Source: a virus
Strand: one strand, 5' to 3'
IMG/VR virus record: IMGVR_UViG_3300021962_000326
Coordinates: 1 to 35,175 of that record
Length of the DNA stretch: 35,175 bases
Within the stretch, counting starts at the first letter, position 1; the number at the start of each line of letters is the position of its first letter. Under the pieces are notes generated by a model. The model did not search any database, was not told where the DNA came from, and saw only the letters and a program-made list of their open reading frames with translations. This document shows, piece after piece, positions 1 to 35,175 of this stretch. The position numbers and the translations under genes are program-made.

Positions 1-240
1 AAGCGTGATTGCGTCCAGATCAAATGGGTCGAATCTTCCATGCAGCATGTAGTGACTTGTGATCTCAAAATGCTGCGCTTGTGTCAATCCAGTAAATCCA
101 AGTCGTAGCGTGTAGCCGTTGACGACATTGGCGTGGCGCACCATCAGTTCGTCACCGTCAAGAGCGCTCAGCGGTGTTGCTGGCGCGGCACCTGGCGTAA
201 AGGTACGTGACTGAGGGTTTAGCGCTGGGAAATTAGCCAT
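1..240 (-). CDS. Tail tip-associated protein, 5' partial copy at contig edge
   Basis: This is the first 80 codons of the same gene that is complete at 34795-35163; the contig edge removes the rest. Its ATG (238-240) overlaps the stop of the next gene as ATGA, the same junction seen at the right end. The three differences from the right copy all fall in third codon positions (codons 6, 25 and 66) and are silent. On the closed genome this and the right copy are a single gene. Confidence 0.9.
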   Translation of the reverse strand, partial: MANFPALNPQSRTFTPGAAPATPLSALDGDELMVRHANVVNGYTLRLGFTGLTQAQHFEITSHYMLHGRFDPFDLDAITL

Positions 241-252
241 CAGTTGTTTAAG
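1..252. repeat. Terminal redundancy, left copy
   Basis: These bases match 34924-35175 across the full 252 bp apart from three transitions: 43 C versus 34966 T, 166 G versus 35089 A, and 223 C versus 35146 T. The repeat ends at both contig edges. This is what a circular or circularly permuted genome gives when the assembler reads past the join. It covers the 5' part of the tail tip gene (1-240) and the last codons of the 812-residue gene. True direct terminal repeats are the alternative. Confidence 0.95.
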
Positions 253-2678
253 TCCTCGTCAGTAAATCCTTCCCATTCACTAAGAACTGTAGATTGGTTG
301 TTGCTAAATTCCCACTTGCCTGTGATTGCATAGCTGATGCCTTGGGCGGTTGTGCTTGGGCAGAATATGTAGGGCATTGTGCTGTAGTCATAGCCATTTT
401 GCGCCAGTCCACCCAATATCTTTGGATACCCTCCAAAGCCAACGCTGTTATCCAAGGCTTCAACAGAAGCCCTCCATTCAACGTAAGGATCTCCTAAGGC
501 TGGGCATGTCCAATACGTATTTTCTGCGTTGGCATAGTCTGCGCCAAAATCAAAATGTGGCGACTCAAGCGGATATGTACTAAGCATAGTTGTTTGCCAA
601 AGAGGTCCAATGGTTACCGGGCCTCCGCTTGAAATCCATGGAGACGTATAACTTGTTGTTGTATTATCGAGTCCGTTATAAATCGTGCCTGTCCATCGAA
701 CATAATTAAAGGAATTTGTGTTCGGCGTAACTGAGCTGGTCGCGCTTGTCTGCGGTCCGCTACCCGGACAAATGGTGTCTGCTTCGATGGTGTAACCAAT
801 ATCAGATGCACTAGCTGTGTAAGTGCTGGAACTTTCTCCGGTAAGTTGCTCTTCTGTGATGTAAAATCTATCGCTTCCACGCCGTCTATACCAAATAACC
901 CTTGCATTTGGGCACGTTGGTGAAATAGTAAGTACATCATCAACCGCAGGGCGGTCTACGTCGCCCAATGGACCAGTGCCGGTAAAGCCTGTGATCGCTG
1001 GCGCGGTTTCTTCAATCGGATCTTCTGGATTTGTTGTGTCACCGGCTGGACTGCTACCGCCTGATGCGCCAACAACGTTGTTGCGTCCCCCTGGAATCGT
1101 TGCACCGTCGGGACCGAATGCAATCGGCGTGGTGTTAGACGTAATCGTCGGAGTCGGTACGGTGTATTCAAAATTATCCGGGTCAGGAAGAATCGGCGGA
1201 TCAGGGTCTGGCGTATTGGCAATGCTCGAACTGTCTGTGCGACGCCCAGCAATGTCGCAAGAAAAATCTGTTCTGCCAGTCGCCATCGTGTAACCAGCGC
1301 CAACAGCCTCGGCAACTTTCAATGCCACAAGGCTGCGGTTTTGTTCATCAATCGGGAAGTGCGTTAGGTCCAGAGTCACAGCGCCGCTGGTGGCTTTGCT
1401 GATGCGGTCTACTTCGTAATAAAAATCGTGGATTGCGTAATCAGTAACGTCTGTCTCCCGTACTAGTTGAACACGCACAATGTCGCCTAGTTCCAGTGTG
1501 CTATTGAAGGCACCGGGGCGGACTTGGATGCGCAGGCTGTGCGTAATGTATTTGCGGCGAGCGGCGTAGTAAGTGCCGACCTTGACCGCGTGATTCTCGG
1601 AAGCGCAGTATTCGCTTAGGTCGTACTGCTCGTATGGACCGGTCAGCGCTTCGCCAGTAAAACGCACTTCAGTTGTGCGGATGATGCCAATGTCGTCGTC
1701 TGGCTGCTGGCGCCACAACACCACGATGCAGGCCGGCAGGCGTTGCTCCAGTGGTACATAGTCGATCTCAAAGCCGTTGGGCAGGAGATCGTTTTCGCTG
1801 AATTTGTACTCAGCCGTGATTGCTGTTGTTTTAATCGTGTAATCGTTATTGATCGGCAGCCGTGGTTTGAGGATTTTCTTCCCGGCGCGATCACAGAAAC
1901 GCAATAGGAATCCTGCGCTCGTGTTATACAACCATTCCTCAAGGTTGGTGGACTTTTGAACGATGCCGTTAAACAGTAATCCGTTTGTGTTTGTAAATTG
2001 AGCAGCGGTCAGCATCGCTGCCGAGTCGATCAACGTGCTAGGCACACGATTCGTTTGAGCGATTAGGTACAGGACAAGATCGACAAAGTTATTGCTAGAG
2101 CCAACGACGCTATCAATGATGCGCGTTACCTGCATCCCATTACGCACGAAGACGTGGACCTGTTTGTTCCAAGTGTCGTCTGCATCGGCGTGCGTGTTTG
2201 TATAACTCAGCGTCGTCATATTGTCGTAACTTCCGCTGGTGCCGCAGTAATAAGGGCAGTTCCAGGGGGTTTTACCAGCGACGACGGTTACCGTGTTACC
2301 CGGGTTCCAAGTGCCTGCACGAGCGTCATACGCTTGAGCCCAAGTACCAACACGGCAAGCCCGCTGGAAGACATCACGGACCTGAACCAGAGGCAGCTGC
2401 CCCTCGCTCAGAACAAGCTCTAGGTTTACGGTTAGTTCGTTTGTAACGGCGTTGTTGCTGTATGCCGCTTCGGTTGCTTTAGGGCTAACCAACACGCCAC
2501 CAATGCTGTCGATACGACGGCAAAAAACAATCGGAATTGGCTCGCCTAAAACAACTGCCTGCTGATCAGAGTCAAGTGAAGTGGCGCCAGCGGCTGCGGT
2601 ATCCTGCAGTGGCGTGCTGATCGCCTCGCTCTGTGCACGAGAAACGAAAAGCGGCTCTGTGATTTGAAATTCGCTCAT
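240..2678 (-). CDS. Tail tip attachment (J-like) protein
   Basis: At 812 residues this is the largest protein after the tail fibre. It sits where central tail-tip proteins of siphoviruses lie, after tape measure and a DUF1833-like protein. The N-terminal ~480 residues are globular and carry a D/G-rich beta fold suggestive of the phage tail tip (lambda J-like) family. A Pro/Asp-rich linker follows near residue 495 (PDPDPPILPDPD). The C-terminal part is Ser/Thr/Gly-rich with fibronectin- or Ig-like character and several aromatic beta strands, and could contact the receptor. It overlaps the upstream gene by ATGA at 2675-2678 and the downstream gene by ATGA at 238-242, so translation is probably coupled. 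The family call rests on position, size and general character, not on a catalytic motif. Confidence 0.7.
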   Translation of the reverse strand: MSEFQITEPLFVSRAQSEAISTPLQDTAAAGATSLDSDQQAVVLGEPIPIVFCRRIDSIGGVLVSPKATEAAYSNNAVTNELTVNLELVLSEGQLPLVQVRDVFQRACRVGTWAQAYDARAGTWNPGNTVTVVAGKTPWNCPYYCGTSGSYDNMTTLSYTNTHADADDTWNKQVHVFVRNGMQVTRIIDSVVGSSNNFVDLVLYLIAQTNRVPSTLIDSAAMLTAAQFTNTNGLLFNGIVQKSTNLEEWLYNTSAGFLLRFCDRAGKKILKPRLPINNDYTIKTTAITAEYKFSENDLLPNGFEIDYVPLEQRLPACIVVLWRQQPDDDIGIIRTTEVRFTGEALTGPYEQYDLSEYCASENHAVKVGTYYAARRKYITHSLRIQVRPGAFNSTLELGDIVRVQLVRETDVTDYAIHDFYYEVDRISKATSGAVTLDLTHFPIDEQNRSLVALKVAEAVGAGYTMATGRTDFSCDIAGRRTDSSSIANTPDPDPPILPDPDNFEYTVPTPTITSNTTPIAFGPDGATIPGGRNNVVGASGGSSPAGDTTNPEDPIEETAPAITGFTGTGPLGDVDRPAVDDVLTISPTCPNARVIWYRRRGSDRFYITEEQLTGESSSTYTASASDIGYTIEADTICPGSGPQTSATSSVTPNTNSFNYVRWTGTIYNGLDNTTTSYTSPWISSGGPVTIGPLWQTTMLSTYPLESPHFDFGADYANAENTYWTCPALGDPYVEWRASVEALDNSVGFGGYPKILGGLAQNGYDYSTMPYIFCPSTTAQGISYAITGKWEFSNNQSTVLSEWEGFTDEDLNN

Positions 2679-3136
2679 ATCCGTAGGGGAGTGCCGACCA
2701 GAGCCGTGGTGTACGTGCGGGGCGGGGCTTGTGCTCCAACGGGTGCCAGCCCTGATCCTAGGGTCACTGACAAGGATGTAAACCCGCCGCGCACTTCTAC
2801 GACTTCACCGAACACAGAGGCAATCAAGACCTGACTAGCAGATGGCGCTGTTTGTGTGGCAAGCGTATTGAACTCATACATTTTGACTTCGCACAACCAG
2901 TTCAGTCCTAAGGCGTAAGTAAACGTTTCAACAGCCTCGTTTGTGGCCGGAACTTGCAGCGTGAAACGTTCGCCTGGAGTGCTACCTCCTGTAAAAGCAT
3001 CAATCGTAAAAGGGTGATAATTCCAAGTTTTGCTATCAAATGTGATCGTCTGATTGACGTAGTAAGACTGCCAACGCTGGAAATCAGTCGCCCCTGAGAA
3101 GACCCTTAAATATACGGATTGACTTCTGTTTGTCAT
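2675..3136 (-). CDS. DUF1833-like minor tail protein
   Basis: The 153-residue product lies between the tape measure and the J-like tip protein, the usual place for DUF1833/DUF2163-type proteins that build the distal tail (lambda M/L region). The C-terminal segment ends with a short R-x-Y-T-x-A-L-V-G-x-P stretch, which resembles the end of these families. The mixed beta-strand composition without membrane segments suits a virion component. Its ATG overlaps the tape measure stop (3134-3138) and its stop overlaps the next start. Family assignment is by resemblance and context. Confidence 0.6.
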   Translation of the reverse strand: MTNRSQSVYLRVFSGATDFQRWQSYYVNQTITFDSKTWNYHPFTIDAFTGGSTPGERFTLQVPATNEAVETFTYALGLNWLCEVKMYEFNTLATQTAPSASQVLIASVFGEVVEVRGGFTSLSVTLGSGLAPVGAQAPPRTYTTALVGTPLRI

Positions 3137-5109
3137 CAGCGAACTCCTGCGTAACGGCGAGCACCGGCGGAGCGATTGGTATTCGTCAGCGCGATTGCCA
3201 TTGTCTGCAATGCAGATTCAAGATCGCCCATCGTCACGTACCTTGTGCCCTCCATTTGAGTGACAGGTCCAGTTTGAATGTTGATTGAAGGAACGGTGGT
3301 GCTACTGCCACTTGCGGTGGAGTTTGGAATTGCTGCAGCGCCTTGACGCCCAGAGATCCAGTTTTGAGCAAATGCATCCGCCTTGCTTTGCGGCACGATG
3401 TACTCAGGCTCGCCGCCTTCACCGACAAGCGCCAGTGTTGGACGGGTGACAACACCACCTTCTGCAAAGCGTGGCAGCTTAATTTGAGGCACTGTTGGCA
3501 GATCTGGGCCAGGAAGACTGTTAGCAGCCTTGATTAGGTTGTTGATCCCATTAACAGCAATATTCAACGCACGCTCAATAATGCCAATGACGCTATTAAA
3601 TACGCTTTTGACAATGTTTGCTACCGCCTTAAAAGGAGCGGCAAGCGCATCAGTAATTTTTGAACCAATACTTTTGATGAAGTTTACAAGATTTGGAAAT
3701 ACAGCCTTAAGTGGCTGAATGAATTGTGTGTTTATGAATTGCCAAGCATCCCTATACGGCTTTGTCAATAAATTAAAAACGAGTATTGCGCCTTGCTGAA
3801 TGGCATTCGTAATAGCTGACCAATTTTCTGTTAATGGCTTAAAGAAATTAGAAACAAAAGCAGCTGCGGCTTTACCGGCTTCTTTGATGAAAATTCCAAA
3901 TCCACCAATTAGGTCTTGGAACCATTTGCCAATCCCCTTAAATGCTTCTCCGATTTTGTCCCTAAATGCGTAGATCGCAATACCGGCTGCTACAGCTAAA
4001 GCGATCCATCCTGCAGGACCGCTGAAAAACGCAAGAACAATCCTTCCTACGGTCAGCAGAATCGGACCTAAACCTGTGATGGCTGCGCCGATTTTTGTCA
4101 AAACTGGAATCAGCAGTGGCGCTGCTTGAATGAGGCCGCCGATACCCTGCAAGAAAAGACCGAGCGGAGCTGCAATTAAAGCAAAAGCGCCAGCCATTAC
4201 ACCAAATGCAATCACTAGCTTCTGCGTTGGCTCAGGTAGCTTGACGAAAGCATTTAATAGTTGAAGCATCACATCACCCAAGGGCTTCAGTGTTTCTGCA
4301 ATGGTTGCGCCAACCCCAAGCTCTTTGAATTTTGCGATAACTTCAGATAACTTTTGAACAAGTGGCGTAAAGATAGGCAGAAGCTGCGTACCAATCGCGG
4401 TTTGCAAGTCTTCCAGTGCAGCTTGGAATAGCTTGTACGAATCCGGCGGCGGAGCCTTGATTTTGTTCAGCTCAGCCATTGCCTTAATGATTACATCCGT
4501 CGTAATCTTTCCATCTGCGCCAAGAGCTTTAACCTGGCCAACAGTAACGCCCATGACTTTGGCGACAGCCTGACCAACCATGGGTAAACGTTCCATGATT
4601 GAGCGCAGTTCGTCACCCTGCAAAGCGCCAGAACCCATCGCCTGACTGAGTTGCAGCATCACACCTTCAGTGTCTGCCGATGAAAGATTCATCAGCCCAG
4701 CAGCTTTATTGACGCCGTTAAATGTCTTGCCAATATTCTCGAGACTGACGCCCATCGGACGTAAGCGACCGTACAAATCAGCAACGGCTTTTGCTGCTGT
4801 CGTTTGCCCTAAGCCATATTGCTTAGCAGCATCATTAGCCAGCTTGGTAACGCCTGCTGTTTCCTTGTACTGCCCAGACAGTGCCTTAATTGTTTTTGCT
4901 GTGCGATCCGCCTCAATACCAGCTTTAACGAAACCACTAACAGCAGCACCGGCGCCAATACCGGCAGCGATTCCAGCTAAGCCAGACATTGCCTGACCGA
5001 CCTTGCTAACAGCGCCGCCTAAACCCTTAACAGCACTATCTAGCCCCTTCAGCCCTGCCAGCGCCCTTGTGGCGTCTAGGTTGACCGCAATATTGGCTAC
5101 AACGGCCAC
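3136..5109 (-). CDS. Tape measure protein
   Basis: The 657-residue protein sets tail length and is probably ejected with the DNA. The N-terminal third resembles the tape-measure domain (TIGR02675-like): a Gly/Ala-rich amphipathic start, then a region with L-x-x-I-M-E-R-L-P-M-V-G-Q-A (about residues 165-180). The centre (about 290-375) is strongly hydrophobic with several possible membrane segments, followed by helical repeats and a G-E-G-G-E-P-E-Y-I-V-P motif near residue 575, common at the C-terminal end of tape measures. The start is GTG at 5107-5109; no in-frame ATG lies near. It follows the frameshifting chaperone pair by 26 bp, the classic gene order. Tape measures scale roughly with tail length, so a moderately short siphovirus tail is expected. 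Confidence 0.92.
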   Translation of the reverse strand: MAVVANIAVNLDATRALAGLKGLDSAVKGLGGAVSKVGQAMSGLAGIAAGIGAGAAVSGFVKAGIEADRTAKTIKALSGQYKETAGVTKLANDAAKQYGLGQTTAAKAVADLYGRLRPMGVSLENIGKTFNGVNKAAGLMNLSSADTEGVMLQLSQAMGSGALQGDELRSIMERLPMVGQAVAKVMGVTVGQVKALGADGKITTDVIIKAMAELNKIKAPPPDSYKLFQAALEDLQTAIGTQLLPIFTPLVQKLSEVIAKFKELGVGATIAETLKPLGDVMLQLLNAFVKLPEPTQKLVIAFGVMAGAFALIAAPLGLFLQGIGGLIQAAPLLIPVLTKIGAAITGLGPILLTVGRIVLAFFSGPAGWIALAVAAGIAIYAFRDKIGEAFKGIGKWFQDLIGGFGIFIKEAGKAAAAFVSNFFKPLTENWSAITNAIQQGAILVFNLLTKPYRDAWQFINTQFIQPLKAVFPNLVNFIKSIGSKITDALAAPFKAVANIVKSVFNSVIGIIERALNIAVNGINNLIKAANSLPGPDLPTVPQIKLPRFAEGGVVTRPTLALVGEGGEPEYIVPQSKADAFAQNWISGRQGAAAIPNSTASGSSTTVPSINIQTGPVTQMEGTRYVTMGDLESALQTMAIALTNTNRSAGARRYAGVR

Positions 5110-5135
5110 GGCAGGACTCTGGCGATACCACGATT

Positions 5136-5689
5136 CTACCTACGCTTTTTCGCCGCCTTTGCCTCCTCTTCGCGTTCAATCCTGAAAAAGGTATTCCACA
5201 AAAGTATTTCTTCAAGCGTGACACGCTCTAAAAGCTCAGCCAACGTACAGCCGAGTTCACGCGCTAATGACATTTGGAGCATCAGCAGGTTATCCCGCTT
5301 CAGCTCCTGTTTTAGTTTCCCGTGTCAAGCTCCACCACATCATCCTGAATCAATGCCAAGATGATCCGCTGCAAATCGCTATCACGCACTTCGTTTTTAA
5401 GCTCAGCTACTTCGCCGGCTTGGAACATGCGGTTACCGTTTTCATCCTGTGCCTTTTGCACTAGGAGTTGAATCGCCAAAGCGTTTGGATCGTTGCTGTT
5501 GGCAGCCTTAGTTGCACGCTCACGTTCTGCCATCGTCAGCGCAGTGTGCCAAAACTCAAATTCAGAACCGTCGCTAAGGGTTACGACCTTACGGATGGGC
5601 ACAAGGTTTGCAGCCTTCTTTAGGCGATCAAGAGCACGCACAGGCTGAGCAGGAGACATAAATGCCTTGTTTTTTATCACTTTAGGCAT
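5136..5689 (-). CDS. Tail assembly chaperone, -1 frameshift fusion (GT-like)
   Basis: This is the extended product made when ribosomes slip back one base at GGGAAAC (minus strand, 5321-5315), directly before the TAA that ends the short form. After the slip the frame stays open for 59 more codons to a TAG at 5136-5138, giving about 184 residues from the ATG at 5689. The added tail is helical and Leu/Glu-rich, ending in a Lys/Arg/Ala-rich tract. By analogy with lambda gpGT, it would bind the tape measure through the extension and recruit major tail protein through the common N-terminal part. The extension has no good start of its own, which supports frameshifting. Confidence 0.85.
5312..5689 (-). 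CDS. Tail assembly chaperone, short form (G-like)
   Basis: The 125-residue product lies between major tail protein and tape measure, where siphoviruses encode the tail chaperone. It is mixed helical, with a basic N-terminus and a Glu/Asp-rich C-terminal helix. The frame can be extended upstream to a TTG at 5731, but those codons run through the terminator hairpin at 5696-5718, so the ATG at 5687-5689 is preferred. No Shine-Dalgarno is visible; the six bases before the ATG are the T-run of the hairpin. The stop (TAA, 5312-5314) directly follows the slippery heptamer. Confidence 0.85.
   Translation of the reverse strand: MPKVIKNKAFMSPAQPVRALDRLKKAANLVPIRKVVTLSDGSEFEFWHTALTMAERERATKAANSNDPNALAIQLLVQKAQDENGNRMFQAGEVAELKNEVRDSDLQRIILALIQDDVVELDTGN
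5315..5321 (-). promoter_or_regulatory. Programmed -1 frameshift slippery site
   Basis: The heptamer GGGAAAC is in the X XXY YYZ register of the zero frame (G GGA AAC) and is followed at once by the TAA stop. Lambda uses the near-identical GGGAAAG in its G/T genes. Slipping joins the chaperone to a 59-codon reading frame. The stop next to the slip site may add to the pause. Confidence 0.88.
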
Positions 5690-5718
5690 AAAAAAGCCCC
5701 CGGTGCAACCCAGGGGCC
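5690..5718 (-). terminator. Rho-independent terminator or attenuator before the tail chaperone
   Basis: On the minus strand the stem GCCCCTGG pairs with CCGGGGGC (with one T-G wobble), has a 6-base loop GTTGCA and is followed by six T. The T-run touches the start codon of the chaperone gene at 5689. It lies between major tail protein (ends 5741) and chaperone. Partial termination here would keep tail tube protein high and chaperone and tape measure low, which fits their copy numbers. Confidence 0.7.
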
Positions 5719-5740
5719 AATCGTTTTCCAATTCAAGCTA

Positions 5741-6508
5741 TCAGCTCTTGCTGAAGTCGAAAGTGGGAGTACCGGCGGGACGGAAGGCGATTTCCACAGT
5801 CTGAGCATCGTCAGGGTTGACGGTCAGGCTTGCAGAAGTCAACACTGCGTCAAACTCAACACTGCGGCTAAGCGCATCACTAGGCGAACCACCGCTCAGG
5901 ATGCGATCAATGTAGAGCTTGAAAGAAGCACCAGTCTGCTGCCGCTGGATCACGTCTTGGATCATGCGGTTGGACAGATTAGTGTCATCGTCTGTGGTGT
6001 AGACGGTGCAGCTACCCTCGCCATCAGCAAAGCCGGTGATATAGCGGCGGAAGGGAGCATACTGCCCAAGCGACTGACCGATGGTGGTTACATCAATCTC
6101 CTCACGGGTGATCTCAAACGACCACTCGCGTACATCGCCCACAGCTGCATAGGCTGCATAATCCACTTCAAAGGCATTAGGCGTTACAGCCGTGCCGTCG
6201 TCAGTGATCGCAACGCTAGAACCACCTGCTGTAGCGGATACCTTCAGAACGCCAGTTGAGGCGGTATAGGTAATCACGTAGTAGGTGGTGCCAGCGGTGA
6301 TGCCAGCAGGCAGGGTGCCGGTGCCGCTTGCGCCGGTTTCAGTATTTACAACGCTGAACACGACAGGATCACCAACCTTGAAATTCAGGTAGGTAGCAAC
6401 TGTGATTTCGTCATCGGCAACATCCACGGCGGCTTCGCCAAATGTTGCTCTGGTGCCAGCAGGCTTGTAGTAGAGAGCGCCGGACGTACCGGACAGAACA
6501 GTAGCCAT
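5741..6508 (-). CDS. Major tail (tube) protein
   Basis: The 255-residue protein forms the tail tube. The gene precedes the chaperone pair and follows the tail terminator candidate, as in lambda-like phages. The N-terminal ~30 and C-terminal ~140 residues form the tube-like core. Residues about 35-110 look like an inserted beta domain, with G-D-P-V near its start and L-P-A-G-I-T-A-G-T-T-Y-Y-V in the middle, a repeat unit often seen in phage structural proteins. The end (F-R-P-A-G-T-P-T-F-D-F) is typical of tube proteins. ATG at 6506-6508. A terminator follows 23 bp downstream of the stop, so this transcript can end here. Confidence 0.85.
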   Translation of the reverse strand: MATVLSGTSGALYYKPAGTRATFGEAAVDVADDEITVATYLNFKVGDPVVFSVVNTETGASGTGTLPAGITAGTTYYVITYTASTGVLKVSATAGGSSVAITDDGTAVTPNAFEVDYAAYAAVGDVREWSFEITREEIDVTTIGQSLGQYAPFRRYITGFADGEGSCTVYTTDDDTNLSNRMIQDVIQRQQTGASFKLYIDRILSGGSPSDALSRSVEFDAVLTSASLTVNPDDAQTVEIAFRPAGTPTFDFSKS

Positions 6509-6538
6509 TGTTGTGAACGGTAGGTGGCTGAAAGAATT

Positions 6539-6970
6539 CTAGCTTTGCTCGAAAGCCTCAAAACTTATCGTGACTTGAGCTTGGAAAAAGCCTTCCGGCG
6601 ACGGCGGTTCAATGGTGCGCGGACCATTTGCGGCGTCGAATTTTATATTTTGCAGCTGCAAACGTGAAAACAAATCAATGCAGCGTTGGGCGATTGTCAG
6701 CGTTGCGCCTGGCCCCTGCCCACGCGGGCAGAAAATGTTGAAAATCAACGTGCCATTACGGCGGTCGTAGCCTTCATCAGTCCCGCGAGTGGCAGACGTA
6801 AGGATCGTCAAATAAGCCGAATCACCCCAAAGGATGTTGGTCTGAACCCAACTTGCGTTGTTAGGTGGCGTAAACGGAACGTTTTGATAAGCAACCTGCA
6901 GCGCCGGTGATGCCGCGAACTCAGTGGCAATGCGGTTTTCGATTGCTGAGCGGATAGTGTTAAGGCTCAC
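6539..6970 (-). CDS. Tail terminator-like protein (DUF4128-like)
   Basis: The 143-residue product begins with a helix ending R-I-A-T-E-F, followed by a compact alpha/beta sheet and a C-terminal F-Q-A-Q-V-T-I-S-F-E strand. This resembles the DUF4128/gpU-type proteins that cap the tail tube and join it to the head. It lies just upstream of the tube protein in transcription order and overlaps the HK97 gp10-like gene by ATGA at 6967-6970. No membrane or enzyme motif is present. The call is from fold impression and gene order. Confidence 0.65.
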   Translation of the reverse strand: MSLNTIRSAIENRIATEFAASPALQVAYQNVPFTPPNNASWVQTNILWGDSAYLTILTSATRGTDEGYDRRNGTLIFNIFCPRGQGPGATLTIAQRCIDLFSRLQLQNIKFDAANGPRTIEPPSPEGFFQAQVTISFEAFEQS

Positions 6971-7377
6971 GATGATCGACCAATGCGGTCCGCTTCGGCG
7001 TTGACGTAAGTTTGAATGTCTTTGGCGATGGAATCAACCCACCCGCCCGGCACGCCAGATTTCCTGCTGCCGTTAATTGCGAGCGGCTCAGCGTAGATCA
7101 GGTTGTTGTGCACGCTGTAGACGTTACCCGCCTTTTCATTCCCAAGCTGGTAATTAACGGCCGTTGGCGGCGGTGGCTGTCGATACTCTCCAGGGTCTTT
7201 ACCCTTCGACGGTGCTGAATTCTGTCCTATCGCCCAGCTAGCGCGAAACCGGCCTGTATCCACTGGGCTGCGAAGCTTCAAGCGCTTATCTGTTTCAAGA
7301 ACAGCAGCCGTAATCAACTTATTGAATTGGCCTTCCGCGTAGCTACCAATATCTTCAAATTTGATTGTGCCGGCCAC
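6967..7377 (-). CDS. HK97 gp10-like neck/tail-completion protein
   Basis: The 136-residue protein has an N-terminal helix with L-K-x-R-S-P-V-D-T-G-R-F-R-A-S-W, the hallmark of the HK97 gp10/minor-tail-Z family; it continues with a Tyr-rich sheet containing N-N-L-I-Y-A-E-P-L and G-G-W-V. These proteins help join tail to head. It lies between the neck protein at 7379-7735 and the tail terminator candidate, the normal order in this phage type. It overlaps the downstream gene by ATGA; the gap to the upstream gene is one base. Confidence 0.85.
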   Translation of the reverse strand: MAGTIKFEDIGSYAEGQFNKLITAAVLETDKRLKLRSPVDTGRFRASWAIGQNSAPSKGKDPGEYRQPPPPTAVNYQLGNEKAGNVYSVHNNLIYAEPLAINGSRKSGVPGGWVDSIAKDIQTYVNAEADRIGRSS

Positions 7378-7378
7378 G

Positions 7379-7735
7379 TTATTCCCTCAAGAACACTTCA
7401 AACACAATAGGCGTATTGTCCTGCTCGATTTTGCGCACCTCAACCACCTGCATAATGCGGCTGGATACGGTTACCTGATCCGAAACGACGGGTTCGTAAG
7501 CAAGATCGGCCGCTGCGACAGTCAGCTTTTTGTCAGTGCTTTTGATTAGATCGTTAATCTCACGTTCGGTCACATTCTCCAGAACACCACGGACGGTGGT
7601 AGTAGATGCAGTCGGTGCAGCCGTTCCGGTTGTTGGGTTGTAAGCCGCTGTTGTGATGCGACGGAACGATACCTCGCCCCCAAATTTCAGCATCAACTTG
7701 CTGGCCGTTTTGCGTAGTGAGGTTGCTAGAGCCAT
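7379..7735 (-). CDS. Head closure / neck protein
   Basis: The 118-residue protein has a basic helical N-terminus, then a beta-rich body with T-V-R-G-V-L-E-N-V and a C-terminal strand ending V-F-E-V-F-L-R-E. It resembles small head-closure proteins (SPP1 gp16 / head-tail joining type) that sit between adaptor and tail. It lies between the three small paralogs and the gp10-like gene. Its ATG at 7733-7735 overlaps the stop of the third paralog. The assignment rests mainly on position and size. Confidence 0.6.
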   Translation of the reverse strand: MALATSLRKTASKLMLKFGGEVSFRRITTAAYNPTTGTAAPTASTTTVRGVLENVTEREINDLIKSTDKKLTVAAADLAYEPVVSDQVTVSSRIMQVVEVRKIEQDNTPIVFEVFLRE

Positions 7736-7989
7736 CAGATTTTGTAGGCAATACAGGCGCCATTTTGGAGTTTGATGCTGGTGAAATAACCAGTCAAGTG
7801 TGCGCCAGAATCAATGGCGGCACCGGCAAAATTATTGTCAATTACGTTGGTTGAAATAATCGCGTCAACCGTGCTGTTTTCGTAAAAGTCAATATGGCTA
7901 AATCTGCCGGTATGGGCCGCAGTATCAGTAATGACCTCCGCGCCGGTCGAATAATCAATGACAGATGCACCGCCTCTTGCTTTTGCCAT
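7735..7989 (-). CDS. Small virion-associated paralog, third in tandem
   Basis: The 84-residue protein is one of three adjacent paralogs. All carry T-A-A-x-T-G-R (or close) about 20-28 residues from the start, and all end with a G-x-F-T-s-x-x-L...I-A-Y-K-(I/L) strand. This copy has the most diverged N-terminus (K-A-R-G-G-A-S). Nothing is known of the family beyond its frequent place near head genes. A beta-strand-rich fold, small size and location between adaptor and neck suggest a head decoration or small spike protein. The stop overlaps the start of the neck gene (7733-7737). Confidence 0.7.
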   Translation of the reverse strand: MAKARGGASVIDYSTGAEVITDTAAHTGRFSHIDFYENSTVDAIISTNVIDNNFAGAAIDSGAHLTGYFTSIKLQNGACIAYKI

Positions 7990-7991
7990 GA

Positions 7992-8246
7992 TCAGATTTT
8001 GTAAGCGATGACAGCGCCAGATGTGGCCAGCGTAAACGCGGTGAACACACCTTGCAGCTCAAACCCGGCAGGAAAGGATTCGCCAACCAATGTATTACCT
8101 GTGTAGTTCTGCGCTGTGATGGCAGTAAACGACGTGTTGTTTTTGGCAATCACGATGCGATTCCACCGGCCAGTCTTTGCCGCAGTCGTATTCACAAAGT
8201 CTGCGCCGATGCTGTAGCTCGGATCAATGCTGTCTGTATTAGCCAT
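7992..8246 (-). CDS. Small virion-associated paralog, middle of tandem
   Basis: The 84-residue protein shares the T-A-A-K-T-G-R-W motif, a G-x-x-L-Q-G-V-F-T core and the I-A-Y-K-I end with its neighbours at 7735-7989 and 8249-8485. The spacers between the three copies are only 2 bp, and the DNA at the junctions is very similar (GCCATGATCAGA on the plus strand), consistent with tandem duplication. The middle part differs most between copies. The function is not known; a trimeric decoration or short fibre is possible. Confidence 0.7.
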   Translation of the reverse strand: MANTDSIDPSYSIGADFVNTTAAKTGRWNRIVIAKNNTSFTAITAQNYTGNTLVGESFPAGFELQGVFTAFTLATSGAVIAYKI

Positions 8247-8248
8247 GA

Positions 8249-8485
8249 TCAGAGCTTATAAGCGACGATCTTGCCGGAAGCAAGGGTGACGCTGGTAAAT
8301 ACGCCTTCGATCTGATCGCCGTGATTCAAGGGCACAGAAGAGAAGGTGTTGCCGCTGGCGTTGGCAACGGTGGCCGTACTGATCACGGCATCAGCCAAGG
8401 CATACAGCTTGTAGAACCGGCCAGTGTGCGCAGCGGTGTCGCTGATGTACTCAAAACCAATGTTGTAGGAGTCGCTATCGGCCAT
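8249..8485 (-). CDS. Small virion-associated paralog, first in tandem
   Basis: This is the first transcribed of the three paralogs. The frame opens at TTG (8489-8491), which forms a TTGA overlap with the adaptor stop, but the ATG two codons later (8483-8485) is a better start and gives 78 residues. Conserved features are T-A-A-H-T-G-R-F near residue 18, G-D-Q-I-E-G-V-F-T and a final I-V-A-Y-K-L. Like its siblings it is beta-rich, without charge clusters or membrane segments. Confidence 0.7.
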   Translation of the reverse strand: MADSDSYNIGFEYISDTAAHTGRFYKLYALADAVISTATVANASGNTFSSVPLNHGDQIEGVFTSVTLASGKIVAYKL

Positions 8486-8487
8486 GT

Positions 8488-9054
8488 TCAACTCCGTTTG
8501 ATGGAAAAGTTGCCCGGTCCACTGATTCTAAGCCCGGTCAGATAGCGCTCAAAGATCGGCGGCACACGGTCAGCACCTGTGGCCATGCTGCTGGCGCCTG
8601 CAGTTGTGACGCTAAGGCTGCCGATGCTTACGGACTTGTAATCTTCAAGGCCACTCAACGCCATGCCGTCCTTGTTGTTGTTCAGGTAAACGGCTAGGAC
8701 AACTTGAGCCTTTTTGATCTGATCAGGGATTTCGGCGTCGGTGTAATAGTCCGTAGTGATGCGGAACGGGAAGCCAACGGCGTACGTATTGATGTACGTG
8801 TCAGGCTTGCGCACGCCGGTACGTGGCCATTGCAAAGCCTGAGTGTCGGTTGCCCGTGCGCCAAGAAAGCGCTCACGATCAAGGCGCTGCGTTGCGGTGT
8901 ATAGCGCCCGATTCTTTTGATCAGTGGTGGCTGATGCCCAAGCGGTTACGTCGTCGTCTTGAACGAAACCTTCAACTATCAGCTCCGCTGCCGCCAGTGT
9001 CAGGTAGCTGTTGGCGTTTGCGCCGCCCACCGTTGCGTCGATTGTTATTGCCAT
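8488..9054 (-). CDS. Head-tail adaptor (DnaT_2-type fold family)
   Basis: The 188-residue protein starts with a short strand and A-N-S-Y-L-T-L-A-A-A-E, then a helical region with A-L-Y-T-A-T-Q-R-L-D-R-E-R-F-L-G and L-Q-W-P-R-T-G-V. This pattern is typical of the phage family labelled DnaT-like in Pfam, which serves as a head-tail connector (HK97 gp6-like). P-D-Q-I-K-K-A-Q-V-V-L-A begins the next helix, and the C-terminal ~50 residues form the exposed arm (P-P-I-F-E-R-Y-L-T-G-L). It lies between capsid/decoration genes and neck genes, as expected. The first 83 bases overlap the end of the small gene at 8972-9178 in another frame. Confidence 0.85.
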   Translation of the reverse strand: MAITIDATVGGANANSYLTLAAAELIVEGFVQDDDVTAWASATTDQKNRALYTATQRLDRERFLGARATDTQALQWPRTGVRKPDTYINTYAVGFPFRITTDYYTDAEIPDQIKKAQVVLAVYLNNNKDGMALSGLEDYKSVSIGSLSVTTAGASSMATGADRVPPIFERYLTGLRISGPGNFSIKRS

Positions 9055-9178
9055 CGGTAGACAGCGACTGATCTTCAGTTACTTCAAGTTTAGGCGTGGG
9101 CTCTGCTGTAGAAAAAGAGGCCCCAGCCGAAGCCAGAGCCTCCTGTTCACGCAGTCGCCGGAAGGCGAACAGACCCAT
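8972..9178 (-). CDS. Small basic-tailed protein overlapping the adaptor gene
   Basis: The 68-residue frame starts at an ATG (9176-9178) that overlaps the decoration gene stop as ATGA. It begins G-L-F-A-F-R-R-L-R-E-Q-E-A-L-A, a short amphipathic helix often seen in tiny phage proteins encoded right after capsid genes. The middle is acidic and Ser/Thr-rich; the end is Arg/Asn-rich. The last 83 bases overlap the adaptor gene, so the C-terminal third is constrained by another frame and may be unimportant. The conserved-looking N-terminus and start coupling favour a real gene. No function is known. Confidence 0.6.
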   Translation of the reverse strand: MGLFAFRRLREQEALASAGASFSTAEPTPKLEVTEDQSLSTDGNNNRRNGGRRKRQQLPDTGGSGADS

Positions 9179-9546
9179 CAGGCAGCAGCTGCCTTGATCA
9201 CAGCAAAGTTGAGCACCACAGCTTCACCAGCGGTAGAACCGACGTTGGAAACAGTGATCTCAAAGCTGCCGGCGGCAGTGGCGGTCACGAAAGGCAGGTA
9301 CTTACCAGTGGTAGCACCGGACTTGACCGAAACCAGCACCACGTCAGTGGCAGCGACTTCGCTGTTGGTCACCGTGAAGGAAACCTCAGCATCGCCAGCC
9401 AACGAAGCGTTGTGCATGGTGATAGCGCCACAGGGCTTATTCAGCGTGACGCCAGTGGACTTGCTGGTGGCCTGGGTAACAGCACCACCGTTGCCGCTGA
9501 CGTAGCCAATGGCCTTGCCGGCGGTTACTTCAAAAAGGGAAGCCAT
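9178..9546 (-). CDS. Putative capsid decoration protein
   Basis: The 122-residue, Ala/Val/Thr-rich, all-beta protein directly follows the major capsid gene in transcription order (16-bp gap). It has a long alternating pattern of hydrophobic residues, no enzyme motif and no Cys cluster (one Cys only). This position and composition fit proteins that cement or decorate HK97-type shells, such as lambda gpD-like trimers, although no sequence motif proves it. The ATG is at 9544-9546; its stop overlaps the start of the small gene at 9178. Confidence 0.6.
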   Translation of the reverse strand: MASLFEVTAGKAIGYVSGNGGAVTQATSKSTGVTLNKPCGAITMHNASLAGDAEVSFTVTNSEVAATDVVLVSVKSGATTGKYLPFVTATAAGSFEITVSNVGSTAGEAVVLNFAVIKAAAA

Positions 9547-9561
9547 GGTTAGTTGCTCCTA

Positions 9562-10578
9562 TCAGTCGTAATTGGAGCTGACCGAAGCACGCACGATGCC
9601 AATGTTCTTGGTTTCGTACACCTTGCTCCAGTTACCTACCGTGGCCAGTTGAGCACGGGTGGGGTTCGTGGTGGTCACGGCCCACTTTGCACCAACCGGG
9701 TGGTAGATGTAGTGCATGTCCAGAGACATTGCATCCGACTTGGCGAGGATGTCGCGGTCGGTTTCAGTCCGCATTGCAGCTTGCTCACCGGTGGCAATGG
9801 CGCCATTGGTGAAGAAATAAGCGGCATAAACACCACCGGAATTGGTGATGTCGTCGGACACGATCACGCGCATACCCATGTAGGTAGGAACGCGATAGTC
9901 GGCGCTGTAGGCAGAAGCCACAGAACCACCGAATGCGTCGGGCATGGAGGTATCGGGGCTAATACCCAGATCCGAAGCCAGAACGTAATCAATGGCCTTG
10001 CGCTCAACAAGGTCGTAGTAGCAAGCACTGTGCAGAGCCACAGCGGCAAGCTTTTCGCCTTGATCACCCAGCAGTGCACGGGCCTTAGCCACATGACGGG
10101 GGCTCAGAGCGGTTTGGGTGCTGGTATCGAAGCGCAGAGCATCGAAGGCAGGGGAGTCACCGCCGGTCAGGGCGCCGAACACACCTTCCAGACACTTATA
10201 AAGGTCAGCCTGCTGCTGGTTAGCAACGTACTCACCAACTTTGGCGCCAATAGCGGCCATGGGGTCGGAACCTGCGGCCAGAGCAGCAAGATCACGGGCC
10301 TCAAAGGCACGGCCACGGTGCAGGATCACGCCGATTTGCTTATCAGCAGTGATTTTGCCGGGGGTAAGGCTGGTGGAATCAGAAAGAACTTCCAGATCGC
10401 CAGAGAGGTTGGCTTTCCAGAAAGGAACATTCACGAAATCGCCGCCCTCAGTTGCATTGAGTTCAGCCATGGGCTGAGCAACACCACTCGCCAGGAAGGC
10501 GTTCTTTTGGGTGCTTTGCTCAATGACGTAGGGCGTAAAAATTTCGGGAATGATCACGTCCGAGCGGAGCGTGGCCAT
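9562..10578 (-). CDS. Major capsid protein, HK97 fold
   Basis: The 338-residue protein builds the shell. The N-terminus runs into I-I-P-E-I-F-T-P-Y-V-I-E and a long helix region (N-A-F-L-A-S-G-V). The central part has G-D-F-V-N-V-P-F-W and the E-loop-like D-K-Q-I-G-V-I-L-H-R-G-R-A-F-E-A-R-D-L; the C-terminal half has the P-domain-like S-D-D-I-T-N-S-G-G-V-Y-A-A-Y-F and ends N-P-T-R-A-Q-L. This matches the scaffold-dependent HK97-like capsid group whose genes follow a separate scaffold gene, as here. There is no N-terminal delta domain or fused protease. A 79-bp gap separates it from the scaffold gene. Confidence 0.9.
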   Translation of the reverse strand: MATLRSDVIIPEIFTPYVIEQSTQKNAFLASGVAQPMAELNATEGGDFVNVPFWKANLSGDLEVLSDSTSLTPGKITADKQIGVILHRGRAFEARDLAALAAGSDPMAAIGAKVGEYVANQQQADLYKCLEGVFGALTGGDSPAFDALRFDTSTQTALSPRHVAKARALLGDQGEKLAAVALHSACYYDLVERKAIDYVLASDLGISPDTSMPDAFGGSVASAYSADYRVPTYMGMRVIVSDDITNSGGVYAAYFFTNGAIATGEQAAMRTETDRDILAKSDAMSLDMHYIYHPVGAKWAVTTTNPTRAQLATVGNWSKVYETKNIGIVRASVSSNYD

Positions 10579-10657
10579 TGTTAGTACCAGAAATGTTTAC
10601 GGTGCGGGCGTAACCCAATGACGGACGGCGTAGCCATTCACGTCTAACGGTTACATA

Positions 10658-11353
10658 TTAAGCATTGTTTGCTGCAGCCTTCAACCGTTCGTACAAATCA
10701 CGGTCAGTGCGATACAGCCGTGACTGCTCTGTGAGGTTGAAGTATTCACGGGTGAACGGGTTTTTGGTGCCGGCCGGGACTTCATTAGAGCTAGAGCGTG
10801 TGCCAACCGGTGCGCCGGAACCCTTGACCGTAGGCGCCTTGAACAGATAGCCGCGTTCAGATTTCAGGCGTTCCACCCACTGATCCATGGGAACCTCGTT
10901 GTAGCCGTCAACAGCCACGGGGTTGCCGTTTTCGTCAAGCTTGAGCTGATCACGCACAAGGCGTAGTGCATCGTGTGGATTGTGGGCACCCTGCTCGGCG
11001 AGGATTGCCACCACGCGGTTGTCCAGTTGATTAAAGGTCAGCTTTGATTCAAGTTCAGCGATGCGCTTTTTGTAGCCATCTTCCCGTTCTTGAAACTGCT
11101 GAGCGTATTGCTTGAGGGCCTCTTCGTACTTGCCCTTTGACTCAAGCTCTTCCTGTTCTTTCTTTCGCTTGAATTCCAACAGCTCCTGAATATCGACGCC
11201 ATCAGGAAGTGCCGGGGCCTTTTCTTTTTGTTCCTTGAGCTTGCCGATCAGCTCAAAGTTTTTGCGTTCTAAACCTTCAATGCTTCGCTTGAGCTTTTCA
11301 AGTTCTTCGTTGCTTGCAGTCGGCGTAGCTTCCTGCAGTTGTTCGTCAGACAT
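10658..11353 (-). CDS. Capsid scaffold protein
   Basis: The 231-residue, highly charged protein has a long coiled coil (about residues 15-110, rich in Glu, Lys and Gln with heptad Leu/Ile), then a flexible Gly/Ser part (about 175-195) and a C-terminal basic segment that could bind capsid. It immediately precedes the major capsid gene, the standard position of a separate scaffold. No protease motif is visible, so removal of the scaffold by a phage protease is not indicated. ATG at 11351-11353. Confidence 0.85.
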   Translation of the reverse strand: MSDEQLQEATPTASNEELEKLKRSIEGLERKNFELIGKLKEQKEKAPALPDGVDIQELLEFKRKKEQEELESKGKYEEALKQYAQQFQEREDGYKKRIAELESKLTFNQLDNRVVAILAEQGAHNPHDALRLVRDQLKLDENGNPVAVDGYNEVPMDQWVERLKSERGYLFKAPTVKGSGAPVGTRSSSNEVPAGTKNPFTREYFNLTEQSRLYRTDRDLYERLKAAANNA

Positions 11354-11410
11354 TGTGACCCGTAGGGTTTACCACCAAACTGTATAAGTAAATGATGTTT
11401 TTTGCACGTC

Positions 11411-11605
11411 ATGTCCCGGCGTGAGTGGGATACACCGATCCGTGAGCCGTGGAACCCCGTGATCTACCAGATGCTGAAGGCGATTGACCTGCACACACAG
11501 GCTTATCTGAAGACCGGCGATAGATGGCACGCGGAGAATGCCAACGCGTTGCGTAAGTACGTGGCAGAGCTAAAAGACCGAATCCACGCGGCGGAACGTC
11601 AGTAG
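11411..11605 (+). CDS. Small plus-strand protein in the head gene block
   Basis: This frame runs opposite to the surrounding late genes. It can open at TTG 11402, but the ATG at 11411 is preferred and gives 64 residues. The protein is helical: W-D-T-P-I-R-E-P-W-N-P, then a Q-M-L-K-A-I-D-L-H-T helix and an A-L-R-K-Y-V-A-E-L-K-D-R-I helix. The composition looks like a real soluble protein. The gene is divergent from scaffold and ends one base before the convergent stop at 11607. A possible -10 (TATAAG, about 11382) lies upstream, without a good -35. No SD is seen. Function unknown. Confidence 0.65.
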   Translation: MSRREWDTPIREPWNPVIYQMLKAIDLHTQAYLKTGDRWHAENANALRKYVAELKDRIHAAERQ

Positions 11606-11606
11606 C

Positions 11607-11879
11607 TCACCATTTTGTGTTGCTTGACCACCACGCCGCTGACATTTTGCCCTTGGCGATATTGGCCGCATGGCGTGCCTTGAACGATGATCTTCTTGCT
11701 TGCGCTTGTGCCGATTCTCCTTTTCGTGGCGGTGAGCCTGACACGCCCTGCTGACCGAACCTGATCATTTTCACCTTGTCGCCTTCCTTCGCTAGGACAA
11801 CGTGTGATTTGGTCGGATGGTTTGGCGTGCGCTTGGGCTTGTTGTAGCCCTCAAATTTTTCGCCGCGATACTCAATCAT
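11607..11879 (-). CDS. Basic phage protein with conserved C-terminal RH...W motif
   Basis: The frame is open from 11939, but the first 20 codons overlap the acidic end of the previous gene and read as low-complexity Lys/Thr; the ATG at 11877-11879 overlaps that gene's stop by 8 bases and starts a natural-looking protein of 90 residues. It begins I-E-Y-R-G-E-K-F-E-G-Y-N-K-P-K-R-T-P and ends R-R-S-S-F-K-A-R-H-A-A-N-I-A-K-G-K-M-S-A then W-W. That C-terminal signature recurs in small proteins of many phages. Its role is unknown; the strong positive charge suggests binding to nucleic acid or to an acidic partner. Confidence 0.75.
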   Translation of the reverse strand: MIEYRGEKFEGYNKPKRTPNHPTKSHVVLAKEGDKVKMIRFGQQGVSGSPPRKGESAQAQARRSSFKARHAANIAKGKMSAAWWSSNTKW

Positions 11880-12063
11880 CGTCTTCGTCGTCTTCGTCGT
11901 CGTTTTCAATACAGGTGATGACTTCAACGCCTTCGGCAAGGCGACCCATCAACGCGCCAAGGCCTTCAGGTGAATTCGGCACTGGGAAAAGAAACCGACC
12001 CTCAATTAAACCATCGGCACACTTGAGGTAGGTGCAGCTCCCTTCCCAGATCTTGCCTTTCAT
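11872..12063 (-). CDS. Small protein with poly-acidic tail
   Basis: The 63-residue product has a hydrophobic, Gly-rich core and ends in a run of Asp/Glu (D-D-E-D-D-E-D-D-D). It is linked to both neighbours by overlaps (4 bp with the Tudor-like gene, 8 bp with the basic protein downstream). The acidic tail next to a highly basic neighbour gene suggests, as inference only, that the two may interact. No known family was recognised. Confidence 0.65.
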   Translation of the reverse strand: MKGKIWEGSCTYLKCADGLIEGRFLFPVPNSPEGLGALMGRLAEGVEVITCIENDDEDDEDDD

Positions 12064-12290
12064 TTGCGCTTCGGAGCTTCCTTCAATTCTGATCGTTTTT
12101 TCAGAACTGGGTTACCAGTCGATTCAGATTGAATGCGCAACACCGGATCGGCGTCAGTACCAACACGGGTGACCTTGCCGCCGGATGGACCTTCAATGGT
12201 GGCACGATTGCCAGCCTTGCCGGTCACGGTGCCGTAGGTGGTTTTGCCCTGATAAACCCAGCTAACGCGGGAGCCGATGCCAATGGCCAT
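12060..12290 (-). CDS. DUF2945-like (Tudor/KOW-type) small protein
   Basis: The 76-residue protein starts I-G-I-G-S-R-V-S-W-V-Y-Q-G-K-T-T-Y-G-T-V, the beta-barrel start of the DUF2945/HVA1 Tudor-like family, and continues with a second strand pair and a Lys-rich end. GTG at 12293 could also start it, but the ATG at 12288-12290 shares its A with the previous stop (TGATG). Members are short RNA- or protein-binding barrels of unclear role, frequent in phage and cyanobacterial genomes. Confidence 0.65.
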   Translation of the reverse strand: MAIGIGSRVSWVYQGKTTYGTVTGKAGNRATIEGPSGGKVTRVGTDADPVLRIQSESTGNPVLKKRSELKEAPKRK

Positions 12291-12475
12291 CACTTTTTAC
12301 CTTTAGGCTTGCGTGCCTTGCCAGCTTCGGACAGAGCAATGGCGATGGCCTGTTTACGGCTTTTGACGGTTGGGCCTTTGCCGGGGCCTGGCTTGCCGCT
12401 TTTCAGCGTTCCGGCCTTGTACTCCCGCATTATCTTGCTGATCTTTTTGTCAGCCTTGGTTGGTTTCTTGGCCAT
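12290..12475 (-). CDS. DUF6496-like Lys-rich protein
   Basis: The 61-residue, strongly basic protein shows K-I-S-K-I-M-R-E-Y-K-A-G-T-L-K-S-G followed by V-K-S-R-K-Q-A-I-A-I-A-L-S-E-A-G. This arrangement matches the DUF6496 family found near phage head genes. The second half is a likely amphipathic helix. GTG at 12478 is in frame, but the ATG at 12473-12475 is used here. It probably binds nucleic acid or a capsid part; no function is established. Confidence 0.75.
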   Translation of the reverse strand: MAKKPTKADKKISKIMREYKAGTLKSGKPGPGKGPTVKSRKQAIAIALSEAGKARKPKGKK

Positions 12476-12638
12476 CACGCCATTCTGTGACTACACCCAA
12501 TTTAATGCCCAGATCACGAGTGAACCAGCCGTGGTTTGTATAGACGGCATCCACCCACGCTTCGCCCACAAGGGCTAGAACCAAATCACTTGCCAAATAG
12601 CCATTATTGAAATGCTTAAGCATTGGTTTTTTCATTTT
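12450..12638 (-). CDS. Small hypothetical protein
   Basis: The frame is open from 12749, but upstream codons overlap the opposite-strand gene; the ATG at 12636-12638 gives 62 residues with a sensible composition (A-L-V-G-E-A-W-V-D-A-V-Y then H-G-W-F-T-R-D-L-G-I). It overlaps the DUF6496-like gene by 26 bases. The start region holds a perfect 14-base palindrome (12611-12624). No family was recognised. The overlap and short length make this less certain than its neighbours. Confidence 0.5.
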   Translation of the reverse strand, partial: KMKKPMLKHFNNGYLASDLVLALVGEAWVDAVYTNHGWFTRDLGIKLGVVTEWRDGQETNQG

Positions 12639-12685
12639 GCCGTTCAGCCCTAAATCAATTATGTTCAGAGCACAAGCAAAACGCC

Positions 12686-12931
12686 ATGAAGGCTTTAATT
12701 GATCGTGAAGAAGGGATGACGGTGCGCGACTTGCGCAAACTGTTATCAAAACTTATAGAAATTGACGAGGAGGGTAATGAGCCAAGGATTTACGTTGTTT
12801 GCGGCAATCTTCACACTTCGCCATTAAAAATCGCCGCCCTAGATGAAGACGGCGACATTATTTTGATCCCAGATTTTTGGCAGGCCGTAATGGAAGACCT
12901 GGAAAGCTGGGAGGATTTTCTACAAAACTAA
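12686..12931 (+). CDS. Small acidic plus-strand protein
   Basis: This is the second plus-strand gene inside the late block. The ATG at 12686 gives 81 residues; the frame is open from 12623, but those codons overlap the divergent gene. After a basic start it has M-T-V-R-D-L-R-K-L-L-S-K-L-I-E-I-D-E-E-G and then strands with I-Y-V-V-C-G. This resembles small phage proteins beginning with an M-T-V-x-x-L helix. The end is Asp/Glu/Trp-rich. Its TAA (12929-12931) abuts the TGA of the convergent gene with no gap. Function unknown. Confidence 0.7.
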   Translation: MKALIDREEGMTVRDLRKLLSKLIEIDEEGNEPRIYVVCGNLHTSPLKIAALDEDGDIILIPDFWQAVMEDLESWEDFLQN

Positions 12932-13306
12932 TCAGGCCTTGCGGCGAGGCTTGATTGCGCCGCGAGTTGTGCCCTTACGTGTTGCCGATTCAAAAGCACC
13001 CTTGCTGTAACCGGTGCGCTTAGCTGCGCCTTGCTTACCTTTTTGGCTGCCCTTGAAGGTTCTTGTTTTCGTAAAAGACCCACCCTTTTTAGCGAGGTTG
13101 GATTTGCGGCGGGATCCTTCCTTGGCTTTATAGGCAGCCTTAGCAGCACGGCCAGCTTTTACGCTAGTACCGCCGCCCTTGCCGGATTTTTGAAAAGCAA
13201 CATCAGATTTGCGCGGCTTTGAGCTTTTGCCACCTTTTTTGCCGCCGCCCCCTCCAGTACCGGAAAAGCGACCCTTAGAATCACGCTTGTAATTGCGGCG
13301 AGCCAT
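12932..13306 (-). CDS. Lys/Gly/Ser-rich basic virion-associated candidate
   Basis: The 124-residue protein is extremely basic and low in hydrophobics. It begins R-R-N-Y-K-R-D-S-K-G-R-F-S-G-T-G-G-G-G-G, a start common in small disordered phage proteins found near head genes. Many Lys/Arg with Gly and Ser suggest an unfolded chain that binds DNA. Its position just after the minor head protein would fit DNA condensation or a packaged protein, but this is inference. The convergent plus-strand gene ends right at its stop. Confidence 0.7.
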   Translation of the reverse strand: MARRNYKRDSKGRFSGTGGGGGKKGGKSSKPRKSDVAFQKSGKGGGTSVKAGRAAKAAYKAKEGSRRKSNLAKKGGSFTKTRTFKGSQKGKQGAAKRTGYSKGAFESATRKGTTRGAIKPRRKA

Positions 13307-13341
13307 GACTAGAGGAATTGCTGCTTATATCATAAGACCGA

Positions 13342-14646
13342 TTACTGAAGGCCATATCGCTGCTGTAACTGTTTCAGGCTAACTTCGCTGCCGTCTTCAC
13401 GCACAAAACGAGCAAGTGCCTGTTGCGGCCCTAGTTCTTTGCTGAGCTTTTCAAAGTACGGGAGGCGTGATTTACCCAGGACTTCGGCTTGATATTCCTT
13501 GGGCTGGCGTTGCAGCCATTGCCCGTAGTTTGTGTCAGCCGAAACCTCACCGCCTTGTGCCGCACGCTTTGCAACACCAATCACATCCTCGGGTGGACGC
13601 AAGCCAAGGGCGCGATAGTCAACGACGGGAACTGTTGTACTGCGGCAGTTGAAGTGAACTGGCGGCATTGGTCCTTCGCCGTATTTGAATACCTTGCCGT
13701 CAAGGCTGCGACAGATGGCCGACGTGCGGCTGTCCAACGTTGCGACGTAGCGGTATTTCTTTGTTACGTCTTGATTAGCGCGGTAGACCTGTTGGCTGGC
13801 TTCGTTGGCAACCTGCTGCACGCTCGTGCGAACAACGGTCAATACCTGATGATCAGCCATTTTGGTTAGCTCACCACCGGCTTGAGCCTGTTGCCGTGCA
13901 GTCTTGGCAAGTTGGCCGAACTCAAGGTTGCCGACCATACGCCGAGCAATCTGCGGTGTCGGTTCACCCGACAGGATGCCGGTGCGCACGATGGTGTTAA
14001 ACCGCTGCGCCTGCGACTCGGCCAATCCGCGAAACGCCTTTTGAACCACCTCGCCGTTAGGTAGCGTGATGGCTGCGCCTTGTGCTGCAGTCAGGTTGAA
14101 CTGACCCGTACCTGGCAACGTGAAGTTCAGATCTGTCGGGTCAACGCTGGCAACACTGGCCGCAAAGTTTGGCGCAACCTCAACGGTGTTGACTGCCTGC
14201 TGAGCTACAACGCTTGGCTCAATGCCACGGCCACCGACTTCACCGCCGGCTACAGCAAGCCGAAGTTGCTCAGTGACAAATTCTGTTTGCAGCTCAGCCA
14301 GACCTTGTAATTCACGAGAGGCATAAGCCGTGCTGCGATCTGCCCAGCCGTCTAGCGATTCCTTGAGCTGAGCAAGGATGACGCGCAAACGCTGCGCCTG
14401 TACAGATGACGGGCTGACGATGCCTGCGCCTGCGGTTGCCTCACCGAAATCAATCCGCTTCAGATCATCAACGGCGCTGATGATGATGGCGTTGTAATCC
14501 CGCACGATTTGCCGCGCAACAGCATTACTGAACCGGTTCAGATCAATGGCGTTGCGGTAGATATTGGCAACAGGATTGCTGCGGTCAATCTTCCGCTTGA
14601 ATTGCTCAAAGTTGAGCAGGCGAGGTGTAACGCCCGATTGCGTCAT
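13342..14646 (-). CDS. Minor head protein, MuF/SPP1 gp7 family
   Basis: The 434-residue protein follows the portal, as usual for this family, which acts in head assembly and DNA ejection. The C-terminal MuF domain is clear: T-V-V-R-T-S-V-Q-Q-V-A-N-E-A, then Y-V-A-T-L-D-S-R-T-S-A-I-C-R-S-L-D-G-K and G-P-M-P-P-V-H-F-N-C-R-S-T, giving the expected Cys, His and Cys. The first ~200 residues are helical. The last ~90 residues extend beyond the domain. No toxin domain is fused. ATG overlaps the portal stop (14643-14646). Confidence 0.9.
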   Translation of the reverse strand: MTQSGVTPRLLNFEQFKRKIDRSNPVANIYRNAIDLNRFSNAVARQIVRDYNAIIISAVDDLKRIDFGEATAGAGIVSPSSVQAQRLRVILAQLKESLDGWADRSTAYASRELQGLAELQTEFVTEQLRLAVAGGEVGGRGIEPSVVAQQAVNTVEVAPNFAASVASVDPTDLNFTLPGTGQFNLTAAQGAAITLPNGEVVQKAFRGLAESQAQRFNTIVRTGILSGEPTPQIARRMVGNLEFGQLAKTARQQAQAGGELTKMADHQVLTVVRTSVQQVANEASQQVYRANQDVTKKYRYVATLDSRTSAICRSLDGKVFKYGEGPMPPVHFNCRSTTVPVVDYRALGLRPPEDVIGVAKRAAQGGEVSADTNYGQWLQRQPKEYQAEVLGKSRLPYFEKLSKELGPQQALARFVREDGSEVSLKQLQQRYGLQ

Positions 14647-16127
14647 TGCATTTCATCGTCAAGGCTTTCCCCGCTTGGGGTTTCCTCGCCCATCACGTCT
14701 TCAGAGCCAAGGTTTTCAGGGCCGCCAAGCTCAATCAATCCACCCGATTGCGTGGCTTCCAGCTCTTCCTCAACATCAAAGTCGTCGCCCAGCACTTCGC
14801 CTTGAGCGAGCTGATCAAGCAAGGTTTTTTGGCTGATCACGCCAGCGGTGTAGGTCTGCAGCAACGCAGTGATTTCGGCAGGCTCAAGGCGTGCACCGAT
14901 GAAGTCACGATTGACGTAGCTGCTGCCAGATTGCGCCTGGCCGAGGAAATCAGCATGGAAGCGCAGACAGTTATCAATTAGATCCTGTACCTGCTGCGCA
15001 ATCACCATCATGGTGGAATCGCCTTGGCTGCGATCAATGCGCTTTGCCTCAGCTGTTTCGGCGCCTAACTTCTGACCCAAGACAGCAGCTAAACCAAGTT
15101 CATTGATCTGTGCAGCAAGTTGAGTCAGACGGTCAAACTGCGACCTAAAGCTGTTGCCGCTTGGTTCAATGTATTCAGCACGGCCTTCAGACGGAAAGGC
15201 AATAGCTTCACCAGGACCGGCACTTACCTCCTCGGCACTAGATGGAAAGCCGAAGAACGCCAGCATCGGCACCGCCGAAATATGCAGCATGTTGTCCAGA
15301 TCGCTCTGGATTTGGTAGGTCTTGAGGTTCAGCTCAGCAATATCTTCCAGTGGCGGGCGTGATTCCAGTAGCCCAATTCGGTTTGAGTAGGCGGTGGCGA
15401 ATGGAATGTAATCAAGGCTGGTAGTGCCTTCTGCCACTTTCTCAAAGCTGCCGCGTGTGTCGTCTTGGCGGAACAATGCGTAGGAACCTGGCCTAAGAAC
15501 ACGCACCTGCTCTACAAGTTTTTCGCCGTATTCTCCATCCGCGACGGTTACACGCTCCATCAGACGAAGCTGGGTCAGCTGTTGTGCGCCGTTTACCAAT
15601 TCAGAGCGCCAGCCAAGAATGTCACGCGGCGAATAAGTCACCCAATACGGCCGCAATGCTGAGGCGTCGGTGATGTTTTGAATCTCACTGTCGTCTTGAC
15701 TGGGAAAGTCAACAAGCACACCAGCGTGACCGTAACGGATAATTTTCCGCGCCAGTTCGTAGACGTAAATGTTCAGGTCGTTGCCCTGCAGGTCTACATC
15801 AAATAACTGCTCACGAATAACATCAGGCACGTCGTCAAGACGCACAGGCTTGCGAGTCAACATGCCCGCCAACATGCGTTCAAGCCGTTGGTAGTACGGC
15901 GGACAAACAGAACGCGCTAGGCGGTTGTCGTAGCTGTCGTCTTGCTCGCGTGGCTCCTGCGGCAGATAACGCCGGTGTTTGCGGCGCATTCCATAGGTGC
16001 CCTGCAACAGGTCTTCGATCAGGATCCAATGCGGCTCTTGTGCAGACCAAGCTGCGTTGGGATCTTGAACCTGCGTGGCTGTGCGCGCCAGATTCCGGTC
16101 GTAGTGCCTGAAACCGGTGTACGTCAT
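14643..16127 (-). CDS. Portal protein, DUF4055-like
   Basis: The 494-residue protein forms the ring through which DNA enters and leaves. It starts with a loop around W-I-L-I-E-D-L-L-Q-G-T-Y and R-R-K-H-R-R-Y-L-P, then R-S-V-C-P-P-Y-Y-Q-R-L-E-R-M-L-A-G-M, a pattern of DUF4055 portals. The middle has the mixed sheet with P-Y-W-V-T-Y-S-P-R-D-I-L-G-W-R. The C-terminal third has the long helix region and ends in an acidic tail (E-E-E-L then Gly/Glu-rich). The gene sits between terminase and minor head protein. Confidence 0.88.
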   Translation of the reverse strand: MTYTGFRHYDRNLARTATQVQDPNAAWSAQEPHWILIEDLLQGTYGMRRKHRRYLPQEPREQDDSYDNRLARSVCPPYYQRLERMLAGMLTRKPVRLDDVPDVIREQLFDVDLQGNDLNIYVYELARKIIRYGHAGVLVDFPSQDDSEIQNITDASALRPYWVTYSPRDILGWRSELVNGAQQLTQLRLMERVTVADGEYGEKLVEQVRVLRPGSYALFRQDDTRGSFEKVAEGTTSLDYIPFATAYSNRIGLLESRPPLEDIAELNLKTYQIQSDLDNMLHISAVPMLAFFGFPSSAEEVSAGPGEAIAFPSEGRAEYIEPSGNSFRSQFDRLTQLAAQINELGLAAVLGQKLGAETAEAKRIDRSQGDSTMMVIAQQVQDLIDNCLRFHADFLGQAQSGSSYVNRDFIGARLEPAEITALLQTYTAGVISQKTLLDQLAQGEVLGDDFDVEEELEATQSGGLIELGGPENLGSEDVMGEETPSGESLDDEMQ

Positions 16128-16250
16128 CTTTTGCGCCTAGCCATGCACAAAGTCTATGGGTATAGGTTAATCGTGAATGATGGCTGGGCCTCCGATACCG
16201 CCACACACGGCGTTCAGCCTTACGGTCAGAACCGACCCAGCAGATTGAAT

Positions 16251-16442
16251 TTAACCGTGGGCTTCGGCGGTTTGAATTTCTTCGTCTAGGGCGTCGCCAG
16301 CTTCATCAAAGCCTTCGTCGTATAGCCACTGTTGAACAGCGGTGAGCATGGCGGCAGCAGCAAGGCTGAATTCGTAATCACCGTCGGAATCAACGGCGGA
16401 GTCAAAGGCGCCTTGAAGATCGTGCCAGAGGTGCTTGGCCAT
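16251..16442 (-). CDS. Small acidic helical protein
   Basis: The ATG at 16440-16442 gives 63 residues; nine codons upstream (from 16469) are open but unlikely. The protein is acidic and helical, with A-M-L-T-A-V-Q-Q-W-L-Y-D-E-G-F-D-E-A-G-D. It is the second gene after the promoter at 16729-16757 and precedes the portal by 123 bp. That gap holds no further gene and no clear promoter. The function is unknown. Confidence 0.6.
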   Translation of the reverse strand: MAKHLWHDLQGAFDSAVDSDGDYEFSLAAAAMLTAVQQWLYDEGFDEAGDALDEEIQTAEAHG

Positions 16443-16510
16443 GAGTCGGGTGTGGCAGCCCGATGCCAAGGCAGAGCGGGAACAGGATCAGGTTAGCCGT
16501 GATAAGTAGT

Positions 16511-16693
16511 TCACAGATTGTCTTGCGCCCAAGCCAATAATTCAGATCGAATCCAAAGGCCGTGCGGCCATCCTTTTTCGTCTTGAGTTAAGTGCGGCGC
16601 GTATTCAGGAAGTTCGGTGTCACGGATGGTTTCAAGCCAGCCGCCACGGTGGTGAAGCGCCAAGCGAACGGCGCTGACAGTGCGAAATTTCAT
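16511..16693 (-). CDS. Small protein, first gene after internal late promoter
   Basis: The frame is open from 16750, but its first 19 codons contain the -10 element and the 5' hairpin of the promoter at 16729-16757, so translation from the predicted transcript must start inside. The ATG at 16691-16693 gives 60 residues, with H-H-R-G-G-W-L-E-T-I-R-D and W-P-H-G-L-W-I-R-S-E-L-L. No SD is visible before this ATG; the leader is CA-rich (ACCACGCACACGC). No family was recognised. Confidence 0.65.
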   Translation of the reverse strand: MKFRTVSAVRLALHHRGGWLETIRDTELPEYAPHLTQDEKGWPHGLWIRSELLAWAQDNL

Positions 16694-16708
16694 GCGTGTG
16701 CGTGGTAC

Positions 16709-16720
16709 GGGGTCGCCCCC
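16709..16720 (-). other. 5' leader hairpin of the internal late promoter
   Basis: Reading the minus strand, GGGG pairs with CCCC around a GCGA tetraloop. It begins 9 bases after the TATACT hexamer, near the expected transcription start. The hairpin after the promoter at 21961 has the same GCGA loop. A hairpin at the 5' end could shield the mRNA from 5'-end-dependent decay; that role is inferred. Confidence 0.6.
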
Positions 16721-16728
16721 ATATAAGG

Positions 16729-16757
16729 AGTATACCCTACCGTCGGCCACGCGTCAA
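16729..16757 (-). promoter_or_regulatory. Sigma70-like promoter, GGGTATACTCC family
   Basis: On the minus strand TTGACG (16757-16752) and TATACT (16734-16729) are 17 bp apart. The -10 lies in GGGTATACTCC, shared exactly with sites at 21981-21991 and 24030-24040. The -35 overlaps the terminase stop codon. It would drive the two small genes, portal and later head genes. Confidence 0.8.
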
Positions 16758-18094
16758 TAAAGCCTGATGCCCGTGCTACGGCCAGCGTTCGCCTGCAGCG
16801 GGTTGAACTCACGCCAGACCACATACCCCAAGGCATCAACCATGTGATCGTGCCCGGCCTCCTTATCCGGCTCGCCTTTCTCCGTCCAGCTCTGTAGCTC
16901 AAGGCATTCGATCAACCTCGGGCAGCCCTGGCTTACGGTCAGCCTGACTTCGCCCTTGCCGTTTTCCAGCAAAGCCTGAACAGCAGCCACCCGATCACGC
17001 ACGGCAGGGTTAGACCGCCCAGATTGATTGCTAAACCCGTACTGCTCAAGGATTTGAATATCGGTACGGGATGCGTTGGTTGAGCGGTTACCACCCGAGG
17101 CATCGGGATAAACGTAAATGCGGTGCTGTGGATACCGGCGTTTGATTTCTTGCGCCAGAGCATCAGTGTCATGTGCGCCGGTGATTTCATCAACAATCGT
17201 CAGTCTGTTGCCGCTACGCACACCAATCACAGCGGACATATTGCCAACGTTGAAATCAACCCCGATTCGCAATGGTTCGTCACTGAAATCAGCGACAGAT
17301 GCAACGACGTGTTTACTGCGATCAAAGCGGTCGTATACCTGGCCTGTATTTAAATTCACCCACTGTCCTTCCAGATAGGACTTAATTAACTGCGGCGGAT
17401 AATTCGCCATCAGGCTGTCAACAAACCCGTCAGGCAAGAACGGGTTATCCATCGTGCGAGCACGGATCAACGCAGTGTCTGCACCAGCGTTGCGGTCAAA
17501 AGTGTCGAATGCCCAGCCGTAACCCTCAGGCGTGGTAGCGGCATAGAACTGCTGCACGTTGCCAGCACGAAGACGGGCAAGGGCCATGCGTGTGGCCTGT
17601 TCTGCTACCCGCTTGTTAGCCGTGTCCGCTTCGTCAAAACCGATAGCGCAAAGGTTCTGGCCACGGATGCGATTCCACGTTTCCATCGTGCGCAGCAGGA
17701 TCGTGTGGCTGCCCTCGGCAAAGTGCAGCGTGTACTCCGGCAACGGGCTGACGCGGAAGTCAAACGGTATTTGCCACTCTTCTAATAGGTCATCCATCGT
17801 GCGCTGCAGAATGTCCCGCAACATCGGGGCGACCGGTTCAAACAAGGCGCTGACGTACCCGACATTCAGGGCAGCCATGTGAACTGCTTTTGCGACTAGG
17901 CCGTGCGTCTTGCCCGCACCAAACCCGCACACCAGGGCGAGTTTGCGGTGCTCAGTGTCTTCTAAAAACTTCTGCTGATGCGGCAGGAGATCTGTTTTGA
18001 CACGGGCAATGGCCTGCGCTGCCGTTGGCAGGTTTTCAGCAAAGCCAGGAATAGCGAGGATGCTGCGCTGCTCAACAGCGGCTAGAACGCTCAC
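16754..18094 (-). CDS. terL: Terminase large subunit
   Basis: The packaging ATPase/nuclease, 446 residues from the GTG at 18092-18094, which overlaps the small-subunit stop as GTGA. The frame is open to a TTG at 18133, but that start would lie deep inside the small-subunit gene. Walker A is G-F-G-A-G-K-T (about residues 57-63), Walker B ends D-E-A-D (about 154-157), and the nuclease half shows R-I-G-V-D-F-N-V-G (Asp near 280), V-Y-P-D-A-S-G-G (Asp near 331) and D-H-M-V-D-A-L-G-Y (Asp near 416 and 420). All expected acidic residues are present. The stop overlaps the -35 of the next promoter. Confidence 0.95.
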   Translation of the reverse strand: MSVLAAVEQRSILAIPGFAENLPTAAQAIARVKTDLLPHQQKFLEDTEHRKLALVCGFGAGKTHGLVAKAVHMAALNVGYVSALFEPVAPMLRDILQRTMDDLLEEWQIPFDFRVSPLPEYTLHFAEGSHTILLRTMETWNRIRGQNLCAIGFDEADTANKRVAEQATRMALARLRAGNVQQFYAATTPEGYGWAFDTFDRNAGADTALIRARTMDNPFLPDGFVDSLMANYPPQLIKSYLEGQWVNLNTGQVYDRFDRSKHVVASVADFSDEPLRIGVDFNVGNMSAVIGVRSGNRLTIVDEITGAHDTDALAQEIKRRYPQHRIYVYPDASGGNRSTNASRTDIQILEQYGFSNQSGRSNPAVRDRVAAVQALLENGKGEVRLTVSQGCPRLIECLELQSWTEKGEPDKEAGHDHMVDALGYVVWREFNPLQANAGRSTGIRLY

Positions 18095-18414
18095 GCAATC
18101 AGCTTGGCCAATTTGGCCATCGTATTGATGCAACCAAGGGCAATATGTAACTGACCAGCCTTGCGGGCTTCCATGTGGAGCGTGCTGGTTTGACTCAGCA
18201 AATCTGCCAGCATTTGCGTGGTGTCATGCGCCCAGTCTTCCCGTATTTGTTGACGGGCAAGGTTGATGTATTTATCAACGCTGCGCTCCGAAACCCCCCA
18301 CGTCTCTGCCGCATAACGAACGCAATCGGAGCGTTTACCACCGCTTGCAATGATGCGAGCAAGGCGACTAGCGCGGTATTGAGTTTCGGCTCTGGTACTA
18401 CCTTTGGCAGGCAT
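18091..18414 (-). CDS. terS: Terminase small subunit
   Basis: The 107-residue helical protein has an N-terminal helix-turn-helix-like part (C-V-R-Y-A-A-E-T-W-G-V-S-E-R-S-V-D-K-Y) that would bind the packaging site, followed by a long helix for ring formation. It overlaps the large subunit by GTGA and the methyltransferase gene by ATGA. The position right before terL and the HTH make the assignment good; no diagnostic family residue was available. Confidence 0.8.
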   Translation of the reverse strand: MPAKGSTRAETQYRASRLARIIASGGKRSDCVRYAAETWGVSERSVDKYINLARQQIREDWAHDTTQMLADLLSQTSTLHMEARKAGQLHIALGCINTMAKLAKLIA

Positions 18415-19658
18415 CAGATGTCATCCTTAGCGTCGTTGAAGTGGGTTTCAGACGGGATGCAGACGGCAGTGTTACCCGTGAAGTCTTCCCAACGCTTGAC
18501 GATCACGTCGCAGTAAATGGGGTCGAGTTCCATGAGACGTGCGTGGCGGTGGATCTCCTCTGCTGCAATAAGCGTGGATCCTGAGCCACCAAACAAGTCG
18601 AGCACGGTTTGATTCATCAAAGAACTGTTGCCCATCGCTTCTTTGGCCAAAAAAGTAGGCTTTTGAGTCGGGTGCTGATTTTTGGACTTGTCGTAACCAC
18701 CAAAGTCCCAAACGGTTGTCTTGGTTCGATCTTCAGTATGAAAAGGAGATCCTTTGACGGCAAAGATGCAAGGTTCGTGAGCCCATTGATACCGAGAGCG
18801 CCCCAAGAGCATTGGTTTTTTCCAGATTAGAGTTTGATTGAAAGAAAAAGCAGTTGCAGCCAAAGCATTTAAGAACTCAAGCGTGCGCTTATCGGGAAAC
18901 CAGATGTAAGCGGCTACATCAGGCTTGCTGAACAGGTCTGCGTTATTCAAAGCAGCGATCAAAAAGTCTTGCAGTTGATCTCCAATTAGTTCGTCGTTTT
19001 CGATTACACCGTGGTTTTTCTTTCCGGGCTTAGGCCTAGCGGTGTGGTCGTAGCTCACGCCGTAAGGCGGGTCAGTAAAAACCATGTCGGCCTTTTGCCC
19101 ATCCATCAGGCGTTCAACGTGCTGCGGGTTGGTGCTGTCACCGCAGAGCAGGCGATGGTTGCCAAGGATCCAGAGGTCACCGGGTTTGGTGGTCGGGTCT
19201 TCTGGTGCCTGAGGCACCTCATCGGGATCGGTCTTGCCTTCTACGGGATCTAGCCGCTCAACCTGCTCAAGGAGGGCCTCAACGTCGTCGTCGTCAAACC
19301 AAGGACTGATGTCATGCTCGGCGCTGAGCTGCTGCAGCATTTCCGCGTCCCATTCGGCTAGGTCAGCGGTGCGGTTGTCAGCGAGGGCTAGACCAACCTT
19401 TTGATCCTCGGTCAGGCCGGTACGGCGGACGGCAATGATTTCGTCGGGGCTGGCGTCAACGATGCGGAGCCCTTCGATGCCGAGGTTGAGTGCGGCTTCA
19501 ACGGTGCCGTTACCGGCGAGGATGCGGTCGTCTTCGTCAATGACGATGGAGCGTGCGGGACCGTAACGCTGCAGTGATTCCTTGAGGAGGGACGCGGAGG
19601 TTTCAGTGCGCTTGCGGGCGTTTTTGTGATCTTGTTTGAGGTCCGACAGCGTAGCCAT
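18414..19658 (-). CDS. ParB-like domain fused to DNA adenine methyltransferase
   Basis: The 414-residue protein has an N-terminal ParB/sulfiredoxin-like domain (D-H-K-N-A-R-K-R-T, later R-I-L-A-G-N-G-T-V-E-A) and a C-terminal SAM-dependent methyltransferase. The catalytic D-P-P-Y (about 196-199) comes before the SAM-binding L-D-L-F-G-G-S-G-S-T (about 353-362), the order of the beta class, usually N6-adenine or N4-cytosine. A TTG at 19733 would extend it by 25 poor codons; the ATG at 19656-19658 is preferred. No partner restriction enzyme is seen, so it is probably an orphan enzyme that protects phage DNA or marks packaging sites. It heads the late block, next to terminase. Confidence 0.88.
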   Translation of the reverse strand: MATLSDLKQDHKNARKRTETSASLLKESLQRYGPARSIVIDEDDRILAGNGTVEAALNLGIEGLRIVDASPDEIIAVRRTGLTEDQKVGLALADNRTADLAEWDAEMLQQLSAEHDISPWFDDDDVEALLEQVERLDPVEGKTDPDEVPQAPEDPTTKPGDLWILGNHRLLCGDSTNPQHVERLMDGQKADMVFTDPPYGVSYDHTARPKPGKKNHGVIENDELIGDQLQDFLIAALNNADLFSKPDVAAYIWFPDKRTLEFLNALAATAFSFNQTLIWKKPMLLGRSRYQWAHEPCIFAVKGSPFHTEDRTKTTVWDFGGYDKSKNQHPTQKPTFLAKEAMGNSSLMNQTVLDLFGGSGSTLIAAEEIHRHARLMELDPIYCDVIVKRWEDFTGNTAVCIPSETHFNDAKDDI

Positions 19659-19797
19659 CGTTAATTCAGGTATTGCGCGAAGGATACCGCGATGTTGAAA
19701 GCTTAGCCGAAAAACTGTCGCAGGTTGGGACAAGCGGGACGGTATCGAGCCTGTGGAAAACCCACCTTTAGAAATCCTGAAATGTGCCGTAGCGCAC

Positions 19798-19826
19798 CTG
19801 TCGGGCCGATTTTTTATGGCTAATCT
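19798..19826 (+). promoter_or_regulatory. Weak candidate promoter for the first early gene
   Basis: CTGTCG (19798-19803) and TAATCT (19821-19826) are 17 bp apart, the same spacing as the strong promoters of this genome, but both hexamers are poor. The divergent region 19659-19873 has no other convincing promoter on either strand. The start would fall in the TTCCCG repeats. Confidence 0.3.
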
Positions 19827-19827
19827 C

Positions 19828-19854
19828 TTCCCGTTGTTTCCCGGGGATTCCCGG
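19828..19854. repeat. Three TTCCCG repeats at 10-bp period, with hairpin
   Basis: TTCCCG occurs at 19828, 19838 and 19848, exactly one helical turn apart. The last two repeats also form a hairpin: CCGGG (19841-19845), loop GATT, CCCGG (19850-19854). It lies in the switch region between the early and late blocks, 20 bp before the first early gene. It could be an operator array, origin iterons or a leader hairpin. Confidence 0.65.
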
Positions 19855-19873
19855 ACGAACCCGTAAACCTCCG

Positions 19874-20536
19874 ATGCGCCTTGAACTGCAAATTCCCGAT
19901 GATTTAGCCGAAGACCTGGCCCGTTTCAAGCCGAGAACCCTGTCCCTGCCTATGTTTTGCGCCTATCTACTGGAGATAGGTATTGACAGGGACGCTAAGC
20001 TACCCGCGTACCGTGTCGGTGCGGGGACACCACCTCTAGGTAACTCCACACCGAAGCAGGTTCAAGATTTAACGCCTCAGCAACCTTCCAGCGAAGGGAA
20101 GGCTGTTTCGGCTGTTGGGTTTGATGGCTGTTTGGATCTTCCGCTCTTGCCCAAAGAATGCGACACAAAAAAAGAAATAGGCTGTAAAAAACCAAAAAAA
20201 TCGGCAAAGGTTGAGTACAGCGAGGCGTTTACCTGCCTGTGGAAAACCTATCAGTCGGCACCTGAGCGAGTCTCAGCCCAGTCCAAGCCGAAGGCATTTG
20301 ACGAATGGAAAAAGGTCGTCAAGGAGGAAGGTGAAGAGCGCCTGTTGGGTGCCGTCAATAACGCCATAGCCGAACAGAAGCGGCGCAAGGCCGCCGGCGA
20401 CTTTGTAGGTAGCCTTCCCGACCTGTTTCGCTGGCTTCGTGACGGCAAGTACGAGGTGTACTTGGAAGAGCACAAGCAACAGCGCGGCGGCAAGTGGTGG
20501 GATGAAGAGAACCGCTGCTGGGTTTACGAAGACTGA
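19874..20536 (+). CDS. Putative replication organiser with RHH-like N-terminus
   Basis: The first early gene encodes 220 residues. Residues 1-40 look like a ribbon-helix-helix DNA-binding unit (strand R-L-E-L-Q-I-P, two helices, second with L-P-M-F-C-A-Y-L-L-E). A variable, Lys-rich linker (about 50-115) follows. The C-terminal part has F-T-C-L-W-K-T-Y-Q-S-A-P, a central helix with A-F-D-E-W-K-K-V-V-K-E and L-P-D-L-F-R-W-L-R-D-G-K, resembling the C-terminal domain of phage replisome-organiser/primosome proteins. The family call is from pattern only. The upstream TTCCCG array could be its own binding site. ATG at 19874; the leader lacks a clear SD. Confidence 0.55.
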   Translation: MRLELQIPDDLAEDLARFKPRTLSLPMFCAYLLEIGIDRDAKLPAYRVGAGTPPLGNSTPKQVQDLTPQQPSSEGKAVSAVGFDGCLDLPLLPKECDTKKEIGCKKPKKSAKVEYSEAFTCLWKTYQSAPERVSAQSKPKAFDEWKKVVKEEGEERLLGAVNNAIAEQKRRKAAGDFVGSLPDLFRWLRDGKYEVYLEEHKQQRGGKWWDEENRCWVYED

Positions 20537-20564
20537 TCCCTGTTAATCCAATCTGAGACTCAAC

Positions 20565-20852
20565 ATGAAACTGTACGCACCAGAAAACAAGGGCAAGTAC
20601 GTCTGGCAGACCGCCGACGCCAAGACCAAGCAGGTCAGCTACAGCGTCACCACAACGCGCACTCCGCCGCCAGACGCCTGCTACGGGCATCCCATGGGCA
20701 AGTACGACGATCAGGGTATGTACCTGACCTTCTGCCCGAACGTGGGCGCTGATGACCCCAAGAGCCCGCTGGCCGCCCGGTACGTCGTTCACCCGATGGC
20801 GCCGGCAGAGCGCGACAAGGCAGACAGTGAGCGGATTTGGCGGCAGATCTAA
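20565..20852 (+). CDS. Hypothetical early protein
   Basis: The 95-residue protein has a basic, Tyr/Lys-rich start, a Thr/Pro stretch (T-T-T-R-T-P-P-P) and a Cys pair far apart (C-Y-G-H and F-C-P-N). No family was recognised. It follows the first early gene by 28 bp. The 164-bp stretch after its stop (20853-21016) holds no gene; it contains a weak GC-rich inverted repeat without a T-run. Confidence 0.65.
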   Translation: MKLYAPENKGKYVWQTADAKTKQVSYSVTTTRTPPPDACYGHPMGKYDDQGMYLTFCPNVGADDPKSPLAARYVVHPMAPAERDKADSERIWRQI

Positions 20853-21016
20853 ACAGCAGAAAGGGCAGAGCCCGTAAGCCCCGCCCCTTCAAGATCCCTC
20901 GGCACGCCCGCCTATGCACGCGTGTTCCCGACTTCACCCCCTGATTTTACGGTTCGCCCAGTCCGTTGGCAATGGTGCAAGCAGCGTCACAGGCCAGTTA
21001 TCCAAGAACTCTGAAC

Positions 21017-21457
21017 ATGAAAAAAGCATTTGAGATGGCAGAGGTGATTGCTCTGCTGCGCCGTGGCATTGCCGCAGGTTATTGGACGCTAGAAGACCTA
21101 GACGTGCCATCACAAGGCTGGGTCATCACAATGGAGGATGCCAAGCGCATTCCCGGTTTCACACCACCGATTCACCGCAACCCCCTCAGAGATGAGCCCA
21201 CAACAGCAGAACGCGTTGAAGTCGTCAGCCCCAGAGACTTCGCGGTGGTTGAAGCCACTCCCAATCCTGTTCAACGAGGAAGCGCACCGCTACTACCACG
21301 AGCCGACGGGGCAGTGGCTGAATCATTCAGTGACGCAGGTATGCAAGGGCACGAAGGATCCGTGGGCAATGCGGCGGATCATGGAGACGAAGCACATCTG
21401 GGAGCCGCGTGGGAAAGCAGTACACAAGGCGTTGGAGGATTATCTGACGACTGGTGA
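21017..21457 (+). CDS. Small early protein with long overlap into exonuclease gene
   Basis: The ATG at 21017 gives 146 residues; a TTG (20966) and an ATG (20972) upstream are also possible. The N-terminal ~60 residues look natural (A-L-L-R-R-G-I-A-A-G-Y-W-T-L-E-D-L-D). From about residue 59 the frame overlaps the exonuclease gene by 266 bases and becomes Gly/Ala/Asp-rich, as expected of a shadow frame. The first half is therefore probably functional, while the second half may be passive read-through. A frameshift or sequence error near 21190 is an alternative. Confidence 0.5.
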   Translation: MKKAFEMAEVIALLRRGIAAGYWTLEDLDVPSQGWVITMEDAKRIPGFTPPIHRNPLRDEPTTAERVEVVSPRDFAVVEATPNPVQRGSAPLLPRADGAVAESFSDAGMQGHEGSVGNAADHGDEAHLGAAWESSTQGVGGLSDDW

Positions 21458-21872
21458 CGCTGGCGAATGGCCTGCTGAATATGCGGAATGGATTGAGCCG
21501 TTACTGGGCCATTCCGTTTGGCAGACCTATGAGGCCATCGCGTGTGAATACCGGTTGTGCGATGTAGAGCGCAGCATTGCCGGCAGCTTTGATTGCCTAT
21601 TGCGCCGTAAGGATGATCACACTCAGTTGGTGCTGGTGGATCTGAAGACGCAGGGCAAGCCTGATGCCAGCCCGTATGACGTGAGCACGCAGCTCGGCGG
21701 CTACTTGGGGATGATGAGCCTGCACTGGCCCAAGCTGTACATCCAAAAGGCTGGTGTGTTGTGGTCTCGGCCTGGCAGTACAACGCTGCAAAAGGTTGAC
21801 GTAGACGAGGCGGTGATTGAGTGGCAGGGCGCCAGGGATGCGTTTCTGATGTTGAACGCGCCGGAATTCTGA
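21192..21872 (+). CDS. PD-(D/E)XK exonuclease (RecB/Cas4-like)
   Basis: The 226-residue protein (ATG at 21192; the frame is open from 21138) starts with I-L-F-N-E-E-A-H-R-Y-Y-H-E, typical of phage recombination exonucleases. It then has G-K-A-V-H-K-A-L-E (His near 78), C-E-Y (Glu near 119), A-G-S-F-D (Asp near 134), L-V-D-L-K-T-Q (Asp near 150, Lys near 152) and T-Q-L-G-G-Y, the full RecB-type motif. It would resect DNA ends to give single strands for the annealing protein at 24093. The start region overlaps the previous gene by 266 bases. Confidence 0.88.
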   Translation: MSPQQQNALKSSAPETSRWLKPLPILFNEEAHRYYHEPTGQWLNHSVTQVCKGTKDPWAMRRIMETKHIWEPRGKAVHKALEDYLTTGDAGEWPAEYAEWIEPLLGHSVWQTYEAIACEYRLCDVERSIAGSFDCLLRRKDDHTQLVLVDLKTQGKPDASPYDVSTQLGGYLGMMSLHWPKLYIQKAGVLWSRPGSTTLQKVDVDEAVIEWQGARDAFLMLNAPEF

Positions 21873-21964
21873 TGACCGATCCTGTCTGGCCAGTGATGGC
21901 GCTGATTGGCGTTGGGCTGCTTGGCGTAACGGCGCTGCTGGCCTGGGTTGCCATGCAGGATTGA
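21872..21964 (+). CDS. Tiny membrane protein (30 residues)
   Basis: The ATG at 21872 shares its A with the exonuclease stop (TGATG), which suggests coupled translation. The product is almost entirely one hydrophobic segment (residues about 6-27, rich in Leu, Val, Ala, Gly and Trp) with a short N-terminal T-D-P and C-terminal Q-D. The stop overlaps the -35 of the promoter at 21961. It is short enough to be chance, but coupling and composition favour a real peptide. Confidence 0.5.
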   Translation: MTDPVWPVMALIGVGLLGVTALLAWVAMQD

Positions 21965-21989
21965 CAGGTCTTGCACTTAGGGGTATACT
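21961..21989 (+). promoter_or_regulatory. Strong sigma70-like promoter, GGGTATACTCC family
   Basis: A consensus -35 TTGACA (21961-21966) and TATACT (21984-21989) are separated by exactly 17 bp. The -10 is inside GGGTATACTCC (21981-21991). It is the best promoter in the window. It drives the 54-residue membrane protein gene. Confidence 0.9.
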
Positions 21990-21995
21990 CCATGT

Positions 21996-22009
21996 GGGCA
22001 GCGATGCCC
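21996..22009 (+). other. 5' leader hairpin with GCGA loop
   Basis: GGGCA pairs with TGCCC around a GCGA (GNRA) tetraloop. It begins at the base expected for transcription start, 7 bases after TATACT. The following leader is CA-rich (TCACTACACACAAACCCC) with no SD. Confidence 0.7.
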
Positions 22010-22028
22010 TCACTACACACAAACCCCA

Positions 22029-22193
22029 ATGACAAACCTCAACCGCGCTACAAAGGCTCAGTTGCTTGAGCTGATTACCGAGCAGGCCGGCACCACCACA
22101 ACACTTGAGAAACAGGTGAACGAATCCAGGGAACAGGTCACCATCGCGCTATGGATTGCGGCCATCAGCTTCTGCCTCGGCCTTCTGTTCTGA
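22029..22193 (+). CDS. 54-residue single-span membrane protein
   Basis: The protein has a polar helical N-terminal part (residues 1-36, with coiled-coil-like L-E-K-Q-V-N-E-S-R-E-Q-V) and a C-terminal membrane span (about 38-54, ending L-G-L-L-F). It is the only gene between a consensus promoter (21961) and a perfect terminator (22199). The ATG at 22029 has no SD. A strong, self-contained unit implies high early expression. The type fits small phage proteins that act at the host membrane, but no family was recognised. Confidence 0.75.
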   Translation: MTNLNRATKAQLLELITEQAGTTTTLEKQVNESREQVTIALWIAAISFCLGLLF

Positions 22194-22198
22194 TTACC

Positions 22199-22220
22199 AG
22201 CCCCTTCGGGGGCTTTTCTT
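22199..22220 (+). terminator. Rho-independent terminator with UUCG loop
   Basis: AGCCCC (22199-22204) pairs perfectly with GGGGCT (22209-22214) around TTCG, followed by TTTCTTTTCTT. It lies 5 bp after the stop of the 54-residue gene and just before the next start (22229). Confidence 0.92.
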
Positions 22221-22228
22221 TTCTTGCC

Positions 22229-22537
22229 ATGAAAAACCCCGAATCACTGCTCGGCGTTATCGCCAGCACCAAGATCGAAATTGCCCGCCATCAGGAAATC
22301 CTTGATCGCCTCATGGAGGATCTAGCCCTGATGTACACCACAGGTGACCTAGACGATCTCAAGGATGACGACGGCAACCTCAGTGCTCACGGAATCAAAG
22401 TATCCCGCTGCACACGCACGAGTTGGCAGTACAGCAATGCCGTCAAAGAGCTGCAGCAGCTAGAGCAGTTTGAGGGCGTCGCCACAAAGCGCGAAACAGA
22501 ATACTGGAGAGTGACGCTGCCAAAGGCAGAGTTCTGA
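22229..22537 (+). CDS. Conserved-type early protein of unknown function
   Basis: The ATG at 22229 gives 102 residues; the open frame upstream runs through the terminator and the end of the previous gene and is discarded. After a helical N-terminus (S-T-K-I-E-I-A-R-H-Q-E-I-L-D-R-L) it has G-D-L-D-D-L-K-D-D-D-G-N and then W-Q-Y-S-N-A-V-K-E-L-Q-Q-L, with Y-W-R-V near the end. Similar W-x-Y-S helices occur in small phage proteins near recombination genes. The start follows the terminator T-run by 9 bases. Confidence 0.65.
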   Translation: MKNPESLLGVIASTKIEIARHQEILDRLMEDLALMYTTGDLDDLKDDDGNLSAHGIKVSRCTRTSWQYSNAVKELQQLEQFEGVATKRETEYWRVTLPKAEF

Positions 22538-22743
22538 TGGCTGGCTCTCCCATAGACGATCAGATCGAAGCCATCTTGGCCAAGTACGACCTATGGGATC
22601 CAGAGCAATACACCAACGCCGTTGCCGAACTGACTAGCTACCTGCTGACCGTTGACCCCAAGGAAGAGGCACGCAGTCTGTACTACAAGTCCGCACGCGA
22701 AAAGATCCACCTAGAAAACTGCCTGATTCGCTCCCATGGCTAA
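22537..22743 (+). CDS. Hypothetical early protein
   Basis: The 68-residue, mostly helical protein starts at an ATG overlapping the previous stop (TGATG). It contains Y-D-L-W-D-P-E-Q-Y-T-N-A-V and several charged helices. No family was recognised. Overlap with the following 47-residue frame is 8 bases. Confidence 0.6.
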   Translation: MAGSPIDDQIEAILAKYDLWDPEQYTNAVAELTSYLLTVDPKEEARSLYYKSAREKIHLENCLIRSHG

Positions 22744-22879
22744 TCCGTACAACCTGTACAACTTGACTTGGCAGACGCGGTTTTTGTTCTGGCTGCTATC
22801 CAAGCGTCCTGACGTTGCTGCCATTAACTTGACGACGCCAGTTGATCATCTAGCGCGTTGCCTGAGCCATACGAAATGA
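22736..22879 (+). CDS. Small ORF coupled to rusA
   Basis: This 47-residue frame begins at ATG 22736, within the end of the previous gene, and ends TGA 22877-22879, which overlaps the rusA ATG as ATGA. It contains N-P-Y-N-L-Y-N-L-T-W-Q-T-R-F-L-F-W-L-L, a Trp/Phe-rich segment, then A-A-I-N-L. The perfect tiling between two genes supports it as real. Confidence 0.55.
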   Translation: MANPYNLYNLTWQTRFLFWLLSKRPDVAAINLTTPVDHLARCLSHTK

Positions 22880-23286
22880 AGTTTGCCGTTCAAGGCATTG
22901 AACCCGCCCCGCAAGGCAGCAAACGACACGTTGGCAACGGGCGAATGGTTGAGGCATCAGCGAAGGTCAAGCCATGGCGTTTTGCTGTTAGCCAGGCAGC
23001 CCTAGCAACCGGCGAGGCCATAACCGACGGGCAGGTGTCAGTGCAAATCACTTTCCTGTTCAACCGGCCCAAGGCGCATTACAACACCAAGGGCGAGCTG
23101 AAACCAAAGGCTCCGTTCTACAAAAGCACCAAGCCCGATTTGGACAAACTGTGCAGATCAACGCTTGACGGCATCACCGGCGTCTTGATCAAAGACGATT
23201 CACAGGTTGTCAACTTGATCTGCAACAAGGTTTACGTCAACGAGGGCGAACTACCAGGCGCACTGATTACCATCAACCCACTGTGA
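22876..23286 (+). CDS. rusA: RusA-type Holliday junction resolvase
   Basis: The 136-residue endonuclease cuts branched DNA before packaging. The frame can begin at a TTG (22858), but the ATG at 22876 overlaps the preceding stop and gives the usual RusA start. Motifs: G-I-E-P-A-P-Q-G-S-K-R near residue 8-17, then T-K-P-D-L-D-K-L (Asp near 88 and 90), S-T-L-D-G-I (Asp near 98) and I-K-D-D-S-Q-V (Asp near 107 and 108). These acidic residues are those expected to hold metal. It forms part of the recombination set with the exonuclease and annealing protein. The next gene starts with GTGA overlap. Confidence 0.9.
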   Translation: MKFAVQGIEPAPQGSKRHVGNGRMVEASAKVKPWRFAVSQAALATGEAITDGQVSVQITFLFNRPKAHYNTKGELKPKAPFYKSTKPDLDKLCRSTLDGITGVLIKDDSQVVNLICNKVYVNEGELPGALITINPL

Positions 23287-24029
23287 AAGGATCAAAGAAT
23301 CGACGGGAATGCGTCGTTTGTCAGTCAGTCTTTGTTATCCCTGTCCTAAAAGGCAATCACAAAAGCCAACGGCTGACTTGCAGTGCACTTTGCCATCGCC
23401 GCTATGTCAGCAGAAATGCAAGGCGTTGGGTCAAAGGTGAGCTTGACATTATTGAACAGCTCAGTACATCAATGCCGCCGAAGCGGTTGTACATGACATA
23501 TTGCCGAATGGCGGCTGAGCGTGGATTTCCAAAGCGATCAGAGGCCGCGTTTCGTTGCAAGCTGCGGTTGCTTGGTATTCCCTTGATGCCGGAATTGGAC
23601 TGGTACAAGCTGAATCAGTTGGCCGAGATGTTTGATACGACTAGGCATCTCGTTTACAAGTTGGTGAAAAAGGGTTTGAGGGCTGAACGCGAATCAGACC
23701 ATCCAAATCAGCCTTGGTTTGTAAGCCGTGCAGAGCTGAGGCGTTTTGCCCGTAAGCGCCCTGAACTGTTCAGGCACTTCAATCCAGATGGTTTGTTTGT
23801 TGCACTTGAGGATCGAAAGCTTATTGAGCTGATCATGGCGCAACCCAAGGTGCATCTACCCAATCGCTACAACCCCACAACGGTCAGGTGTATGGAGACT
23901 GGAAATATCTACAAGAGCTATAGGGCGGCGGCCAGGGAGGTGTTTGTTGATCCGTCGGCCATTTACGCATCGGCCAAGCACGGGCACAGAGCAGGCGGTT
24001 ACCACTGGGTTGTCGTATCTCAAATTTGA
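23283..24029 (+). CDS. DNA-binding protein with Zn-finger and NUMOD-like module
   Basis: The 248-residue protein starts at GTG 23283, overlapping the rusA stop. The N-terminus has a Cys4 zinc-binding pattern (C-V-V-C and C-S-A-L-C about 20 residues later). The centre has a helix-turn-helix-like region (L-N-Q-L-A-E-M-F-D-T-T-R-H-L-V-Y-K-L) and the C-terminus a NUMOD-type domain (C-M-E-T-G-N-I-Y-K-S-Y-R-A-A-A-R-E-V-F and G-G-Y-H-W). Such modules are usually attached to homing endonucleases, but no HNH or GIY-YIG nuclease is seen here. It may be a regulator or a nuclease remnant. The promoter at 24010 lies inside its last codons. Confidence 0.7.
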   Translation: MKGSKNRRECVVCQSVFVIPVLKGNHKSQRLTCSALCHRRYVSRNARRWVKGELDIIEQLSTSMPPKRLYMTYCRMAAERGFPKRSEAAFRCKLRLLGIPLMPELDWYKLNQLAEMFDTTRHLVYKLVKKGLRAERESDHPNQPWFVSRAELRRFARKRPELFRHFNPDGLFVALEDRKLIELIMAQPKVHLPNRYNPTTVRCMETGNIYKSYRAAAREVFVDPSAIYASAKHGHRAGGYHWVVVSQI

Positions 24030-24038
24030 GGGTATACT
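24010..24038 (+). promoter_or_regulatory. Promoter of GGGTATACTCC family before the annealing gene
   Basis: TTGTCG (24010-24015) and TATACT (24033-24038) are 17 bp apart; the -10 is inside GGGTATACTCC (24030-24040), identical to two other sites. The -35 is weaker (4 of 6). It overlaps the end of the preceding gene and drives 24093 onward. Confidence 0.8.
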
Positions 24039-24044
24039 CCAGAT

Positions 24045-24057
24045 GGGTCCGAAGCCC
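24045..24057 (+). other. 5' leader hairpin
   Basis: GGGT pairs with GCCC (one T-G wobble) around CCGAA. It starts at the predicted transcription start. The downstream leader to the ATG at 24093 is CA-rich and SD-less. Confidence 0.5.
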
Positions 24058-24092
24058 CGTCCTCTCCGATCACCACACATCACCGCACGCTT

Positions 24093-24803
24093 ATGACTGA
24101 TTACCCCAACCTTGGGGATGTGATCACTCAGGCTGATGTATCAACCAAAGGCACCGGCTCCTACGCCGCTGATTACATCAACTGGTGTCGCGTTTCCCAC
24201 CTACTCCACGATCATGCGCCTGGCTGGCAGTTCGCTTTACAGGCTCATCACGAAACAGGCCACGCATGGAAGGCCCCCGACGGAACCGCTTATGTGGTCG
24301 GGTTCTTTGAGCACGCCAGCGGCCACGAAACGCCGTATTTCCCTCAGGCGGTTATGGACAACCGCAACAACGCCATTGCGTTTGAAAAGGTCACAGCACG
24401 TGATCTCACCGATGCGCACCGCCGTTGTCTTTGTACCGCTGCTGCTGCTCAGTTTGGTCTTGGCTGGCAACTCTGGGCGCGGGAGCCGGTAGAAAATCCG
24501 CACCGTGATATCAAGCCTGCACTACAGCAGGAAGCACCCAAGGCTGAACCGTCCCAAGTGCAGGACACTCAGCCAAAGCCTGAACCCAAGGCCAAGGGCA
24601 AGCCTGAGTCCAAGATCACCTTCCTGACCGACGATCAGGTTGAGGAAGTCAAGGCCATGGTGAAGGCATACGACAAGCGTGACGATCTGATTGCTGCCTT
24701 CAAAAAGCAGTTCAAGATCATGGCGCCACGTATCGCTGATCGCATCCAATTCCCCGAACACAAGGAATTCATTGAGAAGTACATCGCTGAAAATCCCGTA
24801 TGA
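24093..24803 (+). CDS. Sak3/DUF1071-like single-strand annealing protein
   Basis: The 236-residue protein is the likely annealing recombinase. The core (about 10-140) has Y-I-N-W-C-R-V-S-H-L-L, G-T-A-Y-V-V-G-F-F-E and then Y-F-P-Q-A-V-M-D-N-R-N-N-A-I followed by D-L-T-D-A-H-R-R-C-L-C-T-A-A-A-A-Q-F-G-L-G. The R-C-L...F-G-L-G signature recalls the DUF1071/Sak3 family. A Lys/Pro/Glu linker (about 145-175) and a short helical C-terminal domain follow. It works with the exonuclease at 21192 and RusA. Its own promoter with 5' hairpin suggests high expression. ATG at 24093. Confidence 0.75.
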   Translation: MTDYPNLGDVITQADVSTKGTGSYAADYINWCRVSHLLHDHAPGWQFALQAHHETGHAWKAPDGTAYVVGFFEHASGHETPYFPQAVMDNRNNAIAFEKVTARDLTDAHRRCLCTAAAAQFGLGWQLWAREPVENPHRDIKPALQQEAPKAEPSQVQDTQPKPEPKAKGKPESKITFLTDDQVEEVKAMVKAYDKRDDLIAAFKKQFKIMAPRIADRIQFPEHKEFIEKYIAENPV

Positions 24804-24982
24804 CAGGGCGCCGGCCCAAAACCGCAGAGGAACTCAACCGCAAGAAAAACCGCTTTTGTGTAGCGGCCAAACTTCCGGCTGATCTTCACCGTCAACTAAG
24901 GGCTTACTGCGCCAAATCGGGGCAGAACATCAATCAAGCCCTTCGCCACATCATCGCAACCTTCCTAGCTACTCATGGCTGA
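24800..24982 (+). CDS. Small RHH-like DNA-binding protein
   Basis: The 60-residue protein overlaps the annealing gene by ATGA. It has a basic start (R-R-P-K-T-A-E-E-L-N-R-K-K-N-R), a strand F-C-V-A-A-K-L-P and two helices (L-H-R-Q-L-R-A-Y-C-A and I-N-Q-A-L-R-H-I-I-A), the pattern of ribbon-helix-helix regulators. It may control the early promoters, which is inference. Confidence 0.6.
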   Translation: MTGRRPKTAEELNRKKNRFCVAAKLPADLHRQLRAYCAKSGQNINQALRHIIATFLATHG

Positions 24983-25271
24983 AACTGCCTTCACGGCGAA
25001 ATTCCGAATCCAGGAAAATCGCAACCGCAAAAGCGACAAGTCACCCGAGGAAAACATCGTGGTGGACTTCACCTCAGAGCAGGCCATGGCCGCGGCCAGC
25101 TACCTGATGACAATGGCCGAACAGGCGGAAGCCAAAGGCCAGAAGATCCGCGTTTACACCGGCAAAGACGAATACACCGAGCACACCGGTTTTTCGTTGT
25201 GGGGTGGAAAGTGGGGTAATAAAGGCTCTTTTACACCGCTCAAGCCCGAATCCCCTGAATCCTCTTTCTGA
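24975..25271 (+). CDS. Small early protein next to the annealing gene
   Basis: The 98-residue protein overlaps the previous gene by 8 bases. It is mixed, with a helix S-E-Q-A-M-A-A-A-S-Y-L-M-T-M-A-E and the C-terminal stretch V-Y-T-G-K-D-E-Y-T-E-H-T-G-F-S-L-W-G-G-K-W-G. The Trp/Gly part resembles small proteins that accompany phage annealing proteins, possibly an accessory to single-strand DNA handling. No function is established. Confidence 0.6.
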   Translation: MAETAFTAKFRIQENRNRKSDKSPEENIVVDFTSEQAMAAASYLMTMAEQAEAKGQKIRVYTGKDEYTEHTGFSLWGGKWGNKGSFTPLKPESPESSF

Positions 25272-25615
25272 TGTCAACCATGATCATCCTTACCGATTCC
25301 CAACTCGTTGAGCTGAACAATCGCATCGGCCAGATTCAGCGCCTGATCGAAAGCGCACAGGTCATCAAAGCCGGCGCTGCTCAACCCAAGGCAGTAACCG
25401 ATTCTGTAGAAACGCCTTCTATCGTCGGCAAACCTCGGAAAGCAAAGCGTAAGCGCGGTGCACTGAACGAACAGAAGGTGGCTGAGATCAAAGCCCGCCT
25501 TGCTGCTGGTGGCGAATCAGCACAGCGAATTGCCAATGATTATGGCGTTCACGTCACAACCGTGAATCTGATCAAGTACGGCAAGACTTGGAAGAACGTT
25601 CAGGCATCCGCTTGA
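25271..25615 (+). CDS. HTH protein with NUMOD-like C-terminal module
   Basis: The 114-residue protein has an N-terminal helical part, a Lys/Arg-rich linker (K-P-R-K-A-K-R-K-R) and a C-terminal HTH: V-A-E-I-K-A-R-L-A-A-G-G-E-S, I-A-N-D-Y-G-V-H-V-T-T-V-N-L-I and K-T-W-K-N-V. The final K-T-W-K-N-V pattern is that of HTH units often attached to HNH homing endonucleases. A similar unit occurs at 26592. It is probably a DNA-binding regulator. It overlaps the minus-strand gene at 25600 by 16 bases. Confidence 0.7.
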   Translation: MSTMIILTDSQLVELNNRIGQIQRLIESAQVIKAGAAQPKAVTDSVETPSIVGKPRKAKRKRGALNEQKVAEIKARLAAGGESAQRIANDYGVHVTTVNLIKYGKTWKNVQASA

Positions 25616-25821
25616 TCTTTCATCAGTTGCAGCTCTAGGGCTGCGATTCGGTTGGTTGCCTGCTGCAGCAGCGTTTGCTGCATGTTCCAGGCCCTGTACA
25701 ACTGAGCGGCAATGGGGCCGGCGTTGGGGGTGTTCTCCAAGCGTCTGGCCTCTTTTTCTACGTTGAACGCGGAGGTTGGATCGGGCTTAAGAGTCATCCA
25801 ATCCCATGCTTCGTGATCCAT
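25600..25821 (-). CDS. Small minus-strand protein in the early block
   Basis: The 73-residue frame (ATG 25819-25821; a second ATG at 25795-25797) runs against the early operon. It has E-K-E-A-R-R-L-E-N-T-P-N-A-G-P-I-A-A-Q-L-Y-R-A-W-N and a C-terminal coiled-coil-like helix (T-N-R-I-A-A-L-E-L-Q-L-M). The composition looks genuine. Its stop overlaps the convergent gene by 16 bases. The function is unknown. Confidence 0.55.
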   Translation of the reverse strand: MDHEAWDWMTLKPDPTSAFNVEKEARRLENTPNAGPIAAQLYRAWNMQQTLLQQATNRIAALELQLMKDQADA

Positions 25822-25870
25822 GGCAGTGGCGGTAGCACATTCACGCTAGAGGCCGTGTCTACATCACGAA

Positions 25871-25899
25871 TTGCAACAGCACTGTTTTCGGGGTTTACT
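25871..25899 (+). promoter_or_regulatory. Fourth, weaker promoter with GGGTTTACTCC
   Basis: TTGCAA (25871-25876) and TTTACT (25894-25899) are 17 bp apart. GGGTTTACTCC differs by one base from the shared GGGTATACTCC. No 5' hairpin is seen. The leader to the ATG at 25968 is again CA-rich and SD-less. It would restart early transcription after the minus-strand gene. Confidence 0.6.
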
Positions 25900-25967
25900 C
25901 CGCCCAAATAGCCGCTACCATTCACGCAACCGGGGCGACCTGGCCAACCGACAACCCACACCGCACC

Positions 25968-26105
25968 ATGAAAAACACTGTTTACAACCTGCTGCTGTTT
26001 GTCCTTCCGGCAGCAATCTTCGGCGTCATCATTCACGACGGTTTGACACTCAAAACCGCTCATCACAGCGGCACTCAGCACGCCATCTACACCACCACAA
26101 AATGA
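25968..26105 (+). CDS. Tiny membrane protein (45 residues)
   Basis: The first gene after the promoter at 25871. Residues about 6-24 form a membrane span (L-L-L-F-V-L-P-A-A-I-F-G-V-I-I); the tail is His/Thr-rich. Its stop overlaps the ATG of the next gene (26102-26105, ATGA). The promoter, span and coupling all support it. Confidence 0.65.
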   Translation: MKNTVYNLLLFVLPAAIFGVIIHDGLTLKTAHHSGTQHAIYTTTK

Positions 26106-26401
26106 GCCTCGTTGTTCTGTCCGCACAGTGCGCCGGCATGGTTGCACCTGTTATTCCGCTCGGCCAAAAGACCTACAAAATGTCGCCCAATTCACGCGGC
26201 GTCAGGGCTGAACGTGACCTGTGGCGTTTCCATCCCGGTATGCCCTGTTACGTCCGTGGCTGGCCACAAGTAGAGGCAACAGTGATCGCCAAAGTAGAAG
26301 GCTGCTCATGGCCCACCTACATCGTTCAGAGCTTCTCTACTGGCGCCAGCTATCAAGTTTCCCAGCTTTACCTCTCCAAGCGTCCGATTGAACAACGATG
26401 A
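26102..26401 (+). CDS. Hypothetical early protein
   Basis: The ATG at 26102 gives 99 residues; the open frame upstream to 25871 is a His/Arg-rich shadow of the membrane gene and promoter. The protein is beta-rich with V-R-A-E-R-D-L-W-R-F-H-P-G-M-P-C-Y-V-R-G-W, a small-barrel-like pattern. It overlaps the next gene by ATGA. Confidence 0.6.
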   Translation: MSLVVLSAQCAGMVAPVIPLGQKTYKMSPNSRGVRAERDLWRFHPGMPCYVRGWPQVEATVIAKVEGCSWPTYIVQSFSTGASYQVSQLYLSKRPIEQR

Positions 26402-26592
26402 GAACTCAACTCCAACCGCAACCCCGCCGTTTTTACTTCACCATTCCGTCAATCAACATCTACGACTGGGTGGTTGCCTGCGGCTTCACCGAAGCAAAGC
26501 AACTGGCTCACGCAACATGGGGCACGCACTACCGCGAGCTGCAATGGCTAACGCCTGATCGCCATAGTGAGGTAAAGCTTCCCCGCTTTTAA
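26398..26592 (+). CDS. Hypothetical early protein
   Basis: The 64-residue protein starts with Q-P-R-R-F-Y-F-T-I-P-S-I and has Y-D-W-V-V-A-C-G-F-T-E-A-K-Q-L-A-H. It overlaps both neighbours (ATGA at 26398, one base with the next start at 26592). No family was recognised. Confidence 0.6.
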   Translation: MRTQLQPQPRRFYFTIPSINIYDWVVACGFTEAKQLAHATWGTHYRELQWLTPDRHSEVKLPRF

Positions 26593-26987
26593 TGGCACGC
26601 CCCCACAACGCCAAACTGTCGCCTGCTGACATTATCTATATCCTGCAATCCGACAAAGACAATCACACTTTGGGGCAGGAATTTGGTGTAACTCGGCAGG
26701 CGATTTCCTTAATACGCAATGGCAAGGCATACAAGGACGTTGCACCAAACATTCCACGTATTCCAGTTCGCATCAAAAACAGCATTCCCAAATCCCGTCT
26801 TGCCAATGCCAAGCACTGCCACAACTGCATCGAATACCGACGTGGCGAATGTTCCTACGGCTTTCCAGAGGCCATAGATGAACCAGAATTCGCCTCAGCC
26901 TGTTCCCTCTACAGCCGAAATCCAGACCATTCTTCAACAATGCCTTGCCGAGTATTGGGCGCCACGATTCAACGAACACACGATTGA
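26592..26987 (+). CDS. HTH plus Cys-cluster DNA-binding protein
   Basis: The 131-residue protein has an N-terminal HTH (L-S-P-A-D-I-I-Y-I-L-Q, L-G-Q-E-F-G-V-T-R-Q-A-I-S-L-I, N-G-K-A-Y-K-D-V) of the same NUMOD-associated type as 25271. The C-terminal part has H-C-H-N-C, then G-E-C-S-Y-G-F-P-E-A and later S-A-C-S-L-Y, a four-Cys pattern that probably binds zinc. The same Cys module ends the protein at 27738. The last 110 bases overlap the next gene. Confidence 0.7.
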   Translation: MARPHNAKLSPADIIYILQSDKDNHTLGQEFGVTRQAISLIRNGKAYKDVAPNIPRIPVRIKNSIPKSRLANAKHCHNCIEYRRGECSYGFPEAIDEPEFASACSLYSRNPDHSSTMPCRVLGATIQRTHD

Positions 26988-27093
26988 TCACTACGCCCGT
27001 ATGCACGCTGCACTACAGCCATTTATCCGCTATCAACAGGCAAACTGCCCGATAGCCAATGGCACCGATCAAGGCGGAAGCCAACCGATATGA
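26878..27093 (+). CDS. Hypothetical early protein
   Basis: The 71-residue frame overlaps the preceding gene by 110 bases and the following one by 35. It is mostly helical (T-A-E-I-Q-T-I-L-Q-Q-C-L-A-E-Y-W and H-Y-A-R-M-H-A-A-L-Q-P). The composition is reasonable, but the large overlaps lower confidence. Confidence 0.5.
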   Translation: MNQNSPQPVPSTAEIQTILQQCLAEYWAPRFNEHTIDHYARMHAALQPFIRYQQANCPIANGTDQGGSQPI

Positions 27094-27256
27094 CAGCCCA
27101 AGGCATTACTGCTACGGAGCTGATTGGGTCGGTTATGGTCTCAACTCAGCCTTTGAACCGTGGTGCTGGGATGGCACAGCCGTATGGCGTGGTCCACTCT
27201 GCGACACAAGATCAGAAGCACTCACTATTGCCAAAGCTCATGCTGAATCGTGTTGA
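27059..27256 (+). CDS. Hypothetical early protein
   Basis: The 65-residue protein is rich in Trp, Tyr and Cys: H-Y-C-Y-G-A-D-W-V-G-Y-G-L, P-W-C-W-D-G-T-A-V-W and a C-terminal helix (E-A-L-T-I-A-K-A-H-A). Such aromatic small proteins occur in phage early regions. The end overlaps the next gene by 17 bases. Confidence 0.55.
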   Translation: MAPIKAEANRYDSPRHYCYGADWVGYGLNSAFEPWCWDGTAVWRGPLCDTRSEALTIAKAHAESC

Positions 27257-27500
27257 ACTTGACCAGCGCCGCGCTGATTTCATGGAAACCCTCTACCAGC
27301 AGTACAGCACTAATCACACCTACACAGGCGTTTGGGAACGTTTTGCCTATGACGTTGCCGGAACGATTCGTGACCTGGATTACAGCGTGCTTCGCGCTGA
27401 TCTCATCCGTGCTCTTGGTGTTACTGACAGTGAGCTGGCTAACCGGTACGCTGATATTGCTATCACCGTTCTGACAAGTCACCTGCTGCCACGAGATTAA
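27240..27500 (+). CDS. Hypothetical helical early protein
   Basis: The ATG at 27240 gives 86 residues; the open frame upstream to 27090 is a shadow of the previous gene. It is all-helical, with R-R-A-D-F-M-E-T-L-Y-Q-Q-Y, W-E-R-F-A-Y-D-V-A-G-T-I-R-D and L-T-S-H-L. No family was recognised. The next gene follows by 2 bp. Confidence 0.6.
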   Translation: MLNRVELDQRRADFMETLYQQYSTNHTYTGVWERFAYDVAGTIRDLDYSVLRADLIRALGVTDSELANRYADIAITVLTSHLLPRD

Positions 27501-27502
27501 AC

Positions 27503-27736
27503 ATGGCCGTCAAAGTTCCATTCCTCAATCGTTTTGAAAATTGGTGCTTTAACGTCCTTGCTCGCAGTAAGCGTGTCGGCACCATTCAAGTCAGGCTGCG
27601 GCACACACCGGTGACCTATATCGTGCGCGACCTTAACGATCCATGCGTTGAAGGCCAGCAACCTGATGAGATGGCACCAGATCATTTCAACCTAGAGCGG
27701 CTGTTCCATATGCCGTCCTACGGCGAAGACGAATGA
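27503..27736 (+). CDS. Hypothetical early protein
   Basis: The 77-residue protein begins V-P-F-L-N-R-F-E-N-W-C-F-N-V-L-A-R and has a strand pair with R-H-T-P-V-T-Y-I-V-R-D, then an acidic end. It is packed 2 bp after one gene and 1 bp before the next. No family was recognised. Confidence 0.6.
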   Translation: MAVKVPFLNRFENWCFNVLARSKRVGTIQVRLRHTPVTYIVRDLNDPCVEGQQPDEMAPDHFNLERLFHMPSYGEDE

Positions 27737-27737
27737 A

Positions 27738-28118
27738 ATGATCAACCTGTTCAACGGCCGAGTTGTTTTAGAACGGCGAACGCTCGTTGAAAATTGGCGT
27801 GCCAAAGTCAAACTGCCCAAACAAGGCGGTGCCTTTGTCGTTATTGACCTTCAGACCGCAAATCTGAAAACCGCCTTTGTTCGGGCTCACAATATCTACC
27901 AAAGCATTAAAAAAGGCCAACAATACGAGCAGCTTGATCCACCAGCGTTGACGCATCTGAGCTGCTGGGATTGCTGTCATTGGTCGGTATTACGCGTCAA
28001 CAACGGTGGCAATGGCTGTGAGTTTGAATTCCCCGAAGCCAAACAGACCGCCTACGGTAAGTTCGCTGCCCAATGCCACCTGTACGACGATGGAACCGAT
28101 AGTGCTGAGCAAGACTGA
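27738..28118 (+). CDS. Early protein with C-terminal Cys cluster
   Basis: The 126-residue protein has a basic N-terminal half (V-E-N-W-R-A-K-V-K-L-P-K, then F-V-R-A-H-N-I-Y-Q-S-I-K-K-G) and a C-terminal Cys module: S-C-W-D-C-C-H-W, G-C-E-F-E-F-P-E-A and A-A-Q-C-H-L-Y. It matches the module at the end of 26592-26987 (C-x2-C, C-x-F/G-F-P-E-A, A-x-C-x-L-Y). This suggests a zinc-binding unit swapped between phage proteins. The role is unknown. Confidence 0.65.
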   Translation: MINLFNGRVVLERRTLVENWRAKVKLPKQGGAFVVIDLQTANLKTAFVRAHNIYQSIKKGQQYEQLDPPALTHLSCWDCCHWSVLRVNNGGNGCEFEFPEAKQTAYGKFAAQCHLYDDGTDSAEQD

Positions 28119-28263
28119 ATTTGACGATGGCAGTTATATCGAAACCCTTGAACCTGCTGATGGCGGTGAAATGTACTACCGCACTTGCTACCAAGGGATG
28201 TGCAGGTATTCAAGTGATCTTTGGCAAGCGCAGGTATACCAACATCAGATGACAAGCCCGTGA
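28090..28263 (+). CDS. Last gene of the early operon, hypothetical
   Basis: The ATG at 28090 gives 57 residues and overlaps the previous gene by 29 bases; the open frame to 28006 is a shadow. It has F-D-D-G-S-Y-I-E-T-L-E-P-A-D-G-G and M-Y-Y-R-T-C-Y-Q-G-M-C-R-Y. A terminator starts 7 bp after its stop. Confidence 0.55.
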   Translation: MEPIVLSKTEFDDGSYIETLEPADGGEMYYRTCYQGMCRYSSDLWQAQVYQHQMTSP

Positions 28264-28269
28264 ACACTG

Positions 28270-28289
28270 GCGGCGCAAGCCGCTTTTTT
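28270..28289 (+). terminator. Terminator of the early operon, GCAA loop
   Basis: GCGGC (28270-28274), loop GCAA, GCCGC (28279-28283), then TTTTTT. The T-run overlaps the stop of the convergent HNH gene. It closes the plus-strand early block. Confidence 0.9.
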
Positions 28290-28599
28290 ATTCCTGATTA
28301 ATCCAGTCCATAATTCTCGCCTCGCCAATCTCCGACCAAAATGGCAAACTCCTGTACCACACCCTCCAATCCTTATGCCCTTTGCTCATATTGCAACCGA
28401 AGCAACAGGCCACAAGGTTATTCATTTCGCTGCTGCCGCCCTTAGCCTTTGGCACCACATGATCCAGTGTTGGCGATCTACCTAGCGGCTCAAAACAATA
28501 CGCGCAGTGATAATTAAAGTGCAGCAACACCTGATCACGGAACCTTCGTTTTGCATCACGTTTACGTACAAGCTCGGTGCCATCAATGTGCTCAACCAC
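28288..28599 (-). CDS. HNH endonuclease
   Basis: The 103-residue protein has the full HNH core: Y-H-C-A-Y-C (Cys 32 and 35), L-D-H-V-V-P-K-A-K-G-G (catalytic His near 47), N-N-L-V-A-C-C-F-G-C-N (Asn 61, Cys 66 and 69). The two C-x2-C pairs hold structural zinc. Small free-standing HNH proteins in phages are homing enzymes or aid packaging. The position far from terminase favours homing or a free mobile gene. It lies between two terminators, so it seems to be an independent unit. No promoter of the GGGTATACTCC family precedes it. Confidence 0.9.
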   Translation of the reverse strand: MVEHIDGTELVRKRDAKRRFRDQVLLHFNYHCAYCFEPLGRSPTLDHVVPKAKGGSSEMNNLVACCFGCNMSKGHKDWRVWYRSLPFWSEIGEARIMDWINQE

Positions 28600-28630
28600 G
28601 CGGTAGCCACTGATTTTCTAAACGGTAGCC

Positions 28631-28813
28631 ATGACCACTGATATGAACTACTACATCAAGCTTCCCGACAGAACACGGGTCGGGCCATTCCGTACAGTTG
28701 GCGCCGTTCAGCTATGGGCTTACCAGCGTGGGTATCAGGAATTTTCTATACATTTCCTGCAGAGTCCTGATCTACCCAACGAGCTACGACACGAGCAAGG
28801 GCCAGATCACTAA
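28631..28813 (+). CDS. Small plus-strand protein between terminators
   Basis: The 60-residue frame is divergent from the HNH gene and starts at ATG 28631 (an ATG at 28643 is possible). It has Y-I-K-L-P-D-R-T-R-V-G-P-F-R-T-V-G-A-V-Q-L-W and a His-rich end. No family was recognised. Its stop lies 3 bp before the terminator of the opposite lysis unit. Confidence 0.55.
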   Translation: MTTDMNYYIKLPDRTRVGPFRTVGAVQLWAYQRGYQEFSIHFLQSPDLPNELRHEQGPDH

Positions 28814-28816
28814 GCA

Positions 28817-28847
28817 ATAAAAACCGCCCAGTGTCCAGCCAGGCGGT
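28817..28847 (-). terminator. Terminator of the lysis/dcd unit
   Basis: On the minus strand ACCGCC and GGCGGT form a perfect 6-bp stem (28847-28842 with 28828-28823) around a 13-base loop, followed by TTTTATT. It ends the minus-strand unit that closes with the deaminase gene. The plus strand has only a poor T-run, so the main direction is minus. Confidence 0.85.
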
Positions 28848-28872
28848 CTTCCTCATTCGTCCCCGTTTAAAT

Positions 28873-29424
28873 CTAGGGAGTTACAACGACGGAACCCTTA
28901 AAAGTTTCCCAAGATGGCATGACAGTTGTATGACCGTTGTAATGACCGATCTCGGCGTAGGACCGCTCAGGGTTGTCAGAAAGTGGCATGAAGACCATTT
29001 GACCAATTAGCAGGCCAGGCCACAACGCGACCTTATGCTTCTGCCGTACATTTTTAAGCTCAAGCGTCAGCCTGCTGCCATGCCACCCAGGATCACAAAA
29101 TCCGGCCAGCATGTGCTGAATGCCAGAGCGTGCACGGCTTGATTTCAGTACAAACTGCGCAGCAATCGCCGGGTCATCAGGCAGATTGAAGATCTCTTCC
29201 GTTTCGGCAAGGATGAATTCACCTGGCTGCAGCCAATACGGATCTTCCTTGGTATGCCCGGCAATGCTGTGCCTGATCAGCTCTGGCGTTTCCGATACCT
29301 CAAGCATGATGTTGTCACCCAAGGCCACGTCATAACTAGCCGGGTTAAGGCGCTCAGGATCAAACGGATGAATCAGCGCATGGCTTTGGCACAGTGCGCG
29401 AATCTCCGAATCAGGCAGCAGCAT
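28873..29424 (-). CDS. dcd: dCTP deaminase / dUTPase family enzyme
   Basis: The 183-residue protein makes dUTP (or dUMP) from dCTP for phage DNA synthesis. It matches the family start (L-L-P-D-S-E-I-R-A-L, P-A-S-Y-D-V-A-L-G), the middle (L-Q-P-G-E-F-I-L-A-E-T-E-E-I) and the active-site part K-S-S-R-A-R-S-G-I followed by A-G-F-C-D-P-G-W-H-G-S-R-L-T-L-E-L-K-N, where the Glu of L-E-L is the expected catalytic residue. Length fits Dcd. The gene directly follows the endolysin gene with no gap, an unusual place for a nucleotide enzyme. A terminator lies 25 bp after the stop. Confidence 0.9.
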   Translation of the reverse strand: MLLPDSEIRALCQSHALIHPFDPERLNPASYDVALGDNIMLEVSETPELIRHSIAGHTKEDPYWLQPGEFILAETEEIFNLPDDPAIAAQFVLKSSRARSGIQHMLAGFCDPGWHGSRLTLELKNVRQKHKVALWPGLLIGQMVFMPLSDNPERSYAEIGHYNGHTTVMPSWETFKGSVVVTP

Positions 29425-30480
29425 TCAGGCTCCGTAGTTCCAGCGGACTCTAGGACGCCCTGGCCGAATTCCAAGATGGATGAACGAAGGAGCACCATAT
29501 CCAAGGGAATATGGCCAATGAGCATCGGCCCACTTCTGCAGCTCATAGGTATTCACGCCTTCAATAAACCAATCAATCGCGCCCGTATCGGGTGCATCGT
29601 ATAAATGCTCCGACCGAGCCGATCCGCCAACCTCGGCGTTGATCTTCGCTGGCCTGTAGCCACTGGTGATGATCACAGGTTTGCCGCCAAACGCCGTACG
29701 CGCACGCTCAGCAAATTGACAAAGCATCAGCGCCGTATCGCATTGATGTTGCTTATTAAATCTTCTGGCCTCTTGGTTTAATGCCAGCTCACCGTATTTA
29801 ATGTTCGGCGTTACCTGAAAATTGAACGGCTTATCAGGCGTAAAACGCACATCATTTGTCAGTGGCTTAGTGCCTTTGAGGAACAGATCAAGTTCATCAC
29901 GCCGACGGCGTACCAAGCCTTCCAGCACTTTGCCGCCACCTTTGTTCCACCTCGGCAGCTCTTCCATCGCCACCTTTTGCGCATTTTCGCCATTGTTCAG
30001 GCGTTTACGCAACGTGCTATCCATCAACGCACCAGTGCCGACATTGAACGCAAAACTGATCAATGCACAACGCTGATTGTCTGTCAGCGGCACACGAATT
30101 TGCGAATCAACAGCACGGGCAAAACGCTCAACATCAGACAGAAGCAACGCCTCGGCATCAGCCTCTGTGATCTTCATTCCTTCCTTTACCGTTGGCCCGG
30201 TATGCCCATACCCAACAGTCGGTACACCAGCCGGGCAGATATAACCTTCAAGCCGCAAGCCTTCCCATTTTTTGATCAGATCAAGTGCAGGCTGTAGATC
30301 ACTTTCCTCTTGCTTGCCAGATTGGCTCCAAGTCTTAAACCACGCCTGATCACGGCCGAGGATATGTGGGTTTGCCTTATTGATCGCCTCCTCAAGCTCG
30401 CTAACGGCGGCCATCTGATGCGGTAAGCCTGCCTTGTAGAACCTGAACAGATCAATCAGGCGAATCTGATTCTGCGTCAT
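29425..30480 (-). CDS. Two-domain endolysin: GH24 lysozyme plus M15 peptidase
   Basis: The 351-residue protein has a ~55-residue helical N-terminal part, a GH24 muramidase (about 58-203) and an M15-type peptidase (about 215-351). The lysozyme shows W-E-G-L-R-L-E-G-Y and V-P-T-V-G-Y-G-H-T; Glu 73, Cys 82 and Thr 88 fit the E-8aa-(D/C)-5aa-T catalytic pattern. The peptidase has S-G-Y-R-P, V-G-G-S-A-R-S-E-H-L (His 292), G-A-I-D-W (Asp 303) and S-F-I-H-L-G-I (His 335), the expected zinc ligands. Both glycan and peptide bonds of the wall could be cut. No signal peptide or SAR segment is seen, so a holin is needed. Confidence 0.9.
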   Translation of the reverse strand: MTQNQIRLIDLFRFYKAGLPHQMAAVSELEEAINKANPHILGRDQAWFKTWSQSGKQEESDLQPALDLIKKWEGLRLEGYICPAGVPTVGYGHTGPTVKEGMKITEADAEALLLSDVERFARAVDSQIRVPLTDNQRCALISFAFNVGTGALMDSTLRKRLNNGENAQKVAMEELPRWNKGGGKVLEGLVRRRRDELDLFLKGTKPLTNDVRFTPDKPFNFQVTPNIKYGELALNQEARRFNKQHQCDTALMLCQFAERARTAFGGKPVIITSGYRPAKINAEVGGSARSEHLYDAPDTGAIDWFIEGVNTYELQKWADAHWPYSLGYGAPSFIHLGIRPGRPRVRWNYGA

Positions 30481-30733
30481 TGCTCCAAGGGGCGTGAATG
30501 CTCATGGCGCCACCAAGTAAGCGGCTGTCGCCAGTCTGCAGCGTATCGTCAATTTCGTGGTGCACAACAATAGGCTTCGGCTCTTCCGGTTGTGCCTGAT
30601 GCCACCTTTGCTCTTCACGGTCTAAGCGCGGCTTGAGCGTCTTTTCAAATTTGTAATCTTGGGCCCAACGGCGTAGATGATGCCGCCAGTCCTTATCGCC
30701 AAACCGCGCTAGCCATGCTGTATCGGCGTTCAA
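30452..30733 (-). CDS. Small protein between holin candidate and endolysin
   Basis: The 93-residue protein starts at TTG (30731-30733), overlapping the membrane gene stop as TTGA, and overlaps the endolysin start by 29 bases. It is basic and Trp-rich in the first half (D-K-D-W-R-H-H-L-R-R-W-A-Q-D-Y) and acidic in the second half. No signal or membrane segment is visible. The function is unknown; the position suggests a lysis-linked role. Confidence 0.55.
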   Translation of the reverse strand: MNADTAWLARFGDKDWRHHLRRWAQDYKFEKTLKPRLDREEQRWHQAQPEEPKPIVVHHEIDDTLQTGDSRLLGGAMSIHAPWSNDAESDSPD

Positions 30734-30867
30734 CGCTTTGGGAACAGCACCTTTAGCGCCTTAAGCAGCAGTTGCACCCAGCTATTTTCTTTGATCGGCA
30801 ACAGCGCAATAATCTCAGAGCCGGCGGCAATGATGATGGCCACAACAGCAGCGGTGGTGGGATCCAT
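30730..30867 (-). CDS. Small membrane protein, holin candidate
   Basis: The 45-residue protein has one membrane span (about 5-24, A-V-V-A-I-I-I-A-A-G) followed by P-I-K-E-N-S-W-V-Q-L-L-L-K and a basic end (F-P-K-R). Similar short proteins with an E-I-I...N-S-x-V-Q-L stretch are known to me from phage lysis regions. Location two genes before the endolysin supports a holin or pinholin role; not proven. Confidence 0.65.
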   Translation of the reverse strand: MDPTTAAVVAIIIAAGSEIIALLPIKENSWVQLLLKALKVLFPKR

Positions 30868-30899
30868 GAGGATTCAACGCTTTCTTTCAGTGTACGGCG

Positions 30900-31151
30900 T
30901 TATTTTTGCCTGCCAACCGTCATTTCGATTTGCCTAACCCTTCCCTCAAGATCAGCTAGTCGCTCTTTGCTGTCGTTCTTCAGTTCTTGAATATCAGCGG
31001 CGACCGTACTAACCGATTGATCGAGTTTGGCGACCTGCATAAAAAGACCGCCCAACCCAATGACCGCTGCGGTCAAAAGAGCTGGAACGGCTTGATTGAA
31101 CGGATTAGGTTGCTCAGGCGGCGCCGCGTACACCTCTTCGTGGCTGTCCAT
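30900..31151 (-). CDS. Membrane protein with coiled-coil tail, second holin candidate
   Basis: The ATG at 31149-31151 gives 83 residues (the frame is open to 31169). An N-terminal polar part with P-P-E-Q-P-N-P-F precedes one membrane span (about 23-41, L-L-T-A-A-V-I-G-L-G-G-L-F), then a coiled coil with Leu, Val and Ile heptads (V-A-A-D-I-Q-E-L-K, L-A-D-L-E-G-R-V-R-Q-I-E). Span then coiled coil could anchor a lysis complex; XhlA-like proteins have the reverse order. Confidence 0.6.
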   Translation of the reverse strand: MDSHEEVYAAPPEQPNPFNQAVPALLTAAVIGLGGLFMQVAKLDQSVSTVAADIQELKNDSKERLADLEGRVRQIEMTVGRQK

Positions 31152-31183
31152 TGTGAGGCATAACATCAACCCGTGCTTCTAAT

Positions 31184-31321
31184 TTAGCGACCTTGCCCGA
31201 TCAGCTTTTTCTTACCGCGACGACGCGGGCGGGAGTGTTGGCCGTAACCCTGAGAAGTTGTTTTTGGGCGGCCGGCTTTGTGGTCGACACGTCCCAGGGC
31301 GGTCTTGCTTTTTACTGCCAT
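31184..31321 (-). CDS. Tiny basic protein
   Basis: The 45-residue, Arg/Lys/Gly-rich protein starts at ATG 31319-31321, overlapping the previous stop as ATGA. It has K-S-K-T-A-L-G-R-V, H-K-A-G-R-P-K-T-T-S-Q-G and R-P-R-R-R-G-K-K-K. Similar small basic proteins with G-R-P-K-T-T-x-Q-G are familiar from phages. It is probably disordered and nucleic-acid binding. Confidence 0.65.
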   Translation of the reverse strand: MAVKSKTALGRVDHKAGRPKTTSQGYGQHSRPRRRGKKKLIGQGR

Positions 31322-31632
31322 CAGTTTGCCCAGGGAAGTCCAGCAGCCTTAGTCGGAGTGCGCTGCTCATTGATCTGGTTCAGCAACGCCTGGCCGATTT
31401 CCACTACCTTCTCGCTGCCGAGGGCTTCCTTGACCCACTCGATCACCTGTTCCTTGGTGAGATCGGCATACGGGATCAGATTCTCAGGGCGCTCAAAGCC
31501 GATGGACCCATAAGCACCAGCGGAGTAGGTGCCGTCATGCGCATCGACGGTGTAGTGAGCGGTGTAGACATAGCCATCGGCGGTCTCCCGCTCAAGATTG
31601 GCGATGTTCCAAGTGACGGTGAGATCGGACAT
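31321..31632 (-). CDS. DUF7936-like small protein, first gene of the lysis unit
   Basis: The 103-residue protein has a beta-rich first half (V-T-W-N-I-A-N-L-E-R-E-T-A-D-G-Y-V-Y-T-A-H-Y), G-S-I-G-F-E-R-P and a helical end with Q-V-I-E-W-V-K-E-A-L-G and G-L-P-W. This arrangement recalls the DUF7936 family of small phage proteins located near tail fibre genes; I am not sure of the name. It starts 161 bp after the fibre gene, in a new transcription unit behind a terminator. Confidence 0.6.
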   Translation of the reverse strand: MSDLTVTWNIANLERETADGYVYTAHYTVDAHDGTYSAGAYGSIGFERPENLIPYADLTKEQVIEWVKEALGSEKVVEIGQALLNQINEQRTPTKAAGLPWAN

Positions 31633-31653
31633 TGGCTTGGTGGTGTTGGGTGA

Positions 31654-31683
31654 AATGTACAGGTTTTGGGAAGTTGTTGCTAA
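31654..31683 (-). promoter_or_regulatory. Tentative promoter of the lysis unit
   Basis: On the minus strand TTAGCA (31683-31678) and TACATT (31659-31654) are 18 bp apart, both weak. The leader is again CA-rich (CACCCAACACCACCAAGCC). An 11-base palindrome CCAGTGACTGG (31688-31698) lies just upstream and could be an operator. Confidence 0.3.
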
Positions 31684-31721
31684 CTCCCCAGTGACTGGTG
31701 ACGTGGACTACTGGCTTTGCT

Positions 31722-31761
31722 CAAAAACGTGTCTGGCTGACAAAAAATGTGCCTGCCAGAC
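31722..31761 (-). terminator. Terminator after the tail fibre gene
   Basis: On the minus strand GTCTGGC (31761-31755) pairs perfectly with GCCAGAC (31737-31731) around a 17-base loop, then ACG and TTTTT. The loop is long, but an inner ACA/TGT pair could close it. It starts 33 bp after the fibre stop. Confidence 0.55.
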
Positions 31762-31793
31762 TCATGCTGCGCAAAACCAGTATCGAAGGGGAC

Positions 31794-34286
31794 TTAGATG
31801 CCTGCCGCAGTTAAGCGAGCCTCAAGACTTTCAATCTTGGCAACAGCTTCCTGTAACGCAGCCGTCAGCAGGGGCACCAGCTTGGATGGGTCGTATGTCT
31901 GAGGAAGGATTTTGCCATTGTCGTCAACAGCGTCCTTCTCGCCACCAACGGCATTCGGGAACACAGCTTGGACTTCATGGGCGATAAAGCCAATGTCTTC
32001 ATTGCCATTTTCGATCCAGTTGTACCTTACCGGCCGAAGTTGCTTGACGATTTCAATGCCGTCGTCGAAACTAACGACATTCTCCTTCAACCTGTAATCG
32101 GAGGAAGTAGCGTAGACAAGTTGACTTCCGTTGTAGTAAATCTCGCCCCTTGTGTTGCCGCCGGAACCTGTTGAGAATCTGGCTACATAGGCGTTGTTTG
32201 TGTCACTTGTGTTGGCTATGTAAATAGTTGGCTTTGTGTTTAGTGTCGTTTGAGCAGCGATTGCAAACTCACTCCCACCTAAAACTCCTAGTTTTTCTCC
32301 GCCAACAACAGGGGAATTACTGCTGTTGTGATTGATAAATACATCGCCATCCTGCGTAATCCTCATCCGCTCCGTCGGAGAACTCGCCCCATCCGCAGTA
32401 GTGGAGAACGTTAATGCGCCTGGGGTGTCACTCGTGCTGCCCCAAGTTCCATCGCTAATGCAACGGATACTAGCGGCAACAGTTCCATCATTGGCACCAA
32501 ATTGAATCCGACCTAGATCAGCACCAACGTTTGAGCCGATTGCTGCTGTCGCTAGCCCTCTGCGCAAATAGAGCACGCCTTCGGCGGCTGCAGAAGATGC
32601 GTCTCCTTGAACTTGCAGTAGAGAATTGCCCTGCCCACTAGACGTGCCAACTAAAAGGCGTCCCGAACTATCGCACCTGAATCGTTCGGTGTTATTAGTG
32701 TAAAACCGCATATTTGCGTTCCTGCGGTTCAAGAAGTACGTTTCTCCATCTGTCTCGTGGAGAATCTCTAGGCCATTGCCAAGTCCGAACCCGCTTGTTG
32801 AGTTGCTGATTTGAATTGCACTGTCGACGGATAATGTTCTGCCAGCCGTCGTAGTGCCAATCCCTACACGGCCTGTGGGGTCAATACGAATTGCATCTAC
32901 GGCAACACCCGCGTTATATGTCACAAAGTTGATCTTGCTGCTATTAGCACCATTTCTGGCTGCCACAAGTCGCATTGTGTCAGTAGCCCAATCAATCAAC
33001 GCGCCATCAGATGAAGTAAAAGAAGTGGCGTTAGAAGTAAGTCTTATCGCGCCAGCGACACTTAACCTTTCATCAGGGACACTGGACCCTATGCCTACGA
33101 GCCCTCCCGACGTGATGCGGACAAACTCATTGCTTGACGAAGCGCCAGTGCGAGTGCGGAAAATTAAATCGCCACTCGTAGCACCTGTCCGCTGAACAGA
33201 TAACCCCCACTCCGCGATATTACCTGATGTTCCAGCCCGTAAAACAATTCCGGCCTCGTTAGTACCGCTCGACTGATTTGTGTGTACGATTTGTTTATAG
33301 ATACTTGTCTGCGTTCCAAGAATTGCCCCCGTTGTGTAAGCGTTAGAACTATCAGTGTCACTAATATGCAGTCTTGCACTAGGTGCAGTATTAACTCCAA
33401 CATTCCCACTCGCGTCCACGAACAACCTGCCAGACCCACCAGTGCTGATGGCTACTTGGTCTGCGCCAGGTGAATAAATGCCGGTATTGGGATCACCAGT
33501 AAATGTCAGCGATGGTGCAGATGCGCTGCCAAGCGGCACACTGAATCGCTCGCTGCTGGTCCACGCATCGGTGGAATCGACCCAGTTGATCGTTTTATCG
33601 GTGGTGCCTTTCAGCGTGATGCCACCACCATCGGCCGTTACATCTGTAGGTGTTGCAACGTCACCAAGGATGACATTTTTATCCTCTACGACAAGATTTT
33701 GAGTATTGATATTTGTAGTAGTTCCATTTACTGTTAAATCCCCAGTGATGGTTACTGAAGAATCAAATGTTGCAGCTCCGGTTACATCGAGCGTGCCGGG
33801 AATATCAACGTTATCTGTCCATTCAACGCCAGTACCAGCGGCATCAGTCTGCAGAACTTGACGGGCAGCGCCATCAGCAAGCTTGCTAACAGCAATTTCA
33901 GCATTGGCGGCAATATCTGCGTTTGTGATGCTGGCGTTTCCGCCGACAACCACAGTTCCGCTCTGGTTCGGCAGCAGAATCGTGCGGTCTGCAGTCGGAT
34001 CGACCACGCCAAGTGTGGTTTCAAAGCCATCGGCAGTGCTGCCTTCAAACGTCAGCGTGCCAGTGGTGCCGATTTCTAAGTTGCCGAGAACCGTGCCACC
34101 GGAAACAATCGACGGGAAATAGGCAAGGCTGCCCCAGGTGCTAGAGCCATTGCCGATTTTAAATTTCTTGGTATCCGACTCCAGTCCCAGTTCGTTAGCG
34201 AGCAGTACCGGGTTTACGGATGTCCAGTTAGCAGCCGTATCAGCCCGAATCTGCAGGCGTACTTGAACTGTTGTTGGGGTTGTCAC
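31794..34286 (-). CDS. Tail fibre with self-cleaving S74 chaperone domain
   Basis: The 830-residue protein is the main receptor-binding fibre candidate. The N-terminus (R-L-Q-I-R-A-D-T-A-A-N-W-T-S-V-N-P) with F-K-I-G-N-G-S-S-T-W is the attachment/repeat module seen in many phage fibres. The long Gly/Ser/Thr-rich shaft has triple-helix-like repeats such as G-R-V-G-I-G-T. The C-terminal ~103 residues are an intramolecular chaperone: S-S-D-Y-R-L-K-E-N-V (cleavage Ser near residue 728), I-G-F-I-A-H-E-V-Q, then a coiled coil. It probably trims itself after trimerisation. The start is GTG at 34284-34286, overlapping the previous stop as GTGA. Confidence 0.85.
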   Translation of the reverse strand: MTTPTTVQVRLQIRADTAANWTSVNPVLLANELGLESDTKKFKIGNGSSTWGSLAYFPSIVSGGTVLGNLEIGTTGTLTFEGSTADGFETTLGVVDPTADRTILLPNQSGTVVVGGNASITNADIAANAEIAVSKLADGAARQVLQTDAAGTGVEWTDNVDIPGTLDVTGAATFDSSVTITGDLTVNGTTTNINTQNLVVEDKNVILGDVATPTDVTADGGGITLKGTTDKTINWVDSTDAWTSSERFSVPLGSASAPSLTFTGDPNTGIYSPGADQVAISTGGSGRLFVDASGNVGVNTAPSARLHISDTDSSNAYTTGAILGTQTSIYKQIVHTNQSSGTNEAGIVLRAGTSGNIAEWGLSVQRTGATSGDLIFRTRTGASSSNEFVRITSGGLVGIGSSVPDERLSVAGAIRLTSNATSFTSSDGALIDWATDTMRLVAARNGANSSKINFVTYNAGVAVDAIRIDPTGRVGIGTTTAGRTLSVDSAIQISNSTSGFGLGNGLEILHETDGETYFLNRRNANMRFYTNNTERFRCDSSGRLLVGTSSGQGNSLLQVQGDASSAAAEGVLYLRRGLATAAIGSNVGADLGRIQFGANDGTVAASIRCISDGTWGSTSDTPGALTFSTTADGASSPTERMRITQDGDVFINHNSSNSPVVGGEKLGVLGGSEFAIAAQTTLNTKPTIYIANTSDTNNAYVARFSTGSGGNTRGEIYYNGSQLVYATSSDYRLKENVVSFDDGIEIVKQLRPVRYNWIENGNEDIGFIAHEVQAVFPNAVGGEKDAVDDNGKILPQTYDPSKLVPLLTAALQEAVAKIESLEARLTAAGI

Positions 34287-34798
34287 TGGCTCGCGCCTCC
34301 GCCTTGCAAAATAAGCGTAGCTGTAACACTAGCGGTAGCGCAATCAAGCCTAAAAGGCTGGTAACCAGTAAATGCGAAGGATGTAAAAGGCGTTGTCACC
34401 CGAACATCAGCCGTTCCGTTATCCAAAATGTACGAGAGATTTACGCCATCAATGACGCGCAGGCTAAAACTGACGTTGTAATGAAGCCCAGTGTGCTCTT
34501 CCTCTGGTGCCGATGCGTAGCGATAGAGCGAACTTGGCGATACGACAGTTAAACCGCCCCAGATTTCCGTTGGAACTGTGAAATACTCAAAGGCTGCCTG
34601 AACGCCAAGGTAGTGCTGCCTAAGTGTTTCAACTTGAGCTTGGGTCAATCCCCGATAGACGATGCGCAGAACTTGATTGTTGACCGCTTTACTGTGGCGG
34701 AAACGAATAGGACCAGCAAAAGTAGAAACCTCGCTGATGTTGGCACGGCCCATATCAAAGCCGATTTCGTTTGGAACCAGCGTCGGAAATACGGTCAT
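34283..34798 (-). CDS. Tail tip-associated protein, paralog of its upstream neighbour
   Basis: The 171-residue protein resembles the one at 34795-35163. Both start with F-P-x-L-x-P, both have (Y)-x-G-L-T-Q-A-Q about 50 residues in, an H-Y segment soon after and a late Y-A-(S/K)-A-P. This copy has an extra ~45-residue C-terminal beta part. It would sit at the distal tail between the J-like tip and the fibre, perhaps as a fibre attachment plate. It overlaps both neighbours (ATGA and GTGA). Confidence 0.6.
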   Translation of the reverse strand: MTVFPTLVPNEIGFDMGRANISEVSTFAGPIRFRHSKAVNNQVLRIVYRGLTQAQVETLRQHYLGVQAAFEYFTVPTEIWGGLTVVSPSSLYRYASAPEEEHTGLHYNVSFSLRVIDGVNLSYILDNGTADVRVTTPFTSFAFTGYQPFRLDCATASVTATLILQGGGASQ

Positions 34799-35163
34799 AA
34801 CGTGTACGGCGCCACTAGCTCCAGCTCAACGCTAACGGAGATCACGTCAGGCGTATAGGTTGTGTCAGGTGCTTTTGCGTAGATCCAGCTGTAGCCAGAG
34901 GGGAATGTCAGCCCAGAGCCCAAAAGCGTGATTGCGTCCAGATCAAATGGGTCGAATCTTCCATGTAGCATGTAGTGACTTGTGATCTCAAAATGCTGCG
35001 CTTGTGTCAATCCAGTAAATCCAAGTCGTAGCGTGTAGCCGTTGACGACATTGGCGTGGCGCACCATCAGTTCGTCACCGTCAAGAGCACTCAGCGGTGT
35101 TGCTGGCGCGGCACCTGGCGTAAAGGTACGTGACTGAGGGTTTAGTGCTGGGAAATTAGCCAT
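34795..35163 (-). CDS. Tail tip-associated protein
   Basis: The complete copy of the gene truncated at the left contig edge encodes 122 residues. It shares F-P-A-L-N-P, F-T-G-L-T-Q-A-Q-H-F and Y-A-K-A-P with the 171-residue protein encoded next. The gene lies between the J-like tip gene (whose last codons run to 35175) and its paralog, so a role in the tail tip or fibre base is likely. It overlaps both neighbours by ATGA. Confidence 0.6.
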   Translation of the reverse strand: MANFPALNPQSRTFTPGAAPATPLSALDGDELMVRHANVVNGYTLRLGFTGLTQAQHFEITSHYMLHGRFDPFDLDAITLLGSGLTFPSGYSWIYAKAPDTTYTPDVISVSVELELVAPYTL

Positions 35164-35175
35164 CAGTTGTTTAAG
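34924..35175. repeat. Terminal redundancy, right copy
   Basis: Right copy of the 252-bp redundancy, aligned with 1-252 without gaps and with three silent differences. The last 13 bases (35163-35175) are the 3' end of the 812-residue tip gene, complete at 240-2678. Confidence 0.95.

What the first reader, a model, noticed from the sequence alone, without database searches (positions are those of the whole stretch)
16709..24057. Repeated promoter-hairpin module with an exact GGGTATACTCC core
Three promoters (21961-21989 plus, 24010-24038 plus, 16757-16729 minus) share 11 identical bases around TATACT, have a 17-bp spaced TTGACA/TTGTCG/TTGACG, and are each followed 7-9 bases later by a GC hairpin near the predicted transcription start. 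Two hairpins have the same GCGA loop. All leaders are CA-rich without an SD. Conservation outside the hexamers goes beyond a plain sigma70 promoter and suggests a phage-specific regulator, a start-site signal or a 5' cap-like hairpin that blocks 5'-dependent RNA decay. Hexamers, spacing and hairpins are seen directly; the role is inferred.
Basis: partly seen in the sequence, partly recalled or inferred. Interest (0 to 1): 0.78.

Follow-up and report, generated by a model that had tools for sequence, protein, structure and literature searches.

The report
Cyanophage promoter, operator and 5' hairpin cassette
A group of viruses that probably infect ocean and estuary cyanobacteria reuse one ready-made switch in front of many unrelated small genes: a promoter, a likely repressor-binding palindrome, and an RNA hairpin placed exactly where the message should begin, which may shield the message from decay.

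Summary
The three GGGTATACTCC promoter-hairpin sites (A 21961+, B 24010+, C 16757-) are real, though one 11-mer in three copies is not unusual by itself. A fourth hairpin site was missed (D, 25871-25967). In 103 distinct motif contexts from phages with terminase of at least 79% identity, 101 carry a hairpin followed by ATG. Stems co-vary (0.609 against 0.233 shuffled). In a search allowing any offset from 0 to 35, stem bases pile up 6-9 nt after the -10, that is at the predicted +1; bacterial controls show none there.

The core and the hairpin are separable. After the terminase gene many relatives carry GGGGTATACCCC, a perfect palindrome, in the 18-nt spacer of a different promoter. Site D has GGGGTTTACTCC. 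The palindrome sits at variable distances from the -10, which suggests a repressor operator rather than a sigma element. Its reader is unknown; a ribbon-helix-helix protein in site B's operon (24800-24982) is a candidate only. The hairpin most likely hides the 5' end from 5'-dependent decay (inferred). The cassette precedes at least 29 unrelated gene families, nearly all very short. I found no published description. New variant of known kinds.

The parts
21961..21989 (+). Site A promoter: TTGACA (21961-21966), 17 nt, TATACT (21984-21989)
21980..21991 (.). Site A operator-like core GGGGTATACTCC (imperfect palindrome, one G-T mismatch)
   Evidence: conserved in relatives
21996..22009 (+). Site A 5'-terminal hairpin GGGCA-GCGA-TGCCC (GNRA loop), stem base 7th nt after the -10
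22010..22028 (+). CA-rich, SD-less leader of gene A
22029..22193 (+). Gene A, 54 aa, C-terminal hydrophobic stretch, no known family
24010..24038 (+). Site B promoter: TTGTCG, 17 nt, TATACT
   Evidence: orthologues
24030..24040 (.). Site B operator-like core GGGTATACTCC (close to 2 bits per base in orthologues, -35 degenerate)
24045..24057 (+). Site B hairpin GGGU-CCGAA-GCCC (weak here; orthologues have AGGGC-CGGA-GCCCU and other hairpins in the same place)
24093..24803 (+). Gene B: Sak-type single-strand annealing protein
24800..24982 (+). Ribbon-helix-helix protein in the same operon as B, candidate (unproven) reader of the operator
16729..16757 (-). Site C promoter: TTGACG (16757-16752), 17 nt, TATACT (16734-16729), overlapping the terminase 3' end
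16727..16737 (.). Site C operator-like core GGGTATACTCC
   Evidence: in most relatives this place holds GGGGTATACCCC
16706..16723 (-). Site C hairpin UAUGGGG-GCGA-CCCCGUA (inner 4 bp at 16720-16709)
16511..16693 (-). Gene C, 60 aa, no known family; replaced by unrelated small genes in relatives
25871..25921 (+). Site D promoter region: TTGCAA-17-TTTACT (25871-25899) and/or TTTACT-16-TACCAT (25894-25921)
25890..25901 (.). Site D core variant GGGGTTTACTCC, conserved in relatives
25930..25943 (+). Site D hairpin CCGGG-GCGA-CCUGG, 8 nt after TACCAT
25968..26105 (+). Gene D, 45 aa, N-terminal hydrophobic stretch, CA-rich SD-less leader

Best explanation
It is a reusable phage expression cassette with three functional layers. 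(1) A sigma70-type promoter read by host RNA polymerase. (2) A 10-12 bp inverted repeat, GGRGT-WW-ACYCC, lying on the -10 at sites A-C, in the spacer in the C' relatives, and over the -35 (or on a degenerate -10) at D. A regulator, most likely phage-encoded, binds it as a dimer and blocks polymerase, so that all the cassettes are switched off together after an early burst. (3) A GNRA-type hairpin that begins within about 0-3 nt of the transcription start, followed by an unstructured C/A-rich, SD-free leader. It hides the 5' triphosphate end from 5'-end-dependent decay and leaves the start codon open. Shown by sequence comparison: the conserved parts, their geometry, the covariation, the movement of the palindrome relative to the -10, and the swapping of downstream genes. 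Inferred: repression, the identity of the repressor, RNA stabilisation, early timing, and that the host is a picocyanobacterium.
For: Core conserved at SSAP orthologues chosen without the motif, at 10 of 11 bases at 1.7-2.0 bits with a degenerate -35. Present at 3-4 conserved places per phage and absent from phages with terminase of at most 75% identity, apart from isolated chance matches. 101 of 103 distinct motif contexts lead into a hairpin plus ATG. Perfect palindrome GGGGTATACCCC in the 18-nt spacer of TTGACA/TTGCCA-CATAAT promoters. GGGTATACCC also lies in spacers of two promoters each in marine relatives L216, L217 and L219. Distances from the element's TATA (or TTTA) start to the -10 start are 0, 7, 11, 15 and 22, with no helical phase. 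Hairpin: covariation 0.609 against 0.233 shuffled and at most 0.16 for slid partners; stem position peaks 6-9 nt after the -10 in core phages (38 of 46), marine relatives (13 of 15) and no-core relatives (6 of 12), against 0 of 8 in bacterial contigs. Loop types other than GNRA fill the same place at B, which favours a structural role. No sigma factor in 15 genomes of the group and no host regulon. A 5' hairpin impedes RppH and stabilises mRNA in E. coli, as reviewed in PMC3997798.
Against: No protein-DNA or transcript data. At A-C the palindrome is imperfect (a G-T pair) and the variation seen there (GGA, TCT, TCA) is not symmetric. The hairpin at B in this window is weak (-4.4 kcal/mol), and two core copies in L101 and L143 lack a hairpin. 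Whether a 5' end protects mRNA in picocyanobacteria was not tested.
Confidence: 0.6

Rival explanations
1. The core is not an operator but a polymerase-recognition element: an extended -10 plus discriminator (GGG-TATACT-CC) read by host polymerase altered by a phage factor, which would also excuse the poor -35 elements.
For: The core is invariant exactly around the -10 while the -35 degenerates (TAGACA, TTGCGC) in site-B orthologues; sites A-C keep T at the last -10 base where C' has C.
Against: In C' the same element is a perfect palindrome in the spacer of a promoter with its own -35 and CATAAT -10, 18 nt apart; marine relatives carry it 11-15 nt upstream of the -10; no sigma region 2 in 15 genomes of the group.
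Confidence: 0.22
2. The hairpin is a specific protein- or polymerase-binding RNA site, as lambda boxB or HK022 put sites are, modifying elongation or acting as a processing or translation-control site, not a decay shield.
For: GNRA loops (GCGA/GAGA) dominate, 107 of 143 classified, and boxB-type hairpins use GNRA-like loops (own knowledge).
Against: At site B the loop is CGAA, CGGA, CUUC, CGUUC or UUUGA while the hairpin's place is kept; no Rfam match in the window; the stem is pinned to the predicted +1 rather than placed at varied distances in the leader; no boxA-like sequence seen in the leaders.
Confidence: 0.18
3. Recent copying: the cassette spread by recombination between accessory gene modules and is conserved only because it is young; apart from a sigma70 promoter nothing is selected.
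For: Cassettes precede at least 29 unrelated gene families, as recombining moron modules would.
Against: Stems covary while the core stays fixed; the core is kept while flanking upstream DNA is unrelated between lineages at site B; conserved over SSAP DNA as low as 67% identity.
Confidence: 0.05

Closest known systems
acr-aca operons (Aca repressors; PMC9410906, PMC9410881)
   Same: Small accessory phage genes behind consensus-like promoters that contain an inverted repeat within the core promoter, bound by a small repressor encoded in the operon; autorepression.
   Different: Here one palindrome serves 3-4 dispersed operons; the candidate regulator is RHH rather than HTH and is unproven; a 5'-terminal hairpin is part of the cassette; no anti-CRISPR was identified.
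SvtR/AvtR ribbon-helix-helix viral repressors (PDB 2kel; PMC5569661)
   Same: Tiny RHH virus protein that binds several sites in the viral genome including its own promoter; the window RHH profile hits 2kel at E=3e-4 and its model superposes on Arc/CopG.
Mycobacteriophage L5 stoperators and P1 C1 operators
   Same: Short repressor sites scattered over one phage genome.
   Different: Stoperators are asymmetric, oriented and also lie within genes; here sites are near-palindromic and nearly always sit in promoter cassettes. P1 comparison from own knowledge.
5'-terminal stem-loops of ompA/papA mRNA (Emory et al. 1992; Bouvet and Belasco 1992, cited in PMC3997798)
   Same: Stem at or next to the transcript's 5' end, which impedes RppH and stabilises the mRNA.
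   Different: Here reused with covarying stems across many promoters of one phage group and paired with a fixed operator; stabilisation not measured.
Lambdoid morons (also noted for cyanosiphovirus P-SS2, PMC2784084)
   Same: Small accessory genes with their own sigma70 promoter, exchanged between relatives.
   Different: Morons carry individual promoters; here the promoter-operator-hairpin is a shared standard part.

Membership tests
sigma70-type promoter | -35 and -10 hexamers 16-18 nt apart | tested here: met
   A 11/12, C 10/12, B 9/12 matches, spacer 17
sigma70-type promoter | Transcription start 6-8 nt after the -10 | not testable with these tools
   no RNA data
repressor operator (dyad in promoter) | Inverted repeat inside the core promoter, shared by several promoters of the phage | tested here: met
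   GGGGTATACCCC in spacer; imperfect dyad at -10 (A-C) and at D
repressor operator (dyad in promoter) | Bound by a cognate protein that represses | not testable with these tools
   RHH is a candidate only
acr-aca | Aca-family HTH regulator in the operon | tested here: not met
   Operon of B encodes an RHH protein, not a recognised Aca
acr-aca | Upstream gene is an anti-CRISPR | tested here: inconclusive
   Small genes without known family
5'-terminal stabilising stem-loop (ompA class) | Stem starts within a few nt of the transcript 5' end | tested here: met
   relative to predicted +1 only: offsets peak at 6-9 nt after the -10
5'-terminal stabilising stem-loop (ompA class) | Increases mRNA half-life by blocking 5'-dependent decay | not testable with these tools
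   needs half-life measurements
structured RNA element | Compensatory base changes in the stem | tested here: met
   38 both-side changes, covariation 0.609 vs 0.233 shuffled
Rfam RNA family | Match above gathering score | tested here: not met
   0 matches
lambda N/boxB or put antitermination site | boxA next to the hairpin, or fixed loop identity | tested here: not met
   no boxA-like sequence seen in the leaders; loops vary at site B
L5-type stoperators | Asymmetric oriented sites, many also within genes | tested here: not met
   3-4 near-palindromic sites per genome, 101/103 in cassettes
phage-sigma promoter | Phage encodes its own sigma factor | tested here: not met
   no Sigma70_r2 in 15 genomes of the group, though S-CBS1, S-CBS3 and KBS-S-2A have one annotated
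RHH protein (24800-24982) | strand-helix-helix fold like Arc/CopG | tested here: met
   weak Pfam RHH hits, HMM hit to 2kel, model rmsd about 1.3 A to Arc/CopG over 40 residues; pTM only 0.44

The most novel reading that the evidence does not exclude
The cassette is a standard 'plug-in' control part by which a whole group of picocyanobacterial siphoviruses expresses an exchangeable set of small host-takeover or counter-defence proteins in one early, self-limiting burst, with a stabilised 5' end. Searching for the cassette would then find counter-defence genes in cyanophages as aca genes do for anti-CRISPRs.
Probability: 0.2. Interest if true: 0.75.

Novelty: new variant of a known kind. Interest (0 to 1): 0.58.

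Why it matters
Regulation of gene expression in these siphoviruses is almost undescribed: the literature searches returned only predicted sigma70 promoters (P-SS2) and nothing on this motif. A conserved operator of 3-4 sites per genome makes the unknown regulator findable by a single pull-down. A hairpin fixed at the predicted +1 with covarying stems is a natural test of whether 5'-end protection matters in cyanobacterial mRNA decay. Because the cassette marks at least 29 unrelated gene families, it is a handle for finding accessory phage genes.

Tried and rejected
Host regulon: GGGGTATACYCC occurs in 60 of 386 cyanobacterial-phylum genomes against about 29 for the reversed pattern, and the copies inspected mostly lie inside reading frames; rejected. 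The genome contigs pattern scan returned chance matches from unrelated bacteria. The viral scan for the palindrome plus hairpin gave the same family or chance matches. Phage sigma factor: none in the window or 14 relatives. Rfam: none. Strict scan for the architecture in KBS-S-2A, S-CBS1, S-CBS3, S-H1 and MED4-184: essentially nothing, so no isolate with the full cassette was found; blastn of site B against 50,697 phage records gave only chance hits. RHH as the sole reader: co-occurs with the core but also present without it, so left as a candidate. Upstream regions of RusA in marine phages without the palindrome gave no clear alternative operator.
Full report
What the window is. A 35,175-base virus record (G000) with near-identical ends (1-252 and about 34924-35175), so probably a complete, terminally redundant siphovirus. 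Its terminase is closest to named phages of Prochlorococcus and Synechococcus (MED4-184, S-H1, KBS-S-2A; 54-58% identity), and its SSAP matches only cyanophages. The host is therefore probably a picocyanobacterium (inference).

The observation. All three sites exist exactly as described. Hairpins A and C are stable (-7.7 and -11 kcal/mol) and share a GCGA tetraloop; B is weak (-4.4). Leaders are C/A-rich and lack an SD, although most genes of this window also lack a clear SD. Three copies of an 11-mer are not remarkable here, but the combined promoter-hairpin module is: 3 copies against 7 single occurrences in 200 shuffles.

A missed fourth site. Scanning relatives for the architecture without the core turned up a conserved site downstream of the SSAP gene, present in the window at 25871-25967: GGGGTTTACTCC, TACCAT, then CCGGG-GCGA-CCUGG, a CA-rich leader and ATG. 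It can be read as TTGCAA-17-TTTACT or as TTTACT-16-TACCAT. The second reading puts the hairpin at the predicted +1.

Conservation. Phages with terminase identity of at least 79% carry A, B, D and C or its variant; phages at or below 75% carry none beyond isolated chance matches. Whole records of relatives show 2-4 sites each and about zero for the reversed pattern. At site B, sampled from the SSAP start codon and not from the motif, GGGTATACTC is almost invariant while the -35 is TAGACA, TTGCGC, TTGTCG and so on. Of 103 distinct motif contexts in the group, 101 lead into a hairpin and ATG.

The core is a separate element. Directly after the terminase, where the window has site C, many relatives have TTGACA or TTGCCA, an 18-nt spacer holding GGGGTATACCCC, CATAAT, 8-9 nt, then GGGG-GCGA-CCCC. 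Here the -10 is a different hexamer and the core is a perfect 12-bp palindrome. Marine relatives L216, L217 and L219 carry GGGTATACCC in the spacers of two promoters each, both with a hairpin at the expected place. Measured from the element's TATA (or TTTA) start to the -10 start, the distances are 0, 7, 11, 15 and 22. An activator would need a fixed helical phase and a sigma element a fixed position; a repressor that only has to overlap the promoter needs neither. This is why I prefer an operator. It remains an inference.

Who reads it. No sigma factor is found in 15 genomes of the group. Host genomes show no regulon. The operon of site B encodes a 60-aa ribbon-helix-helix protein, whose profile matches SvtR 2kel (E=3e-4) and whose model superposes on Arc and CopG. 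Short contiguous dyads and autoregulation fit RHH repressors (PMC5569661). Against it, homologues occur in phages without the palindrome, such as S-CBS3, and the residues aligned with Arc's reading strand differ between groups. I leave it as a candidate; HTH proteins at 23283, 25271 and 26592 are others.

The hairpin is a separate element too. It persists where the core is absent or altered. With the offset left free from 0 to 35 nt, stem bases fall 5-9 nt after the -10 in 38 of 46 core-phage cases, 13 of 15 marine cases and 6 of 12 no-core cases; bacterial contigs give 0 of 8 and Markov shuffles almost none. The core-phage set includes the cassettes themselves; the marine and no-core sets are largely independent of them. 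Stems covary: 38 double changes, covariation 0.609 against 0.233 shuffled and at most 0.158 for slid partners (rows with at least three inner pairs were used, so this leans towards the structure). Without that selection 28 of 30 distinct GNRA sites pair at 3 or more of the inner 4 positions, and the paired fraction is 0.89 against at most 0.76 shuffled. Loops are mostly GCGA/GAGA, but site B uses CGAA, CGGA, CUUC, UUUGA and CGUUC, so structure matters more than loop identity. A stem at +1 is what blocks 5'-end-dependent decay in E. coli, and Bacillus RppH needs at least two unpaired 5' nucleotides (PMC3997798). Stabilisation here is inferred.

What it controls. The downstream genes fall into 29 unrelated clusters, mostly proteins of 45-100 aa, plus the SSAP. 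Most small ones have no known family. After the terminase the cassette stays while the gene changes, so it is a landing pad for exchangeable genes. This resembles morons (PMC2784084) and the control of acr genes by Aca repressors through inverted repeats inside the promoter (PMC9410906). No anti-CRISPR identity is shown and no Aca protein was found.

Verdict. Real, conserved, and not described in the literature I could search. It combines known kinds of parts (sigma70 promoter, dispersed operator, 5'-terminal stem-loop) in a standard cassette. The mechanism needs transcript mapping, DNA-binding tests and RNA half-lives.

Noticed in passing
window 1-252 and 34924-35175: Near-identical ends (about 3 mismatches), so the genome is probably circularly permuted or terminally redundant although the record counts as linear.
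   Followed up: partly
relatives: L102, L113, L116, L130, L134 and others, right after the terminase gene: Hot spot where the conserved cassette is followed by more than 20 different unrelated small ORFs.
   Followed up: partly
window 18414-19733 (-): DNA methyltransferase whose best phage matches are annotated as adenine-specific methyltransferase and, in one case, ParB/sulfiredoxin; divergent from the early operon.
   Followed up: no
G393, G395, G400 (records of L185, L184, L146): These relatives encode a phage integrase while the window and the others tested do not: the group may mix temperate and lytic members.
   Followed up: no
L236 23375-23569 (S-CBS3 gp32), L201-L227: The small RHH gene directly after the SSAP gene is widely conserved in cyanophages, annotated only as hypothetical.
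   Followed up: partly
L217 4275-4526, also L216: NrdR-like zinc-ribbon ORF just upstream of a palindrome-bearing promoter; by-eye resemblance only.
   Followed up: no
L228-L230, upstream of the SSAP gene: Promoter-like site followed by a hairpin and a CA-rich leader in more distant phages without the core.
   Followed up: partly
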